From positions 62,001-126,000 of the forward strand of contig NZ_QMEL01000005.1 in the NCBI RefSeq assembly GCF_003390885.1: a stretch of DNA of 64,000 bases, read 5' to 3'. Shown one piece after another: positions 1-64,000 of the stretch (the first letter of the stretch is position 1; the number at the start of each line of letters is the position of its first letter). The notes below the pieces were generated by a model that ran no database searches, was not told the DNA's origin, and saw only the letters and a list, made by a program, of their open reading frames with translations. The translations under genes and the position numbers were made by a program. Source of the stretch: Pelagibacterium sediminicola (GTDB lineage: Bacteria; Pseudomonadota; Alphaproteobacteria; Rhizobiales; Devosiaceae).

Positions 1-51
1 GTTATCCTAGTGATCCGTTGTCCCCATTTTCCTCGCTATCCACAGCAGAAC

Positions 52-67
52 ACACTATATTTAGGTT
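52..67 (+). promoter_or_regulatory. NrdR box 1 upstream of nrdJ
   Basis: The 16-mer ACACTATATTTAGGTT matches the NrdR-box consensus (ACACtATATaTaGTGT) at about 13 of 16 positions. It overlaps a TATATT that could serve as the -10 element of the nrdJ promoter. NrdR is the ATP/dATP-sensing repressor of ribonucleotide reductase genes and normally binds two such boxes. Consensus match is seen; NrdR binding is inferred. Confidence 0.6.
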
Positions 68-82
68 TTGCCCACACAGTGA

Positions 83-98
83 GCACTAGGGATAGTCG
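83..98 (+). promoter_or_regulatory. NrdR box 2 upstream of nrdJ
   Basis: GCACTAGGGATAGTCG keeps the CACTA...ATAGT core of the NrdR box (about 10 of 16 positions). It starts exactly 31 bp after box 1, the three-helical-turn spacing usual for tandem NrdR boxes. The spacing makes this weaker match credible. Confidence 0.5.
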
Positions 99-111
99 AT
101 TTCGTCCGATT

Positions 112-214
112 GACCTTGAGCCAGAATCGCAAAAAGGTCGGTTGCAACAGGTGCTTCGCCTGTCACGCAATCTACACATGACGGATCGTCCCAACGAGAG
201 CCGCCAGGCTCAAG
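112..214 (+). promoter_or_regulatory. structured leader of nrdJ with alternative pairings
   Basis: The leader between the NrdR boxes and nrdJ can fold in two incompatible ways. GACCTT (112-117) can pair with AAGGTC (134-139). Alternatively CTTGAGCC (115-122) can pair with GGCTCAAG (207-214), enclosing small hairpins around 147-163 (ACAGGTG/CGCCTGT type) and 180-190 (GACG/CGTC). I find no cobalamin-riboswitch B12 box. A regulatory RNA role is inference from base pairing only. Confidence 0.35.
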
Positions 215-245
215 CGGACATCTAACTTTGGGGAACCAGAAGGCA

Positions 246-3200
246 ATGCAAATAGAGCGGCGCTTTACCACGGCAGGCCAGGACGCCTACGCGGGTATCG
301 AATTCAAGAGTGCAACGAGCGAAATCCGCAACCCGGACGGGTCCGTGGTGTTCCGACTCGAGGATATTGCCGTGCCCGCGGCCTGGAGCCAGGTCGCCGC
401 TGACATCATCGCGCAGAAATATTTCCGCAAGGCGGGCGTTGCGAGGGCTTTGAAAAAGATTGAGGAGAACGACGTTCCCTCATGGCTCTGGCGCTCGGTT
501 CCCGACGAAAAGGCGCTCGCCAAGCTCCCCGAGGCAGAGCGCTACGGTTCGGAGACCGATTCCCGGCAGGTCTTCAGCCGTCTCGCCGGCACCTGGACCT
601 ATTGGGGCTGGAAGGGCGGCTATTTCTCCTCCGAGGACGACGCGCGCGCCTTTTACGACGAGCTGTGCTACATGCTCGCCACCCAGCGCTGCGCGCCCAA
701 TTCCCCGCAATGGTTCAACACGGGCCTGCATTGGGCCTATGGCATCGACGGCCCCGGCCAGGGCCATTTCTATGTCGACCCCTTCACCCACAAGCTGGTG
801 CAGTCCAAATCCGCATACGAGCATCCCCAGCCGCATGCGTGCTTCATCCAGTCCGTGGACGATGACCTCGTCAACGAGAACGGCATCATGGACCTGTGGG
901 TCCGCGAGGCGCGCCTGTTCAAGTACGGTTCGGGCACCGGCACCAATTTCTCGGCCCTGCGCGGCTCGGGCGAAAAGCTCTCGGGCGGCGGCAAGTCCTC
1001 TGGTCTTATGTCGTTCCTCAAGATCGGCGACCGGGCTGCGGGCGCCATCAAATCGGGCGGCACCACGCGCCGCGCGGCCAAGATGGTGGTGATCGATATC
1101 GATCACCCCGATATCGAGGAATATATCAACTGGAAGGTCAAGGAAGAGCAGAAGGTGGCCGCGCTCGTCACGGGCTCCAAGGTCGTCTCCAAGCATCTGA
1201 AACTCATCATGAAGGCCGCCGTCAATTGCGAAGGCAATGGCGACGACTGCTTCGATGTCACGAGGAACCCGGCGCTCAAGCGCGAGGTCAAGGCCGCCAA
1301 GAAAGCCCTGGTGCCGGAGAACTACATCTTCCGCGTCATCCAGTTCGCGAAACAGGGCTACACCGACATCGAATTCCCCATCTACGACACCGATTGGGAT
1401 AGCGAAGCCTATCTCACCGTTTCGGGCCAGAACTCGAACAACTCGGTGCGCGTGACCGACCAATTCCTCAAGGCCGTCGAGGACGATGGCGAGTGGAACC
1501 TGACCGCGCGCCAGGACGGGCGGGTAACGAAAACCCTCAAGGCCCGCGACCTCTGGGAATCGGTGGGCTACGCCGCATGGGCCTGCGCCGATCCCGGCAT
1601 CCAGTACCATTCGACCATCAACGACTGGCACACCTGCCCCGAGGCCGGCCCGATCGTCGCCTCCAACCCGTGTTCGGAATATATGTTCCTCGACGACACG
1701 GCCTGTAACCTGGCTTCGATCAACCTCCTGACCTTTAGGGGCAAGGACGGCAAGTTCGACATCGAAGGTTACGAGCACACCGTGCGGCTGTGGACGCTGG
1801 TGCTGGAAGTCTCGGTGATGATGGCGCAGTTCCCCTCGCGCGCCATTGCCGAACGCTCCTACCTCTACCGCACGCTGGGCCTTGGATACGCCAATATCGG
1901 CGGTCTGCTGATGACCTCGGGCATCCCCTATGACAGCGACGAAGGCCGCGCCATCGCCGGTGCGCTGACCGCGATCCTTTCGGGCATTTCCTACGCCACC
2001 TCGGCGGAAATCGCCTCCGAGCTGGGCGCGTTCAAGGATTACAAGCGCAACTCAAAACATATGCTGCGCGTCATCCGCAACCACCGCCGCGCCGCCTATG
2101 GCGAAGCTGGCGGCTATGAGAACGTCGCCATCGCCCCCGTCCCGCTCGACCACGGCGCGGCAATCGATGCCGACCTGCTCTCGGCGGCAAAAGCGGCATG
2201 GGACAAGGCGCTGACGCTGGGCGAAAAGCACGGCTATCGCAACGCGCAGGTCTCGGTGATCGCCCCCACGGGCACCATCGGGCTGGTGATGGACTGCGAC
2301 ACGACCGGGATCGAACCCGACTTCGCGCTGGTGAAGTTCAAGAAGCTCGCCGGTGGCGGTTATTTCAAGATCATCAACCGCGCCGTGCCCGAAGCGCTCA
2401 GGACGCTTGGCTATTCGGAAGACCAGATCGCCGAGATCGAGGCCTATGCCGTGGGCCATGGCAACATGAACCAGGCGCCCGGCATCAACCCGGCAACGCT
2501 TGCTACCAAGGGGTTCCCCGAGGACAAGATCGAAGCGCTCAACGCCGGGATGAAGTCGGCCTTCGACATCAAGTTCGTCTTCAACCAGTGGACGCTTGGC
2601 GTTGATTTCCTCAAATTCCTCGGCGTCACCGACGAGCAGCTTGCCGACCCGGCCTTTGAGCTTCTGGCTTTCCTGGGCTTCTCCAAAAAGGAGATCGAAG
2701 CGGCAAACATCCACGTTTGCGGCGCGATGACGCTGGAAGGCGCACCGTTCCTCAAGGACGAGCATCTGCCGGTCTTCGATTGCGCCACTCCGTGCGGCAA
2801 GATCGGCAAGCGTTATCTCTCGGTCGAATCCCACATCCGCATGATGGCCGCGAGCCAGCCCTTCATTTCGGGCGCGATCTCGAAAACCATCAACATGCCC
2901 AACGATGCGACCGTCGAGGACTGCAAGGAAAGCTACATGCTCTCCTGGAAGCTGGCATTGAAGGCCAACGCGCTCTATCGCGACGGCTCCAAGCTTTCCC
3001 AGCCGCTCAACGCCTCTATCCTTGCTGACGAGGACGAGGATGAGGACGACGCGGCCGAACTCGCCGCCCTCACCGCCGCCGAGCGCATTCCGGCCGTGGC
3101 GGAAAAGGTTATCGAGCGCGTGGTGGAACGCATCCGCGAGCGCGAAAGGATGCCCGACCGCCGCAAGGGCTACACCCAGAAGGCGATCGTTGGCGGCCAT

Positions 3201-3932
3201 AAGGTCTATCTCCACACCGGCGAATATGGCGACGGGCGGCTGGGCGAGATCTTCATCGACATGCACAAGGAAGGCGCCGCCTTCCGCGCCATGATGAACA
3301 ATTTCGCCATCGCCATCTCCATCGGCCTGCAATATGGCGTGCCGCTGGACGAATTCGTGGAAGCCTTCACCTTCACGCGCTTCGAGCCGGCCGGCCTCGT
3401 GATGGGCAACGACACCATCAAGAACGCCACCTCGATCCTCGACTACGTGTTCCGCGAACTGGCGATCTCGTATCTCGACCGGACCGACCTTGCCCATGTG
3501 ACCCCCGATGCGGGCGCCACCTCGATCGGCAAGGGCGTTTCCGAGGACAAGGCCATCACCGACCGCGCCACCCCTGCCCCCATGCCCGCCGACAACTTCG
3601 TCTCGCGCGGCATGACCCGCGGGCGGGTGAAGGACAAGACCCTGATGCTGGTCGCCTCCTCGGACTACAAGCCCGCCAACCCCGTGCAGGCCATGCAGAC
3701 CTCGGCGGTGACGGCCCTGAAACAGGACCGCCAGGAAGCTCCCAAAGCGGAATTGCCTCCCTTCGAGGAGGTGAAAGCCGCCGCCGCAAAGGACACTAAC
3801 ACGCTGCGCATGGAAGCCCAGATGAAGGGCTATGTCGGGGAAGCGTGCTCGGAGTGCCAGAATTTTACGCTGGTGCGGAACGGGACGTGTCTCAAGTGCG
3901 ACACGTGCGGGTCGACGACCGGGTGTAGCTGA
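246..3932 (+). CDS. nrdJ: vitamin B12-dependent (class II) ribonucleoside-diphosphate reductase
   Basis: Reduces ribonucleotides to deoxyribonucleotides with adenosylcobalamin as radical generator, so it works with or without oxygen. At 1228 aa it has the length of alphaproteobacterial NrdJ. Visible features are the N-terminal start MQIERRFT, the loop [18 protein letters not shown] with active-site cysteine, the stretch APTGTIG, a late acidic linker (DEDEDEDD, about residue 925), and a C-terminal zinc-ribbon/redox tail with [12 protein letters not shown] and a terminal CS. The frame is open from a TTG at 228, but the ATG at 246 gives the family's usual N-terminus. Tandem NrdR boxes and a structured leader lie upstream. 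No nrdA/B or nrdZ is present in the window. Confidence 0.97.
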
Positions 3933-4009
3933 TCGAATCCCGACATGATTTTCAAAGGGTGGCGGATGTTTCCGTCACCCTGAGCAACGTTGTGGCGGAG
4001 GCTTTGTGC

Positions 4010-4038
4010 TGGACCCCGGTAATAAATACCGGGGTCCA
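4010..4038. repeat. family D hairpin repeat (perfect 12-bp stem)
   Basis: TGGACCCCGGTA, loop ATAAA, TACCGGGGTCCA: a perfect 12-bp inverted repeat just after nrdJ. The same loop/stem design recurs at 27172-27192, 27235-27257, 35789-35809, 35855-35880, 56305-56327 and 62555-62577, with changed but still paired stem bases. There is no T-tract, so it is a REP-like element and not a classical terminator. Confidence 0.75.
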
Positions 4039-4060
4039 GCGCGATCCCAACGCAAGCATC

Positions 4061-4294
4061 CTACGTCCCCGAAAACGCCACCTTCACACCACGCTGGCGG
4101 AAATAGGCCTGCATCGTCTTGCGGCCTGCGCGGTTGTTTTGCGCGAGCCTCGCCGGCTCGAACACGGCCTCTTTCGCGCCCTCGCGCGCCATGACGCGTT
4201 TGAGGTTGGCGATATGGGTATCGAGGTCCGCGTTGTCCGCGGCCAGCGACGCATAAATGGCGTCAATCGCTTCTGCCAGATTCGGCTCGCTCAT
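4061..4294 (-). CDS. conserved small hypothetical protein
   Basis: A 77-residue protein starting MSEPNLAEAIDAIY. An in-frame ATG lies 33 nt further upstream, but the inner ATG gives a cleaner N-terminus. The first half is acidic and helical; the second half is basic with the string QNNRAGRKTMQAYFRQRGV. There is no signal peptide or membrane segment. It resembles small uncharacterised proteins common next to housekeeping genes in Hyphomicrobiales, but I cannot assign a function. It ends close to the hairpin after nrdJ, so the two genes converge. Codon use looks like that of the neighbours. Confidence 0.6.
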   Translation of the reverse strand: MSEPNLAEAIDAIYASLAADNADLDTHIANLKRVMAREGAKEAVFEPARLAQNNRAGRKTMQAYFRQRGVKVAFSGT

Positions 4295-4360
4295 TGATAA
4301 AATTCCCCTGAAATCACGATTGCCCACTTATCACGAATCGGGCGCGCACCATACCGGCCC

Positions 4361-4819
4361 TTACGCGCCCACATCCACCCATTCCGCGCCGGTAATCTCG
4401 GCCAGCCGGTCCGGCGAAATGCGCACCGAGCTGTTGGTGCTGCCCGCCGCCGGGACGACGATGTCGAATTCTTTCAGGCTCACATCGCAATAGACCGGCA
4501 GCGGCTGGACCAGCCCGAAGGGACAGACGCCGCCCACCGGGTGGCCGGTGATGGCTTCCACCTCATCGAGCCCCAGCATCTTGGCCTTGCCGCCGAACGC
4601 TGTGCGGGCTTTTTTGTTGTCCAGCCGCGCGGTGCCCTTGGTGACCAGCAGGAACACGCGTTCGCCCACACGCAGCGACAGCGTCTTGGCGATCTGGCCG
4701 GGCGCAACGCCGAAGGCTTCGGCGGCCAGGGCAACGGTAGCGCTGCTCGTTTGCGCTTCCTCGATCTCGATTTCGGGGGCGTGCTGGGCCAGAAAGGCGC
4801 GGACGGACTCAAGGCTCAT
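4361..4819 (-). CDS. ybaK: YbaK/ProX-type aminoacyl-tRNA deacylase
   Basis: A 152-aa single-domain protein of the YbaK/EbsC/ProX superfamily, which hydrolyses mischarged aminoacyl-tRNAs (typically Cys-tRNA(Pro) or Ala-tRNA(Pro)) in trans. Family marks are GQIAKTLSLRV, the lysine-containing TKGTARLDNKKA, the glycine-rich loop GHPVGGVCPFGL and the C-terminal VPAAGSTNSSVRISPDRL. The exact substrate cannot be read from sequence. It lies 66 nt downstream of the small hypothetical gene's start on the same strand and 37 nt from the end of the flavoprotein gene, so co-transcription with the flavoprotein is possible. Confidence 0.88.
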   Translation of the reverse strand: MSLESVRAFLAQHAPEIEIEEAQTSSATVALAAEAFGVAPGQIAKTLSLRVGERVFLLVTKGTARLDNKKARTAFGGKAKMLGLDEVEAITGHPVGGVCPFGLVQPLPVYCDVSLKEFDIVVPAAGSTNSSVRISPDRLAEITGAEWVDVGA

Positions 4820-4856
4820 GAAGACAACCGGAAAAAAGGACAGAGACCCTTACCGG

Positions 4857-6278
4857 TTACACAATCATTCCATCCCGCTCAAGCCAGTGGCGCACGCCCT
4901 TGCCCGCCCAGCATCCTGTTGCAAGGCAGGCGGTGAGCAGATAGCCGCCGGTTGGCGCCTCCCAATCGAGCATTTCGCCCGCAACGAAGACGCCCGGCAG
5001 CGCTTCCAGCATCAGGTTTTCATCCACCGCCTCCCACGCAATGCCGCCCGCCGAGGAAATCGCCTCGGCAATCGGGCGCGGGCGCTCAACGGGGAGCGGC
5101 AACGCCTTGATGCGGGCGGCAAGAGTTTGAGGCTGGCTCCGCTCGCCCACCGTGGAAAATGCCCGCACCAGCGCGGCCTTCACCGGATCGAGCCCGGCCT
5201 TGCGCAACCGGTTTGAAAAGCTCGCCTTGCGCCCGGCCTTTTCCAGATCGCGCGCAATCCGCGCCGCGTCCCGGCCCGGCAGGAGATCGAGGATGAGAAT
5301 GGCTTCCCCATCACGCTCCAACGCATCGCGCAACGCAGCGGAATGAGTGTAAACGAGGCTGCCTTCGATCCCCGTGCGGGTGATGACGAATTCGCCCCGC
5401 GATGTGCCCGATGCGGAGGTTGCGGCGACGGATTTGACCGGCATTCCGGCAAACCGGCTGCCGATCTCTTCCGGCCAATCCACATCGAACCCGCAATTGG
5501 CGGGGCGGAAGGGGAGGATCGGAATGCCCTTGTCGGCCAGCCACGGAACCCACGCAGCATCCGCCCCGAGTCGGGGCCAGCTCGCGCCACCCAGCGCGAG
5601 GATAACGGCGTCGAAATGGTAGGTTTGGGGGCCGGTGGGGGTGTCGAATTGAAAGGCGAGTCTTTGGCTGGTTTCAGAGCCGGCACCCCTCACCCCCAAC
5701 CCCTCTCCCTCAAGGGGAGAGGGGGGCGAAGGAGCCGAGGCATCCACGAAGTTCCCTTCTCCCCTTGTGGGATTGAGGAATGTCCCGAAGGGCAAATCGC
5801 TCCAGTGGAGCGATTTGAATGACGAAAGTGGGCCGGCGAAGCCGGGTCGGATGAGGGGTGCAGCGATGCCAGCAAACCCCACCCAGCGATGCCGCGTAAG
5901 CACCGTTACCCCGCGCGCCTCCAAACGCGCGAGCCACGCACGCAGCAACGGCGATGCCTTCATGGCCACCGGGAACACCCGTCCCGACGATCCCGTGAAC
6001 GTCTCCTGCCCCAAACCCGCCGCCCATTCCCGCGCATCGGCGCCGGTAAACGCATCGAGGATCGGACGCAGGCGATGGCCGGTCGTACCGAAGCGGGTGA
6101 GAAAATCGGCGTGCGGTTCGGCGTGGGTGAGGTTGAGGCCGGACTTCCCGGCCATCAGGAATTTGCGGCCCACGGTTGGCATGGCCTCGTAAACGGTGAC
6201 CTTGTGCCCTGTTGCGCAAAGAACCTCCGCCGCCATCAGCCCCGCCGGGCCGCCACCGATGATGCCGATGTGTTTCAT
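4857..6278 (-). CDS. TIGR03862/HI0933-like FAD-dependent oxidoreductase with repeat insertion
   Basis: A 473-aa flavoprotein of the HI0933/BaiN-like family. The FAD Rossmann motif is IGIIGGGPAGLMAAE near the N-terminus, followed by GRKFLMAGKSGLNLTH, and later LALGGASWPRLG and GGYLLTACLATG. Start: ATG at 6278 with GGAGGT 6 nt upstream. An open frame extends further but lacks homology. Residues about 136-207, between RHRWVGF and FQFDTPTGP, have no counterpart in the family. They are translated from a family A repeat (5683-5870), which gives the string SPLEGEGLGVRG. The insertion keeps the frame and lies between two conserved blocks. The catalytic role of this family is unknown. The protein is probably still made, but its activity is uncertain. 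Confidence 0.85.
   Translation of the reverse strand: MKHIGIIGGGPAGLMAAEVLCATGHKVTVYEAMPTVGRKFLMAGKSGLNLTHAEPHADFLTRFGTTGHRLRPILDAFTGADAREWAAGLGQETFTGSSGRVFPVAMKASPLLRAWLARLEARGVTVLTRHRWVGFAGIAAPLIRPGFAGPLSSFKSLHWSDLPFGTFLNPTRGEGNFVDASAPSPPSPLEGEGLGVRGAGSETSQRLAFQFDTPTGPQTYHFDAVILALGGASWPRLGADAAWVPWLADKGIPILPFRPANCGFDVDWPEEIGSRFAGMPVKSVAATSASGTSRGEFVITRTGIEGSLVYTHSAALRDALERDGEAILILDLLPGRDAARIARDLEKAGRKASFSNRLRKAGLDPVKAALVRAFSTVGERSQPQTLAARIKALPLPVERPRPIAEAISSAGGIAWEAVDENLMLEALPGVFVAGEMLDWEAPTGGYLLTACLATGCWAGKGVRHWLERDGMIV
5683..5870. repeat. family A multi-hairpin repeat, copy 1, inside a CDS
   Basis: An element of about 188 bp bounded by GCACCCCTCA and TGAGGGGTGC. It contains CCCTCTCCCTCAAGGGGAGAGGG, GAAG/CTTC blocks and a long AATCGCTCCA/TGGAGCGATT palindrome (about 5799-5818). 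It shares its order of blocks with copies at 36851, 41338, 49309 and 54214. This copy lies wholly within the flavoprotein gene and is read through in frame. Confidence 0.85.
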
Positions 6279-6306
6279 CTGACCTCCTAGGCCGTCGTGA
6301 GCGCCG

Positions 6307-6437
6307 CTGCACCCCTCCCCGGCCCTCCCCATCAAGGGGAGGGTGCTTCCTCTTTGCCAGGCTGTCTCCATGCGCACAGAGCCAGCACCTCCCCCCTTGT
6401 GGGGGAGGCTGGGAGGGGGGGCGGCGCAAGCCGAAAC
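6307..6437. repeat. family B repeat, copy 1
   Basis: GCACCCCTCCC...CCCCATCAAGGGGAGGGTG at the left and CACCTCCCCCCTTGTGGGGGAGG...GGAGGG at the right, followed by CGGCGCAAGCCGAA. The same order occurs at 28134-28258. It fills the flavoprotein/aminopeptidase intergenic gap and is related in style to family A. Confidence 0.8.
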
Positions 6438-6535
6438 TTGCTTTCCCTCATGCCCTTCCCCCGATAGACGCGCAAGGGTTGAAGCGTTAGGCTCGGCCTT
6501 CCAAGTGACGAGTCCAATCTCAAAAGAGTTACCCA

Positions 6536-7789
6536 ATGACCGCCCTGCCCTCCTTTCCCGCCGTCGATCCGCAAAAACTCGACAAGCTCGCGCAAGTCGC
6601 GGTTCATACCGGGCTTGGCCTCGCACCCGGCCAGAGCCTGTTGATGACCGCACCGATCACCGCGCTGCCGCTCGTGCGCGCCATCACCGAGCATGCCTAC
6701 AAGGCAGGCGCGCATCTGGTGACCACCATCTATTCGGACGAGGCAACCACGCTTTCAAGGTTTCGCAATGCGCCGGACGGTGCGTTCGATACCGCCGCCG
6801 ACTGGCTGTTCGAGGGCATGGCCAAGGCGTTCGATACCAACACCGCACGCCTTGCCATCGCGGGCGACAACCCCATGATGCTGGCCGATGAGGACCCCGA
6901 AAAGGTGGCGCGCGCCAACAAGGCGACCTCGATTGCCTATAAGCCGGCCATCCAGCGCATCACGACGTTCGCGACCAACTGGAACATCGTTTCCTATCCC
7001 AACGCGAAATGGGCGCAACTCGTCTTTCCCGGCCTTCCCGAAGACGAGGCGATCGTCAAGCTGGCCGATGCGATCTTCGCCGCGTCCCGCGTCGACCGCG
7101 ACGATCCGGTGGCCGAATGGGCGCGGCACAACGCGGATATTCACGCGCGCCGCGACTGGCTCAATGCGCAGAACTTCCGCGACCTGCATTTCACCGCCCC
7201 CGGCACCGATCTGGTGGTAGGGCTGGCCGATGGGCACGCCTGGAAGGGCGGCGCATCGAAGGCCAAGAACGGAATCACCTGCAACCCCAACATCCCGACC
7301 GAAGAGGTGTTCACCACTCCGCACGCCCGCCGCGTCAACGGCCGGGTGCGCGCGACAAAACCGCTTTCCCATCAGGGCACGCTGATCGAAAATATCGAGA
7401 TGGTGTTCAAGGATGGCGTTGCGGTCGAGGTGACGGCGACGAAGGGCGGCGAGGTCTGGAACAAGGTGCTCGATACCGATGAGGGCGGCCGCCGCATCGG
7501 CGAGGTGGCGCTGGTGCCCCATTCCTCACCCATCAGCCAGTCGGGCATCCTGTTCTACAACACCCTGTTCGACGAGAACGCCGCCTGCCACATCGCCATG
7601 GGCCAGTGCTACTCGGAGTGTTTCGTCGATGGCGACAAGCTCTCCGAGGCCGAGATCAAGGAGCGCGGCGGCAATTCCAGCCTCATCCATATCGACTGGA
7701 TGATCGGCTCGGGCGAAACCGATATCGACGGCATCAAGGATGACGGCACACGCGTGCCGGTGTTCCGCAAGGGCGAATGGGCCTATTGA
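6536..7789 (+). CDS. M29 family aminopeptidase (AmpS/PepS-like)
   Basis: A 417-aa cytosolic metallo-aminopeptidase of the thermophilic metalloprotease (M29) family, which releases N-terminal residues from peptides. Full-length family pattern: NPNIPTEEVFTTPH carries the metal-binding glutamate, GEVALVP the second glutamate, ENAACHIAMG and SSLIHIDWMIG the histidine/aspartate ligands near the C-terminus. There is no signal peptide. The start is ATG at 6536, directly after a family B repeat, with only a weak AAGAG purine run upstream. The next gene starts 15 nt after its stop, so the two are probably one transcript. Confidence 0.92.
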   Translation: MTALPSFPAVDPQKLDKLAQVAVHTGLGLAPGQSLLMTAPITALPLVRAITEHAYKAGAHLVTTIYSDEATTLSRFRNAPDGAFDTAADWLFEGMAKAFDTNTARLAIAGDNPMMLADEDPEKVARANKATSIAYKPAIQRITTFATNWNIVSYPNAKWAQLVFPGLPEDEAIVKLADAIFAASRVDRDDPVAEWARHNADIHARRDWLNAQNFRDLHFTAPGTDLVVGLADGHAWKGGASKAKNGITCNPNIPTEEVFTTPHARRVNGRVRATKPLSHQGTLIENIEMVFKDGVAVEVTATKGGEVWNKVLDTDEGGRRIGEVALVPHSSPISQSGILFYNTLFDENAACHIAMGQCYSECFVDGDKLSEAEIKERGGNSSLIHIDWMIGSGETDIDGIKDDGTRVPVFRKGEWAY

Positions 7790-7803
7790 GAAAGGGCGTC
7801 CGC

Positions 7804-8394
7804 ATGATCAGGCCAGCCATTACCGGGGTTTTCGCCGTTCTCGCGCTGGCCGCGCCCGCCAGCGCCCAGGATGCGCAAGCCGCGTTCGAGACGGCGTTCA
7901 GCGATTTCTGCTTTCTCGATGAGGAAAGCGCGGCAGCGGAATACTATCCCAACGAAAGCTGGTCACTGACCTGGGAGGACGGCTATTCGGACGTCCAGTA
8001 TTCGGGCACGCTGCACCAGTTCTTCTGCTCGGCGGGCGCCTACAACGTCAATCTGGTCTATTATCTCGAGCAGGACGACGACCCTTTCCCGGGGCTCATG
8101 CCGGTAAGTTTCGCCACGCCTCACTACGACGTCGAATATGAAAACGACGATTTCGAGGGCGCGGTGGAAACGATCAGGGTGCGCGGTTTCGACACCCAGT
8201 TCATGCTCACCAACCCCGAATTCGACCCCGAAGCGCAGACGATTACCGACCATACGCTGTGGCGCGGGCTGGGTGATGCCTTTTCCTCGGGCCACTGGGT
8301 GTTCGACAAGGGACAGTTCGTGCTCAAGACCTACGACGTCGATGCCACATATGACGGCGAGCAGAACCCGCAGCGCATCGTGGAGTACAAATAG
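7804..8394 (+). CDS. exported protein, DUF1176-like
   Basis: A 196-aa protein with a Sec signal peptide (MIRPAITGVFAVLALAAPASAQ, cleavage after ASA). ATG 7804 is chosen over the earlier in-frame start because it gives a clean signal peptide. The mature part is acidic, aromatic-rich and has two cysteines (residues about 37 and 77) that could form a disulfide. The end WVFDKGQFVLKTYDVDATYDG resembles the closing part of DUF1176 proteins, but the family call is tentative. The function is unknown. It is probably periplasmic and co-transcribed with the aminopeptidase gene. Its 3' end faces the minus-strand sRNA candidate. Confidence 0.75.
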   Translation: MIRPAITGVFAVLALAAPASAQDAQAAFETAFSDFCFLDEESAAAEYYPNESWSLTWEDGYSDVQYSGTLHQFFCSAGAYNVNLVYYLEQDDDPFPGLMPVSFATPHYDVEYENDDFEGAVETIRVRGFDTQFMLTNPEFDPEAQTITDHTLWRGLGDAFSSGHWVFDKGQFVLKTYDVDATYDGEQNPQRIVEYK

Positions 8395-8400
8395 CACCCA

Positions 8401-8551
8401 TAAAAAAAGGCCGCAGCGCCGGGCGGGCGACTGCGGCCTCAATATTTGCGCTTCCGCCGCGCTGTTGAGGGCTTGGGGGACTACAGCGAAAGCGCACATC
8501 AGCCGTTCCGACAATTGGGGAGGTGGGGGTACTTCCCGGATCGCGGAACTG
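8401..8551 (-). ncRNA. candidate trans-acting sRNA with C-rich loops
   Basis: On the minus strand a TATAAA (8564-8559) is followed by about 150 nt that fold into three stem-loops. Hairpin 1 is GTTCCG/CGGAAC, with CCCCCACCTCCCC in its loop. Hairpin 2 is GCGCTT/AAGCGC plus CGCTGT/ACAGCG, with a loop holding GTCCCCCAAGCCC. Hairpin 3 is a strong intrinsic terminator, AGGCCGCAG/CTGCGGCCT then a run of Ts. Two C-rich loops that look anti-Shine-Dalgarno, plus a U tail, match the architecture of rhizobial alpha-r7/alpha-r14 type sRNAs. The -35 is weak. There is no coding potential. Not 6S: no central bubble or end-closing stem. Confidence 0.5.
8408..8439 (-). terminator. intrinsic terminator, minus-strand orientation
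   Basis: A perfect 9-bp stem AGGCCGCAG/CTGCGGCCT. Read on the minus strand it is followed by a run of six to seven Ts. On the plus strand it has no T-tract. It therefore ends leftward transcription although both flanking protein genes run rightward, which points to a minus-strand transcript from the gap. Confidence 0.7.
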
Positions 8552-8604
8552 GCGGCAATTTATAAACGTCCTGCATGGGCGCGTTTGCCGCCATGGCAGA
8601 TGCC

Positions 8605-8610
8605 TATAAT
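8605..8610 (+). promoter_or_regulatory. possible -10 element of amn
   Basis: TATAAT 94 nt before the amn start. TTGCCG at 8585 is too close (14 nt) to be an ideal -35. An 8-bp inverted repeat, GGCGGCAA (8551-8558) with TTGCCGCC (8585-8592), lies just upstream between the amn and sRNA promoters and could be an operator. Weak evidence. Confidence 0.3.
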
Positions 8611-8703
8611 ATCGCGCGTCAATGCGGCAATAAAAGGCCCGCTCACCGAACTGTGATAAGCACGTGCCAATATGCTAACAAGAACAAGAAAAAGGGAAAC
8701 ATC

Positions 8704-10182
8704 ATGAAGCTCGTAACCCCCGATCCGATGCCGCTCAAATCCTTCACCGATACCGAGAAGGCATGGGAATATGTGAGCGAGATTTACGAACGCAACACGG
8801 GGTTCATCCGCGAGCATCTGGTCAACCTCACGCGGGGCATCGTCCCGCCGGGCAAGATCCGCGCGCACTATCCGATGGCGCAATTGCTCTCGACGAGCTT
8901 CCAGCAGAACGCCAATTCCCGGCTGGCCTACGGGTTCCTGCACAGCCCCGGCCTTTACCAGACGACGCTGACCCAGCCCAAGCTCTACCACAGATACCTG
9001 ATCGAGAATTTCGACCTGATCCTCAAGAACCATGGCGGGCAGATCGAGATCGGGGAATCGGAAACCCCCATTCCCCTCCATTTTGCCGTGGACCCCACCG
9101 AGCGCGTCGAGGGCGAGGTGCTGCTCGATATCGGCGTTCCCCTGCGCGACCTGTTCGATGTGCCCGACCTTGCGCATGTGGACGACGAGATCGCCAATGG
9201 CACCTTCATCCCCCCGGCCGGCGGGCCGTTCCCGCTGGCGGCCTTCACCGCGCCGCGCATCGACTATTCGCTGCACCGGCTCAACCACTACACCGGCACG
9301 ACGCCCGAGCATTTCCAGAACTTCGTGATCTTCACGAACTACCAGTTCTATATCGAGGAATTCATCCGGCTTGCCGCGCAATGGATGGCAGACGGGCATG
9401 AATTTTACGAGAGCTTCGTCGAGCCGGGCAATGTGGTGACCATGAACGCCCGCCTTGGCGGAGAAACGACCGGGGTCCGCGTTGCGCGCCAGCCGCAGAT
9501 GCCCGCCTATCACCTGACCGCAACCAACGGGCGCGGCATAACGATGATCAATATCGGCGTCGGTCCTTCCAATGCGAAAACCGCCACCGACCACGTCGCC
9601 GTGCTCCGCCCCCACGCCTGGCTGATGCTGGGCCATTGCGCGGGGCTGCGCAATTCCCAGTCTCTGGGCGACTACGTGCTGGCCCATGCCTATGTGCGCG
9701 AGGACCACGTGCTCGACGACGACCTGCCGGTCACGGTGCCCATCCCCGCGCTCGCCGAAATCCAGGTGGCGCTGCAGGACGCCGTGGGCGAGATCACCAA
9801 TCTCGAAGGGCTCGAGGCCAAGGCGATCATGCGCACGGGTACCGTGTTCACCATCGACAACCGGAACTGGGAGTTGCGCGATCAAAATGAGATCGTGCGC
9901 CGTCTCTCGCAATCACGCGCCATCGCGCTCGACATGGAAAGCGCCACCATCGCCGCCAACGGCTTCCGCTTCCGCGTACCCTACGGCACCCTGCTCTGCG
10001 TCTCGGACAAGCCCCTGCACGGCGAATTGAAGCTCCCCGGCATGGCCTCGGATTTTTACCGCACGCAGGTCAACCGGCACCTGCTGATCGGTTTGAAGGC
10101 CATGGAAATCCTGCGCAACCAACGCGTCGAACGGCTGCATTCACGCAAGCTCAGGAGCTTTGCGGAGACGGCGTTTCAGTAA
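8704..10182 (+). CDS. amn: AMP nucleosidase
   Basis: A 492-aa cytosolic enzyme that splits AMP into adenine and ribose 5-phosphate, adjusting the adenylate pool. Its length is close to that of E. coli Amn (484 aa). The N-terminal AMN domain is followed by a nucleoside phosphorylase-like fold, with GVGPSNAKTATDHVAVLRPH, GHCAGLRNSQSLGDYVLAHAYVR and the substrate-binding ALDMESATIAANGFRFRVPYG. The start is ATG 8704 after AAAGGGAAAC. It is monocistronic: a 309-nt gap precedes it and a family C repeat follows it. Confidence 0.95.
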   Translation: MKLVTPDPMPLKSFTDTEKAWEYVSEIYERNTGFIREHLVNLTRGIVPPGKIRAHYPMAQLLSTSFQQNANSRLAYGFLHSPGLYQTTLTQPKLYHRYLIENFDLILKNHGGQIEIGESETPIPLHFAVDPTERVEGEVLLDIGVPLRDLFDVPDLAHVDDEIANGTFIPPAGGPFPLAAFTAPRIDYSLHRLNHYTGTTPEHFQNFVIFTNYQFYIEEFIRLAAQWMADGHEFYESFVEPGNVVTMNARLGGETTGVRVARQPQMPAYHLTATNGRGITMINIGVGPSNAKTATDHVAVLRPHAWLMLGHCAGLRNSQSLGDYVLAHAYVREDHVLDDDLPVTVPIPALAEIQVALQDAVGEITNLEGLEAKAIMRTGTVFTIDNRNWELRDQNEIVRRLSQSRAIALDMESATIAANGFRFRVPYGTLLCVSDKPLHGELKLPGMASDFYRTQVNRHLLIGLKAMEILRNQRVERLHSRKLRSFAETAFQ

Positions 10183-10198
10183 CCTACATCCACCTTAG

Positions 10199-10287
10199 CT
10201 GTCCCGGCGAAAGCCGGGACCCATTGTCTCCTCACGCGCGGACGCCGAGGCATGGTCCCCGGCTTTCGCCGGGGAAGCGAACGGTGG
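10199..10287. repeat. family C paired-hairpin repeat, copy 1
   Basis: TGTCCCGGCGAAAGCCGGGACC and, about 40 nt on, GGTCCCCGGCTTTCGCCGGGG: two GCGAAAGC-loop hairpins in opposite orientation. It lies between convergent amn and maeB. The same arrangement occurs at 14348, 18069, 47312 and 61033, with a variant at 39622. Confidence 0.85.
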
Positions 10288-10292
10288 GGGCC

Positions 10293-12578
10293 CTACTCCC
10301 GCCCCGCCGCCAGCGCCTCGCTGACCGTTATCGCCGTCATATTGACGATCCCACGGCTGGTGACGGAGGGCGCGAGGATGTGGGCGGGGGCTCTGGTGCC
10401 CATCAGGATCGGCCCGACCGGAAGTGCGTTGTTCAACTCCTTGAGCAAGGTCATGGAAAGATTCGCACTTTCAAGGTTCGGGAAGACCAGAAGATTGGCC
10501 TCGCCCTTCAACACGCTGTCGGGGATGTAGCGTTCGCGCAGCGTCTGGTTGAGCGCCAGATCGCCCTGCATTTCGCCTTCCACGATCAGTTCCGGCGCCA
10601 CCTGCTTGAGCGTGTTGTATGCCTCGTGCATCTTGACCGAGGTGTCCCCGATCCGCGAGCCGAAATTGGAATAGCTCAGCAGCGCCGCCTTGGCTTCGAT
10701 GTTGAAGCGTTTGAGGTGGTCGCGCGCTTGCAGCGTGATCGACACGATCTCGTCGGCGCTGGGCTCCATGTTCACATAGGTATCGGCAAGGAAAAACACC
10801 CCGCGCGGCATGATGAGCATCGACAGCGCCGAAACGTCCGAAACACCCTCCGACAACCCGATGATGGATTTGATGTCACGCACATGCTTGATGTAGCGGC
10901 CTTGCAAGCCGCAGATCAGCCCGTCCGCATCGCCTCGCTTGACCGCCAGCGCGCCGATGACCGTGGTGTTGGTGCGCACGATGGTGCGCGCGGTATCCGG
11001 CGTTACCCCCGACCGGCCCACAAGCGAGTGGAACTCCGAAACGTATTCCTTGTAGCGCGGATCATCCTCGGGGTTGATGATCTCGAAATCCTTGCCCGGC
11101 GTCAGCGGAACCCCGATGCGCTCGATGCGCTGCTCGATGACGAAGGGGCGCCCGATGAGAATGGGCTTGCCGAGCCCTTCTTCGAGGATCACCTGCGTTG
11201 CGCGCAGCACGCGCTCGTCCTCGCCATCGGCAAAGGCAATGCGCTTTGCCCTGCCCCGCGCCTGCTCGATCATGGGCTTCATCACCATGCCGGAGCGGAA
11301 GACGAACTGATTGAGGCTGTCCTTGTACGCCTCGAAATCGGTGATGGGACGCTGCGCGACGCCGGTGTCCATCGCCGCCTTGGCCACGGCCGGCGCGATC
11401 CGGAGGATCAGGCGCTGATCAAACGGGTTGGGGATGAGATAGTCGCGTCCGAAGGTCGATGCGCCGCTGGGAATGGCTTCGAGCACCGGCTCGTGCGCCA
11501 GTTTGGCGATGGCGTGGGCCGCCGCTGCCTTCATCTCCTCGTTGATCATCGTCGCGCCCACGTCGAGCGCGCCCCGGAAAATGAAGGGGAAGCACAGTAC
11601 GTTGTTGACCTGATTGGGGTAATCCGAACGCCCGGTGCAGATCATCGCATCGGGGCGCGCTTCCTGCGCGACTTCCGGCATGATCTCGGGAATGGGATTG
11701 GAGAGCGCCAGGATCAGCGGGTCCTTGGCCATATCCTTGAGCATTTCGGGCTTGAGGGCCCCCGCCGCCGAAAGACCGAGAAAAATATCGGCCCCCTCCA
11801 TCACCTCGGCCAGCGAGGTCTTGTCGGTATCCTGGGCGAACGAGCCGCGCCAGCGATCGACCAGGTTGTGCCGTGCCGTGGTGACAAGGCCCTCACGGTC
11901 TGCCACCCAGATGTTCTCGCGCTTCGCGCCAACCGCGATCAGCATGTTGAGGCAGGCAATGGCCGCGGCTCCTGCCCCGGAGGTGCAGATCTTGACGTTG
12001 GCGATATCCTTGCCCGCGATCTTCAGCCCATTGAGCACGGCGGCAGCGACGATGATCGCGGTGCCGTGCTGGTCGTCGTGGAATACGGGGATCGGCATGC
12101 GCTCGCGCAGCGCTTCCTCGATCTCGAAGCAGTCCGGTGCCCTGATATCCTCGAGGTTGATGCCACCGAAGGAGGGCCAGAGCGGGGCGACTGTTTCGAT
12201 GAACTTCTTGGGGTCGAGTTCGTCGATCTCCAGATCGATCGAATCTATCCCTGCAAACTTCTTGAACAGGACCGCCTTGCCTTCCATGACGGGCTTGGAG
12301 GCCAGCGCCCCGATATTGCCAAGGCCCAGAACCGCCGTGCCGTTGGAAATCACCGCCACAAGATTGGCCCGCGAGGTGTACTGCGCCGCCGTTTCCGGGT
12401 TGGCCGCGATTTCCTCGCACGGCGCGGCCACGCCCGGCGAATAGGCGAGCGCAAGGTCGCGCTGGTTGGCCAGCGGCTTGGTGGGGGAAATCTCCAGCTT
12501 TCCGGGCTTGGGATAGTTGTGGAAGTGCAGCGCGGCGTCTCTCAACGCCCGCTGGGCGTCACGCGGTTCGTCAGTCAT
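10293..12578 (-). CDS. maeB: NADP-dependent malic enzyme with phosphotransacetylase-like domain
   Basis: A 761-aa MaeB-type enzyme: oxidative decarboxylation of malate to pyruvate with NADPH formation, feeding pyruvate and reductant from the TCA cycle. The N-terminal malic domains carry [44 protein letters not shown] and ALSNPIPEI. From about residue 435 a phosphate acetyltransferase-like domain follows ([30 protein letters not shown]). In MaeB this part is non-catalytic and regulatory, sensing acetyl-CoA. The start ATG 12578 gives the usual N-terminus. It is transcribed toward amn, with a family C repeat between the two stops. Confidence 0.96.
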
Positions 12579-12670
12579 GCCATCTCCTCAGAGGACCTCG
12601 GTTCTAGGTGCCATTATTCACCTCAAAAGGAAAGCCGAAGCACGCGACTTTCCGCACGGCGGCAAGGAAA

Positions 12671-14260
12671 TCAGGCCGCCAGATCGTCCCCGAAGTTGGA
12701 GCGGCGCGCCTGGGGCTTGAGCGCGTTGGCCAGCGTGAGGAACGAGGACAGTTTTACGGGCGGGGAAAACAGGTATCCCTGTGCCAGAAAAACGTTCTTG
12801 GAGCGCAGGTAAAGCGCCTGTTCCTGCGTCTCGACGCCCTCGGCGATAATCTCGATATCCATGTCCTTGGCCATGGCGATCAGCCCATCGATCACCGGCA
12901 CGGGGACGTTGGCGTCCCTGATCATGTCGACGAAAATCTTGTCTATCTTGACGATGTCGATGCCCAGTGTCTGGAGATAGGCAAGGTTGGAGTGCCCAGT
13001 ACCCGCATCGTCCATGGCGATGCGCACGCCCAGCTTGTGCATCGCTGAAACCACGGTGTTGACCGCATCCTTGTCGTCGAGCGGACGCCGCTCGGTGATC
13101 TCGAAGACGAGCTGGCGGTAATTGATCCCGCTGCCGCCAAAAATCGACTGGATATCCTCAACGATCGACCCATCCCGGAAGTGGCCCTCGAAGAGGTTGA
13201 TCGAGACCTTGAAGTCGGGCACCTCGGCGCACAGTTCCTCGAGGTCGAACCGCACCTGCTCCATGAGGCTCAGCGTCATGGGCACCGCAAGGCCGGAAAT
13301 TTCGGCATAATCGATGAAGGCGCCCGGCGGCACCACTTCCCCGTTGCGCTTGACCCAGCGCACCAGCACCTCGCAGCCGATCAGCTTGCCGGTCTTCAAG
13401 TTTATCACCGGCTGGTAATAGGGCTTCATCTCGCCCGCAACGATCGCCCGTTCGATCTCGAAGGACGGAAGATTGGAGCGGCGCGCAAACTGCAGCGCAA
13501 GCAGCAGCAGGGTCACCCCCAGGAGGCAGGCAACCAGCGTCAACCCGATATCGAGCTCGGCATAGCCGGCCCGCACCGTCTCGAAACTCACCCCCGCCTC
13601 GGCCTTGAGGGGAATGTCGCCGGCGAACGAGCGCGCAAGGATATAATCGCCATTGGACGAGGGAGCCGCATCCACGGCATCGCCCCGCAGCACCACCGGC
13701 GCGCCATTGGTGAGTGAAACCACCAGATGACGCATATTGCCCACCACAAGCGGCACATCGCGCGTCACCAACGGCACGGCCTCGACAAACGCGGAAACCG
13801 TGCGGTTGCCGCCGAACCGTTGCGAAATCTTGAGGATCGAATGGTCCTCGCCTTCGAGTTCGACGACGCTGAGAACCTCGGTGTGACCGGGAATGGCCAG
13901 CGACTCGGAAAGAGCGCGATAGTTGACGACCCCGTCATAGGCCGCGCAATACTGGATGCCCTCGGCGTTCTCCACCGCGATCTGGCGCACGAAACGCGAG
14001 CGCTGCAACTGGGCATTGACGTTGGAAAAAAAGGTGGGCGTGCACAGCGACGGGCTGTGATGAAGGATCACCCGCAGCGCCTGCACCGCATCCTGCACGA
14101 TGATCTGGCTATCATGGGTAATCGCATCGACCGCCGCCTGCAGCTTCTGGGTCTCGCGCGACTTCACATAGCCATCAAGCACATAATCCACCGCCAGCAC
14201 CGGCAAAAAGGCCACTGCAGCGACGACGGCAACGAGAATATGGGAAGATCTGGACCGCAC
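12671..14260 (-). CDS. membrane EAL-domain c-di-GMP phosphodiesterase with CSS-type sensor
   Basis: A 529-aa protein with a GTG start. An N-terminal membrane anchor (about 8-28), a periplasmic region of about 210 residues containing CTP and YCAAY cysteines as in the CSS-motif redox sensor, and a second membrane helix (LTLVACLLGVTLLLLALQF) precede a C-terminal EAL domain. The signature is EVLVRW rather than EALVRW. The metal and catalytic motifs are retained: KVSINLFEGHF, FEITERR, AMDDAGTGHSN, VKIDKIFVDMI, EIIAEGVETQEQ. It should hydrolyse c-di-GMP in response to a periplasmic, possibly thiol-redox, cue. There is no GGDEF domain. Probably monocistronic. Confidence 0.9.
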   Translation of the reverse strand: MRSRSSHILVAVVAAVAFLPVLAVDYVLDGYVKSRETQKLQAAVDAITHDSQIIVQDAVQALRVILHHSPSLCTPTFFSNVNAQLQRSRFVRQIAVENAEGIQYCAAYDGVVNYRALSESLAIPGHTEVLSVVELEGEDHSILKISQRFGGNRTVSAFVEAVPLVTRDVPLVVGNMRHLVVSLTNGAPVVLRGDAVDAAPSSNGDYILARSFAGDIPLKAEAGVSFETVRAGYAELDIGLTLVACLLGVTLLLLALQFARRSNLPSFEIERAIVAGEMKPYYQPVINLKTGKLIGCEVLVRWVKRNGEVVPPGAFIDYAEISGLAVPMTLSLMEQVRFDLEELCAEVPDFKVSINLFEGHFRDGSIVEDIQSIFGGSGINYRQLVFEITERRPLDDKDAVNTVVSAMHKLGVRIAMDDAGTGHSNLAYLQTLGIDIVKIDKIFVDMIRDANVPVPVIDGLIAMAKDMDIEIIAEGVETQEQALYLRSKNVFLAQGYLFSPPVKLSSFLTLANALKPQARRSNFGDDLAA

Positions 14261-14347
14261 GCCTGCCCCACGGAAATACGACGCACCGACACTAAGGTGA
14301 AGCGTTTAACCGCGCATTAATGGTGATGGGGAAACGCTTGTCTCTCT

Positions 14348-14444
14348 CCCCTCGCTGTCCCGGCGAAAGCCGGGACCCATCGCAAACCATCCACCACCAC
14401 GAATGCTGCAGGATGGACTCCGGCTTTCGCCGGAGAAGCGAACG
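14348..14444. repeat. family C paired-hairpin repeat, copy 2
   Basis: TGTCCCGGCGAAAGCCGGGACC and ACTCCGGCTTTCGCCGGAG, about 45 nt apart, between the 3' end of aspS and the EAL gene start. Confidence 0.85.
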
Positions 14445-14455
14445 GGGCTGAGTGC

Positions 14456-16252
14456 TCAGCCCTTCTTTTCCGCCGGCATGTTGACCCGCAGGTGCAGTTC
14501 GCGGAGCTGGCGCGCGGTGGGTTCGCTCGGCGCGCCCATCAGCAGGTCTTCGGCCTGCTGGTTCATGGGGAACGGGGTGATCTCTCGCAGATTCTGCGCG
14601 CCGCACAGCAGCATCACCACCCGGTCGATCCCGAACGCCGCCCCGCCATGTGGCGGTGCGCCGTACTGGAAGGCGCGATAGAGCCCGCCGAACTTGTCCT
14701 CGACATCGGCCTTTGAGAGCCCGACCTTCTCGAACGCGGCGATCATTGTCTCGGGCTCCTGGTTCCGGATCGAGCCCGAAGCGATCTCGAAACCGTTGCA
14801 GACCGCATCGTACTGATAGGCCTTGATGGTCAGTGGATCGGCGTTCTGGAGCGCGTCGAGCCCGCCCTGCGGCATCGAGAAGGGGTTGTGCGCGAAATCG
14901 AGCTTCTTTTCGTCCTCGTCCCACTCATAGAACGGGAAATCGACGATCCAGCACAGCTCGAAACTGTCCAGATCGACAAGATCGAGATCGGTCCCGATCC
15001 GCGTGCGCGCCGACCCGGCGAAGGCCGCGAATTTCGCCGGCACACCGCAGACGAAGAACACCGCATCGCCGTCTTCCAGCCCAAGCTGGGCGCGGAGCGC
15101 GTCGGTACGCTCTTCGCCGATATTCTTGGCGATCGGGCCAGAGCCGGCTCCTTCCTTGAAAAAGATGTAGCCCAGCCCCGGTTGGCCCTCGCCCTGCGCC
15201 CAGGCGTTCATGCGGTCACAGAACGCGCGGCCGATCGGCTCGGCCCCCGCCTTGTTCTTTGCCGGAATGGCCCAGACCTCGACCTTGGGGTCGTTGGCGA
15301 TCTGGTTGGCGAACACCTTGAACCCAGAGTCCCGGAAGTGATCGGTCACGTCCTGCATTTCGATCGGGTTGCGCAGGTCCGGCTTGTCGGTGCCGTATTT
15401 GCGCATGGCGGTGTCATAGGGGATACGCGGCCAGTCTTTGGTCACCCGCTTACCCTCGGCGAACTGCTCGAACACCGAGGTCATGATCGGGGTCAGCGTG
15501 TCCCAGATCTCTTCCTGCGTCACAAAACTCATTTCGAGGTCGAGCTGGTAGAACTCGCCCGGCAGCCGGTCGGCGCGCGGGTCCTCGTCGCGGAAGCACG
15601 GGGCGATCTGGAAATAGCGGTCGAACCCGGCAACCATCAGCAATTGCTTGTATTGCTGGGGCGCCTGCGGCAACGCGAAGAACTTGCCCGGATGCATGCG
15701 GCTGGGCACGAGGAAGTCGCGCGCGCCCTCGGGCGAGGACGCGGTGAGGATCGGCGTCGAATATTCGCCAAACCCCGCCTCGGTCATCCCCTCGCGCATC
15801 GCGGCGATGATCTTGCTGCGCTTGACGATATTGGCGTGCAGCGTCTCGCGCCTGAGATCGATGAAGCGATAGCGCAGGCGCGTATCCTCGGGATAATCCG
15901 GTTCCCCGAACACCGGCAGGGGCAGTTCTGCGGACTTGCCCAGCACCTCGATCTCGCGGATGAAGACTTCGACCTCGCCGGTCGGCAGGTTCCTGTTGGT
16001 GGTCTCGGGCGTACGGGCCTTCACCTCGCCATCGACACGGATGACCCATTCTGCGCGCACCGTCTCGGCCAGCGCGAAGGCGGGAGAATCGGGGTCGACC
16101 ACACACTGGGTCAGCCCGTAATGATCGCGCAGATCGATGAACAGCAGCCCGCCATGATCGCGAATGCGGTGCACCCATCCCGAGAGCCGGGCGGTCTGGC
16201 CCACATCGCCCTTTTCGAGCTGGGCGCAGGTGTGCGAACGATAGCGATGCAT
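14456..16252 (-). CDS. aspS: aspartyl-tRNA synthetase
   Basis: A 598-aa class II synthetase that charges tRNA-Asp. An OB-fold anticodon-binding domain comes first ([24 protein letters not shown]), then class II motif 2 ([20 protein letters not shown]), a GAD insertion domain, and motif 3 ([15 protein letters not shown]). Start: ATG 16252 ([11 protein letters not shown]). The longer frame is unsupported. Alphaproteobacterial AspRS is often non-discriminating and works with GatCAB, but that cannot be judged here. It diverges from the DUF1801 gene. Confidence 0.97.
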
Positions 16253-16416
16253 GATCGGAAGTCTCTCAAAACGATGCGGGGAAATTCGTGCCGGAAAAGC
16301 GCACGGCACGCCCCAAATGTCAAGCATGGAAGCCTGTTTCCGCCCGCACGGGGGTTGCCTCGCATCCCTCGCGCGGCGATGATGCGGTGGCGTTCAGCCA
16401 TTCGGAGAGCCTTGCC

Positions 16417-16791
16417 ATGGCAGGAGCGGACAAACCAACGACCATCCCCGCCTATATCGCCCGGGCCCCAAAAGATGCCCGGCCCAATCTGGAAGCTCTG
16501 TACGCCTGCCTTGCGCAAGTGGCACCCAAGGCCGAACAGGGCATCAAATGGGGCAGTCCGACCTTTACCGGCACCCGCATCTACTTTTCCTTCGCCGGGT
16601 TCAAGGCCCATACCAATTTCTACCCCACGCCGGCGGCGCTCGAGCCGTTTCTCGACCGGCTCGAGGATTACCGGATTACCGGTGTCGGGGTAAGCTTTCC
16701 CCACGACAAGCCGCTGCCGCTCGATCTTATCGCCGAGATCGCGGCCCACAGGATACGCGATGTCGAGGAAAACGGCGCGCGCTGGATGTAA
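16417..16791 (+). CDS. DUF1801 (YdhG-like) family protein
   Basis: A 124-aa soluble single-domain protein. ATG 16417 is preferred because family members begin near this point (TIPAYIARAPKDARPNLEALY). Conserved family elements are QGIKWGSPTF, YFSFAGFKAHTNFYPTP and the C-terminal GVSFPHDKPLP. DUF1801 has an SRPBCC-unrelated alpha/beta fold also seen in frataxin-like YdhG proteins; its biochemical role is unknown. It is followed after 75 nt by rnd on the same strand. Confidence 0.85.
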   Translation: MAGADKPTTIPAYIARAPKDARPNLEALYACLAQVAPKAEQGIKWGSPTFTGTRIYFSFAGFKAHTNFYPTPAALEPFLDRLEDYRITGVGVSFPHDKPLPLDLIAEIAAHRIRDVEENGARWM

Positions 16792-16866
16792 AACCGGCCT
16801 TTGCCAAACAGCCCCGACCTGTTAGGAAACCGGCACCGATTACGTCCCAACCCAAGAAACGAGCTT

Positions 16867-18024
16867 ATGCAGGTCATCACCACGACGCAGGCCCTCGCCG
16901 CGTTCTGCAAGGATGCAGCTACCTACGATTTCGTCACCGTCGATACCGAATTCCTCCGCGAAACGACTTACTGGCCCAAACTCTGTCTCGTTCAGGCGGC
17001 AACGCCCGACCGCGCGGTGATCATCGATCCGCTTGCCGACGGGCTGGTGCTTGACCCGCTGGCCGACCTTCTGGCCGATGACCACGTGACCAAGGTTTTC
17101 CACGCCGCCCGGCAGGATATCGAGATTTTCGTAAAGCTCTTCGGGCTCGTGCCCGCCCCGCTGTTCGACACCCAGATCGCGGCGAGCGTATGCGGGCACG
17201 GCGATTCCATTTCCTATGACAATCTGGTGCGCGCCATCGTGGGCGAGCAGATTGACAAGAGCTCGCGCTTTACCGACTGGTCGTCGCGCCCGCTTTCCGA
17301 AAAACAGCTCACCTATGCGCTGGCCGACGTCACCCATCTGCGCAACATCTACGTCAATCTGCGCAACGAGATCGCCAAGGCCCGGCGCCAGAGCTGGGTC
17401 GAGGACGAAATGGCGGTGCTCGAGAATGTCGGCACCTATGTCGTCCAACCCGAAGACGCCTGGAAGCGCATCAAGGCCAAGGTCAACCGCCCCCGCGACC
17501 TCGCGGCCCTCCAGGCGCTTGCCGCCTGGCGCGAGCAGAAGGCACAGACCAACGACCAGCCGCGCAGCCGCGTGCTCAAGGACGACGCGGTCGCCGAACT
17601 CGCCATCCAGCGCCCCCTTACCCCCGCCGCCTTTGAAAAGCTGCGCGCCGTGCCACGCGGCTATGGCCGCTCGTCCTCGGCCGCCGAGATCGTCGATGTG
17701 CTGAAATCGGTCGAGGCGATGGACAAGAGCGCACTCCCCAAGGTGGCCGAAAAGCCGCGCGGCCCATCGCCCAAGGGCGCCATCGGGGATTTGCTGCGCG
17801 TCCTGCTCAAGGCGATCGCCGACAGCAACGGCGTCGCCAGCCGCATCATCGCCTCATCCGACGACATCGACGCCATCGTCCTCGACGACCACGCCGACGT
17901 GCCCGCCCTTAAGGGCTGGCGGCGCAAGCTGTTCGGTGAAAAAGCGCTGGCGATCAAGCACGGCCGCCTGGCGCTGGCCGCAACCCGCAAGGGCGTGGTG
18001 GAAGTGCCGGTGGATCTGGAGTAG
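16867..18024 (+). CDS. rnd: ribonuclease D
   Basis: A 385-aa 3'-to-5' exoribonuclease that trims tRNA precursors. The DEDD exonuclease residues are visible: VDTEF (Exo I), FHAARQDIEIF (Exo II) and YALADVTHL (Exo III). An HRDC domain follows (about residues 205-285, RPRDLAALQALAAWRE), then a second helical C-terminal region. The start ATG 16867 is the family N-terminus (MQVITTTQALAAFC). A family C repeat lies right after the stop. Confidence 0.94.
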   Translation: MQVITTTQALAAFCKDAATYDFVTVDTEFLRETTYWPKLCLVQAATPDRAVIIDPLADGLVLDPLADLLADDHVTKVFHAARQDIEIFVKLFGLVPAPLFDTQIAASVCGHGDSISYDNLVRAIVGEQIDKSSRFTDWSSRPLSEKQLTYALADVTHLRNIYVNLRNEIAKARRQSWVEDEMAVLENVGTYVVQPEDAWKRIKAKVNRPRDLAALQALAAWREQKAQTNDQPRSRVLKDDAVAELAIQRPLTPAAFEKLRAVPRGYGRSSSAAEIVDVLKSVEAMDKSALPKVAEKPRGPSPKGAIGDLLRVLLKAIADSNGVASRIIASSDDIDAIVLDDHADVPALKGWRRKLFGEKALAIKHGRLALAATRKGVVEVPVDLE

Positions 18025-18068
18025 CCAACTCTCGGCTGCTCACTTCACTTGCCCCATTTCTCTCCTTC

Positions 18069-18155
18069 GCTACCCCGGCCTTGAGCCGGGGTCCATAACC
18101 CTAAACATCCGCCTCGGGGGGCGATGGACCCCGGCTTTCGCCGGGGCAGCGATAA
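18069..18155. repeat. family C paired-hairpin repeat, copy 3
   Basis: ACCCCGGCCTTGAGCCGGGGT and GACCCCGGCTTTCGCCGGGGC, about 40 nt apart, between convergent rnd and the Gfo/Idh/MocA gene. The left hairpin has a diverged loop. Confidence 0.75.
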
Positions 18156-18171
18156 CAGAGTGTCTGGATGG

Positions 18172-19320
18172 CTAAGCGCCCAGCTTCGTCCACCTGCTGT
18201 CGTTTTCGCTCGATTTCACCGAGGCCATGATGAATTCCATGCCCTCGACCCCATCGTCGAGCGTGGGCAGCAGCCCCTCATATTCGGCCCCCTCGCCCCT
18301 TATGATCGCGGCGAACTGGCTGTAGAGCGTGGCGAAGGCTTCCAGATACCCTTCCGGGTGCCCGGTGGGGATGCGGATGCCCATGGAGGCCGCCGGGGGC
18401 GCATCGATCGCGCCGCCGCGCGTCAGGAGCTGCTTTGGCTTTCCGAACTCGGTAAACCACATGTAGTTGGGGTTATCCTGCCGCCACTCGATCCCACCCT
18501 TTTCGCCATAAACGCGAAGCTGGAGACCGTTCTCGCAGCCGACCGCAACCTGTGATGCCCAGAGCATGCCCTTGGCTCCGCCCTCGAACCGGAGCATGAT
18601 GTGCACGTTATCGTCGAGCTGGCGGCCCGGCACGAAGGCGTCGAGATCGGCCGAAACCGCCTCAGTCTTCAGCCCCGTGACGTAGCGCGCAAGATTATAG
18701 GCGTGGGTGCCGATGTCCCCGATGGCGCCCCCTGCCCCCGAGCGTGCCGGATCGGTGCGCCATGCGGCCTGCTTGTTGCCCTCATCGGCGGCAACCGCCA
18801 GCCAGTCCTGCGGGTATTCGACCTGCACGACACGGATTTTTCCGAGTGCCCCCGATTCCACCAGTTCCCGCGCCTGCCGGATCAGCGGGTAGCCGGTGTA
18901 GTTGTGGGTGAGGAGAAATTTCGCGCCGTTCTTGGGCGCAACGTTCTTGAGCGCATAGGCGTCTTCCAGCGTCGAGGTCAGCGGCTTGTCGCAGATGACG
19001 TGTATCCCCGCTTCAAGGAACGCCTTGGCGGGCGCGAAGTGCATGTGGTTGGGCGTGACGATGGCGACCGCCTCGATCCCGTCCTCACGCGCCGCTTCCC
19101 CCCGCGCCATCTCGGCAAAATCGGTATAGACGCGGTCCTCGGCCAGCCCGAGGTTCTTGCCCGACTCCCTTGCCACCTCAGGGCGCGAGGACAGCGCCCC
19201 CGCGACAAGCCGATAGTCCCCATCGAGCCGCGAGGCGATGCGGTGCACGTAGCCGATGAAGGCCCCCGTGCCGCCCCCCACCATGCCCAGACGAATGGGG
19301 CGCTGTCCGTTCTCTGCCAT
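18172..19320 (-). CDS. Gfo/Idh/MocA family sugar oxidoreductase (distal unit)
   Basis: A 382-aa NAD(P)-dependent oxidoreductase of sugars or sugar derivatives. The N-terminal Rossmann fold has [17 protein letters not shown]; the cofactor/substrate motif is [13 protein letters not shown] (a DKP variant of the usual EKP). The catalytic D-x3-H is present as [16 protein letters not shown]. It lies 12 nt after the TIM-barrel gene and closes the second transcription unit of the sugar locus. The substrate is unknown. The pairing of such an enzyme with YcjR-like isomerases suggests oxidation or reduction at C3 of a glycoside, an inference from context. Confidence 0.88.
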
Positions 19321-19332
19321 CGGTCGTACTCC

Positions 19333-20388
19333 TTAATCGAGGCCCAGCATCTTGCGGTTGGCCGCCTTGTCGGTGCCTGCATCCGCAAAGTCGTCGAACG
19401 CCTTTTCAGTGACGCGGATGATATGGCTGGCGATGAACTCGGCGCCTTCCCGCGCCCCGTCCTCGGGGTGTTTTAGCGCGCACTCCCATTCCAGCACGGC
19501 CCATCCGGCAAAATCGTAGGCCGCGAGTTTGGAGAAAATCGAGGCGAAATCGACCTGTCCGTCGCCCAGCGAGCGGAAGCGTCCGGCGCGATCTACCCAG
19601 CCCTGATAGCCGCCATAAACGCCCTGACGCCCGGTCGGGTTGAACTCGGCGTCCTTGACGTGGAACATCTTTATCCGCTCGTGATAGATATCGATGTAAT
19701 CGAGATAGTCGAGTTGCTGCAGCACGAAGTGGCTCGGATCGTAGAGCAAGTTGGCGCGCTTGTGGTTGTTCACGCGCTCAAGGAACATTTCGTAGGAAAT
19801 CCCGTCGTGCAGGTCCTCGCCCGGATGGATTTCGTAGCAGACATCCACCCCCGCCTCGTCGAACGCATCAAGGATCGGCGTCCAGCGCCGCGCCAGTTCA
19901 TCGAACGCTTCCTCGATCAGCCCGGCGGGCCGCTGCGGCCACGGGTAGACATAGGGCCAGGCCAGCGCGCCCGAAAAGGTCGCGTGCTCGGTGATCCCCA
20001 TATTCTGCGATGCCCCGGCGGCCCATTTGAGCTGCTGCACCGCCCATTCCTGGCGCGCCTTGGGGTTGCCGCGCACTTCCGGTGCGGCAAAGCCGTCGAA
20101 CGCCGTGTCATAGGCGGGATGCACGGCAACGAGCTGGCCCTGAAGGTGCGTCGAAAGCTCAGTGATCTCGACACCGTGGCTTGCGGCAATGCCCTTTAAC
20201 TCATCGGCATAGGTCTTTGATTCGGCGGCCTTTTGGAGATCGATGAATCCGGAAACCCAGGTGGGGACCTGAACCCCCTTGTAGCCCAGCCCGGCTGCCC
20301 AGCGGCAAATGTTGTCGAGCGTATCGAACGGCGCCGTGTCGCCCGCGAACTGCGCCAGAAAAATCGCAGGTCCCTTGAGTGTGCGCAT
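19333..20388 (-). CDS. sugar phosphate isomerase/epimerase-like TIM barrel (distal unit)
   Basis: A 351-aa protein of the xylose isomerase-like TIM-barrel (AP endonuclease 2) superfamily. Metal-site candidates are in CYEIHPGEDLHDG, LLYDPSHFVLQ, MFHVKDAEFNP and AVLEWECAL. Start ATG 20388 with GGAGG 6 nt upstream. It is longer than its locus partner (251 aa) and carries extra loops. It is the first gene of the second transcription unit, behind a LacI-type operator (20495-20508). Members act as ketose or keto-inositol epimerases, isomerases or dehydratases. The exact substrate is unknown. Confidence 0.86.
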   Translation of the reverse strand: MRTLKGPAIFLAQFAGDTAPFDTLDNICRWAAGLGYKGVQVPTWVSGFIDLQKAAESKTYADELKGIAASHGVEITELSTHLQGQLVAVHPAYDTAFDGFAAPEVRGNPKARQEWAVQQLKWAAGASQNMGITEHATFSGALAWPYVYPWPQRPAGLIEEAFDELARRWTPILDAFDEAGVDVCYEIHPGEDLHDGISYEMFLERVNNHKRANLLYDPSHFVLQQLDYLDYIDIYHERIKMFHVKDAEFNPTGRQGVYGGYQGWVDRAGRFRSLGDGQVDFASIFSKLAAYDFAGWAVLEWECALKHPEDGAREGAEFIASHIIRVTEKAFDDFADAGTDKAANRKMLGLD

Positions 20389-20494
20389 GAAAATCCTCCG
20401 TTTGTGCGCCAACGCGCAAAGCGCCCGCGCGCGCCTGAATGGCGATTATTTTCGCCTCACTTCTGTGGGCGGCGCATGACGTACGTGCGTCATA

Positions 20495-20508
20495 TGAAAA
20501 CGTTTACA
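20495..20508. promoter_or_regulatory. LacI-family-type operator before the distal sugar unit
   Basis: TGAAAACGTTTACA, a CG-centred 14-bp palindrome with one mismatched pair (ideal TGTAAACGTTTACA), 107 nt before the TIM-barrel gene start. It is related in form to the operators at 26925 and 26959. LacI-family binding is inferred; no regulator gene is in the window. Confidence 0.45.
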
Positions 20509-20562
20509 CGATACTGCGCGCGCTTCTCATGTCAAGCCGTCTCGCCCTTCGCAAAGGGAAGT

Positions 20563-20592
20563 GCCGCGACGCATCCCCCAACGCGCCGCGGC
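20563..20592 (-). terminator. possible hairpin after the proximal sugar operon
   Basis: On the minus strand GCCGCGGCGCG pairs with TGCGTCGCGGC (11 bp with two G-T pairs), 28 nt after the stop of the Gfo/Idh/MocA gene at 20621. There is no T-run, so it could attenuate rather than stop transcription into the distal pair. Confidence 0.35.
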
Positions 20593-20620
20593 CCCCCTCC
20601 CCCCTCAAATATTCGCACGA

Positions 20621-21757
20621 TCAGACGAGCAGCGCCTGCGCTTCGACGGGTCCGAGCGCATCGGGACGCTCGCAGGTCGTCGTCAGCGTGATCGCCTGCC
20701 CGATCTCGGCGGATTTGAGGATGGAGGTCATGATGTCGACGCCATGCAGGGTTGTCTCCAGCGAGCAGCGCGGCTTGCGGCCCGCCTCGATGGCCAGCAT
20801 CATATCAGCCAGCCCCGCCGTACGGTAGTTGGCGAAGGGCGGTCCATTCGGATGCTCCCAATTGGGCACGCCCAGCGGGTGCTTCCATGACTCGACCGTC
20901 TCGCTCACACCGTTGCGCCGCGCCAGCACCAGTTCGCCCCCGAAGAAATTGGGGTCCGGCACATAGAGCGAGCCGTCGGTGCCGTATATTTCCATGTTCT
21001 GATGGGTGTGCGCCTCGACATCCCACGACGCACCCAGTGTCACAAGCGCCCCGTTGTGGAACTCCATGACCGCGTGGATGGTGGTCGGCGTCTCCACACT
21101 CACATATTGCCCGCGCCGCGGTTCGCTGGTGATCTCGCGCTTGTCCCGCGCGGCATTGGCGAACGCAGTCACGCGCTTGACCGGGCCGATAAGGTTGATG
21201 AGGTTGGCGACGTAATAGGGTCCGATATCGAGCACCGGCCCCGCGCCGGGCTTGAAGAAGAAATCGGGGTTGGGATGCCAATGCTCCAGCCCAAAACTCA
21301 TCACGTGGCAGGTGCCCGAAACGATACGCCCGATCGCACCCTCATCGACCAGCGCCCGCGCCTGCTGATGCGCGCCGCCCAGGAACGTATCGGGCGCACA
21401 GCCAACCTGGACGCCTTTTTCGGCGGCAGCGGCCCGCAGTTCCTCGCCCTCTTCGAGCGTCAGGACAAGCGGCTTTTCCGAATAGGCGTGCTTGCCCGCC
21501 GAAATGATGTCCCTCGTCACCCGAAAATGCGCGTCCGGAATGGTGAGATTGACGACGACATCGATCTCGGGATTGGCAAGGAGTTCGTCGGGCATCTGGG
21601 CCGTGACATTGAACTCGCCGGCGCGCGCCTTTGCAGCCTCGGAATAGATATCGGCGATGGCCCGCACCTCAATGCCCTTGAAAAGCGGCGCGAGCTTGAG
21701 ATAGGCGCTCGAAATATTGCCGGCACCCATGATGCCGACGCCGTAGGTCTTACTCAT
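20621..21757 (-). CDS. Gfo/Idh/MocA family sugar oxidoreductase (proximal unit)
   Basis: A 378-aa NAD(P)-dependent oxidoreductase: GIMGAGNISSAYLKLAPLF in the Rossmann fold, AYSEKPLVLTLEEGEEL with the canonical EKP lysine. In the catalytic segment LDIGPYYVANLINLIG the usual histidine of D-x3-H is replaced by tyrosine, a variant I recall in a subgroup of the family, so chemistry may differ from the paralogue at 18172. The stop of the upstream TIM-barrel gene is only 2 nt away, so translation is coupled. It is the last gene of the ABC operon. Confidence 0.88.
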   Translation of the reverse strand: MSKTYGVGIMGAGNISSAYLKLAPLFKGIEVRAIADIYSEAAKARAGEFNVTAQMPDELLANPEIDVVVNLTIPDAHFRVTRDIISAGKHAYSEKPLVLTLEEGEELRAAAAEKGVQVGCAPDTFLGGAHQQARALVDEGAIGRIVSGTCHVMSFGLEHWHPNPDFFFKPGAGPVLDIGPYYVANLINLIGPVKRVTAFANAARDKREITSEPRRGQYVSVETPTTIHAVMEFHNGALVTLGASWDVEAHTHQNMEIYGTDGSLYVPDPNFFGGELVLARRNGVSETVESWKHPLGVPNWEHPNGPPFANYRTAGLADMMLAIEAGRKPRCSLETTLHGVDIMTSILKSAEIGQAITLTTTCERPDALGPVEAQALLV

Positions 21758-21759
21758 TT

Positions 21760-22515
21760 TCAGCGGCTCTCAAATCCTGAAACGGTCGCAAAGGATCGCG
21801 AGGCGAACCGTTCGAGATCGTTGGGGTTGTCGTGTTCCATGACGAAATATCGGGCGCGCGTGCCCGATTTGATGACCTCGGACAGCCTTGCCCAGTCCAT
21901 CGTGCCGTGCCCCACATCGGCCCAGCCATCCTCATCCTCGGCCTCGCCCTCGGGAGCAATGTCCTTGACGTGCACGGCGTTGATGCGCCCGCCGTGATCG
22001 GCGATCCACTTTCTGGGATCGTTATTGCCCCTGACCACCCATGCAACATCCATCTCCCAATCGATATCGGGCGCTCCTTCGAGCAGGATATCCATGGGCA
22101 GGCGCCCGCTGGCCGTGGGCCAGAACTCGAAATGGTGGTTGTGCCAGCCAAAGCCGAAGCCTTCGCCCTTGTAAAAGCGCCCCAGTTCGGCAAGTTCGGC
22201 CGCCAGCGCCACCCAGTCCTCCTCGGGCTGCTTCCACTTCTCGTGGGAGATGGCGGGACAATATAGCGTCTTTGTCCCTACCGTCCTCGCCGTCTCCACC
22301 AGCTTTTCCCGGTCGCGGAGCTGGTCGAGGCTGAAATGGGACGTGGGCATGGCAAGCCCGTGCCGGTCCAGTAGCGCGCGCAGGGCGGCCGGGTCGGCAA
22401 ACAGCCCCCCGAACCCTTCCACATTCCTGTACCCGATGCGGGCCAGCAGCGCGAAAGTGTCTTCGAGCGGGGGAAAATTACGGGCGCTATAAAGTTGGAA
22501 CGAAATTGTACTCAT
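21760..22515 (-). CDS. sugar phosphate isomerase/epimerase-like TIM barrel (proximal unit)
   Basis: A 251-aa TIM barrel with the motif GFGWHNHHFEF typical of the YcjR/inosose-isomerase branch. The metal ligands are likely in WEMDVAWVVRG, NAVHVKDIAPEG and RYFVMEHDNPND. It lies between the ABC ATPase gene (18 nt) and the oxidoreductase gene (2 nt). In 3-keto-glycoside pathways such enzymes act on the C3-oxidised sugar made by the Gfo/Idh/MocA partner. That role is proposed here from gene pairing, not proven. Confidence 0.87.
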   Translation of the reverse strand: MSTISFQLYSARNFPPLEDTFALLARIGYRNVEGFGGLFADPAALRALLDRHGLAMPTSHFSLDQLRDREKLVETARTVGTKTLYCPAISHEKWKQPEEDWVALAAELAELGRFYKGEGFGFGWHNHHFEFWPTASGRLPMDILLEGAPDIDWEMDVAWVVRGNNDPRKWIADHGGRINAVHVKDIAPEGEAEDEDGWADVGHGTMDWARLSEVIKSGTRARYFVMEHDNPNDLERFASRSFATVSGFESR

Positions 22516-22533
22516 CGGTGATCAGCCTTTGGA

Positions 22534-23621
<1,088 letters not shown>

Positions 23622-23625
<4 letters not shown>

Positions 23626-24566
23626 CCTTTGACCGCGCCAGCCGCCACCCCACGGACGAACAGGCGCCCGGACAGGAAATAGACGATCAGCGGCACGAGC
23701 CCGGTCAGCATCGTCGCTGCCATGTTGACATTGTATTCGGGAGTCCCCTGCGCCGAGTTGACGATGTTGTTGAGCTGAACCGTCATCGGCAGGTTGGGCG
23801 TTCCGGCAAAGACCGCGCCGAACAGGAAGTCGTTCCAGATGCCCGTGACCTGAAGGATCAGCGCCACGACCACGATGGGAAGCGACATCGGCAGCATGAC
23901 CTCGAGGAAGATGCGCCAGAAGCCTGCCCCATCCACACGCGCCGCCTTGAAAAGCTCGACCGGAAGCGATGCGAAATAGTTCCTGAACAGCAATGTCAGG
24001 ATGGGCATGCCGAAAATCGTATGCACGAGAATGACCGCCCATATGGTGCCGAAGATCTTGAGTTCACGCGTGATCATCACCAGCGGATAGAGGAACACCT
24101 GGTAAGGGATGAACGAGCCGAAGATCAGGACGGCAAAGAAGATTTCCGAGCCCTTGAACTTCCAGTTGACCAGCGCATAGCCGTTGACCGCCGCCACTGC
24201 GGTAGACACCAGCACGCTGGGAATGAGGATCTTGACCGAGTTCCAGAAGCCGGGGCTGAGCCCCTGGCAGGTAAGCCCCGTACAGGCCGACGACCAGGCC
24301 TTGACCCACGCCTCGCCCGTAAATTCGACAGGCGGCGCAAAGATGTTCCCGAACCGGATCTCGGGCATGGTTTTGAACGAGGTCATCACCATGATGTACA
24401 TCGGGAAGAGATAGTAGAGGCAGGCCACGAACAGGATCGAATAGATGATGACCCGCTTGGGCGTGAAGAACGGCTGGGGCCTGGGGCCCTGCGGGCCCGC
24501 GAAATCCGTCCGGCCGGAGACGGCATCGAGCGCGACCGTGGTCGAAATCACCGTGGGATTGCTCAT
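23622..24566 (-). CDS. carbohydrate ABC transporter permease (MalG/GtsC-like)
   Basis: A 314-aa inner-membrane permease with about six helices, starting with IIYSILFVACLYYLFPMYIM after a cytosolic N-terminus. The EAA-loop-like segment is AARVDGAGFWRIFLEVMLP. The start ATG 24566 overlaps the preceding permease stop by 4 nt (ATGA). It works with the 24563-25501 permease as the heteromeric channel. Confidence 0.94.
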
Positions 24567-25501
24567 GACTTTTTCTCCCCCCCGCCAAATTCGAGAATGG
24601 CCCACGGAATGACGATGATCATGACAGTGACCAGCATCATGGTCGATGCGGCGAGCGCCTGCCCGATATTGCCGGCGGTGAACATGTAGTCATAAACGTA
24701 TTTGGCCGGGACTTCCGAGGCGATGCCGGGGCCCCCGTTCGTCAGCGCCACGACCAGATCGTAAAGGCGCACGATGCCGGACCCGGCGATGACGACAGCC
24801 GTCACCAGCACGCCGCGCATCATGGGCAGAACGATGAAGATATAGGTCTGCCACGTCGGGATGCCATCGACGCGCGAGGCCTTCCAGATTTCTTCGTCAA
24901 TGCCCCGCAACCCCGCCAGCATGAGCACCATCATGAACCCGGTGCCCTGCCACAGCCCCGCGATCAACAGCGCGAAGATGACCATGTCGGAATTGAGTAT
25001 CCAGTCGAAGGTGAAGCTTTCCCAGCCCATGCCCCGGATCGTGCCCTGAAGCCCGAGCGTGGGGTTCATGATCCACTGCCAGACAAGGCCCGTAACAATG
25101 AAGGACAAGGCGAACGGATAGAGCATGATGGTGCGGAAGGCGTCCTCGAACCGCACCTTCTGGTCGATCAGCACTGCGAGCAGAAACCCGATGGTCAGTG
25201 TGAAGACGAGCGAAAACGCGCCATAGAGTGCAAGATTGCGCACCGAGACGTTCCAGCGGGACGTCGAGAACAGGCGGTTGTACTGATCGAGCCCGGTAAA
25301 CGACCCGGTCGGCAAGAGGCGCGAATTGGTGAACGAGAACCAGACGGTCCAGAGCGTGCAGCCGATAAAGACGACCAGCACGATGGCAATCATCGGCGTC
25401 GCTGCGATCTTGGCTGCCAGATTGCGGGTGAAGAGTTGGCGGATGGATCGCCAGAAGCGCGAGCCTTCCGTGGCGGTGTCGCCTGCCGCTGCAATAGTCA
25501 A
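24563..25501 (-). CDS. carbohydrate ABC transporter permease (MalF/GtsB-like)
   Basis: A 312-aa inner-membrane permease with six predicted helices (first AATPMIAIVLVVFIGCTLWTV). The EAA-like loop is KASRVDGIPTWQTYIFIVLP. It lies 81 nt after the binding-protein gene, a gap often used for differential expression of binding protein over channel. It pairs with the downstream permease. Confidence 0.94.
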   Translation of the reverse strand: MTIAAAGDTATEGSRFWRSIRQLFTRNLAAKIAATPMIAIVLVVFIGCTLWTVWFSFTNSRLLPTGSFTGLDQYNRLFSTSRWNVSVRNLALYGAFSLVFTLTIGFLLAVLIDQKVRFEDAFRTIMLYPFALSFIVTGLVWQWIMNPTLGLQGTIRGMGWESFTFDWILNSDMVIFALLIAGLWQGTGFMMVLMLAGLRGIDEEIWKASRVDGIPTWQTYIFIVLPMMRGVLVTAVVIAGSGIVRLYDLVVALTNGGPGIASEVPAKYVYDYMFTAGNIGQALAASTMMLVTVMIIVIPWAILEFGGGEKKS

Positions 25502-25582
25502 GGTCGTTTCCTCCCGGGAAAACAGCGCGTCCGACCTTTTTTCAAGGCCGGGCGCGCCGGTCGTCTCAGCTATGCAGTGCGC

Positions 25583-26824
25583 TTAGTCGGCACTCTCGAT
25601 GATCGAAGCATAGCGGTCGATATAGGCGTCGACCGAGATGTTATCGTCATTGATGAACTCGATGCTGAGGTCCTGAAGCTGCTGCTGGGTGTCGCTCGAA
25701 AGCGCAAAGTCACCCGAGGGCAGCAGGCCGTTGTCGAGCAGCACGAGCGCCTTCTGCATGCAGGCATTGGCCTGGCTCAGATCGATGTCGGTACGGATCG
25801 GCATCGAGCCCTTCTTGAGGTTGAACGCAAGCTGGGCCTCCGGCGAGAGCAGGATACGCGCAAGCTGGGTCTGCGCCTCGATCACTGCCGGATCGGTGCC
25901 TTCAGGCAGAACCGGGAAGTAGAAGGAATCGCCACCACCGGTCAGCATGTCGTTGAGGCCGAGCGCCGGGAGACACTCGTAATCCTCGCCCGGAACGCCG
26001 CCGGCGATCTGCAGGTCGCCCTGGAGCCAGTCACCGTGGATATTGCCGGCCGCTTCACCGGCCAGAAGCTGGTTGCCCACGTCGCCGAAGCTGGGCACCT
26101 GCATTTCGGGAGAAATGACCGAACGCAGATCATCCAGCGCCTCGGCAACCTCGCGGAACTTGTCGCTGCGCACCGCTTCGACGCTCTTGTCGCGGTTGAT
26201 CGCGATGATCAGATCCGTGCCGCCGATACCGGCGATGAGCACGCCCGGAACGCCCGAGATGGGCCAGCCCGAAGCAAGGCCGAAGGGCAGGATGCCGGCT
26301 TCCTCGAGCGCGGGCCAGCTATCGACATATTCGTTCCAGTCGGTGGGAACCGGCTGACCGATCTTCTCATAGGCGGCGGTGGAGAGCCACAGCCAGTCCC
26401 ACGAGTGGATGTTGATCGGGAAGCAATAGATGCGCCCTTCATAGGTGCAGGGCTCGAGAAGCGATTCATCGACGTAGAAGTCGCGGATGTTCATTTCTTC
26501 CGCGATGTCGGTCAGGTCGCGCATCAACCCGGCCTGGATCAGCTCTTCGGCGTCGCGGCCGGTGTTCATCTGGGTGGCGCCCATCGGGTTGCCGCCAAGG
26601 ATGCGGCTGATGATGACGGGATTGGCGCCGGTACCCGAACCGGCAAGGGCGCTGTCCACCCAGGTATTGCCGGTCTCTTCTTCAAAGATGCGGGCGAACT
26701 CGGCGATGGACGCCGCCTCGCCGGCGGACGTCCACCAGTGCGTGACCTCGAGCTCCACCGCCGGAACGGCGGTCGCGCTCATGAGAGCGGCTGCGAAACC
26801 CGCAGCCACAGCAAATCTCTTCAT
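25583..26824 (-). CDS. sugar ABC transporter substrate-binding protein (GtsA-like)
   Basis: A 413-aa periplasmic binding protein with an N-terminal signal peptide (MKRFAVAAGFAAALMSATAVPA). The mature start VELEVTHWWTSAGEAASI is characteristic of the glucose/mannose-type GtsA family, as is INIHSWDWLWLS. Start ATG 26824 with GGGAGG about 8 nt upstream. First gene of the leftward operon and preceded by two CG-centred operators. The GtsA resemblance suggests an aldohexose or a small glucoside as ligand; the identity is not readable from sequence. Confidence 0.94.
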   Translation of the reverse strand: MKRFAVAAGFAAALMSATAVPAVELEVTHWWTSAGEAASIAEFARIFEEETGNTWVDSALAGSGTGANPVIISRILGGNPMGATQMNTGRDAEELIQAGLMRDLTDIAEEMNIRDFYVDESLLEPCTYEGRIYCFPINIHSWDWLWLSTAAYEKIGQPVPTDWNEYVDSWPALEEAGILPFGLASGWPISGVPGVLIAGIGGTDLIIAINRDKSVEAVRSDKFREVAEALDDLRSVISPEMQVPSFGDVGNQLLAGEAAGNIHGDWLQGDLQIAGGVPGEDYECLPALGLNDMLTGGGDSFYFPVLPEGTDPAVIEAQTQLARILLSPEAQLAFNLKKGSMPIRTDIDLSQANACMQKALVLLDNGLLPSGDFALSSDTQQQLQDLSIEFINDDNISVDAYIDRYASIIESAD

Positions 26825-26924
26825 GAAAATGTCCTCCCAAAGGTTTGTCCAAGGAGATCCGAAGACCCCCTTCTCCTCCATCTCCGCTTCCTTGACGCTT
26901 TAGCGTCCCTCCATGAAACGAATA

Positions 26925-26938
26925 TGTAATCGATTACA
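26925..26938. promoter_or_regulatory. LacI-type operator 1 of the sugar operon
   Basis: TGTAATCGATTACA, a perfect 14-bp palindrome with central CG, 101 nt before the binding-protein start. The form is that of a LacI/GalR-family operator. Confidence 0.6.
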
Positions 26939-26958
26939 ATTCTCACTATCAGTATGAA

Positions 26959-26972
26959 TGAAATCGATTGCA
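26959..26972. promoter_or_regulatory. LacI-type operator 2 of the sugar operon
   Basis: TGAAATCGATTGCA matches operator 1 at 12 of 14 positions and is centred 34 bp from it, a little over three helical turns, so two dimers could bind the same face. The rest of 26825-27110 holds no gene. Confidence 0.5.
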
Positions 26973-27116
26973 CGAGCTTTCAACAATCGGAGCCACCCTG
27001 TCAATAGGGTTATGCTACAAAAGTTGTAGCCACCGTTCCGCAGCTTTCCCCCGCCGGAGAAATTTTCCCTGACCTCAACACCGCTCCTGACAAGCGCCCG
27101 CATATGCGCTAGAGCA

Positions 27117-27312
27117 TTTCAGGTTTTGACGGAATCAAGAAGGTCCGTGTCGGCGGAAGCGCCCTTCTGGTCCCCGGTAATAAATACCGGGGTGACATTG
27201 GAGGAAGGGAAAGCTGGCAGAAAACACCATTGTCATTCCGGCATTTATTGCCGGAATCCAGCACAGGTCCTCCAGGATGGCGGAAACTGGATGTTTCCGT
27301 CAAAATCTGAAA
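27117..27312. mobile_element. MITE-like element with 18-bp terminal inverted repeats and two family D hairpins
   Basis: TTTCAGGTTTTGACGGAA (27117-27134) is the inverted copy of TTCCGTCAAAATCTGAAA (27295-27312) at 17 of 18 positions. Between them lie two family D hairpins (27172-27192 with loop ATAAA; 27235-27257 with loop TTTAT). The element is about 196 bp, has no coding capacity and ends 35 nt before tRNA-Arg. Fragments resembling its ends occur near 58050 and 61146. Confidence 0.6.
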
Positions 27313-27347
27313 CGATCCAGACGATGCTGGCGCCGGACAGGATCGAG

Positions 27348-27424
27348 GGCCCCGTAGCTCAGCCGGATAGAGCAGTAGCCTTCTAAGCTATTGGTCGCAG
27401 GTTCGAATCCTGCCGGGGTCGCCA
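27348..27424 (+). tRNA. tRNA-Arg (anticodon TCT)
   Basis: A complete 77-nt cloverleaf with encoded CCA: acceptor GGCCCCG/CGGGGTC, D arm GCTC...GAGC, anticodon stem GTAGC/GCTAT with loop CTTCTAA (anticodon TCT), T arm GCAGG TTCGAAT CCTGC. Reads AGA codons, rare in this GC-rich genome. Confidence 0.97.
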
Positions 27425-27563
27425 ACCACAAAAACCACCGCCGCACCTTGCTTGATTCACATCAACGCTGGCCGCCGGGCCCGTGCTAGACTATTGCATG
27501 TATGGACGGAAACAGGGTCTGCCTGCCACCAGGGCAAGACCGGGCCAAGCCAAGGAGGCGGAT

Positions 27564-27998
27564 ATGTACAAGCACATTCTCATCGCGACCGACGGGTCGG
27601 AACTCGCAACCAAGGGTCTCGATCACGGCCTGAAACTGGCCAAGCTGGCGGGCGCGAGCGTGATCATCGTCACGGTGACCGATGTCTGGGCATCGAGCGC
27701 GCTGGCCGCCGCCGGCCCCGCCACCATCGCCGAATACGAGAACGCGATGAACGAGGCCGTGGACGACATTCTCAAGGAAGCTTCCAAAATGGCCGAGGAT
27801 AGCGGCGTGGAATACAAGACCCTCCACATCCCCAACCGCTACGCCGCCGACGCGATCATCGAAACCGCGCAGGGACAGGGCGCCGACCTGATCGTCATGG
27901 CCTCCCACGGCCGCCGCGGCTTCCGCAAGCTCATCCTGGGCAGCCAGACCACCGAAGTCCTCCAGTCGAGCACCGTGCCGGTGCTGGTGGTGCGGTAG
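27564..27998 (+). CDS. universal stress protein (UspA family)
   Basis: A 144-aa cytosolic UspA-fold protein. The ATP-binding signature is present: ILIATDGSE at the N-terminus and MASHGRRGFRKLILGSQTTEVLQSS near the end (G-2x-G-9x-G(S/T) type). Start ATG 27564 with AAGGAGG 8 nt upstream. It follows tRNA-Arg but has its own gap of 139 nt. A hairpin terminator follows. Specific function unknown; Usp proteins support survival in starvation or stress. Confidence 0.93.
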   Translation: MYKHILIATDGSELATKGLDHGLKLAKLAGASVIIVTVTDVWASSALAAAGPATIAEYENAMNEAVDDILKEASKMAEDSGVEYKTLHIPNRYAADAIIETAQGQGADLIVMASHGRRGFRKLILGSQTTEVLQSSTVPVLVVR

Positions 27999-28016
27999 AG
28001 GCTATCTCCGCCGCGA

Positions 28017-28042
28017 TCCCGGCTATCGCCGGGAGTGTTTTG
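28017..28042 (+). terminator. hairpin terminator of the usp gene
   Basis: TCCCGGC, loop TATC, GCCGGGA, then GTGTTTTGCTTT, 19 nt after the stop. Stem of 7 bp with a broken T-run. Confidence 0.5.
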
Positions 28043-28133
28043 CTTTGGACTTCTGTGAGATGCCGTACGCCCCGGCTCTTTCGCTCCCTCCCCTTGAGGC
28101 AGGGCTATCGCATCTAGATTAGCGAGTGTGGCT

Positions 28134-28258
28134 TCACCCCTCCCTAGCCCTCCCCATCAAGGGGAGGGTGTTTCCTTTGCTTGGCCGTCTTCCTACGCAC
28201 AAGGCCAGCACCTCCCCCTTGTGGGGGAGGTTGGGAGGGGGGATCGGCGCAAGCCGAA
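28134..28258. repeat. family B repeat, copy 2
   Basis: TCACCCCTCCC...CCCCATCAAGGGGAGGGTG, then CACCTCCCCCTTGTGGGGGAGG...GGGAGGG, then TCGGCGCAAGCCGAA, in the same order as at 6307. It fills the 319-nt gap between convergent usp and the DUF192 gene; nothing else is seen in that gap. Confidence 0.8.
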
Positions 28259-28317
28259 GTATGCGAGAGCGCTACCCTCAAGGGGAAGGGGCGAAACCAG
28301 CCGGGCCCGAACCGCCC

Positions 28318-28782
28318 CTAATCCCCCGCCACCCGTGGATGCACGAGCGTATCGCCCGCGCCGATTCCCAGCTCCGCCGCCCTGCCTCCGGGAATTTCGA
28401 GCACGAATCGCACCGGTTCTCCCGAGGGAATCGGCGTTTCGTCGTGGGGGATGGCGTTTTCGTGCACGCGCACGATTTCGCCATTGGCGCGGATGAACAC
28501 CATATCGAGCGGGATCAGCGTATTGCGCATCCAGAACGAGACGGGCCGCTCGTTGAAAAAATCAAACAGCATGCCCGCATCGGGCGCCAGTTCCCGCCGG
28601 AACATCAACCCGCGCGAGGTGGCCGCGGGCGTATCGGCGATCTCGATTGAAAAGATGAATTCGTCTTTGCCCGAAACGATTGTGGCCGATGTTTCATCCA
28701 CAGCATGAACCTGCGTCGCGCCCAGCGCGCACACCAGAGCGATCCAGAGCCCGGCAACGAATCGCCTGATATCCATTCTCAT
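28318..28782 (-). CDS. exported DUF192 protein
   Basis: A 154-aa protein with a signal peptide (FVAGLWIALVCALGATQVHA) followed by a DUF192 domain of about 110 residues: SRGLMFRRELAPDAGMLFDF, VSFWMRNTLIPLDMVFI, VLEIPGGRAAELGI. Starts: ATG 28782 after GGGAGGCG (spacing about 9); ATG 28776 is possible. DUF192 proteins are periplasmic and of unknown function. It lies 26 nt after the double-CSD gene on the same strand, an arrangement I recall as common in Hyphomicrobiales, so the two are probably one operon. Confidence 0.88.
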   Translation of the reverse strand: MRMDIRRFVAGLWIALVCALGATQVHAVDETSATIVSGKDEFIFSIEIADTPAATSRGLMFRRELAPDAGMLFDFFNERPVSFWMRNTLIPLDMVFIRANGEIVRVHENAIPHDETPIPSGEPVRFVLEIPGGRAAELGIGAGDTLVHPRVAGD

Positions 28783-28808
28783 CCGCACATCGCCTCCCCG
28801 ACGGCGCA

Positions 28809-29429
28809 CTAATGCGAGGATGGCCCGTCGCCCCAACCATCGGGCCGGATTTCAGCGACCATAAGGCCCTTCGGCCCGTCGCCATAGCGCGCGAAAACGA
28901 ACTGGCCGGGCCGCAATTCGGTGATGCCGAACCGGCGCAGGGTTTCCATATGGACGAAAATATCGGGATGCCCCTCCCCGGCCGAAAGAAAGCCGAAGCC
29001 GCGCACCCTGTTGAACCATTTGACTTCCAGCCGCTCGAGCCCCGAGGTCGGCTCGACCTGCACATGGGTGCGGGCGGCAGGCATCTGGGATGGATGGCGC
29101 GCCGTGGTCTCGTCCATGGAAAGGATGCGGAAGGCCTGCAGGCCCCCGGGGCGATTGAGCGCCTCGACGACGATTCGCGCGCCCTCATAGGCGGTCTGGT
29201 AGCCGTCGCGCCGCAGGCATGTCACGTGCAGCAACACGTCCGGCCCACCCGCATCGGGCACAATGAAGCCGAATCCCTTGCCAGCATCGAACCACTTGAT
29301 CGCACCGGCGATCTCGATCACGTCGAGTTCGCCACCGGGAGCAACGCCTGTATCGCGCATTTCCCTGCCCGCTTCGCCAGCAGGATCAAACCCGCTTTGC
29401 GCCGCGATCGATGTGTCCTTTGCCCCCAT
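28809..29429 (-). CDS. double cold-shock-domain protein
   Basis: A 206-aa cytosolic protein with two tandem CSDs. CSD1 (about 36-105) has GAIKWFDAGKGFGFIVPD; CSD2 (about 133-200) has VKWFNRVRGFGFLSAGEGHPDIFVHM, split by a proline/alanine linker. The RNP-1 (KGFGFI, RGFGFL) and RNP-2-like (VLLHV, IFVHM) motifs are kept in both, so both may bind single-stranded RNA or DNA. ATG 29429 is chosen because upstream in-frame sequence lacks homology. The leader holds a CACAAATTTGTG palindrome at 29573-29584. Confidence 0.9.
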   Translation of the reverse strand: MGAKDTSIAAQSGFDPAGEAGREMRDTGVAPGGELDVIEIAGAIKWFDAGKGFGFIVPDAGGPDVLLHVTCLRRDGYQTAYEGARIVVEALNRPGGLQAFRILSMDETTARHPSQMPAARTHVQVEPTSGLERLEVKWFNRVRGFGFLSAGEGHPDIFVHMETLRRFGITELRPGQFVFARYGDGPKGLMVAEIRPDGWGDGPSSH

Positions 29430-29572
29430 AGTCCACGCCTTTTTCAACACTCGAACCGGCAACAGCGTCCACAGGACGACCCTCCGTGCCGGCTGCGACA
29501 ATAACAATGAGCCGCATGATACGCATCCGCCGCGTACTTTGGCCGATTCAAATCGAAAAGTTAAGGACCATT

Positions 29573-29584
29573 CACAAATTTGTG
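29573..29584. promoter_or_regulatory. 12-bp palindrome between divergent CSD and gloA genes
   Basis: CACAAATTTGTG, perfectly symmetric, AT-rich against a GC-rich background, between the divergent genes at 29429 and 29705. Possible operator; protein unknown. Confidence 0.3.
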
Positions 29585-29704
29585 GGGATTTATTAACCAT
29601 GAGCGCGCCGGCAACGGGGACTTGGTCGGAACAAGAACGATCTGCTAACCTCCCCCGGCGAAATCCGGCTCGCCTCCCCGAGCCTGACCATTGGAGATTC
29701 TGCC

Positions 29705-30121
29705 GTGAAATATCTGCACACCATGGTGCGCATAACCGATATCGAACAGAGCCTGCGCTTTTATTGCGAAGGGCTCGGCCTTGTCGAAACGCGCCGCATA
29801 GAGAATGAAAAGGGCCGTTTTACCCTCATCTTCCTCAACGCCCCCGGCGAAGAGCATGCGCAGGTCGAACTGACCTACAACTGGGATCCCGAGACCTATA
29901 GCGGGGGGCGCAATTTCGGGCACCTTGCCTATCGGGTCGATGATATCTACGCGCTGTGCCAGCACCTGATGGACATGGGCTACACCATCCACCGCCCTCC
30001 GCGCGACGGTCACATGGCGTTCGTCAAATCCCCCGATGGCATCTCGATCGAGTTGCTTCAGGACGGCAATCTCGACCCCAAAGAGCCCTGGGCCTCGATG
30101 CCCAACACCGGCACATGGTAA
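29705..30121 (+). CDS. gloA: lactoylglutathione lyase (glyoxalase I)
   Basis: A 138-aa VOC-fold metalloenzyme that turns the methylglyoxal-glutathione hemithioacetal into S-lactoylglutathione. It aligns with E. coli GloA along its length, and the four metal ligands are kept: His in LHTMVRITD, Glu in QVELTYNWD, His in NFGHLAYRV and Glu in ISIELLQDGN. The absence of long insertions suggests the Ni/Co-dependent bacterial type. Start ATG 29705. A clear terminator follows. Confidence 0.95.
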   Translation: MKYLHTMVRITDIEQSLRFYCEGLGLVETRRIENEKGRFTLIFLNAPGEEHAQVELTYNWDPETYSGGRNFGHLAYRVDDIYALCQHLMDMGYTIHRPPRDGHMAFVKSPDGISIELLQDGNLDPKEPWASMPNTGTW

Positions 30122-30152
30122 ACGGGTAACGGGTTTTTAACCACGTGAGTTG

Positions 30153-30180
30153 ACCGGCGGTTAGTTTACCGCCGGTTATT
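30153..30180 (+). terminator. intrinsic terminator of gloA
   Basis: ACCGGCGGT, loop TAGTTT, ACCGCCGGT, then TATTTTA, 32 nt after the stop. Strong 9-bp stem. Confidence 0.8.
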
Positions 30181-30221
30181 TTATGTCCGGGTTTGGGATC
30201 GGAATTGCCCCAAAAACGGAC

Positions 30222-30692
30222 ATGGTCATGCGTCTTGTTTCCAGTCTCATCGTGATGGTCATGCTGCTCGGCGCCTGTGCGCCGATGGCAATGTTCGCGT
30301 CCTCGAGCGGCAGCGCCTATAGCGGGTTGCGCACCGACTGGGGCACGTTCGTCTCTTCAAGCAACGTCAACGCGCTTTGCCTTTCGCCCGCGCTGCGCCT
30401 GCTGATCTGGGATTTCGAGGGCTATTTCGGCAAGAAGGTGGTGATGAGCTCGGGCTACCGCACGCCGTGGCACAACGCCTCTGTCGGCGGCGCGGAAGCC
30501 TCCTATCACACCAAATGCATGGCGGCGGACTTCTACATCCCCGGCGTCGATAAGAGCCGGCTGATAGGCTATGCCATGCGCAACAAGCTGATCGGCGGGC
30601 TTGGTTGCTATCCCGGCCAGCGCTTCATACATGTCGATGTGCGCGACCGGCCGCGCGGCCGCAACACCCCGGTTACCTTCTCGGGGTGCTGA
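30222..30692 (+). CDS. lipoprotein with M15A peptidase-like domain (YcbK/DUF882 type)
   Basis: About 156 aa. The N-terminus MVMRLVSSLIVMVMLLGAC carries a lipobox (LGAC), so an outer- or inner-membrane lipoprotein. The M15-type zinc motifs are present: MSSGYRTPWHN, SYHTKCMAADFYIPG (H and D ligands) and FIHVDVRDRP (H ligand). Members cleave or bind peptidoglycan stem peptides. Start is uncertain between ATG 30222 and 30228; an earlier frame start at 30183 sits in the gloA terminator and is unlikely. Confidence 0.85.
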   Translation: MVMRLVSSLIVMVMLLGACAPMAMFASSSGSAYSGLRTDWGTFVSSSNVNALCLSPALRLLIWDFEGYFGKKVVMSSGYRTPWHNASVGGAEASYHTKCMAADFYIPGVDKSRLIGYAMRNKLIGGLGCYPGQRFIHVDVRDRPRGRNTPVTFSGC

Positions 30693-30763
30693 AATCGGGG
30701 AATGAGTGGATTTTGGACTTGCAGATTCGCACCGCCCCCCCTATACACCCGCTCATTGGTTAG

Positions 30764-30839
30764 GCGCCCTTCGTCTAGCGGTCTAGGACGCCGCCCTTTC
30801 ACGGCGGAAACACGGGTTCGAGTCCCGTAGGGCGCGCCA
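30764..30839 (+). tRNA. tRNA-Glu (anticodon TTC)
   Basis: 76 nt with CCA: acceptor GCGCCCT/AGGGCGC, anticodon stem CCGCC/GGCGG with loop CTTTCAC (TTC), T loop TTCGAGT. Tandem with a second tRNA-Glu 97 nt downstream. Confidence 0.97.
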
Positions 30840-30936
30840 CTTTTCCTCTTATGCGGATCGACAGACGGTCTGGCCGGTTGTCACCCCGCCTGCGGAAAGG
30901 TATCAATATAAAAGGGATCGCCACCCGATCCCCTCC

Positions 30937-31011
30937 GCGCCCTTCGTCTAGCGGTCAGGACGTCGCCCTCTCACGGCGAAAACAGGGGTTCGATTCCCCT
31001 AGGGCGCGCCA
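30937..31011 (+). tRNA. tRNA-Glu (anticodon CTC)
   Basis: 75 nt with CCA: identical acceptor stem GCGCCCT/AGGGCGC, anticodon stem TCGCC/GGCGA with loop CTCTCAC (CTC), T arm AGGGG TTCGATT CCCCT. The 97-nt spacer before it holds a GGGATCG/CGATCCC hairpin (30914-30932). The 236 nt after it contain no gene I can support. Confidence 0.97.
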
Positions 31012-31247
31012 AAACCTCACCATACCAAAACAAATCCGAGAATCGGGCGACCACTCTCGATGGCATAGTGGTTGTTGCAGGATTCCAATCAGATACCCGG
31101 AAGCTGCCTTTCGGAAAAGTGAATGCACTATTGGTTTAAGGTAAAATCTGAGCTTCCACGGCATCCATAAGGAAAGCCCCAATTGCCTTCCTCAGGCTGG
31201 ATTCACGCGACGGCCCGTTTCAAAAGCAGCAAACGAGACCGATCGCT

Positions 31248-31970
31248 CTATTTCACGTTGTATCTTAGCCAGACGCTGCCATCCGGCAGTTTCTTCGTGT
31301 TGATCAGTTCGAATCCGACCGGGCCGTCGTCGTTATACTTCGGGTTGCCGTCGAACAGGGAAGCGGATTCGGTCGAGCCGTCCGCTACCGGCGTCATGAC
31401 GATGCTGACCTCGTCGACGAGGCCCTGTTTCAGAAGCGACCAGTTCACCCCGCCGCCGCCGTTCAGGAGCAATTGGTCCTTGCCGTAGATTTTCTGAATC
31501 TTTGAAATGGCCACCGCGAAGTCCAACTCCTCCTCACCAGCGATGATGTAGGAAACGTTCATCCGGCGCAGAAAATCCTTGTAGGCGTTGCTAACGCCCG
31601 CCGGAACGATCTCCACCACATGCGCGCTTGTGTCGAAATAGGTAATGGTGTTGCGGCTCCATGCCAGTTTCCCGGCGCGGTCGATGGCGAAATAGTGGAT
31701 CGTCTCATCGTGTTCAGCGAGGAAATCGCCCGGCGGCACGTCCTTCGCATCAAGATCCAGATCCGGCTCCTTGTAATGCGTAAAATTCACTTCGCTCGTC
31801 GTGCTGCCGCTGAGCCAGCCGCTATGATCGCGGTAGAACGGGTCCGGTCCGAGGAACAGGTTATAGTATTCGATCTGAGAGGCCCGGCTTTCTTCGGTCT
31901 GCAGATGCGGCCCGTTGATCTTGCCGTTCAGGGACGTGTGCATGTGCACGATAATCTTCGGTTTCGTCAT
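31248..31970 (-). CDS. RibD C-terminal domain/dihydrofolate reductase-like protein
   Basis: A 240-aa protein of the RibD-C/DHFR-like superfamily: IIVHMHTSLNGKINGP (N-terminal strand and substrate loop), DFLRRMNVSYIIAGEEELDF, LLLNGGGGVNWSLLKQGLVDEVSIVMTPV (NADPH-site glycine run). Probably an NAD(P)H-dependent reductase; the true substrate is unknown. Start ATG 31970 with AAAGGAT upstream. It lies 29 nt after the SDR gene on the same strand, so one operon. Codon use is less GC-biased than in flanking genes, as expected of acquired DNA. Confidence 0.87.
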   Translation of the reverse strand: MTKPKIIVHMHTSLNGKINGPHLQTEESRASQIEYYNLFLGPDPFYRDHSGWLSGSTTSEVNFTHYKEPDLDLDAKDVPPGDFLAEHDETIHYFAIDRAGKLAWSRNTITYFDTSAHVVEIVPAGVSNAYKDFLRRMNVSYIIAGEEELDFAVAISKIQKIYGKDQLLLNGGGGVNWSLLKQGLVDEVSIVMTPVADGSTESASLFDGNPKYNDDGPVGFELINTKKLPDGSVWLRYNVK

Positions 31971-31999
31971 AGTGGTGATCCTTTATCGGATATCATTGT

Positions 32000-32737
32000 T
32001 CAGAGTTCCTGCGCCGTCGGCCGGAACAGGATTTCGTTGATACCGACATCCTCCGGTTCATTGATGGCAAAGGCGACCAGCCGGGCAAAGGTCTCGGCGG
32101 GCACGCCGACCTGGCCCACGTAGTCCTGGTTGGCCTTCTGCACATCCTTCTCGCTGATGTGGTCCAGAAGCTCGGTCCTGACCGCGCCCGGCGAGATGAT
32201 GGTAACGCGGATGTTGTGCGGCGCCATTTCCTGCCTCAGCCCTTCCGAGATGACCCGCACTCCGGACTTGGTCGCGGAATAGACGGCGGAGCCGCCGAAG
32301 ATCTTGTGACCGGCGACCGAGGAGAGATTGATGATGTGGCCTGATTTCTGCGCCTGCATGTGAGGCAGCGCTGCGGCGACACCGTAGAGCACGCCCTTGA
32401 GATTGACGTCGATCATCCGGTCCCACTCGTCGACCTTGAGCCGGTCGAGCGGCGACAGCGGCATGATCCCGGCATTGTTGATGAGAACGTCGATGCGGCC
32501 ATAAGTCTTGACCGCCGCCTCCACGAGCGCCTTGAGGTCGCCGCGTCTGGTCACGTCCGTCGTGACCGCGATGGCCTTGCCGCCCGCCGCAGCAATTTCC
32601 GCCGCCAGCGCCTCGATCCGGTCGGAGCGGCGCGCGCCCAAGACCACGCTGGCCCCTTCGGCGGCGAGATGACGTGCGGCGGCCGCGCCCATGCCGCTGG
32701 AAGCGCCGGTGATGACGATGATCTTGTCCTTGATCAT
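32000..32737 (-). CDS. short-chain dehydrogenase/reductase
   Basis: A 245-aa classical [20 protein letters not shown] (TGxxxGxG), [10 protein letters not shown] (NNAG), catalytic Ser in [14 protein letters not shown] (YxxxK), and NADP-preferring GARRSDR after strand 2. Start ATG 32737 with AAAGGAT 6 nt upstream. It resembles YdfG-like broad-substrate oxidoreductases. Divergent from a LysR regulator, which probably controls it and the reductase gene downstream. Confidence 0.92.
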
Positions 32738-32792
32738 GATGGTATCCTTTTCGGTTGGTGACGCCGGATTATTCGTCCACGACACGCTTCAG

Positions 32793-32963
32793 TCAGTCCA
32801 CAATCTTGCCGTTCTCGACTTCCTGAGGCGCGGCAATCGAGATGGCTTGTCTGGTCTGGCCATCTGTCGCGCCAAACCCGACGGCCACCGGGGTTAAGAG
32901 GCTGGTCGCCTGCCCCCCAATCAGACTCGCTACGCATAGCGCCATGGACTGCACCGCGCCCAT
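32793..32963 (-). pseudogene. possible degenerate small gene in the SDR-lysR gap
   Basis: Within the 405-nt gap 32738-33142 an open frame of 56 codons runs on the minus strand (MGAVQSMALCVASLIGG start, NGKIVD end). A second frame just upstream encodes MSVVIIHAKDPLAA before stopping after 25 codons. Joined by a frameshift they could be one short protein. No family is recognised and chance cannot be excluded. The rest of the gap is AT-richer promoter DNA for the divergent lysR and SDR genes. Confidence 0.2.
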
Positions 32964-33142
32964 GCAGCAGCCAGCGGGTCTTTTGCATGGATGATGACTA
33001 CGCTCATGCTATCCGCCTTATTCCGGAAACCCGCTTGCAAAACATAGTGCGGCCATTGCTATTGATTATCTGGTAAAATTCGCATGGACCTATCGATCCA
33101 GTCGATTAATTCCGTAGAGTATGTATGTGAGGGAAACGTCTA

Positions 33143-34051
33143 ATGAAGAGGACTGACTTCAATCGTCTGACATGGTTCCGGATGGTTGCCGAGGAGCGCA
33201 GCTTCACCAGGGCCGCTGCAAAGCTCGGTGTCTCCCAGTCGACGCTCAGCCATACCATCAAGCAGTTGGAGGCGCAGATAGGCTTGCGGCTGCTGACACG
33301 CACGACGCGAAACGTCGCTACGACCGCCGCCGGCGAACGCCTGCTTCAGACCATCGCCCCGCGCATGACCGAGATCGAGGATGAGATCGCTTCCCTGACG
33401 GCGTTCCGCGAAAAGCCATCGGGCTCCATGCGACTGACGCTCTCCGATCATGCATTCCACAGCGTCGTGTGGCCCAAGTTGAAGCCGATGCTCCGCCAAT
33501 ACCCGGATATCCATGTCGAGCTGCTTCTCGACAGCACCTTCCGAAACATCGTCGAAGAGCGGTTTGACGCTGGTGTCCGGCTCGGCGAAAGCGTCGAAAA
33601 GGATATGATCGCGGTTCGGATCGGCCCCGACTGGCGGCTCGTCGCCGTCGCTGCGCCGGCCTATCTCGCCGTGAACGGAACGCCCGGGCATCCACAGGAT
33701 CTGGTTCGGCATGCCTGTATCAACATGCGCCAGGAAACGGCCGGAGGCCTCTACGCTTGGGAGTTCGAGAAGGACGGGCAGACGCTTCGCGTCAGAGTTT
33801 CGGGTCAACTGACATTCAACGATTCCTACGCGATGGTCGATGCTGTAGTAAATGGCTACGGGATCGCCTACGTTCCCGAAGACATCGTTGAAGACCAGAT
33901 CGCGCAAGGCTCGCTCACGCGGGTTCTCGATGACTGGTCACCCTACTTCGAGGGATATTTCCTCTATTATCCCAGCCGTCGCCAAAATCTTCCTGCTTTC
34001 CGGCTTGTGGTCGACACACTTCGGCATAGAGATCAATTCATGGGACGTTGA
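33143..34051 (+). CDS. LysR family transcriptional regulator
   Basis: A 302-aa LTTR. The N-terminal winged HTH (TRAAAKLGVSQSTLSHTIKQLEAQIGLRLLTR) is followed by the substrate-binding domain typical of the AaeR/YhjC-like group, with EERFDAGVRLGE and VVNGYGIAYVPEDIV. Start ATG 33143. It diverges from the SDR/reductase operon, so autoregulation and control of that operon are likely; the inducer is unknown. Belongs to the same AT-richer block. Confidence 0.93.
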   Translation: MKRTDFNRLTWFRMVAEERSFTRAAAKLGVSQSTLSHTIKQLEAQIGLRLLTRTTRNVATTAAGERLLQTIAPRMTEIEDEIASLTAFREKPSGSMRLTLSDHAFHSVVWPKLKPMLRQYPDIHVELLLDSTFRNIVEERFDAGVRLGESVEKDMIAVRIGPDWRLVAVAAPAYLAVNGTPGHPQDLVRHACINMRQETAGGLYAWEFEKDGQTLRVRVSGQLTFNDSYAMVDAVVNGYGIAYVPEDIVEDQIAQGSLTRVLDDWSPYFEGYFLYYPSRRQNLPAFRLVVDTLRHRDQFMGR

Positions 34052-34326
34052 TGATCGGCAAACGCATATTTGCGGTATGGATAACCATTTTTAGAAGATG
34101 CCTCCACCTCGACTGCTAGGCTGACTTCACAAAAGCAAGGTGCCCAGTTCCATCCTCTCCGGCGCGCAATCTCTTCAATATCACCTTGTCATATTCCATG
34201 CCGATGGCGCGCATAGGTGCGATATGCGCGGCCCAGCGGGTTATTTTTTGCTCCAGCTTGCCCGCTTCAAAGCGGCTGTTATGCTGGGGCGATTCAGCCC
34301 GTTCAACGATTTCGGATTATCCAGAA

Positions 34327-35721
34327 ATGACAAACGCCAACGCCCCGCTCGATGCGGTTCTCGCCCATGTGGACGCAACCGTCGAGGATAGTGTCGCGCG
34401 CCTGTTCGACCTTTTGCGCATCGCATCGATCTCGACCGATCCGGCCTATAAGGACGAATGCCGCAAGGCGGCCGAGTGGCTGGCCGGTGAGTTGGACGGG
34501 TTGGGTTTCGATGCCTCGGTGCGCTCGACCGAGGGCCACCCCATGGTGGTCGGGCATGCAAGGGCTGATGCCGGGCCGAACGTTCTGTTTTACGGACACT
34601 ATGACGTGCAGCCGGTCGATCCGTTGGAATTGTGGGCCAACGATCCCTTCGCCCCGCGGATCGGCGAGGAAAACGGCCGCAAGGTGATTCTCGCGCGCGG
34701 CGCGTCCGACGACAAGGGCCAGCTCATGACCTTCGTTGAGGCGTGCCGGGCCTATAAGGCGGTGCGCGGCGCGCTGCCGGTCGGCGTCACCGTGCTGTTC
34801 GAGGGCGAGGAGGAAGCCGGATCGCCCTCGCTGAAACCCTTCCTCGAAGCGACCGCCGACGAATTGAAGGCCGATGTGGCGCTGGTCTGCGATACGGACA
34901 TGTGGGACGAAGAAATCCCCTCGATCATCACCATGCTGCGCGGGCTCGTCGCCGACGAAATCGAAATCACCGCCGCCAGCCGCGACCTGCATTCGGGCAT
35001 GTACGGCAACGCCGCGCGCAACCCCATCCAGGTGCTGGCGGCCATCATCGCCTCGCTGCGCAACCCCGACGGTTCGGTCGCCGTACCCGGGTTCTATGAC
35101 GATGTCGCGGAGCTTGCGCCCCAGGTGAAGGAACAGTGGCAGCGCCTGCCGTTCGATGACAAGGCCTATCTGGGCGATGTGGGGCTTTCGGTCCCCGCCG
35201 GCGAGCAGTCGCGTTCGGTTCTCGAACAGATCACCTCTCGGCCCACCTGCGAGATCAACGGGATCAGCGGCGGCTATACGGGCGACGGGTTCAAGACCGT
35301 CATCCCGGCCAAGGCCAGCGCCAAGATTTCCTTCCGCCTCGTCGCGAGCCAGGACCCGGCAAAGATCCGCGACGCATTCCGCGCCCATGTCAGATCGCTC
35401 GTGCCCGCGGATTGCACCGTAACCTTCACGCCCCACGGCGGCTCTCCTGCCGTCGCGGTCCCCGCCGATGGCCCCTTCCTCACCAAAGCCCTCGGCGCGC
35501 TGACCGACGAATGGGGCAAGGAAGCCGCGATCGCCGGTTCGGGCGGCTCGATCCCCATCGTGGGGGATTTCAAGACGCTGCTGGGCATGGATTCGCTGCT
35601 CATCGGCTTTGCCCAGACCGACGACCGCATCCACAGCCCCAACGAGAAATACAATCTCGAAAGCTATCACCGCGGCATCCGCTCTTGGGTGCGGATCCTC
35701 GACGCGCTGGCTGAGGGCTGA
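34327..35721 (+). CDS. M20 family dipeptidase/metallopeptidase
   Basis: A 464-aa cytosolic zinc hydrolase of the M20 (DapE/ArgE/carnosinase) family. Metal ligands are visible in FYGHYDVQP (His-x-Asp), ARGASDDKGQ (bridging Asp), LFEGEEEAGS (catalytic Glu and metal Glu), VCDTD and the late IHSPNEKYNLES. The dimerisation (lid) domain is in the middle. Start ATG 34327 (MTNANAPLDAVLAH); the longer frame reads into non-coding leader. The 275-nt gap upstream shows no further gene. Confidence 0.93.
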   Translation: MTNANAPLDAVLAHVDATVEDSVARLFDLLRIASISTDPAYKDECRKAAEWLAGELDGLGFDASVRSTEGHPMVVGHARADAGPNVLFYGHYDVQPVDPLELWANDPFAPRIGEENGRKVILARGASDDKGQLMTFVEACRAYKAVRGALPVGVTVLFEGEEEAGSPSLKPFLEATADELKADVALVCDTDMWDEEIPSIITMLRGLVADEIEITAASRDLHSGMYGNAARNPIQVLAAIIASLRNPDGSVAVPGFYDDVAELAPQVKEQWQRLPFDDKAYLGDVGLSVPAGEQSRSVLEQITSRPTCEINGISGGYTGDGFKTVIPAKASAKISFRLVASQDPAKIRDAFRAHVRSLVPADCTVTFTPHGGSPAVAVPADGPFLTKALGALTDEWGKEAAIAGSGGSIPIVGDFKTLLGMDSLLIGFAQTDDRIHSPNEKYNLESYHRGIRSWVRILDALAEG

Positions 35722-35784
35722 ATTTCGCATTCTTCCGGACGTTAATAGAAAAGGCATGCTCCGCCGGCCGCAGCAAGATCACTC

Positions 35785-35885
35785 TGGGTTCCGGGAATGA
35801 ATCCCGGAATGACATCAGTTTTTTGGCGCAACCCGCGCCCCATCTCTAATGTCATCCCCGGGACTGATTCCCGGGGTCCAGCACG
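35785..35885. repeat. family D double-hairpin repeat
   Basis: TTCCGGGAATGAATCCCGGAA (35789-35809) and CCCCGGGACTGATTCCCGGGG (about 35856-35876), with GACATCAG/CTCTAATGTC between. It fills most of the 345-nt M20/SDR gap; apart from the SDR leader nothing else is visible there. Both loops contain GANTC (GAATC, GATTC), the CcrM methylation site. Confidence 0.8.
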
Positions 35886-36066
35886 ATACAACGACAACCG
35901 CAGGGCGATAGGGAACGGATACCCAGTCGACGCCCGAGGCCCCGATCCGGTCGGGGCGGACCTCTGAGGCAAATCTCCCTTGGTCATATCGGGGCCAATC
36001 CCGTTTGCCCCTGTTCAGTTGCCAAAAAAAGATGGTCCACATGGCCCGTCTGGAAAGGATGAAGTC

Positions 36067-36819
36067 ATGGCCAGGATCGCGTGGATCTTGGGAGGCGGCA
36101 CCGGGCTTGGCGCCGAAACGGCCAAGGGCCTGATTGCGCGTGGCTGGACCGTCGCCGTTTCCGGCCGCCGCACCGCGCCGCTTGAAGCGCTGAAAGCCAG
36201 CCACGGCGCGCATCCCTACCCGTTCGACGTGACCGACCGCGACGCGGTGGGCGTGACCGTTGCGAAAATTGTCGCCGATCTCGGGCGCATTGACCTCATG
36301 ATCTATTCGGTGGCGCGCAAGCAAACCGCGCGCGCCGGCGACTATGGCTATGAAAGCTACGCCTCGATCATCGACACCAACCTGCTCGGCGCAGCCCGGG
36401 TCATCGATCCGGTCGTTGACCAGATGCGCCGGCAGGGCGGCGGCGAGATCGCGCTCGTCGCCTCGGTCGCGGACTATTTCGGCCTGCCGCGCGCCGCTGC
36501 CTACAGTTCCGGCAAGGCGGCGATGATCGCGCTCGCCCAGACCATGCGCACCGAACTGGCGCAGGACAATATCGCGGTGCGCGTCATCTCGCCGGGCTTC
36601 GTCAAAACCGATTTCACGGCAAAGAACGATTTTCCCATGCCGTTCCTGATGGACGCCGACGAGGCGGGCAAGCGGATCGTCGCGGGCCTGCTCGATTCAA
36701 AGCGCTTCGAGATCGCGTTTCCGCGCCGTTTCGTCCTGATCCTCAAGACGATCGGTCTGCTGCCTTACCCGGTGTTCTTCTGGGTGATGGGGAAATTGGC
36801 CGGGGTGGCGGGGAAATAG
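36067..36819 (+). CDS. short-chain dehydrogenase/reductase
   Basis: A 250-aa SDR with an altered glycine motif GGGTGLGAETAKGL in place of TGxxxGxG. The expected NNAG motif reads YSVARKQTA. Active-site order is retained: VASVADYF (Ser), YSSGK (Tyr-Lys). The C-terminus ends in a hydrophobic stretch (LILKTIGLLPYPVFFWVMGKL), suggesting membrane association. Start ATG 36067 after AAGGATGAAG. Substrate unknown. Confidence 0.88.
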   Translation: MARIAWILGGGTGLGAETAKGLIARGWTVAVSGRRTAPLEALKASHGAHPYPFDVTDRDAVGVTVAKIVADLGRIDLMIYSVARKQTARAGDYGYESYASIIDTNLLGAARVIDPVVDQMRRQGGGEIALVASVADYFGLPRAAAYSSGKAAMIALAQTMRTELAQDNIAVRVISPGFVKTDFTAKNDFPMPFLMDADEAGKRIVAGLLDSKRFEIAFPRRFVLILKTIGLLPYPVFFWVMGKLAGVAGK

Positions 36820-36850
36820 GCGCTGCCGATTTTTCCTATGGATTTGGCTG

Positions 36851-37046
36851 GCATCGCAGCCCCCTCACTCCCAGCCCTTCTTCGGCTCCAATCGCTCCAC
36901 TGGAGCGATTGGTGGCTGCGCCACCACCTCGAAGTCCCACGAGGGGAGAGGGGGGCTCATATGGTTGCCCCACGGTTCCCCTTCTCCCCCTCGTGGGAGA
37001 AGGTGGCCGGAGCGAAGCGGAGGTCGGATGAGGGGGCCAGCGATGC
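36851..37046. repeat. family A multi-hairpin repeat, copy 2
   Basis: CCCCCTCACTCCCAGCCC at the left, AATCGCTCCACTGGAGCGATT palindrome, CCACGAGGGGAGAGGGG and CTTCTCCCCCTCGTGGGAGAAG, then GCCGGAGCGAAGCGG and GTCGGATGAGGGGG at the right. It fills the gap between convergent SDR and recJ. Confidence 0.8.
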
Positions 37047-37074
37047 TAGAACCAGCACCAAACAAATCGCCTCA

Positions 37075-38865
37075 TCACCCCGGAACGGCAGCATCGCTCA
37101 CCCTCAGTTGCACCGTTTCGCGCCCCTGCCAGTGATCGATATTGAGCGTGCCGCACAGATGCAGGCGCTGGCCGTCGCGGGCTTTCAAAAGTGCATCGCC
37201 GAGCGGGGTTCCCGCCGCCCGGAAGGCGATGCCCTTGAGGTTTGCGCCGTCTCCCGAAGATAGCGAAAGCCGCACGTGCCCGCCTGCACCCATGATCTCG
37301 GCAAAGCGCACGGCATGGGAGGGAAAGGCAAAAACGGGGGTCGGGTTGCCGGCCCCGAACGGCCCGGCCCGCTCGATATCGCGCACGAAATCCGGCGTCG
37401 CGCCCCGCGCGGTCAGCGCGGCATCGAGCCGGAGCGCCGTGCGCACGCGCGCCGCCGTCACCGCCGCGCGCAACCGCTCGTCGATAAAGGCGCGGAACGG
37501 CCCCATCTGCCCCGGCGCCAAGGTGATTCCCGCCGCCATGGCGTGTCCCCCGCCCTTCCCGATGACGCCCTCGGCAACCGCCGCGATGACCGCCGCGCCC
37601 AGATCGACGCCCGGCATCGACCGTCCAGACCCCGTGCCCCCGCCATCGGGCGCCAGCGCAATGGCAAAGGCGGGGCGACCGAACCGCTCGCGCAGCCGCG
37701 CCGCCACCAGCCCCACGATCCCCGGATGCCATTGCGGCGAGCCGGTGACGAGAACCGATGGCCCCTCGCCGTCCCCGATTTCCATATCGGCGGTCGCGAC
37801 GGCCTGCTCCACCGCCTCGATCTCGATGCGCTGGCGCTCGGCGTTGAGTTCATCGAGCTTTGCGGCGATGGCAAGCGCCTCATGTTCGTCGGTGGTCGAG
37901 AGCAGCGCCGCTCCCATCCCCGCATTGCCGATCCGCCCCCCCGCATTGATGCGCGGCCCGAGGATATAGCCCAGATGGTAGGGCCCGACCGGCCCCGAAA
38001 CGCGCGCGCCAATGGCAAGGCTGGTCAGCCCCACATTGCCGCCTGCGCGGATCACGTCGAGCCCGCGCGCAACGAAGGCGCGGTTGAGCCCGGTTAGCGG
38101 TACCACGTCGCAAACCGTTGCCAGCGCCACGAGATCGAGCAGCGCCATGAGATCGGGCAGGCCCGTCCGTCCCCGCTCGCGCAGTACGCGATTGACCGCC
38201 ACCAGCGTCATGAAGGCAACGCCCGCCGCGCACAGATAGCCAAGCCCGGAAATATCGTCGGGCCGGTTGGGGTTGACCAGCGCATCGGCAGCGGGATGTT
38301 CGCCAGCCGCCAGGTGGTGGTCGATGACCAGGACGTCCGCGCCCCTGCCCTTGGCATGGGCGATCGGGCCGAGGCTGGTCGTACCGCAATCAAGCGTTAC
38401 GATGAGGGTACAGCCCTGTTCGATGAGGCTGTCCATTGCCGCATCGTTGGGCCCATACCCTTCAAAAATGCGATCCGGGATATGGCAGGCCGGATCGAGC
38501 CCGAACGCGCGCAGATAGCGCAGCATCAGCGCCGCCGAACAGGCCCCGTCGACATCGTAATCCCCGAACAGCCCGATTTTCTCGCTGTTCTCGATGGCAT
38601 CGGCGAGTCGCTGGGCCAGCACATCCATGTCCACCAGCGTCGATGGATCGGGCATGAGAGTGCGCAGCGTCGGGTTGATGAAATCCTCGGCGTCCTCCAC
38701 CGCGACCCCGCGCGCCGCAATGACCCGCGCAAGAATTTCCGATAATTCGGTCTGCTGCCCGATGGCCTGCGCCATGCGCGCGGCTGCCGGATCGAGCCGG
38801 TCGACCCAGCGCCGCCCGGTGACGGACCGCTCGACATTGAGAAAAGCTGGGGTTTCGGGCTTCAT
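37075..38865 (-). CDS. recJ: single-stranded-DNA-specific exonuclease RecJ
   Basis: A 596-aa 5'-3' ssDNA exonuclease in recombination and mismatch repair. DHH phosphoesterase motifs in order: FGDYDVDGACSAALM (motif I), VTLDCGTTS (II), VLVIDHHLAAGE (III, DHH), LVALATVCDVVPL (IV), GPRINAGGRIGNA, then DHHA1 GKGGGHAMAAGI. The C-terminal OB-type domain follows. Start ATG 38865 (MKPETPAFLNVERS); the open frame upstream lacks homology. Nearby hom and alaC fit the usual rhizobial neighbourhood, though glpX, often beside them, is not here. Confidence 0.95.
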   Translation of the reverse strand: MKPETPAFLNVERSVTGRRWVDRLDPAAARMAQAIGQQTELSEILARVIAARGVAVEDAEDFINPTLRTLMPDPSTLVDMDVLAQRLADAIENSEKIGLFGDYDVDGACSAALMLRYLRAFGLDPACHIPDRIFEGYGPNDAAMDSLIEQGCTLIVTLDCGTTSLGPIAHAKGRGADVLVIDHHLAAGEHPAADALVNPNRPDDISGLGYLCAAGVAFMTLVAVNRVLRERGRTGLPDLMALLDLVALATVCDVVPLTGLNRAFVARGLDVIRAGGNVGLTSLAIGARVSGPVGPYHLGYILGPRINAGGRIGNAGMGAALLSTTDEHEALAIAAKLDELNAERQRIEIEAVEQAVATADMEIGDGEGPSVLVTGSPQWHPGIVGLVAARLRERFGRPAFAIALAPDGGGTGSGRSMPGVDLGAAVIAAVAEGVIGKGGGHAMAAGITLAPGQMGPFRAFIDERLRAAVTAARVRTALRLDAALTARGATPDFVRDIERAGPFGAGNPTPVFAFPSHAVRFAEIMGAGGHVRLSLSSGDGANLKGIAFRAAGTPLGDALLKARDGQRLHLCGTLNIDHWQGRETVQLRVSDAAVPG

Positions 38866-39014
38866 GGGCCACCTATATCGCGCAACCGAACGGGGGCAAA
38901 TGCGTTTAGTCCGAAGATAACGGGTTCTCCCCGGCGAAACCCGCTCCGCCCAAACTTCGCCCTGATTTGGACCAAAAGCACCATGGTCAGTCATGACCAA
39001 CAACGAGGGTTCCC

Positions 39015-39548
39015 ATGAACGCCAGATTTCTTCTTCCCTTTGCCGCTGTTTCCGCGCTTGCGCTTGCCGCCTGCGGCGGCGATACCCCCGCTCCCGCCCA
39101 GCCCGATCCCGATGCGGGCGATCCGGTGGTGATCGAGACGCCCGAGGTCGAGGAGGCCGCGCCCGAACCCGAGCCTGCAACGAGCGAGGAACTTTCCCAG
39201 GAAGTCGAGGAAGTCGAGCAGGAGGCCGCTGAAACCTTCGAGCAGATCATGGAGGAAACCCGTCAGGCCGGCGATAACCTCGTGGATATGGGCAACAACG
39301 CCATGCAATCCATGTCGAGCCAGTTCGAGGGCGCCCAGGAAACGGTCGAGGAACAGGTGGACAACCTCATCACCGGACTCGAAGAGTTGCGCGACGAAAA
39401 CCTCACCGATGAGCAAAAGCTCCAGGCCGTCGCCAGCGCCCGCACCGCCGCCGAAAACGCCGCCCGCCTCGCCGGCCGCAGCGACGACGACATCCGCGCC
39501 TTCGGCGATGCCACCGAGGAACGCGCCCGCGCCGCGCTGGGCCTTTAA
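39015..39548 (+). CDS. acidic helical lipoprotein of unknown function
   Basis: A 177-aa predicted lipoprotein: LPFAAVSALALAAC is a good signal with lipobox (LAAC). The mature protein starts with a Pro/Asp/Glu-rich, probably disordered stretch (residues about 24-60), then a long amphipathic helical part rich in Glu and Gln (EELSQEVEEVEQEAAETFEQ). No family recognised. An inverted repeat TGGTCA-GTCA-TGACCA (38984-38999) lies just upstream. Divergent from recJ. In composition it resembles envelope-anchored coiled-coil spacers. Confidence 0.75.
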   Translation: MNARFLLPFAAVSALALAACGGDTPAPAQPDPDAGDPVVIETPEVEEAAPEPEPATSEELSQEVEEVEQEAAETFEQIMEETRQAGDNLVDMGNNAMQSMSSQFEGAQETVEEQVDNLITGLEELRDENLTDEQKLQAVASARTAAENAARLAGRSDDDIRAFGDATEERARAALGL

Positions 39549-39621
39549 GAGCGACGGAAGAACCGGATCACCCGCTCCCCTGGTTCATTTCGGGTTTGAC
39601 GGAATGAGCCACATGCTCCTT

Positions 39622-39714
39622 TGCTGCCCCGGCGAAAGCCGGGGCCCATGCTGCAAACTCCGCCGTGTTTGAGGGTTCGCCGTGGCTCCCGGGCCGAGCC
39701 CGGGAGCCACGGAG
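39622..39714. repeat. family C repeat, variant copy
   Basis: TGCCCCGGCGAAAGCCGGGGCC followed about 45 nt later by a different hairpin, GTGGCTCCCGGGCCGAGCCCGGGAGCCAC. It sits between convergent lipoprotein and homoserine dehydrogenase genes. Confidence 0.75.
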
Positions 39715-39724
39715 ACGAGCCGAT

Positions 39725-41239
39725 CTAGAACTCTTCGATGCGGATCAATTGCGGTTGCCCGACGATAAAGCCGTCGCTGGCCACGCGCTTCAGCGCATCG
39801 CGCACCGCGCGTTCGATGGTCTCGTGGGTGATGAGCACCACCGTGCGCGTGCTCTGCGTGTCGACACCGGGTTCCACCGCGCGCAGGTCGGGACGCTGGA
39901 TGACACTTTCGAGAGAAATGTCGCTTTCGCCCATGCGCGTCGCGATCGCGGCCAGCGCGCCGGGCACGTCGCGGGCGTTGAGGCGGATATAATAGCCACC
40001 CTCATGGACGCGCATCGGCGCGCGCTGGCAGGGCTTGAGCTCGGACGCAGGCACGCCCAGCGGAGGCACCCACGTGTCGCGCGCAACGTCCAGAATATCG
40101 CTCAAAACCGAGGCCGCCGTGGCATCGCCTCCCGCGCCCGGCCCGGCAAGCAGCAGTTCGGGGACGTGGTCGGTTTCGAGCGCCACCGCGTTCAGAACGC
40201 CATCGACCCCCGCGATCGCGCTCGTCTTGCGTACCAGCGTCGGGTGCACGCGCTGCTCGATCCCCTGATCGGATTTGCGCGCCACGCCCAACAGCTTGAT
40301 CTTGTAGCCCAGATCGGCCGCCACCTTGATGTCGGCCTGCGTGATGCGCGAGATGCCTTCGACAAACACCTGATCGGCGGCAATCTCCGTGCCGAAGCTG
40401 AGGCTGGCGAGGATAGCCAGCTTGTGCGCCGTATCGTATCCCTCGACGTCGAAGGTCGGGTCGGCTTCGGCATAGCCGAGCGCCTGCGCGTCCTTGAGGC
40501 ACTCTTCAAACCCGATCCCCTCCTCGCCCATGCGGGTGAGGATGTAATTGGAGGTTCCGTTCATGATGCCGTAAACGCGGGTGATGCTGGCCGAGCCCAA
40601 CCCCTCGCGCAGCGTCTTGATCACCGGAATGCCGCCCGCGACAGCGGCCTCGAAGCCCAGTTGCGTATCGTTCTGTTCCGCCAGACGCGCCAGCGCCACG
40701 CCATGCCGGGCAAGCAGCGCCTTGTTGGCCGTCACCACCGGGCAGCCACGTTCGAGCGCCGCGGTGACCGAGGCCAGCGCCGGGCCGTCCTCCCCGCCCA
40801 TCAGTTCGACGAACAGATCGACATCGCCCGACCGCGCCAGCGCCACGGGATCGTCGACCCAATGGATGCCGGAAATATCGATGCCCCTGTCGCGCGAGCG
40901 CGACCGCGCCGAAACGGCCGAAATCACGATATCCCGCCCCAGCTTGCGCGAGATCGCCTTGGAATCGGCCTGGATGATGCGGATGAGCGCCGCCCCGACC
41001 GTCCCGAGCCCGGCAAGGCCCACCCGCAGCGGCTTGGCTTCGAGTTCAGCCTGTTCGGCATGCTCGGCCATCCCCGCCACGATCCGCTGCCGCGTATCGC
41101 TGCGCGGCTCGCGGCCCTCCCGCAAGTCGAACACGAACTGCGGGTCCCCCGCCAGCACGCGCCCGAACCGGGTCGGCGACCACCCATGGGTCGTCAAAAA
41201 GGCTTCAACGGACTGTTTGAACGCTTCGATATCACTCAT
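39725..41239 (-). CDS. hom: homoserine dehydrogenase with N-terminal HTH-like extension
   Basis: A 504-aa protein. Residues about 73-504 are a complete homoserine dehydrogenase (aspartate semialdehyde to homoserine, for Thr and Met): VGLAGLGTVGAAL NAD(P) loop, VTANKALLARHG, GIMNGTSNYILTRM, LGYAEADPTFDVEGYDTAHKL, C-terminal ACT domain for feedback control. Residues 1-60 are an unusual extension, with FLTTHGWSPTRFGR, DPQFVFDLREGREP and TRQRIVAGM. It resembles the small stand-alone HTH proteins of Hyphomicrobiales. ATG 41239 is used. An internal ATG at 41071, with GGCGGGG directly before it, could give the bare enzyme. It lies downstream of alaC, with a family A repeat in the gap. Confidence 0.93.
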   Translation of the reverse strand: MSDIEAFKQSVEAFLTTHGWSPTRFGRVLAGDPQFVFDLREGREPRSDTRQRIVAGMAEHAEQAELEAKPLRVGLAGLGTVGAALIRIIQADSKAISRKLGRDIVISAVSARSRSRDRGIDISGIHWVDDPVALARSGDVDLFVELMGGEDGPALASVTAALERGCPVVTANKALLARHGVALARLAEQNDTQLGFEAAVAGGIPVIKTLREGLGSASITRVYGIMNGTSNYILTRMGEEGIGFEECLKDAQALGYAEADPTFDVEGYDTAHKLAILASLSFGTEIAADQVFVEGISRITQADIKVAADLGYKIKLLGVARKSDQGIEQRVHPTLVRKTSAIAGVDGVLNAVALETDHVPELLLAGPGAGGDATAASVLSDILDVARDTWVPPLGVPASELKPCQRAPMRVHEGGYYIRLNARDVPGALAAIATRMGESDISLESVIQRPDLRAVEPGVDTQSTRTVVLITHETIERAVRDALKRVASDGFIVGQPQLIRIEEF

Positions 41240-41337
41240 GGCACACACGGAAATCCTATCGCATGCGCGAGGTGAATAGGAAAAATCCTATTGGGTCAAG
41301 GGGGGCGTGGAACATCGAGCCCTTGCTTTCGCGGCTG

Positions 41338-41484
41338 GCACCGCTGCACCCCTCACCCCCAACCCCTCTCCCGCAAGGGGAGAGGGGGGCTCAAGAGCCG
41401 AGGAGCCACAGTTTCCCTTCTCCCCTTGCGGGAGAAGGTGGGCTTTCGCGCACGCGAAAGGTCGGATGAGGGGTGCGCGATGCC
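41338..41484. repeat. family A multi-hairpin repeat, copy 3
   Basis: GCACCCCTCACCCCCAACCC, CCCGCAAGGGGAGAGGGG, CTTCTCCCCTTGCGGGAGAAG, GGCTTTCGCGCACGCGAAAGG and GTCGGATGAGGGGTGC. Archetypal copy: closing stem GCACCCCTCA/TGAGGGGTGC encloses three hairpins. Confidence 0.85.
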
Positions 41485-41535
41485 TACCGCAACCGCCGAA
41501 TATCGCGGTCTCACACCTTCTTCTACACTGCCCCG

Positions 41536-41605
41536 TCGTCACCCGGTTTATCCGGGTGACCCAGCGGCCACAAAGGCTGGGTTGCCCGGATAAACCGGGC
41601 AATGA
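41536..41605. repeat. inverted double-hairpin repeat between hom and alaC
   Basis: TCACCCGGTTTATCCGGGTGA and TTGCCCGGATAAACCGGGCAA separated by CAGCGGCCACAAAGGCTGG: two hairpins with complementary loops (TTTAT, ATAAA), the same loop pair as family D. With family A copy 3 it accounts for the 398-nt gap. Confidence 0.7.
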
Positions 41606-41637
41606 CGGAGGGGACAGAGATCCGCTAAAGACTCGCC

Positions 41638-42849
41638 TTATGCCTTCAGCGTAACGACATTCCCCCCGCTCGCGCTCCCGCCGAGGAATTTTCTGATCGA
41701 GCGCGCCGCCTGCCGGATGCGTTGCTCGTTCTCGACGAAGGCGAGGCGGACATACTGGTCGCCATATTCGCCGAAGCCGACGCCTGGCGCCACCGCCACT
41801 CCGGTTTCCCGGATGAGCAGTTTGGCGAATTCGAGCGAACCGAGTTCGGCGAACTGGTCGGGAATCGGGGCCCAGGCAAACATGGTCGCGGCGGGCACCG
41901 GAATGTTCCAGCCGGCGCGGCCAAAGCTTTCCACCATCACGTCGCGGCGGTGCTTGTAGATCTTGCGCACCTCCTCGATGCACGAATCATCGCCATTGAG
42001 AGCCGCGGCGCCTGCGACCTGAATGGGCGTGAATGCGCCGTAATCGAGATAGGACTTGACCCGCGCCAGCGCCGCGATCAGGCGCTCGTTACCCACCGCG
42101 AACCCCATGCGCCAGCCGGGCATGGAGAACGTCTTGGACATCGAGGTGAACTCCACCGCGATGTCGATCGCCCCCGGCACCTCGAGGACGGAATGGGGCG
42201 GTTCGTCATCGAAATAGATCTCGGAATAGGCAAGATCGGAGAGGATGAAGATGTCGTGCTTGCGGCAATAATCCACGACTTCCTTGTAGAAATCGAGGCC
42301 CGCGACATAAGCCGTGGGGTTGGCCGGATAGTTCAAAATCAGTGCGATCGGCTTGGGAATCGAGTGCCGCACCGCCCGGTCGAGCGAGCGCAGGAAGTCC
42401 TCATTGGGATCGGCGGGCATCGAGCGCACCACCCCCCCGCTCATGATGAAGCCGAACGAATGGATGGGATAGGTCGGGTTGGGCACCAGCACCACGTCGC
42501 CCGGCGCGGTGATGGCCTGCGCCATATTGGCAAAGCCTTCCTTGGAGCCCAGCGTTGCGACCACCTGCGTATTGGGATCGAGCTTCACCCCGAACCGGCG
42601 GCCATAATAGGACGCCTGCGCCTTGCGCAGCCCCGGAATCCCGCGCGAGGTCGAATAGCGGTGCGTGCGCGGATCGTTTACCGTTTCCTTGAGCTTGTCG
42701 ACGATATGCTCGGGGGTCGGCAGGTCGGGATTGCCCATGCCCAGATCGATGATGTCCACCCCATCGGCGCGCGCCTTGGCCTTGATGGGGTTGATATGCT
42801 CGAAGACATAGGGCGGCAGGCGGCGGATGCGATGAAATTCTTCGCTCAT
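41638..42849 (-). CDS. alaC: class I/II PLP aminotransferase (AlaC-like)
   Basis: A 403-aa fold-type I aminotransferase, best matched to the AlaC glutamate-pyruvate/LL-DAP-type group: IDLGMGNPDLPTPEHIV, NYPANPTAYVAG, SDLAYSEIYFDD and the PLP lysine in SMSKTFSMPGWRMGF. Start ATG 42849 (MSEEFHRIRRLPPYVFEHI). It precedes hom on the same strand as in many Rhizobiales, linking Ala/Asp-family amino-acid metabolism. Substrate preference is inferred from family and context. Confidence 0.9.
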   Translation of the reverse strand: MSEEFHRIRRLPPYVFEHINPIKAKARADGVDIIDLGMGNPDLPTPEHIVDKLKETVNDPRTHRYSTSRGIPGLRKAQASYYGRRFGVKLDPNTQVVATLGSKEGFANMAQAITAPGDVVLVPNPTYPIHSFGFIMSGGVVRSMPADPNEDFLRSLDRAVRHSIPKPIALILNYPANPTAYVAGLDFYKEVVDYCRKHDIFILSDLAYSEIYFDDEPPHSVLEVPGAIDIAVEFTSMSKTFSMPGWRMGFAVGNERLIAALARVKSYLDYGAFTPIQVAGAAALNGDDSCIEEVRKIYKHRRDVMVESFGRAGWNIPVPAATMFAWAPIPDQFAELGSLEFAKLLIRETGVAVAPGVGFGEYGDQYVRLAFVENEQRIRQAARSIRKFLGGSASGGNVVTLKA

Positions 42850-43024
42850 TGGTTCCTCGTTGGGGCACGTTGCGTCCCCGTTATCCCGATGGTGCGGCGC
42901 ATTTCGGGCGGCCGCCAACGCATGGGGCAGATTATCTCAATACCATGGTGTTGAAAGTATGAACGGGGCATCCGGACACGCCGGGCGCTTCGCCCGTGAT
43001 CTTTACCGGCCCTGCCCCTTGCCC

Positions 43025-44077
43025 TTACGGGAAGAGAGGCAGAGCCTCGATAGCGGTTGCCTCAGGGAACCCGAACGCCACGTTGAAATTCTGGATCGCC
43101 TGCCCGGCGCTGCCCTTGACGAGATTGTCGATAGCCGCGATCACGATGGCTCGCCCGGCGATCCGGTCGTCGAACACCGAGATGACGCAAAAATTGGAGC
43201 CGCGCACGTGTCCGGTCGCGGGCAGTTCGCCCTTTTCGGCCACGCGCACGAAAGGCTCGTCCGCATAGGCCTGCCGCAACACCCCCCGCAGATCGTCGGC
43301 ATTGGTGGCGTTGCCCAGTTTCACATGCGCGGTGACCAGTTCACCCCGGCTCATGGGGATGAGGTGCGGGGTGAAATTGACGATGACGTCCTCACCCGAG
43401 GCCAGCGACAATTCCTGCTCGATCTCCGGCGCATGCCGATGAACGCCCACCGCATAGGGCGAAACGCTTTCGCCCGCCTCGGCCATCAGCGTATTCTGCT
43501 TGGGCGAACGCCCCGCGCCCGAAACGCCGGACTTGGCGTCGATGATGAGATCCTGGGTCGAGATCGCGCCCGTCTTCGCCAGTGGCAACAACGCCAGAAG
43601 CGCCGCCGTCGGATAGCAGCCCGGGCACGCGATGATCCGGGCCTTCGCAATCACCTCGCGATTGTGCTCGGTCAGCCCATAGGCCGTCACGTCCTGCAAA
43701 TGCGGCGCGACATGCTTGGCGCCGTAGGCCGAGGTAAAGACATCGGGTTTGCGGAACCGGAAGTCGGCCCCCATGTCGATCACGCGAATGGAGGGATTGC
43801 TCTCGACGATATCCGCGATGAGCTGCTGGCCGGTTCCGTGCGGCAACCCGCAGAACACCACATCGATGCCCGAAAAATCGACGTCCTCGTTGGCAACCAG
43901 ATCCGGCAGGCCCGCATGGGCGAGATGAGGATAGACCGAGGCCATGGGCTTGCCCGCATGGGTATTGGCGGTCAAAGCCTCGAATTTCAAACCCGGATGG
44001 CGCACGCCAAGGCGCAGCAGGTCGGCTCCGGTATAACCGGAAGCACCCAGAAGTGCGGCTTTGACTGGCGGCTGCAT
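43025..44077 (-). CDS. argC: N-acetyl-gamma-glutamyl-phosphate reductase
   Basis: A 350-aa enzyme of arginine synthesis reducing N-acetylglutamyl phosphate to the semialdehyde with NADPH. AALLGASGYTGADLLRL is the nucleotide loop, GLPHGTG, and the catalytic cysteine is in IIACPGCYPTAALLAL. DAKSGVSGAGRSP and HRHAPEIEQEL complete the pattern. It is the long type (type 1). Start ATG 44077 (MQPPVKAALLGASG). Divergent from the glycosyltransferase gene. An argC-alone arrangement, no rpsI/rplM nearby. Confidence 0.95.
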   Translation of the reverse strand: MQPPVKAALLGASGYTGADLLRLGVRHPGLKFEALTANTHAGKPMASVYPHLAHAGLPDLVANEDVDFSGIDVVFCGLPHGTGQQLIADIVESNPSIRVIDMGADFRFRKPDVFTSAYGAKHVAPHLQDVTAYGLTEHNREVIAKARIIACPGCYPTAALLALLPLAKTGAISTQDLIIDAKSGVSGAGRSPKQNTLMAEAGESVSPYAVGVHRHAPEIEQELSLASGEDVIVNFTPHLIPMSRGELVTAHVKLGNATNADDLRGVLRQAYADEPFVRVAEKGELPATGHVRGSNFCVISVFDDRIAGRAIVIAAIDNLVKGSAGQAIQNFNVAFGFPEATAIEALPLFP

Positions 44078-44220
44078 CTTGCTTGCCCTCGATACGGGAT
44101 TGTGTAAATGAAGCTGTTGCAAGAGGCCGTATTACTGCCGCACCGGTATAATGTAAATGGCCCAGCGCATCGGGAAGGAAAGGCCATTCCGCCCGGTTTG
44201 CGGCTTAATGTGGGGTATAG

Positions 44221-45504
44221 ATGTCCAAACGCATTGCGATGGCCACGATAGGCACGCAGGGCGACGTGCAGCCCTATCTTGCACTTGCCGTCGCCATGAA
44301 GGCGCGCGGCTATTCCGTGGTCCTGGGGACCAACGACGATTTCAAGGACCTGATCACCAGCTACGGCATCGAGTTCTACAGCCTTGGCTCCTCGATCCAG
44401 GAATTCGTCACCCAGTCCCAGTTCGACAAGGCAATGAGCCAGAATTTCCTCGCCAACGCCCCCGCGCTCCTGCGGCAGGGCCAGAAGATCGTCGACCGTG
44501 CCGCCCGCGCCGCATGGGATATGTGCCAGGGCGCCGATGTCATACTCTTTCACATGAACACCAGCTTTGCCGTGGACATCGCCGAAGCGCTCGACATCCC
44601 GGCCATCGTGGTCGCGCTCCAGCCGCTCAACGCCACCAGTGAATTTCCGCTCTGCGTCCACTATACGCCCACTTTCGGCAAGGCGATCAACAAGCTCACC
44701 TACACCACCATGACCGTGCAGCAGATCTACTACAACTTGCCGCGCAACAAGCTCCGCCGCGAACTCATGGACCTCCAGCCGCGCAAGAAGGGCGGGTTCT
44801 TCAAGGATACGGACGGACGGAACCTGTGGGTGCTCAATGCCTTTTCCGACGTCGTCTCCCCCCGCCCCCGCGACTGGCCCAGAACCTCCATCGTCACCGG
44901 CTACTGGATGCTGCCCGACCGGTCGGGCTGGGAGCCTGACGAGAAGTTCGAGCAGTTCCTTTCCGCCGGGCGCAAGCCGATCTATGTGGGCTTCGGCTCC
45001 ATGCCGTTCGGGGCGGACCGCAACACCGAGATCCTGCGCGAAGCGATGCGTCGCTGGGACGGGCGCGTGGTCGTCGCGCGCGGCTGGGGCGGCATGAAGA
45101 CCGACGATCTGCCCGAGAGCGTCTATGCCATCGAGCGCGCGCCCCACGACAAGCTGTTCCAGCACGTCCGGGGCGTCGTCCACCATGGGGGCGCGGGGAC
45201 GACCGCCGCGGGCCTGACGCTGGGCCTTCCCACCTTCGTCGTCCCCCAGACCGTCGATCAGCCCTATTGGGGCCGCCGCGTCTACGAGCTGGGCTGCGGG
45301 CCCAAGCCCATCCGCCGCCGCAAGCTGACCGGCGAAAACCTCGCCGAAGCCCTGCGCGATCTCGAATCCAATATCGGCTATGCGCGCAACGCCGAAAAAG
45401 TGGGCGAAAAGCTCCGCGCTGAGGATGGCACCGGCAAGGCCATCAAGGTCATCGAGCGCGTGATGGCCAACTATCAACCGCGAAAAGCGCGCGCCACGGC
45501 GTGA
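44221..45504 (+). CDS. UDP-glycosyltransferase-like protein (GT1/GT28 type)
   Basis: A 427-aa GT-B fold glycosyltransferase related to MGT/sterol-glucosyltransferase-type enzymes. N-terminal acceptor domain begins IAMATIGTQGDVQPYLALAVAMKARG. C-terminal donor domain has PIYVGFGSMPFG and the signature VRGVVHHGGAGTTAAGLTLGLPTFVVPQTVDQPYWGRRV. No membrane segment. A TATAAT lies at 44147-44152. Acceptor may be a lipid, sterol-like or carotenoid compound; it stands alone, so context gives no substrate. Confidence 0.9.
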   Translation: MSKRIAMATIGTQGDVQPYLALAVAMKARGYSVVLGTNDDFKDLITSYGIEFYSLGSSIQEFVTQSQFDKAMSQNFLANAPALLRQGQKIVDRAARAAWDMCQGADVILFHMNTSFAVDIAEALDIPAIVVALQPLNATSEFPLCVHYTPTFGKAINKLTYTTMTVQQIYYNLPRNKLRRELMDLQPRKKGGFFKDTDGRNLWVLNAFSDVVSPRPRDWPRTSIVTGYWMLPDRSGWEPDEKFEQFLSAGRKPIYVGFGSMPFGADRNTEILREAMRRWDGRVVVARGWGGMKTDDLPESVYAIERAPHDKLFQHVRGVVHHGGAGTTAAGLTLGLPTFVVPQTVDQPYWGRRVYELGCGPKPIRRRKLTGENLAEALRDLESNIGYARNAEKVGEKLRAEDGTGKAIKVIERVMANYQPRKARATA

Positions 45505-45620
45505 CCCGTCCGACAAGGCCCGCTATTTTACGCACTCACCCCAAAGTTCACATGCGCACCGCGACGAATTGATATAGAATATAACAAACAGGTCCGCCTG
45601 AATTTTCTCTGGAGAACGCC

Positions 45621-46370
45621 GTGAAGATTTTCGTACCGGTCAAGCGCGTGCTCGATGCCAATGTCGCCGTCAGGGTCAGGCCCGACGGCTCGGGTGTCGA
45701 TCTCGCCAACCTCAAGATGAGCATGAACCCCTTTGACGAGATCGCCGTCGAAGAGGCCATCCGGCTCAAGGAAGCCGGCAAGGCCGAAACGATCACCGCC
45801 GTTTCCATCGGCCCCACGCAGGCCGTTGATACGCTGCGCTCGGCGCTGGCCATGGGCGCGGACGCGGCCATTCTGGTCAGGGCGGATGGTCCGGTCGAAC
45901 CGCTGGCGGTCGCACGGATTTTGAAGGCACTTGTCGAGCGGGACCAGCCCGACCTCATCATCATGGGCAAGCAGGCTATCGACGGCGATTCCGGCCAGGT
46001 CGCCCAGATGCTCTCGGCGCTCGTTGGCTGGCCACAGGCGACCTATGCGTCGAAGGTCGAAATCGAGGGCACGGCGGTCCGGGTCACCCGCGAGGTCGAT
46101 GGTGGCCTCGAAACGATCGAAATGGACCTGCCCGCCGTCATCTCCACCGATCTGCGGCTCAATACGCCGCGCTACGCTTCGCTGCCCAACGTGATGAAGG
46201 CCAAGAAAAAGCCGCTCGAGGAAATCGACGCGGCAAGCCTCGGCGTCGCACTCGAACCGACGCTCAAGATCGCCTCGACCCTGCCGCCTCCGGCGCGAAA
46301 ATCCGGCTCGAAGGTCGAAACGGTGGCCCAACTGGTCGATAAACTCAAGAACGAGGCGCGGGTGATATGA
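45621..46370 (+). CDS. etfB: electron transfer flavoprotein beta subunit
   Basis: A 249-aa subunit of the ETF heterodimer, carrying electrons from acyl-CoA and related dehydrogenases to ETF-ubiquinone oxidoreductase. Typical start [20 protein letters not shown], conserved [20 protein letters not shown] and [20 protein letters not shown] (AMP site). GTG start at 45621 after TCTGGAGA. It overlaps etfA by 4 nt (ATGA), so translation is coupled. Confidence 0.96.
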
Positions 46371-47299
46371 CGACGCTAATTCTCGCCGAACACGACAACA
46401 CTGCCCTGCTCGGAGCGACGGCCCGCACCGTCGCCGCCGCCAAAAATATCGGCGCACCGATCCACGTGCTGATTACCGGCCACGGGGTGTCGGCGGCCGC
46501 CAATGCCGCCGCAAAGCTCGATGGCGTCGAAAAGGTGCTGGTGGCCGATCACGAAAGCCTTGCCCATGGCGCGGCTGAACCCGTCTCCGAGGCGATCCTC
46601 GCCATCGCCGCCGCCTACGAGCACATCGCGGCGCCCGCAACGACATTCGGCAAATCGGCAATGCCGCGCGTTGCCGCCCTCCTCGGCGTGATGCAGGTTT
46701 CCGATGTCACGAAAATCCTCTCGCCCAGTAGCTTCGAGCGCCCCGTCTATGCCGGTGCGGCCATCGAAACCGTCGAGGCGACGGCGGACAAGGTCGTCTT
46801 CACCGTGCGCACCTCGGCCTTTGATGGCGTTGCCGAAACGGGTTCGGCCTCCATCGAGCCGGTAGGCTTTAGCCCCACCGCCCGCACCTCGCGCTTTGTC
46901 AGCCGCGAAAGCGCCGCCGGCGGCGGCGGGGTGGATCTTTCGAGCGCCAAGGTCGTCGTCTCGGGCGGCCGCGCGCTCGGCTCCGCCGAACAGTTCACCG
47001 AAATCCTCACCCCCCTGGCCGAAAAGCTCGGCGCCGCCCTCGGCGCCTCCCGCGCCGCGGTCGATGCGGGCTACGCCCCCAATGACTGGCAGATCGGCCA
47101 GACCGGCAAGGTCGTCGCCCCGGACCTTTACATCGCCATCGGCATCTCGGGCGCCATCCAGCACCTTGCGGGCATGAAAAACTCCAAGGTCATCGTCGCC
47201 ATCGACAAGGACCCCGAAGCCCCGATCTTCTCCGTCGCCGACTACGGACTGGTCGCCGATATCTTCGAGGCCGTGCCGGAGCTGACCAAGGCGCTATAA
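46367..47299 (+). CDS. etfA: electron transfer flavoprotein alpha subunit
   Basis: A 310-aa FAD-binding ETF alpha. C-terminal FAD domain: [73 protein letters not shown]. It overlaps etfB by 4 nt. A family C repeat follows the stop. No etf-QO gene is in the window. Confidence 0.96.
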
Positions 47300-47311
47300 G
47301 GTCTCGTCCTC

Positions 47312-47398
47312 TCCTGCTTCCCCGGCGAAAGCCGGGGTCCATGCCTCCACATCCCGGAAAGCTGCGAAAATGGGTCCCGGCTTCCGCCGGGACAGCAT
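47312..47398. repeat. family C paired-hairpin repeat, copy 4
   Basis: TTCCCCGGCGAAAGCCGGGGTCC and GGGTCCCGGCTTCCGCCGGGACAG, between convergent etfA and the PfkB kinase gene. Confidence 0.8.
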
Positions 47399-47407
47399 AG
47401 GGAGCGT

Positions 47408-48286
47408 TTATGGCTGCGCCCCGACCTTCCCAACCGCTTCCGCCCCGGCCTCGATTCCTGCCTCAAGGCACCCCGTCTCATCCTCCCCGCGCAGATACGC
47501 GGCAAGGAAGCCCGCAAGGAACGCATCCCCTGCCCCGGTCGTATCGATCGCCTCGACCTCTCGCCCCGGCAGCGCGAAGGATGTCTTGCCCCTGCCCCCG
47601 AGCAACGCGCCGTCCGCGCCGCGCTTGATGACGACCGTACCGTAAAGATCCTGCAGCGCTGCCATTTGTGCGTCCGCACCGTCCTTGCCGGTCAAAAGCG
47701 CGGCCTCCTCGGCATTGGGAAAGAGGAAATCGGCGCCCGCCGTCCAGTCAAGGAAGCGCGCTGCGCCGATTTCGGCAAGAAACCCCGTCGATGACGGATC
47801 GATGCTCACCGCGATTCCCGAGGCGTGCGCCGCCGCGATCAGCGCCAGAACCGCGGCGCGCGGGCCGGGCTCGAACAGCGCATAACCCGACACGTGCAGC
47901 AGATCGATATCATCGAGCAGGCTTTGCGGCAGGTCGCCGGGCCCGAGCGCCGCGTTCGCGCCCCGGTCGGTCAGAAAGCTCCGCTCGCCATCCTTTTCGA
48001 CAAGGCAGATCAGCGCGCCGGTTGGCCTTTCCGGGTCGCCCGCCAGCGCCGCCTCGACGCCCCGCGCGCCAAAATGCGCATCGAGCGCCGCCACATCCCC
48101 GATCCCGACCCGCGCCGCAAAGCGCACCGGTGCGCCCTGCGCCGCCAGCCACACGGCCTGATTGGCCCCGGACCCGCCCGGCATCTGCCGGATGGCGGCA
48201 CGCACATCGGTGCCGCGCGCGATCGCGCCCTCGGGCATCACGATAATGTCGGTCATCACGTCCCCGACCACGAGCGCCCGCTTCAT
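47408..48286 (-). CDS. psuK: PfkB family kinase, probable pseudouridine kinase
   Basis: A 292-aa ribokinase-fold sugar kinase: ALVVGDVMTDIIV, MPGGSGANQAVWLAAQGAPV (substrate loop), and the PfkB signature IDTTGAGDAFLAGFLAAY with the catalytic aspartate. It lies 6 nt after psuG on the same strand. The adjacent psuG supports phosphorylation of pseudouridine to pseudouridine 5'-phosphate; by sequence alone ribokinase cannot be excluded. Start ATG 48286. Confidence 0.85.
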   Translation of the reverse strand: MKRALVVGDVMTDIIVMPEGAIARGTDVRAAIRQMPGGSGANQAVWLAAQGAPVRFAARVGIGDVAALDAHFGARGVEAALAGDPERPTGALICLVEKDGERSFLTDRGANAALGPGDLPQSLLDDIDLLHVSGYALFEPGPRAAVLALIAAAHASGIAVSIDPSSTGFLAEIGAARFLDWTAGADFLFPNAEEAALLTGKDGADAQMAALQDLYGTVVIKRGADGALLGGRGKTSFALPGREVEAIDTTGAGDAFLAGFLAAYLRGEDETGCLEAGIEAGAEAVGKVGAQP

Positions 48287-48292
48287 GACAGC

Positions 48293-49216
48293 CTAATGCC
48301 GCGCGACCAGCGCCACGGCGATACGCGCCGCGATCGCCGCGTTATGCTTGACCAGCGCGATATTGGTCTCGAGGCTTTTCCCGCCCGTCAGCTCGAAAAT
48401 CCGGTTCAGCAGATAGGGCGTCAGATCCTTGCGCGACACCCCCTCCGCCTCCGCGTCGGCGATTGCCGCCCCGATCCGCGCCTCGATCTCGTCGGCATCG
48501 ATGGCATCGGCCTCGGGCACCGGGTTGGCGACCAGAATTCCGCCCTGCATGCCCAATTCGCGCTGCATGGTGATGATCTCGGCCACCTCACCCGGCGTTT
48601 CGAGCCGGTAATCGACCGGATAAGGGCTGGTGCGCGCGAAAAAGGCGGGAAACACGTCCGTCTGGTAGCCGATCACCGGCACGCCGTTGGTTTCCAGCAC
48701 TTCGAGCGTCTTGGGAATATCGAGGATCGACTTGGCGCCCGCGCAGATCACCGTCACCGGCGTCTGGGACAATTCGCGCAGATCGGCCGAAATATCGAAG
48801 GTCGTTTCGGCACCCCGGTGCACGCCGCCAATGCCGCCCGTCGCAAAAATGCGGATGCCCACCAGATCGGCGATCTGCATGGTGGTGGCAACGGTTGTGC
48901 CCGCCGTCTTGCCCGAAACGAGCAAAGCCGCCACGTCGCGCCGCGACGCCTTGGCCGCCTCCAGCCCAGTCCGCGCCAGCGTCTCCAGCACGTCCTCGGT
49001 CAACCCGACGCGCAATTTCCCGCCCAGCAGGGCAATAGTCGCCGGAACGGCCCCGTTCTCACGCACCACCGCTTCCACAGCCTGCGCCATTTCCAGGTTC
49101 TGCGGATAGGGCATGCCATGCGTGATGATGGTCGATTCGAGCGCAACGACCGGCTGATTCTCCGCCAGCGCCGCGGCGACCTCTTCACTGATTGCCAGAT
49201 GCGCGTGAATGCTCAT
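48293..49216 (-). CDS. psuG: pseudouridine-5'-phosphate glycosidase
   Basis: A 307-aa manganese enzyme that splits pseudouridine 5'-phosphate into uracil and ribose 5-phosphate. Conserved: VALESTIITHGMPYPQN, TIALLGGKLRVGLT, FATGGIGGVHRGAETTFDISADL, VICAGAKSILDIPKTLEVLE, GYQTDVFPAFF, LTPYLLNRI. Start ATG 49216 with AAAGAGGT upstream. Operon with the kinase gene: a salvage route for modified RNA breakdown products. Confidence 0.95.
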   Translation of the reverse strand: MSIHAHLAISEEVAAALAENQPVVALESTIITHGMPYPQNLEMAQAVEAVVRENGAVPATIALLGGKLRVGLTEDVLETLARTGLEAAKASRRDVAALLVSGKTAGTTVATTMQIADLVGIRIFATGGIGGVHRGAETTFDISADLRELSQTPVTVICAGAKSILDIPKTLEVLETNGVPVIGYQTDVFPAFFARTSPYPVDYRLETPGEVAEIITMQRELGMQGGILVANPVPEADAIDADEIEARIGAAIADAEAEGVSRKDLTPYLLNRIFELTGGKSLETNIALVKHNAAIAARIAVALVARH

Positions 49217-49308
49217 GAGATACCTCTTTCCGGCAGAATGTGCGATCCTGCTACAACCATAGCGGGGCCATGCGCGCAAGAAAAGCACCGCCTGCCCGTG
49301 CCGCAAAC

Positions 49309-49454
49309 ATCGCCCCCCTCACCCCCAGCCCCTCTCCCACAGGGGGAGAGGGGGGCTCGTAGGCCGAGACATCCGCAGGGTTCCCTTCTCCCCTCGCGGG
49401 AGAAGGTGGGCTTTCGCGCAAGCGAAAGCTCGGATGAGGGGGCAGCGATGCCTA
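49309..49454. repeat. family A multi-hairpin repeat, copy 4
   Basis: CCCCCCTCACCCCCAGCCC, CAGGGGGAGAGGGG, CTTCTCCCCTCGCGGGAGAAG, GGCTTTCGCGCAAGCGAAAGC, CTCGGATGAGGGGGC. Its right edge GCGATGCCTAC, shared with copy 3, contains the complement of the TAG stop codon of the FAH-family gene (49452-49454). Confidence 0.85.
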
Positions 49455-50594
49455 CAGCAACCCCTCAGCCGCCAGATCACCCATCAACCGCCGAACGCCA
49501 TAGGTCCACGGCGCGCATTCGGTCGAGAGCCGTACCGTGTTGACGAGTGCCCCGAGCTTCGGCGAGGAGATGGTCACCACGTCCCCGATCTTGTGGGTAA
49601 AGCCCAGTCCCGGCCCTTCGCGATCCTTGATCGGCGCGAACATGGTGCCGAGATAAAGGATCATGCCGTCCGGGTACTGGTGATGCGGCCCCAGCGCCGC
49701 CTTGACCAGCGATTCGGGCGTGCGCGAGATTTCGCTCATCCGGCTCGTGCCGTCGAGCACGAACCCGTCCGGGCCACGCACTTCGAGCGTCACTTCCGCC
49801 GATTTCACGTCATCGAGCCCGAACGTCTCATCGAACAAGCGCACGAACGGCCCCAGCGAAGCCGAGGCGTTGTTGTCCTTGGCCTTGCCTAAAAGCAGCG
49901 CCGAGCGGCCCTCGACGTCGCGCAAATTGACGTCGTTGCCCAGCGTTGCCCCGATGATCGTGCCCCTCGAATTGACCGCCAGCGCGATTTCCGGTTCGGG
50001 GTTGTTCCAGTTCGAGACCGGGTGCAGTCCGATGTCCGAACCGTGTCCGACGCTGCCCAACGGCTGGCACTTGGTGAAGATTTCTGCATCCGGCCCGATC
50101 CCGACTTCCAGATACTGGCTCCAGATGCCGCGCTCGATGAGGTTCTGCTTGACCGCCATGGCGGCGTCCGACCCCGGCACGAGCTCGGAAAGATCGGTGC
50201 CCACAAGCTCAAGGATTTCCCCGCGCAGCAGATCGGCTCGCGCCGGATCGCCCTTGGCCTGCTCCTCGATCACCCGCTCGAGCAGGCTCACGACGAATGT
50301 GACGCCCGCCGCCTTGATGGCCTGAAGGTCGACCGGCGAAACCAGATGGGGCAGTTTCTGCTGCCCGTCATGGGCCATGCTGTTGGCCATCACCGTTTCC
50401 ACGCTGCCAAGGCTCTCGCCCTTGGCGCTGCGTACATACCCCGCCGGGTCACCCATCTCGCAGATATCGCGCACGGTCGGCGCGGTCCTGGAGGTGATGT
50501 CGATGATCTCCCCGTCCCGCACCGTCACGACGTGCGGCAACGCCGCGCCGGTCCGCGCGCGGCCCAGATAGGTTCCCTCTTTCCAGAAATCCAT
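49452..50594 (-). CDS. fumarylacetoacetate hydrolase (FAH) family protein
   Basis: A 380-aa FAH-fold protein. The metal-binding acidic triad is visible in NNPEPEIALAVNSRG (E-x-E) and in the following NDVNLRDVE. N-terminal part is LGRARTGAALPHVVTVRDGEII. Members hydrolyse or decarboxylate beta-diketo acids in sugar-acid or aromatic pathways; this one resembles the longer sugar-acid-linked type, but the substrate is unknown. Start ATG 50594 after AGAGGAAAG. The stop codon lies at the edge of a family A repeat, so the extreme C-terminus (AAEGLL) may have been altered by the insertion. Confidence 0.86.
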   Translation of the reverse strand: MDFWKEGTYLGRARTGAALPHVVTVRDGEIIDITSRTAPTVRDICEMGDPAGYVRSAKGESLGSVETVMANSMAHDGQQKLPHLVSPVDLQAIKAAGVTFVVSLLERVIEEQAKGDPARADLLRGEILELVGTDLSELVPGSDAAMAVKQNLIERGIWSQYLEVGIGPDAEIFTKCQPLGSVGHGSDIGLHPVSNWNNPEPEIALAVNSRGTIIGATLGNDVNLRDVEGRSALLLGKAKDNNASASLGPFVRLFDETFGLDDVKSAEVTLEVRGPDGFVLDGTSRMSEISRTPESLVKAALGPHHQYPDGMILYLGTMFAPIKDREGPGLGFTHKIGDVVTISSPKLGALVNTVRLSTECAPWTYGVRRLMGDLAAEGLL

Positions 50595-50661
50595 CTCTTT
50601 CCTCTTTTGCAGGATTCGTGTGCGCGACCATACCCAATTGGAGCGTATGTTCCAGCCCGTA

Positions 50662-51000
50662 TCACACACACATCGAAGCAAAGAGGCTTGGCGCAAAGAC
50701 CAGCACTGTCGAAGCCAGCGCCGCAACGGTCAGCCCCAGCCCGGCCCAGGCCAGCGTCCGGGCCGGTTCAAACCCCGCGCCCCGCAAATGCCGCACGATC
50801 CCAACGGCGAACCCGCCAAGAACGACCGTGTGCAGCGCAAAAAGCCCGATCAGCAGCGCGCGCTGAAAACCGGCATCCCAGCCGAACCCGCACCCGATGG
50901 CGTTGAGCGCATAAAGCGCGATGAACGCCACCGACCAGACGATGAACCCGACGACCAGCAGCAAAAGCCGCGATGGCGGAATGGCGGTTGTTTTGTTCAT
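50662..51000 (-). CDS. small membrane protein of the cytochrome oxidase operon
   Basis: A 112-aa protein with three predicted membrane helices (LLLLVVGFIVWSVAFIALYAL, ALLIGLFALHTVVLGGFAV, LAWAGLGLTVAALASTVLVF). Its ATG (51000) overlaps the ctaD stop by 4 nt, so it is co-translated with the oxidase. Likely an accessory subunit or assembly factor. No family named with confidence. Confidence 0.8.
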   Translation of the reverse strand: MNKTTAIPPSRLLLLVVGFIVWSVAFIALYALNAIGCGFGWDAGFQRALLIGLFALHTVVLGGFAVGIVRHLRGAGFEPARTLAWAGLGLTVAALASTVLVFAPSLFASMCV

Positions 51001-53510
51001 CGCACCCCCTCCAGCATCCCGATCAGCGCGGGCATCGCCATCACCAGCATGATCCCGGCGACACCCGTGACAGCGGTATAACCATGCCAAAGGCTCCCGA
51101 TCCTCACCTCTAACTGGGCCCCCGCAACGATCATTCCCCGCCACATCTTGATCGCCGCATTGAGAAGGAAGACCAGCCCGATGGCACTGTGCAAAGCCCC
51201 GTAGCCCAGCAGCGTAAAGACCGTTGCCGCATGGGCATGGCCCGAAGGCGCAGGCATTCCGGTGAGCGCAACGACCGCAAGTCCGATGGTGACGATATAG
51301 ACAGCACTAAGCGCGGCCATGGGCACAAGCGCCCGTCCGGTCCGGTTGGCGCGGACGATCCACCAGCCGAGCGCCCCCGCCGCCGCATAGCCGATCAGCG
51401 CCAGAAACAACAGCGCCCCTCCTCCGGCGATCTCGGAAGGCGGCCAGTTGGGGGCAACGAGCCATACATAGAGCGTTCCGAACACCAGCGAGGCGAACAG
51501 CGTCCCATCGGCAAGCAACGCAAAGACCGTCGCCCACCACGGCGCCGGCCCGTCCACTTCGGTGTGGGGTGGCACCGTCTCGCCGCGCCCGGCATCGAGC
51601 GGCCCGATATCGGGCTCGATCGCGTTGTCCTGCGACCACCAGACAAAGCTGGCCGCCACCAACACCGTGCAACCCAGCGCGAGCCAGTACGCCTTGAACA
51701 GCATCGAGAGCACCGCCAGCCCCGTCAGCACCGCCGCGATCAGCGGAATATAGGACTGCCGGGGCAGCAGCGCGACGTGCTCGATCCGGCCCGTCGTCAT
51801 ATCGACCCCCAGCGTCTCCATGCGCTCGTGGCGCACGAACGCCAGATAGCCCTTCCCTCCCGCGAGGTCGCGCCCGAGCGTTTCAACGTCCAGCCCATCC
51901 GCCCTTTCCTCGATATGGGGAAGCGAGGCAAAGGCGTAGGACGTTGGCCGTGTCGGGATCGCCCATTCGAGCGTCCTGGCCCGCCATGGATTGCGCCGGA
52001 AATACCGTCCGAACCTGAATTGCAGGATCATGTCCGCCAGCACCAGCGCGAACCCCATGGTGAGGATGAACCCGCCCACCGAAGACAAAAGGTTCAGCCA
52101 GTCCCACCCGAAGGCCGAAGGATAGGTATGGACGCGCCGGGGCATCCCCATCAGCCCGGTGATGTGCATGAGGAAAAAGGTGAGGTTGAAGCCGACAAAG
52201 ATCAGCCAGAAGGCGGGAACCGAAATCCGGTGCACGCTCTCGCGCCCCGTCACATGCGGCATCCAGTAATAGATCCCGGCCAGCATGGGAAAGACGAACC
52301 CGCCCACCAGCACGTAATGAAGGTGCGCGACGATAAAGTGGCTGTCGTGAGCCTGCCAGTTGAACGGCACCATCGCGATCATCACCCCCGTCAGCCCGCC
52401 AATGACGAAGATGATGAAGAACCCGAAGATATAGAGCATGGGCACATCGAACCGTGGCCGCCCATGCGCCAGCGTGGCCAGCCACGCAAATATCTGCACC
52501 GCCGTGGGTATCGCAACCACCGCTGACGCGGCGGAAAAGAACGCCAGCGCCAGATGCGGGATGCCCACCGTGAACATGTGGTGCACCCAGAGCCCGAACG
52601 AGAGAAAGGCCAGCGCGACGATGGCGACGATGATGGCGCGGTAGCCCACGATGGGCCGCTGCGCGAACACCGGGATGATCGTCGAGAGCGCCCCGGCGGC
52701 GGGCAGGAAGATGATATAGACCTCCGGGTGCCCGAACAGCCAGAACAGGTGCTGCCAGAGCAGCGGATCGCCCCCGCGCGTCGGATCGAAGAACGGCAGG
52801 CCGAACGCCCGCTCCATTTCCAGAAGGACCGACCCCAGGATCAGCGGCGGAAACCCCACCACCATCATCATCGCGGTCACCAGCATATACCAGGCAAATA
52901 GCGGCATGCGGTCCAGCGACATGCCCGGCGCGCGCAGTTTCAGGATCGAAACGGTGATCTCGATCGCCGCCGTGATCGCCGAAATCTCGACGAACGTTAT
53001 CCCCAGAAGCCACACATCGGCATTGATGCCCGGCGTATAGACGTTGGACGAAAGCGGGGTGTACATGAACCACCCCGTATCGGGCGCCACCCCGAACAGC
53101 ATGGCAGAAATGATGATCGCGCCGCCGAACAGGTAGCACCAATAGCCATAGGCCGAGAGGCGCGGAAACGCGAGGTCGCGCGCGCCCAGCATCTTGGGCA
53201 GGAGATACATCCCCAGCCCTTCGAGCATGGGAATGGCGAACAGGAACATCATCACCGTGCCGTGCATGGTGAAGACCTGGCTATAGAGTTCCGGCCCCAT
53301 GAAGGCCGAATCGGGGGTCGCAAGCTGGGCGCGGATCAGCATGGCCAGAACGCCCCCGATGGCGAAAAACGCCAGCGCCGTCATCATGAACCGCTTGCCG
53401 ACCACCGTATGGTTGACCGCCGAGAGCCGCTCGAACCCCTCGCCGCTCCCCCAGACCCGTTCGAGCGCCTTATGCAGCGCGATGGGCGAAAGCTTCTCGC
53501 GCTCGCTCAT
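50997..53510 (-). CDS. ctaD: cytochrome c oxidase subunits I and III, fused
   Basis: An 837-aa inner-membrane protein. Residues about 1-600 are a heme-copper oxidase subunit I: heme ligand H83 in FTMHGTVMMF, cross-linked HPEVY (261-265), HH in WVHHMFTVG, and VAHLHYVLVGG. From about 625 a subunit III-like segment with further helices follows (WWATVFALLADGTLFASLVFG). This I/III fusion resembles the alternative CoxN-type oxidases of rhizobia. It overlaps coxB (ATGA) and the small membrane gene. Role: terminal, proton-pumping O2 reduction with electrons from cytochrome c. Confidence 0.94.
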   Translation of the reverse strand: MSEREKLSPIALHKALERVWGSGEGFERLSAVNHTVVGKRFMMTALAFFAIGGVLAMLIRAQLATPDSAFMGPELYSQVFTMHGTVMMFLFAIPMLEGLGMYLLPKMLGARDLAFPRLSAYGYWCYLFGGAIIISAMLFGVAPDTGWFMYTPLSSNVYTPGINADVWLLGITFVEISAITAAIEITVSILKLRAPGMSLDRMPLFAWYMLVTAMMMVVGFPPLILGSVLLEMERAFGLPFFDPTRGGDPLLWQHLFWLFGHPEVYIIFLPAAGALSTIIPVFAQRPIVGYRAIIVAIVALAFLSFGLWVHHMFTVGIPHLALAFFSAASAVVAIPTAVQIFAWLATLAHGRPRFDVPMLYIFGFFIIFVIGGLTGVMIAMVPFNWQAHDSHFIVAHLHYVLVGGFVFPMLAGIYYWMPHVTGRESVHRISVPAFWLIFVGFNLTFFLMHITGLMGMPRRVHTYPSAFGWDWLNLLSSVGGFILTMGFALVLADMILQFRFGRYFRRNPWRARTLEWAIPTRPTSYAFASLPHIEERADGLDVETLGRDLAGGKGYLAFVRHERMETLGVDMTTGRIEHVALLPRQSYIPLIAAVLTGLAVLSMLFKAYWLALGCTVLVAASFVWWSQDNAIEPDIGPLDAGRGETVPPHTEVDGPAPWWATVFALLADGTLFASLVFGTLYVWLVAPNWPPSEIAGGGALLFLALIGYAAAGALGWWIVRANRTGRALVPMAALSAVYIVTIGLAVVALTGMPAPSGHAHAATVFTLLGYGALHSAIGLVFLLNAAIKMWRGMIVAGAQLEVRIGSLWHGYTAVTGVAGIMLVMAMPALIGMLEGVR

Positions 53511-54232
53511 TGTGCGCCTCCCGCCATGAAGGCTTCGTAATCCGCCGGATCGTGCGCCACCACCATGAAGCGCATGTCCGTGTGCCCCATCCCGCAGAAT
53601 TCCGCGCACACCCCGTTATAGGCGCCCGGGCGATCCGCCTTGATCCGCACCACGTTCTCATGGCCGGGAATGGCGTCGATCTTGCCCGCCAGCCGGGGCA
53701 CCCAGAACGAATGGACCACATCGCTCGAGGTCACCAGCACATCGACCGCCTGCCCCGCCGGGATATGGAGCACATCGGTTTCCCCCGCCCCCGGATGGTC
53801 GGGATAGGAAAACCGCCACACCCACATCTCGCCCCTTGCCGCAACGCGCGGCACATTCTCATCGGGATGGGCCAGCAGCCGCTCCCCGGCAAACAGCGCG
53901 TAACCGACCAGCGCCGTCAAAACCACGACAGGCATCACCAGCCCGCCATAAACCACCCAGTCCCGCCCCCGAACCCGCGCGCCCACACCGGGCCTCAAAT
54001 AAACCAGCGCGAGCAACGCAAAAACCAGCAGGGCCAACACCGTCGCTCCACCCAGCATCACCCACCACAACCCCGCACTCGACGCAGCGGCAGGACCTGC
54101 GGGATCGAGCGTCGAGAGCGGGCCGGTGCAGGCGGAAAGCCCTAGCGGCAGGAACCATCTTCCCCATCGCGCCGTTGCTTGGGCGAAACCAACACAACGC
54201 TGAGTTCTACGCTGGCACCGCGCACCCCTCAC
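53507..54232 (-). CDS. ctaC: cytochrome c oxidase subunit II, start inside a repeat
   Basis: About 241 aa. The lipoprotein signal WFLPLGLSAC is followed by two membrane helices and the CuA domain, with VHSFWVPRL, CAEFCGMGHTDM (C-x3-C, H, M) as ligands. No cytochrome c domain, so aa3-type. The only nearby in-frame start codons are GTG 54232 and TTG 54238, both inside a family A repeat. The purine run GGGAGAGGGG of the repeat precedes them as a possible ribosome-binding site. ATGs at 54167 and 54158 are out of frame. Exact start uncertain; a frameshift near 54160 would be the alternative. Confidence 0.85.
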   Translation of the reverse strand: MRGARCQRRTQRCVGFAQATARWGRWFLPLGLSACTGPLSTLDPAGPAAASSAGLWWVMLGGATVLALLVFALLALVYLRPGVGARVRGRDWVVYGGLVMPVVVLTALVGYALFAGERLLAHPDENVPRVAARGEMWVWRFSYPDHPGAGETDVLHIPAGQAVDVLVTSSDVVHSFWVPRLAGKIDAIPGHENVVRIKADRPGAYNGVCAEFCGMGHTDMRFMVVAHDPADYEAFMAGGAQ

Positions 54233-54359
54233 CCCCAACCCCTCTCCCTCAAGGGGAGAGGGGGGCTCAAGAGCCGAGGAGCCCCGGATACCCTTCTCCC
54301 CTTGAGGGAGAAGGTGGCCGGAGCGAAGCGGAGGTCGGATGAGGGGTGCTGCGGTGCCA
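54214..54359. repeat. family A multi-hairpin repeat, copy 5, at the ctaC start
   Basis: GCACCCCTCACCCCCAACCC, CCCTCAAGGGGAGAGGGG, CTTCTCCCCTTGAGGGAGAAG, GCCGGAGCGAAGCGG, GTCGGATGAGGGGTGC. It fills almost the whole space between divergent ctaC and the DUF2231 gene, so the oxidase promoter must lie in or be replaced by it. Confidence 0.85.
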
Positions 54360-54388
54360 ACGCCAGACCGTAAACCGGAAGAGAAAAA

Positions 54389-54889
54389 ATGGAACCCGAC
54401 CCCGACACCAAAAGCCCCATCATGGAAGAGGTCGCCAGCCACTCCGTCAGCTCCGTCGTCGCCGTCGCGGGCCACCCGGTGCACGCCATGCTGGTCCACT
54501 TCCCAATCGCGCTGATCTTTGCAACGCTGGGGATCGATATCTTCTACTGGTTCACCGGCGATATATTCTTCCTGCGCGCCGGCGTCTGGGCGGCGGGGTT
54601 CGCCTTTGCGCTCGGGGTCGTCGCCTCCATCGCGGGGACCGCCGAACTCCTGCTTGTCGAGGGCATCCGCGTGCGCGTCGGGAGCTGGACCCATGCGGTC
54701 GCGGCCATGACTCTCCTCTCCATGGCGGGGGCCAATTGGGGCGTAAGGCTCTATTTCCCCGAGGAAGTGTTGCCGCATGGTCTGGTTCTCTCGGTCCTTT
54801 CGGCGATCTTTGCGGGGCTGGCGGGTTGGCATGGCGGCAAACTGGTGTTCGATCATGGGGTTGGCCTCATGGTCTCACCAGACGAATGA
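54389..54889 (+). CDS. DUF2231 membrane protein
   Basis: A 166-aa protein with four predicted helices: the DUF2231 hallmark GHPVHAMLVHFPIALIFA, then WAAGFAFALGVVASIAG, AAMTLLSMAG and a last helix. Histidines in HPVHAMLVHF could bind metal or heme. Start ATG 54389 after GGAAGAG. Members are often near redox or cytochrome genes; function unknown. Its last 23 nt overlap the end of the convergent copD-like gene. Confidence 0.88.
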   Translation: MEPDPDTKSPIMEEVASHSVSSVVAVAGHPVHAMLVHFPIALIFATLGIDIFYWFTGDIFFLRAGVWAAGFAFALGVVASIAGTAELLLVEGIRVRVGSWTHAVAAMTLLSMAGANWGVRLYFPEEVLPHGLVLSVLSAIFAGLAGWHGGKLVFDHGVGLMVSPDE

Positions 54890-55385
54890 GCGGGGCGAAC
54901 ACCGGTTCCAGCATTTCGCCCAGCCGCCCCGGCGCAAAAAACTCCGTCTGGAAATCCCGCATATCGATTTCCGGCTTGCTCGAAACGATAAGGATGATGG
55001 CCGTCGCCACCGCAGTCGTGATTGCCGTTACCATTACATAGCGCCAGGTGGGATAATGCCCCGCCTCCTCGAAGAGCTTCAGGATCACGATGCCCGTCAG
55101 CAGGTGGATGAGGACCAAAAACCCCACGAACACCAGCTTGAGCGTGAACCATGACACGAATGTCTGTTGCGCAAAGATCAGCGCCGTGCCCGAGCCGATG
55201 GCGATGAAGGCGGCGGGCGAAAGGATCGCGATATAGAAAAACCGCGTCATGGCGTGCAGCCGGTGCAGGTCGTGCTCGACCCCCACTTCGCTGCGCTGGC
55301 GGTAGATGAACGGCAGGCAGATCAGGCCGCCCGCCCATATGGCGATTGCCGCGATATGAATGAATTTGAGCCCCGCTGCGAGCAT
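54867..55385 (-). CDS. CopD-like membrane protein
   Basis: A 172-aa protein with four helices and the CopD/YcnJ-type pattern FIHIAAIAIWAGGLICLPFIY, FVSWFTLKLVFVGFLVLIHLL. Histidines and tryptophan in the first helix are the likely copper- or heme-binding residues. Start ATG 55385 shares its last base with the ctaG stop (TGATG). With CtaG, probably in copper delivery or oxidase assembly. Confidence 0.85.
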   Translation of the reverse strand: MLAAGLKFIHIAAIAIWAGGLICLPFIYRQRSEVGVEHDLHRLHAMTRFFYIAILSPAAFIAIGSGTALIFAQQTFVSWFTLKLVFVGFLVLIHLLTGIVILKLFEEAGHYPTWRYVMVTAITTAVATAIILIVSSKPEIDMRDFQTEFFAPGRLGEMLEPVFAPLIRLVRP

Positions 55386-56122
55386 CAGGCCGCCCGCGCC
55401 CGCGGAAAGACAAGGGCCGACAGCCGCCACAGCGCCACCGCGATATAGGGCGCGGCCGCGGGTACCCACATCAGGAGCCCGGCAAGCTGCTGGTCACCAA
55501 GCGGGGAAAGCCCGAAGGGCTGGGTCGTCCCCAGATGGGCGAGATAGACCGGCTGCGGCGCAAAGACGAGCAAGGCACCAAGAAAGCCCATCTGCATGAT
55601 GGTCGCCAGAAGCGCCATGATGCCCCGGCCCTGCTTCGTGAGCGGGGAAAGCACCTCGCGCCAGAGCAGATATGCTGACCCGCCAAGCGTAAGCTGCATC
55701 GCCCAATAGGCGGCGTCATGGGACAGCGCCCAGAGATAGGGGTCCGGCGCATGCCAGAGCCAGACCGTCACCGCGTGCAGGATCACCAGCCCCGACAGCG
55801 GCAGAAGCGGCCCCGCCCGCCAGGGCAGCGCGATCGCCAGCAGCGGCGCGATCCCGGCGATGAGAACGATATGATGGAAAACCCGCGCCGAAAACAGCGC
55901 CGAGGCCAGCGCGCAGAGCGGGGAGATGAACGCCACCGCGATCAGCGCCAAGGACCCGGAAAGAGCCATGCGGCCCGAGGCATCGCGGCGGCCCCATTGC
56001 AGCCAGGCGGCGGCAAGCGCCAGCATGGCAACGAGGATCAGCGGATCGAAATTCCAGCGCGCAAGCAGCGTCGCCGGGATCGGCGCCGGTCCGCAATAAG
56101 GATCAAGGTAGGATTCTGGCAT
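55385..56122 (-). CDS. ctaG: cytochrome c oxidase assembly protein CtaG (caa3 type)
   Basis: A 245-aa, about seven-helix membrane protein of the caa3-CtaG family. It starts with MPESYLDPYCGPAPIP, then ARVFHHIVLIAGIAPLLAIA, WLWHAPDPYLWALS and QMGFLGALLVFAPQPVY. Members help insert CuB into heme-copper oxidase subunit I. Translationally coupled to copD. The 241-nt gap upstream holds a family D repeat. Confidence 0.88.
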   Translation of the reverse strand: MPESYLDPYCGPAPIPATLLARWNFDPLILVAMLALAAAWLQWGRRDASGRMALSGSLALIAVAFISPLCALASALFSARVFHHIVLIAGIAPLLAIALPWRAGPLLPLSGLVILHAVTVWLWHAPDPYLWALSHDAAYWAMQLTLGGSAYLLWREVLSPLTKQGRGIMALLATIMQMGFLGALLVFAPQPVYLAHLGTTQPFGLSPLGDQQLAGLLMWVPAAAPYIAVALWRLSALVFPRARAA

Positions 56123-56239
56123 CGATATCGCCCCGCGTTGAGGCCGATACCGGTCTTCGGCCCCTGTGCTCTAATGCACGAGGGGCCTGATTTGATCCAA
56201 GTTATACGTCAAATGCGTGAGGGGAGACCGCACTGGATT

Positions 56240-56330
56240 GCCGGCAATAAATGCCGGAATGACACTGGTGATTTTCACGGGATACTGCCTCCTTCCGCAT
56301 TGTCACCCCGGGATTTATTCCCGGGGTCCA
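56240..56330. repeat. family D double-hairpin repeat
   Basis: ATTGCCGGCAATAAATGCCGGAAT (about 56240-56262) and ACCCCGGGA-TTTAT-TCCCGGGGT (56305-56327). The opposite loops ATAAA and TTTAT are as in the element before tRNA-Arg. Lies between the aldehyde dehydrogenase stop and ctaG. Confidence 0.8.
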
Positions 56331-56363
56331 GAGCGAAGACAGCCAACCGGCATGAGCCTGCGA

Positions 56364-57878
56364 CTACTGCAAATCCCCCGGCAGCAGCGCGTCGGGGATG
56401 TTCTGGTAGGAGACCGGACGCAGGAAGCGCCGGATCGAGAGCGTGCCCACCGAAGTGGCGCCGAAATTGGTCGAGGCCGGATACGGCCCGCCATGCACCA
56501 TCGAATCGACCACTTCCACCCCGGTCGGGAAGCCGTTGGCGAGAATGCGGCCCGCCTTGCGCTCGAGGACCGGCATCAGGGCCTGCCCGAGCGCCGTATC
56601 CCCCTCGTCCATATGGAGCGTACAGGTCAACTGCCCCTGGAGGCTCCTGGCGATGGCCTTCATCTCCGCCTCGTCGCGCGCCCGCACAACAAGCCCGAGC
56701 GGGCCGAATACCTCTTCGCCCAGCACATGGTTTTCCAGCCAGTTCGCGCCCGTCGTCTCGAAGAGATAAGGCGACGCATTGCGCAGGTCGCAGGTCGAGG
56801 TCAAAAGCTCCTGCACCCCGGTGGTTCCGGCGATCTGGTCGCGGCCCGAGCGATACGCCTCGGCGATCCCGTCGGTCAGCATGGTCTGCGGCCCGACGCT
56901 GGAAAGCGCTTCTTTTGCCGCCGCAACGAAAGCATTGGCATCCGCCCCGTCCATAACCACGGCAATGCCCGGATTGGTGCAGAACTGCCCTGCCCCCATG
57001 GTCAGCGAACCCGCCCAGCCCTTGCCGATCTCGGCTCCGCGCGCCTTGGTCGCCTCGGGCAACAGGAACATCGGGTTGACCGAGCCCAATTCGCCAAAGA
57101 ACGGGATCGGCTCGGGCCGCGCCGCGCACAGGTTATAAAGCGCACGCCCGCCGCCCAGCGAACCGGTGAACCCGACCGCCTTGATATTGGGATGCTGCAC
57201 GAGCGCGGTGCCCACCTCGCGGCTCCCGCCCTGGAGAAGCGAGAAGACGCCTTTGTGAAGGCCCAGCTTTTCGCGTGCCGCGTTGACGGCCTCGGCAACG
57301 ATCTCACCCGTCCCCGGATGCGCCGAATGGCCCTTGACGACCACCGGGCAACCGGCGGCCAGCGCCGCGGCGGTATCGCCCCCCGCGGTCGAAAAGGCGA
57401 GCGGGAAGTTCGATGCCCCGAACACGGCCACAGGCCCGATGGGGCGCTGCACCATTTTCAGATCCGGGCGCGGCGCGGGCTGGCGGTCCGGCAGCGCCTC
57501 GTCATGCCGCCGGTCGAGATAGTCGCCCTTGAGGATATGGGATGCAAAGAGGCGCAACTGCCCTGTCGTACGTCCACGCTCGCCTTCGAGGCGCGCTGCG
57601 GGCAGCCCGGTTTCCTCGGTCCCGATCTGTGTGATTGCTTCGCCACGCGCGTCGATTTCATCGGCGATGGCATTGAGGAATGCCGCCCGCTCCTCGCGGG
57701 TCGAATAGCCATAGGACCAGAACGCCTCTTCGGCGGCCTCGCAGGCCGCGTTGACGTTCTCCACCGTTCCCACCGCGAAATCATGGGCATCCCCGTGCGC
57801 GGGCTCGGATTTGAACGTATTCGCCCCGGCCACCCATTCTCCAGCGACGAGGTGTTTGCCGTGCGGTACAAAAGTCAT
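56364..57878 (-). CDS. aldehyde dehydrogenase, alpha-ketoglutaric semialdehyde dehydrogenase-like
   Basis: A 504-aa NAD(P)-dependent aldehyde dehydrogenase of the KGSADH/NADP-type group used in L-arabinose, xylose, hydroxyproline or sugar-acid oxidation. FGASNFPLAFSTAGGDTA, catalytic Glu in FFGELGSVNPMFLLP, catalytic Cys in GAGQFCTNPG, EEVFGPLGLVV. Start ATG 57878 with GAGGACG upstream. Preceded by TGAC from the stop of a truncated upstream gene, so it is the remainder of a former two-gene operon. Confidence 0.9.
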   Translation of the reverse strand: MTFVPHGKHLVAGEWVAGANTFKSEPAHGDAHDFAVGTVENVNAACEAAEEAFWSYGYSTREERAAFLNAIADEIDARGEAITQIGTEETGLPAARLEGERGRTTGQLRLFASHILKGDYLDRRHDEALPDRQPAPRPDLKMVQRPIGPVAVFGASNFPLAFSTAGGDTAAALAAGCPVVVKGHSAHPGTGEIVAEAVNAAREKLGLHKGVFSLLQGGSREVGTALVQHPNIKAVGFTGSLGGGRALYNLCAARPEPIPFFGELGSVNPMFLLPEATKARGAEIGKGWAGSLTMGAGQFCTNPGIAVVMDGADANAFVAAAKEALSSVGPQTMLTDGIAEAYRSGRDQIAGTTGVQELLTSTCDLRNASPYLFETTGANWLENHVLGEEVFGPLGLVVRARDEAEMKAIARSLQGQLTCTLHMDEGDTALGQALMPVLERKAGRILANGFPTGVEVVDSMVHGGPYPASTNFGATSVGTLSIRRFLRPVSYQNIPDALLPGDLQ

Positions 57879-57879
57879 G

Positions 57880-58038
57880 TCAGTCGTCCTCATAAATCGG
57901 ATCGGTCACGTGATTGCCGCCCTGATAGAGCGCCAGCGGATCAGTCGGCTCCGGGCGGGGCACATTGGTCCCGCTTTCGGCCCGGAAGACCTCGGCATTA
58001 TCATTGGGCACCCACCCAAGCCAAGTCACATGTGCAGG
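57880..58038 (-). pseudogene. 3' stump of a gene formerly upstream of the aldehyde dehydrogenase
   Basis: An open frame of 52 codons with no start codon and normal GC-rich codon use ends with a TGA one base before the aldehyde dehydrogenase ATG. It encodes PAHVTWLGWVPNDNAEVF at the beginning and NHVTDPIYEDD at the end, which reads like a protein C-terminus. The frame is closed upstream by TGA at 58039-58041, where sequence resembling a repeat end (GATCGTTTCGGTC) begins. The family is not recognised; a sugar-acid pathway partner is likely from its position. Confidence 0.6.
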
Positions 58039-58049
58039 TCACCATCATC

Positions 58050-58145
58050 TAGATCGTTTCGGTCTTGATGGAAACGGCCTGCCACGGCGGTTGGGGTTGG
58101 ATCGCGCTGGAGTCCGGGAACCCGTCCCGGAACGACATTGGCGGC
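58050..58145. repeat. diverged repeat segment between stump and terminator
   Basis: GATCGTTTCGGTCTTGATGGAAAC resembles the end of the MITE-like element at 27117-27312; GTCCGGGAACCCGTCCCGGAAC (about 58109-58130) is a family D-like hairpin. It lies exactly where the upstream gene is cut off. Confidence 0.45.
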
Positions 58146-58210
58146 TTTGGCCGATACCTGCCCTGGTCCAGTCGCCGGCAAAGCAAGAAAACGGACGCCC
58201 CAACATGAAG

Positions 58211-58246
58211 AAAGCCCGCCCGGCGAAATCGCGGGGCGGGCTTTTT
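58211..58246. terminator. bidirectional intrinsic terminator
   Basis: AAAGCCCGCCC (58211-58221) pairs with GGGCGGGCTTT (58234-58244); T-run on the plus side (CTTTTTG) and CTTTCTTC on the minus side. It ends the LysM/M23 gene and the tat-surE-pcm region transcripts. Confidence 0.8.
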
Positions 58247-58263
58247 GTCCGTCAAGGTGAGGC

Positions 58264-59421
58264 TTATCCAGCCAGCAACGGCGTCGGATCGACCGGGGTC
58301 GCGCCACGGCGAAGCTGGAAATGAAGCTGGGGCCGGGTGACCGATGCGCCGGTCATGCCGACCGTGCCGATGGCATCGCCACGGCTGACCGTGTCGCCCT
58401 TGACCACACCCATCGTCTTGAGATGCGCATAGGCCGAGACATAGCCGTTGGCGTGCTTGATGAGGATGAGGTTGCCATAGCCCTCGACCGCGTTGCCGAC
58501 ATAGATCACCTCTCCCCCCTCGGCGGCGCGGACGCTCGTGCCTTCGGGGGCTTCGATATTGATGCCGGTGCCGCGCGAGGCTGCGAAATCGGTGATGACG
58601 CGGCCGGAAAGCGGCCAGCGGAACTTGTCCGCCGTGGTCGAAGCCGCGGGCTGGGAGGCGGCGGGCTGCTGGGCCGGAACCGAAGCGACCTGTTCCACAG
58701 GGGCCGGAGCCGGCTGCTGAGCAACGGGCGCTGGCTGGGCGGGTGCCGGGGGCGCGGAAAGGGTCTGGCTCGATGACGCATCGGCGACCTGCACCGGCTG
58801 CTGGCCGCGCTGGGCCAGAAGATCGGCGCGGCCCGGAATGACGAGGCGCTGGCCGACCACGATCCGGTCAGGCGCCGAAATATCGTTGGCCGCGATGATA
58901 TCGGTCGCGCTCACGTCGTAGCGGCGGGCGATCGTATAGAGCGACTCGCCCGATGCGATGGTGTGAGTATAGGTATCCCCCGAAACGACACCGAGCTGTG
59001 GCGGGCTTTGCGTCGGCGCGGCGGGGGCTTGTACTTGCGTGGCAGGTACGGATGCAACGGCGGTTTGAGCAGGCATGACTTGGGTACTCGTTACTGATGG
59101 CTGCAGTGGCGGAAGATCCTGGGAGGCGACGACTCCCTGTCCACCCAGGGGCTGGGCGGTGGTACGATCGATGATGACGGGCTGATTAGCGGTGGCGTAG
59201 GTCCCGGGGCCGGCGCCGCCACCGATATTGGCGGGCGGGACATAGGCGGGCATTGCCTGCCCCCATGCAGCCCCGGCCGACTGGCTCGAAGCATTCGTCA
59301 CGGTGGGGTCGCGTCCAAACGATCCCATCGATGAACACCCGGCAAGGACCAGCGCCGCCGAAACCACGGCAACGGCCGATGCCGACCTGTAAAGATTGGA
59401 AAGGGTGTCGCGATTGCGCAT
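58264..59421 (-). CDS. NlpD-like lipoprotein with LysM and degenerate M23 domain
   Basis: A 385-aa lipoprotein: signal with lipobox LAGC (residues about 25-29), long Pro/Gln/Ala linker, LysM (YTHTIASGESLYTIARRYDV, about 150-195), second linker, M23/LytM domain (about 265-385). The first metal histidine and aspartate of HxGxD are missing (RGTGINIEAPEG); the last motif reads QLHFQL. It is therefore probably not a hydrolase but, like NlpD/EnvC, an activator of amidases at the division septum. Downstream of pcm as in many Proteobacteria. Confidence 0.9.
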   Translation of the reverse strand: MRNRDTLSNLYRSASAVAVVSAALVLAGCSSMGSFGRDPTVTNASSQSAGAAWGQAMPAYVPPANIGGGAGPGTYATANQPVIIDRTTAQPLGGQGVVASQDLPPLQPSVTSTQVMPAQTAVASVPATQVQAPAAPTQSPPQLGVVSGDTYTHTIASGESLYTIARRYDVSATDIIAANDISAPDRIVVGQRLVIPGRADLLAQRGQQPVQVADASSSQTLSAPPAPAQPAPVAQQPAPAPVEQVASVPAQQPAASQPAASTTADKFRWPLSGRVITDFAASRGTGINIEAPEGTSVRAAEGGEVIYVGNAVEGYGNLILIKHANGYVSAYAHLKTMGVVKGDTVSRGDAIGTVGMTGASVTRPQLHFQLRRGATPVDPTPLLAG

Positions 59422-59542
59422 TGGACTGCCCGTCTACTCATGTACTCGATGCAATTAGAGTTAAACTGTTAAGGTAAAGACGAGCTTAAAGAGCGCATTC
59501 CGCACAAAAACGGGCTGTTCGGGAGTTTGGGCGCGCGACGGA

Positions 59543-60208
59543 TCAGAGCCCGCGCGATCGCCCCGGCGTCAGCGGCGCAAGCCGGACGAAACCGTGCTCG
59601 CTTTCGATATAGGTATCGTCGGCGCGCTCGATCCGCACGATCGCCTGCCGCTCGGACGCCGGCCCGACGGCCATGACGGCAACCCCGCCATCGTCCAGTT
59701 GCCCGACGATCTCCTCGGGCACTTCCGCGACGGAACCGGCGAGGAAAATCCGCTCGAACGGCGCCTGTCGCGGCAGCCCGGAAAACCCGTCCTCGTTGAG
59801 CCCGATGATGTTGCCGTAACCGATCGTGCGCCAGCGCTGCTGGGCAAGGCCAACCAGCACACGGAATTTTTCAAGGGTGAAGACGCGCCGCGCCATACGC
59901 GAAAGCAGCGCCGCCGAATAGCCCGACCCGGTACCGATCTCGAGAACCTTGCCCGCCCCTTGTGGAGCGAGGACGGAAATCATCGTCGCAAGGATAGTCG
60001 GCGCGGTGATCGACTGGCCGCACTCGATGGGCAGCGAGGATTCGCGATAGGCGTACTGGGCGTATTCGTCGGGCACGAACGCCTCGTGCGGTACGGTCTC
60101 GAAGGCCTTGAGGATCTCGCTGTCGGTGATCCCGAGTTGCCGCAGATGCAGGATCAGGCCGGCTCGCGCTTCCCAGAAATCGGTCACGCCACCTGCCTCG
60201 CCCATCAT
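59543..60208 (-). CDS. pcm: protein-L-isoaspartate O-methyltransferase
   Basis: A 221-aa SAM-dependent enzyme that methylates isoaspartyl residues in damaged proteins. Motifs: PHEAFVPDEYAQYAYRESSLPIECGQ, SITAPTILATMI, VLEIGTGSGYSAALLSRMA (SAM site). Start ATG 60208 overlaps the surE stop (TAATG), so the two are translationally coupled. Confidence 0.94.
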   Translation of the reverse strand: MMGEAGGVTDFWEARAGLILHLRQLGITDSEILKAFETVPHEAFVPDEYAQYAYRESSLPIECGQSITAPTILATMISVLAPQGAGKVLEIGTGSGYSAALLSRMARRVFTLEKFRVLVGLAQQRWRTIGYGNIIGLNEDGFSGLPRQAPFERIFLAGSVAEVPEEIVGQLDDGGVAVMAVGPASERQAIVRIERADDTYIESEHGFVRLAPLTPGRSRGL

Positions 60209-60978
60209 TATCCGCCCGAAAAAGGCAGACGCCCGCCAAACCTTTGGACAAGACTCATGTCGGTCTGCTGCAGCAGCAAGGGCGTCACCGTGATTGCGTT
60301 CTCTTCATGCAGGATATGGAAATCCGCGCCCGGGTCCAGTGGTTTGGGCGTATCGAGAATGGCAACGAAATGCTTTCCCGCGTTTTCGCTGGGGTAGAGC
60401 TCGAAGGGCGACGTGGAAAAGCGCTGGTGCGGCACGAGCCTTATGCCCGACACGTCATGAGGGCGGCACATGGGGAAATTGACGTTGAAATAGGCGTCCT
60501 GCCCGCCCGCGATCTCGACGATGGCCTCGACCGCCTGCTGCCCGAACGCCTTGGCCGGGTCCCAGTCGATGCGGTCGTCGCCGCGCGAATAATCCATGGA
60601 CTGGCTGAGCGCGATGCCGATGGCGCCGTGCAGCGCCCCCTCCCGCGCGCCCGCCGCCGTTCCCGAGCAATGGACGATATCGCCCAGATTCTGCCCGCGA
60701 TTGACGCCCGAGAGCACGAGGTCCGGCTTTTTGTCCTTGAGCACGTGGGTCATTCCCGCCACGATGCAATCGGCGGGGGTACCCTCGAGCGCATAGATCC
60801 GCTCGCTCCGCTCCTCGACTTCCAGCTCATACCCGAAGGTGAGGCGATGGCCCGTCCCGCTCTGGTTGGCGGCGGGCGCGACGACCCAGACGTCGTCCGA
60901 AATCGCGCGGGCTATATCGAGGAGGACGGCCAGCCCCGGCGCATCGACGCCATCGTCATTGGTCAAGAGGATGCGCAA
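60208..60978 (-). CDS. surE: 5'/3'-nucleotidase SurE
   Basis: A 256-aa survival-protein phosphatase that hydrolyses nucleoside monophosphates. Metal site ILLTNDDGVDAPG (N-D-D) near the start, APAANQSGTGHRLTF, SGVNRGQNLGDIVHCSGTAAGAREG. A TTG start at 60978 with GGGAGG 6 nt upstream gives LRILLTNDDG as N-terminus; the longer open frame reads through a family C repeat and is wrong. Operon serS-surE-pcm. Confidence 0.94.
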   Translation of the reverse strand: MRILLTNDDGVDAPGLAVLLDIARAISDDVWVVAPAANQSGTGHRLTFGYELEVEERSERIYALEGTPADCIVAGMTHVLKDKKPDLVLSGVNRGQNLGDIVHCSGTAAGAREGALHGAIGIALSQSMDYSRGDDRIDWDPAKAFGQQAVEAIVEIAGGQDAYFNVNFPMCRPHDVSGIRLVPHQRFSTSPFELYPSENAGKHFVAILDTPKPLDPGADFHILHEENAITVTPLLLQQTDMSLVQRFGGRLPFSGG

Positions 60979-61032
60979 GGGGGGCCTCCCGAAGTTGCTT
61001 GAGGTCTCGGCGAAAACGGCGGCATTCTCTCC

Positions 61033-61127
61033 CCTCGCTGTCCCGGCGAAAGCCGGGACCCAGTGCTGCAACCGCCACCCTCACGACTGGTGGAAACATG
61101 GACTCCGGCTTTCGCCGGAGAAGCGAA
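61033..61127. repeat. family C paired-hairpin repeat, copy 5
   Basis: TGTCCCGGCGAAAGCCGGGACC and ACTCCGGCTTTCGCCGGAG, about 45 nt apart, in the serS-surE gap. TTCCGTCAAATCTC just after (about 61146) resembles the end of the MITE-like element. Confidence 0.8.
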
Positions 61128-61154
61128 TGGTGGAAAATCCGCTTCCGTCAAATC

Positions 61155-62459
61155 TCAACCGCCGATTTTCGTGACGCCGCCCATATAGGGCTGAAGCGCT
61201 TCGGGAATGGATATGGACCCGTCCGCGTTCTGGTAATTCTCCATCACCGCGATCAGCGCACGCCCGACCGCAACGCCCGATCCGTTGAGCGTATGGACGA
61301 ATTGCGGCTTGCCGTCCGCATCGCGATAGCGCGCATCCATACGCCGCGCCTGGAAATCGCCGCACACCGAAACCGAGGAAATCTCGCGGTAGGTGTTTTG
61401 GCCGGGCAGCCACGCCTCGATGTCGTAGGTCTTCTGCGCGCCAAACCCCATATCGCCCGTACACAGCATCATCACGCGGTAATGGATGCCGAGGCGCTTC
61501 AGGACTTCCTCGGCGCAGGCCAGCATCCGCTCGTGCTCCTCGCCCGAGGTTTGGGGCGTCGTGATCGAGACCATCTCGACCTTATTGAACTGGTGCTGGC
61601 GCAGCATGCCGCGCGTATCGCGCCCCGCCGAGCCGGCCTCCGAGCGGAAGCAGGGCGTGAGCGCGGTAAAGCGCAGGGGAAGCTCTTCACCCAGAAGGAT
61701 CGATTCGCGCACCAGATTGGTCAGCGGAACCTCGGCGGTAGGGATAAGGGCCAGCCGTCCCTCCCCATGTCCGGCAAAAAAGAAGTCGCCGTCGAACTTG
61801 GGCAATTGCCCCGTGCCGTACATCGCCTCATCGCGCACCATCAGCGGCGGCTGCACTTCCGTATAGCCGTGCTCGTTGACGTGCAGGTCGAGCATGAACT
61901 GGCCGATGGCGCGTTCGAGCCGCGCGATCTGGCCCTTGAGCACGACGAACCGGCTGCCCGAGAGTTTCGCGGCCGTCTCGAAATCCATGCCCCCCAGCGC
62001 CTCGCCGAGTTCGTAGTGCTCCTTGGGCGCAAAACCCAATTCGGGCGTTGCCGGTCGGGTGGCTTCGGATTCATTGGCACGGAAATAGGGCTGGTTGTCG
62101 TTTTCGTCGGCCCCCTCGGGCACCTCCGGCAAGGGCAGGTTGGGGATCACCGAGAGCGCGTTGCGCAATTCGAGCTCCCACATCCGCGAATCGTATTCGA
62201 GCGATGTGAGTTCGCCCTTGAGATTGGCGACCTCCGCCATCAACTCGGCGGCGCGCGCCTCGTCCTTCTGGGCCTTGGCCTGCCCGATCAGCTTGGACGA
62301 CGCATTGCGCTTTTCCTGCACCGCGTTGAGTTCGGCAACAACCGAACGGCGCTTTTCATCAAGGGAAATCAGCGAGCCCGAAAGTGCGGACTGCCCGCGC
62401 CTGGCAAGGGCGGCGTCGAAGGCTTCGGGGTTGGCGCTGATCCACTTGATATCGAACAT
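61155..62459 (-). CDS. serS: seryl-tRNA synthetase
   Basis: A 434-aa class II synthetase. N-terminal coiled-coil arm (about 30-105, [19 protein letters not shown]) binds the tRNA-Ser variable arm. Motif 2: [21 protein letters not shown]; motif 3: [20 protein letters not shown]. Start ATG 62459. It lies between tatC and surE, as usual in Alphaproteobacteria. Confidence 0.97.
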
Positions 62460-62552
62460 GGGTGTAAGGTCCGCTCGGTTGAATGAAAGCGGCCTACTGC
62501 CTAGCCGAGACGCTGGCCGAACACAAGGATTCGGCGCCGCCCGCGCTCGATG

Positions 62553-62579
62553 TCATTCCGGGATTCATTCCCGGAATCC
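62553..62579. repeat. family D single hairpin
   Basis: ATTCCGGGA, loop TTCAT, TCCCGGAAT (62555-62577), 9-bp perfect stem, in the 157-nt tatC-serS gap. The loop contains GATTC (GANTC). Confidence 0.8.
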
Positions 62580-62616
62580 AGCGCGATGCTGCCATAACCG
62601 CCGGAGAGTGCTGTTT

Positions 62617-63447
62617 CTAGCTTTCGAGATCCTTGAGCAGTTCGGCTTCGCGCGCAAGCCGCCTTCTCTCGACAAAACGCACGGCGAGAACCGAAATCTC
62701 GTAGAGCGCGAGAAGCGGAATGGCGAGGCCCAGTTGGGAAAACGGATCGGGCGGGGTCAGGAAAGCTGCGAGCGCGATGCACGCAACGATCGCATATTTG
62801 CGCCAAGCCTTGAGATTTTGTTCCCCGATCACACCGATCTGGGCCAATAGCGTCAAGATCACGGGAAGCTGGAAGCAGGCACCGAACGCCAGCAGCAGCG
62901 TCATGATCAGGCTCAGATATTCCGAAACGCGCGTCACCATCTCGATGGTGACCCCATCGCCGCCCGTTTGCTGCATTCCGAGGAAAAAGCCCAGCGCCAG
63001 CGGCATCACGCCATAATAGACCAGCGCCGCGCCGATCAGAAAACAGATGGGCGTGGCGATGAGATAGGGCACGAACGCCATGCGTTCGTTCTTGTAGAGG
63101 CCCGGCGCAACGAACATGTAGATCTGGCCGGCGATGACTGGAAAGGCGAGGAAGACCGCCGCAAACAGCGCCACCGAAAGTTTTGTGAAGAAGAATTCCT
63201 GCGGCGCGGTATAGATGAGCTTGACCGCTTCGGGCGATCCTGCCGCCGCCTTGAACGGGCCGAGCAGGAAATCGTAGATGTAATCGGCGACGAAAAAGCA
63301 CGCGACGAACAAAAGCGCCAGTGCCACGATCGAATAGATCAACCGCTGGCGTAATTCCGTCAGATGCTCGATCAGCGGCGCTTCGCTACCCTTGAGTTCG
63401 TCTTCGCGCTCGGCAGCCTTTTTGGCCTGTACATCGGTCTCGGCCAT
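62617..63447 (-). CDS. tatC: Sec-independent (Tat) translocase subunit TatC
   Basis: A 276-aa inner-membrane protein with six helices, the twin-arginine signal receptor. N-terminal cytosolic IEHLTELRQRLIYS is the conserved Tat signature (E-HL-ELR-R); then FFTKLSVALFAAVFLAFPVI and later FLTPPDPFSQLGLAIPLLALY. Start ATG 63447, 3 nt after the tatB stop. With TatB it forms the receptor complex. Confidence 0.96.
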   Translation of the reverse strand: MAETDVQAKKAAEREDELKGSEAPLIEHLTELRQRLIYSIVALALLFVACFFVADYIYDFLLGPFKAAAGSPEAVKLIYTAPQEFFFTKLSVALFAAVFLAFPVIAGQIYMFVAPGLYKNERMAFVPYLIATPICFLIGAALVYYGVMPLALGFFLGMQQTGGDGVTIEMVTRVSEYLSLIMTLLLAFGACFQLPVILTLLAQIGVIGEQNLKAWRKYAIVACIALAAFLTPPDPFSQLGLAIPLLALYEISVLAVRFVERRRLAREAELLKDLES

Positions 63448-63450
63448 CGA

Positions 63451-64000
63451 TCAGTCTTTCCCGTTGCCGCTGGCGGGCTTGGCGGCCTGTTTGCGGGGCT
63501 TGGCTGCCGTCGTCTTGCCGGCAGCGGACGTGGCCTTCTTTGCCTTTGCCGGAGTGCCGGCGGTTTTTGCCGCCGCGGGCTTTTTCGCAGCGGGCTTCCG
63601 GGCCGGTGCCTTTGCGGTTGCCTGCCCGGCCTCAGCCGCTTTCGTTACGTCCATGCGGGCCTTTACCTGCGCCTGGAGTGCGGCCCCGGCGCGGTCAGGA
63701 TCTGCGGGGGCGGGCGGCGTAATACCGGCCTGGGCATGAATTTCACCGACCACGCTCTCCGCTCCGGGATCGCTTGGCTTGAGCTTGCCGGACGGCTGGG
63801 GTTTTCCGTCCCTGCCGATTGCATTGAATTCCTTGCGGATATCCTCGGTCGTTTGCCTCAGCGGGTCGGAGATCGCCTTCTGGGCTTCCTTGAATTCCTC
63901 CGCAGCGATCGCCTTGTCGATTTCCTGCCGGAACTCGTTGCTCATGCGGCGCACCGTGCCCATCATGCGGCCGAGATTGCGCAGCAGCATGGGCAACTCC
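63451..64000 (-). CDS. tatB: Sec-independent (Tat) translocase subunit TatB (partial at window edge)
   Basis: The 3' part of tatB; the membrane N-terminus lies beyond the window. The visible part starts in the amphipathic helix ELPMLLRNLGRMMGTVRRMSNEFR and goes on with a long low-complexity C-terminus rich in Ala, Lys and Pro (KAPARKPAAKKPAAAKTAG). Immediately followed by tatC (3 nt). Confidence 0.92.
   Translation of the reverse strand, partial: ELPMLLRNLGRMMGTVRRMSNEFRQEIDKAIAAEEFKEAQKAISDPLRQTTEDIRKEFNAIGRDGKPQPSGKLKPSDPGAESVVGEIHAQAGITPPAPADPDRAGAALQAQVKARMDVTKAAEAGQATAKAPARKPAAKKPAAAKTAGTPAKAKKATSAAGKTTAAKPRKQAAKPASGNGKD

What the first reader, a model, noticed from the sequence alone, without database searches (positions are those of the whole stretch)
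5683..5870. Repeat element inserted in frame inside a flavoprotein gene
A family A repeat of about 188 bp, otherwise intergenic (36851, 41338, 49309, 54214), lies inside the HI0933-like flavoprotein gene. It adds about 70 residues between two conserved blocks without breaking the frame. This is like the Rickettsia palindromic elements that live in coding regions, but I do not know it described for this repeat. The translated core SPLEGEGLGVRG is Gly/Pro/Glu-rich and may form a surface loop.
Basis: partly seen in the sequence, partly recalled or inferred. Interest (0 to 1): 0.72.

Follow-up and report, generated by a model that had tools for sequence, protein, structure and literature searches.

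The report
Mobile palindrome translated inside an enzyme
A short mobile DNA palindrome appears to have landed, in reading frame, inside a bacterial enzyme gene that still looks functional, adding a floppy loop; related repeats have done the same in other enzymes, and such repeats sit next to a little-studied nuclease gene that may move them.

Summary
Confirmed and widened. A ~196-bp copy of a dispersed palindromic element lies in frame in an HI0933-like flavoprotein gene (window 4857-6278, minus). 0 of 12 other genomes of the genus (Pelagibacterium) and 0 of 80 relatives from named genomes (one of them also among the 12) have a comparable insert. The gene still looks functional: it matches 51 of 51 invariant columns, with dN/dS as low as between relatives. 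AlphaFold puts the insert in a disordered turn.

The genome has about 108 copies. Of 105 examined, four lie in frame in recognisable genes: flavoprotein, PutA, CobN, CobG. The CobG copy is identical over 145 nt to an intergenic copy: recent movement. CobN linkers are recurrent landing sites.

Unexpected lead: DUF559 (Vsr-like nuclease) genes occur in exactly the 8 of 13 genus genomes where the element was found. All 11 have a repeat within 85 nt upstream of the domain. In 25 DUF559 loci strong hairpins are about 40 times denser beside the gene than elsewhere. DUF559 is a candidate mover; correlation only. In-frame palindromes are known from Rickettsia: new variant of a known kind.

The parts
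4857..6278 (-). HI0933-like flavoprotein gene, 473 aa, host of the insert
   Evidence: Open frame; Pfam HI0933_like E 2.8e-63 and HI0933_like_1st E 3.9e-21
5675..5870 (+). Long-form copy (~196 bp) of the palindromic element ('family A'), left arm at the 5675 side; read in frame on the minus strand
   Evidence: Matches seven other long copies over nearly its whole length; 87-89% identical to the four best of them; ends as
5661..5861 (-). Codons (about residues 140-206) with no counterpart in relatives; predicted disordered
   Evidence: Alignments; AlphaFold mean pLDDT 33-54 in the blocks of residues 141-200, above 90 in most of the rest
36926..37054 (+). Family A relative, intergenic; not among the 105 because its core is too divergent
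41338..41485 (+). Family A copy, intergenic
49304..49453 (+). Family A copy, between two genes
54214..54358 (+). Family A copy upstream of a COX2 gene
6299..6435 (+). Family B palindromic element directly upstream of the flavoprotein start
   Evidence: D4, D7; 24 places in the ~0.6 Mb of own genome held; a family B copy sits in frame in CobN
28124..28258 (+). Second family B copy in the window

Best explanation
The feature is a copy of a non-autonomous mobile palindromic element (MITE/REP-like, ~145 bp, long form ~196 bp) that inserted in frame into a beta-hairpin turn of a flavoprotein. Shown: it is dispersed, multi-copy and hairpin-forming, absent from the gene in relatives, and the host gene shows purifying selection. 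Inferred: the insert is translated as a disordered, dispensable loop that selection tolerates rather than uses. Insertions that break genes are purged, so survivors sit in intergenic DNA or in frame in linkers (PutA inter-domain linker, CobN linkers, CobG, this turn). Also inferred, with less confidence (about 0.5): copies are moved, or were moved, by a DUF559 Vsr-like nuclease encoded beside the repeats.
For: 108 core matches, control 0+1. Insert absent in 12 of 12 genus relatives and in 80 of 80 relatives from named genomes. Conserved residues kept: 51 of 51 invariant, 120 of 123 near-invariant columns. dN/dS own-G006 0.158 against G006-G008 0.179. AlphaFold: insert disordered, flanking strands intact; top PDB matches 2i0z, 4cnj, 2gqf, 3v76. 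Element folds as one nested hairpin, with double changes at 3 of 33 pairs. CobG copy 100% identical over 145 nt to an intergenic copy, identity ending 13 and 10 nt outside the core ends. PutA insert falls between residues aligned to 578 and 587 of solved PutA 5kf6; CobN inserts between 182/198 and 424/430 of solved CobN 9uk9. Among 31 Devosiaceae CobN sequences the three most variable gaps are those that hold the element-model hits (hits in 19 of 31 at E 1e-2, 12 of 31 at 1e-5); the one hit outside them lies before the start of the CobN alignment in G018.
Against: No protein or RNA data: translation of the loop is inferred. No target-site duplication was found and no Y1_Tnp/RAYT transposase, so the way it moves is unproved. 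Out-of-frame copies in broken genes were not searched exhaustively; codon scoring missed the known CobG case and left several same-strand, different-frame candidates, of which I looked at one (window 49304). The covariation has no control for shared descent. The own PutA insert is closer to another own copy (94%) than to the G006 insert at the same site (82%), so repeated insertion or conversion complicates dating. Element DNA differs between species less than synonymous sites do, which simple neutral drift does not explain.
Confidence: 0.85

Rival explanations
1. The gene is a decaying pseudogene or is split by the repeat into two polypeptides, and the open frame through the repeat is luck.
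For: The element is stop-free in 2.7 of 6 frames on average, no different from shuffled, so an open frame by luck is easy.
Against: Both sides of the insert keep their conserved residues (51 of 51 invariant), and dN/dS is no higher than between insert-free relatives. The predicted fold uses both sides.
Confidence: 0.07
2. The inserted peptide is an adaptive new segment kept by selection on its sequence.
For: The same CobN linkers hold repeat-derived inserts in many Devosiaceae; PutA inserts share site, orientation and frame in own, G006 and, in part, G008.
Against: PutA insert differences are spread 11/8/10 over codon positions 1/2/3, against 161/132/521 in the rest of the gene. Different repeat families, both orientations and different frames are used. 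The flavoprotein insert is predicted disordered.
Confidence: 0.06
3. DUF559 genes merely home into, or get trapped in, pre-existing palindromic repeats, which are moved by something else.
For: DUF559 domains sit inside repeat-filled CobN linkers in G038 and G048. Family A shows no target duplication. In 16 of 25 DUF559 loci no repeat shared by both flanks was found.
Against: Presence and absence match 8/8 and 5/5 in the genus; both own repeat families have a DUF559 gene beside one copy; the Deinococcus proteolyticus flanking repeat has only 2 places in its plasmid record, and an inverted copy lies on the other flank of DUF559 (its chromosome was not searched).
Confidence: 0.35

Closest known systems
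Rickettsia palindromic elements (RPE)
   Same: Palindromic repeats of ~150 bp found in frame inside unrelated genes; a review calls their contribution to protein evolution unexplored and a similar process in other prokaryotes conceivable (PMC10969869, passages).
   Different: Free-living Hyphomicrobiales; few copies in genes (4 of 105 examined); no sign of a favoured peptide; sequence relation to RPEs not tested.
Intragenic GTAG/CGTC REPs with RAYT transposases
   Same: Palindromic units, some inside ORFs of known proteins; for GTAG REPs, repeats flanking a candidate enzyme gene (PMC3733652, passages).
   Different: Unit is ~145 bp, not 20-40; no Y1_Tnp match in this genome; the neighbouring gene is DUF559.
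ERIC / RU elements with intragenic ORFs
   Same: Small mobile repeats fused in frame with genes (PMC2759123, passages).
   Different: Other hosts; no DUF559 link in the passages read; sequences not compared.
Rhizobium RIME elements
   Same: Rhizobial intergenic mosaic repeats of unknown function (PMC2573895, passages).
   Different: Family A finds no rhizobial plasmid at E 1e-6. The repeat beside a Sinorhizobium DUF559 gene does find 269 records, 119 Rhizobium and 88 Sinorhizobium; whether those are RIMEs was not tested.
Vsr-like / DUF559 endonucleases (Caulobacter VsrA)
   Same: Same domain, PD-(D/E)XK superfamily (PMC12907096, passages).
   Different: Studied there as a putative mismatch-repair nuclease; 'palindrom' occurs 0 times in that paper's main text.

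Membership tests
MITE | Short, multi-copy, non-coding, terminal inverted repeats | tested here: met
   105 copies examined; CCCCTCA...TGAGGGG ends paired in 86 distinct copies; the outer 7-nt ends GCAYCGC...GCGRTGC are both intact in 39 of 105
MITE | Target-site duplication | tested here: not met
   39 of 105 copies with both 7-nt ends; no clear excess of matching flanks over shuffles
MITE | Ends match an autonomous element with its transposase | tested here: inconclusive
   Family A copy directly upstream of a DUF559 gene; a repeat shared by both flanks in 9 of 25 DUF559 loci
Rickettsia palindromic element | Palindrome in frame in unrelated genes that stay under selection | tested here: met
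   Four genes in own genome; dN/dS own-G006 0.09-0.21 outside the inserts
Rickettsia palindromic element | Sequence homology to an RPE family | not tested
   No RPE sequence was compared
Rickettsia palindromic element | High share of copies in genes | tested here: not met
   4 of 105 examined
REP moved by RAYT | Y1_Tnp gene flanked by the repeat | tested here: not met
   0 matches in own genome; the same search rings in 5 of 14 control genomes
RIME | Sequence similarity to rhizobial repeats | tested here: inconclusive
   Family A in 'distant' mode against plasmids finds 6 records, Azospirillum (5) and Thiothrix (1), none rhizobial; no labelled RIME sequence was at hand

The most novel reading that the evidence does not exclude
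DUF559 Vsr-like nucleases are the mobilising enzymes of a very widespread class of GC-rich palindromic repeats (those read as 'SPLEGEGLGVRG'-like peptides). A DUF559 gene with repeats beside or around it is the autonomous unit; families A and B here are non-autonomous copies served by the two DUF559 genes of this genome; the in-frame inserts in flavoprotein, PutA, CobN and CobG are tolerated landing scars.
Probability: 0.5. Interest if true: 0.88.

Novelty: new variant of a known kind. Interest (0 to 1): 0.72.

Why it matters
It shows in a bacterium outside the Rickettsiales, with insert-free relatives at hand, that a mobile palindrome can be absorbed into genes that stay under selection, and that the same linkers are hit again and again. 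If the DUF559 link holds, it gives a candidate enzyme to a large class of orphan repeats and a role to a domain family that only 14 papers of the searched library mention. Both can be tested directly.

Tried and rejected
Ideas dropped. (1) Peptide-level selection on the insert: spoken against by open-frame shuffles and codon-position counts in PutA. (2) RAYT as mover: no Y1_Tnp match. (3) Target duplications: none clear. (4) RIME membership by sequence: no rhizobial hit with family A. (5) Codon-usage scoring to find in-gene copies: too weak, it missed CobG; replaced by Pfam on the 33 spanning frames of all 29 elements that have one. (6) Rfam: only three tRNAs in the window. (7) A site-1 motif for CobN (end) matched nothing because the pattern was bad; redone by alignment, which also cover the ten linkers (nine without the first motif, one without the second) that one search missed.

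Limits. One search scored 40 of 138 candidates and at most 7 per genome, so copy counts there are lower bounds. The absence of the element rests on 7 of 10 candidates in G012, 7 of 13 in G002, 7 of 17 in G001, and all in G009 (6) and G010 (7). One search counted 108 places and listed 100. The 105 come from a slightly laxer search (up to 4 mismatches) of the fetched stretches and the window. The 76 elements without a spanning frame were not each shown to be intergenic. CobN: 31 sequences with loci, although one search found CobN in 56 of 61 genomes. Many CobN inserts are repeat-like by eye only; 19 of 31 sequences have an element-model hit. The DUF559 loci are not independent: by eye the 11 genus loci are three genomic sites and the 14 PLSDB loci about eleven contexts. 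Of 29 PLSDB records with DUF559, 14 were fetched; 15 were left out (5 of E. coli, Neisseria and Klebsiella, 2 near duplicates of Sinorhizobium, 4 Azospirillum, 2 Deinococcus, 1 Sphingomonas, 1 Synechocystis). In 4 of 25 DUF559 loci (L266, L267, L276, L281) the strict hairpin test found nothing nearby; L266 and L267 have element-model hits, L276 and L281 inverted repeats across the gene. By fold energy the upstream side is among the three best windows of its locus in 10 of 14 PLSDB loci (not L272, L276, L279, L281) and 7 of 11 genus loci (not L258-L261). My notebook says 9 of 14; the recount is 10.

Full report
OBSERVATION. The window lies in a 3.24 Mb genome whose genus mates are Pelagibacterium: one, G004, has a contig of the same length, 178257 bp, as Pelagibacterium lacus XYN52 contig 7. 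The flavoprotein gene runs 6278-4857 on the minus strand, 473 aa, with Pfam HI0933_like domains. The repeat copy spans 5675-5870. The core CCCTCACCCCCAACCCCTCTCCC with up to 3 mismatches has 58+50 matches in the genome and 0+1 for the reversed control. I fetched stretches around the listed places and recovered 105 elements with up to 4 mismatches. The common form is ~145 bp; a long form of ~196 bp with a different middle comprises the window copy and seven others.

THE ELEMENT. 86 distinct standard copies fold as one nested hairpin of 33 consensus pairs; three pairs show double changes (82 of 2823 cells) and 56 cells are unpaired (no control for shared descent). The two ends are inverted repeats. 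The CobG copy and the intergenic copy at C25:52287 are identical over 145 nt, and the identity stops 13 nt left and 10 nt right of the core ends. That marks the unit and suggests recent movement. One other pair is 97% identical over 142 nt. No clear target duplication was seen among the 39 of 105 copies with both outer ends intact. Open frames in the element average 2.71 of 6 against 2.79 after dinucleotide shuffling: the element is not adapted to be coding.

THE INSERT IN THE FLAVOPROTEIN. None of 12 other genus genomes has it (the G009 gene is a fragment but covers the site). From W132 to L229 own has 98 residues, the 12 have 29-35, and 80 relatives from named genomes 29-63 (one of the 80, L061, is P. 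lacus and thus also among the 12). One of the 80, a Gallionellales protein (L032), has its own palindrome in the same region, with four further places at no more than one mismatch in its genome. The own protein matches all 51 columns that are invariant in the 80 and 120 of 123 near-invariant ones; in a leave-one-out count 50 of the 81 rank below it. dN/dS for own-G006 is 0.158, for G006-G008 0.179; against G012 0.211 (own) and 0.246 (G006); against G005 0.180 and 0.204. AlphaFold (81 sequences) gives mean pLDDT 89.1; block means are 33-54 for residues 141-200 and 49 at the last three residues, and the insert lies between strands 131-135 and 207-213. The fold matches 2i0z, 4cnj, 2gqf and 3v76.

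OTHER GENES. Of 105 elements, 29 have a stop-free frame reaching 50 codons on both sides. All 33 such frames were scanned with Pfam (for the flavoprotein, the gene itself). In four elements the frame is a recognisable gene on both sides: the flavoprotein; PutA (between proline dehydrogenase and aldehyde dehydrogenase domains); CobN (inside the CobN model); and CobG, where Pfam covers one side only and relatives match both sides. In the others Pfam finds a domain on one side or none. The window fraction covered by long ORFs is 0.89, a crude proxy for coding density, so 4 of 105 in genes is a strong deficit. Comparison with the 12 relatives: the CobG insert is in own only. PutA has a full copy in G006 and a partial one in G008, same place, orientation and frame (element-model E 1e-23 and 1e-11). 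CobN carries repeat-like inserts at two linkers in several genomes; read on the coding strand, the G003 copy is in the opposite orientation to those of own and G011. The tree groups own with G006 (1.00) and G008 with G012 (0.985); G012 lacks the PutA insert.

HOT SPOTS. In 31 Devosiaceae CobN sequences only four gaps between conserved columns vary by 12 residues or more. The three largest (own residues 168, 191, 472) are where element-model hits fall, apart from one hit before the start of the CobN alignment in G018. 19 of 31 have a hit at E 1e-2 and 12 of 31 at 1e-5. Inserts differ in family, length and order; several genomes have none. By alignment to solved structures, the PutA and CobN inserts lie in short linkers.

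THE PEPTIDE. Own and G006 PutA inserts differ at 11, 8 and 10 first, second and third codon positions, against 161, 132 and 521 in the rest of the gene. So the peptide does not look constrained as a protein. The insert DNA is, however, 80% identical while dS in the gene is 0.89. The own insert is 94% identical to another own copy and 82% to the G006 one. Conversion, re-insertion or DNA-level constraint is needed to explain this; I cannot choose among them.

THE DUF559 LEAD. In G038 and G048 the CobN linker holds a DUF559 domain in frame (Pfam E 4.8e-33 and 4.1e-26, inside two-part CobN matches), bounded by repeat-derived stretches. In the genus, DUF559 (PF04480) occurs in G000, G003-G008 and G011 and not in G001, G002, G009, G010, G012. 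The element (E 1e-8) was found in exactly the same 8 and not in the same 5 (at most 7 candidates scored per genome, see limits). All 11 DUF559 loci have an element-model hit (E 1e-35 to 3e-4) within 85 nt of the domain on the upstream side, one also downstream. Own DUF559 number 1 (C41:49114) has family A; number 2 (C43:117895) has family B. In G006 the DUF559 match covers only model positions 39-108 and the element survives as a few remnants, including those in PutA and CobN. In PLSDB, 29 records have DUF559. In the 14 fetched plus the 11 genus loci, perfect hairpins (arm 9 or more, loop 3-8) number 41 in 15,000 nt beside the domain and 4 in 60,025 nt elsewhere. 21 of 25 loci have one nearby, against a mean of 0.5 and a maximum of 3 in 1000 sets of random positions. 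A repeat shared by both flanks was found in 9 of 25 loci; two Deinococcus loci have 56- and 71-nt inverted repeats around the gene at 93-95% identity. The flanking repeat has 39 places in Sinorhizobium meliloti pSymB (possibly undercounted) and 24, 13, 18, 18 and 10 in five Azospirillum lipoferum plasmids, but only 2 in the Deinococcus proteolyticus plasmid.

LITERATURE. In-frame palindromes are known in Rickettsia, and REP and ERIC units in genes are known elsewhere (PMC10969869, PMC3733652, PMC2759123; passages read). I found no paper linking DUF559 to such repeats: searches list 9 and 14 papers (titles and abstract starts seen; passages of one, PMC12907096, read), searches return none, and one search returns one, seen in the listing only. 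A search naming Pelagibacterium and Devosia with repeat terms listed 15 of 58 papers and, by titles and abstract starts, none on repeats of these genera. The library holds open-licence papers only, so absence there is weak evidence.

VERDICT. The insertion is real, in frame and tolerated by a gene under selection: a new variant of a known kind. The DUF559 association is the most novel part and rests on correlation.

Noticed in passing
L249 and L253 (G038, G048 CobN), linker at own residue 472: Gaps of 206 and 245 residues that contain a DUF559 domain in frame inside CobN (Pfam), bounded by repeat-derived peptides.
   Followed up: partly
L262 (own C41:49114) and L266 (own C43:117895): The two DUF559 genes of this genome sit directly downstream of a family A and a family B repeat respectively.
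   Followed up: yes
L276 and L281 (Deinococcus plasmids): DUF559 gene bounded by 56-71 nt inverted repeats, next to hpa and paa catabolic genes; looks like a small mobile unit.
   Followed up: partly
L272 (Sphingomonas parapaucimobilis plasmid): DUF559 gene annotated between sufB and sufC.
   Followed up: no
L032 3440-3530 (Gallionellales flavoprotein): A different palindrome lies in frame in the same variable region of a related flavoprotein; four further places with at most one mismatch in that genome.
   Followed up: partly
window 6299-6435: A family B repeat sits about 20 bp upstream of the flavoprotein start, so the gene has repeats of two families in and beside it; the frame stays open through it to 6653.
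   Followed up: no
window 10239, 14400, 18111, 61085: A third short repeat family (CCCCGGCTTTCGCCGGGG type), four copies in the window; no partner gene sought.
   Followed up: no
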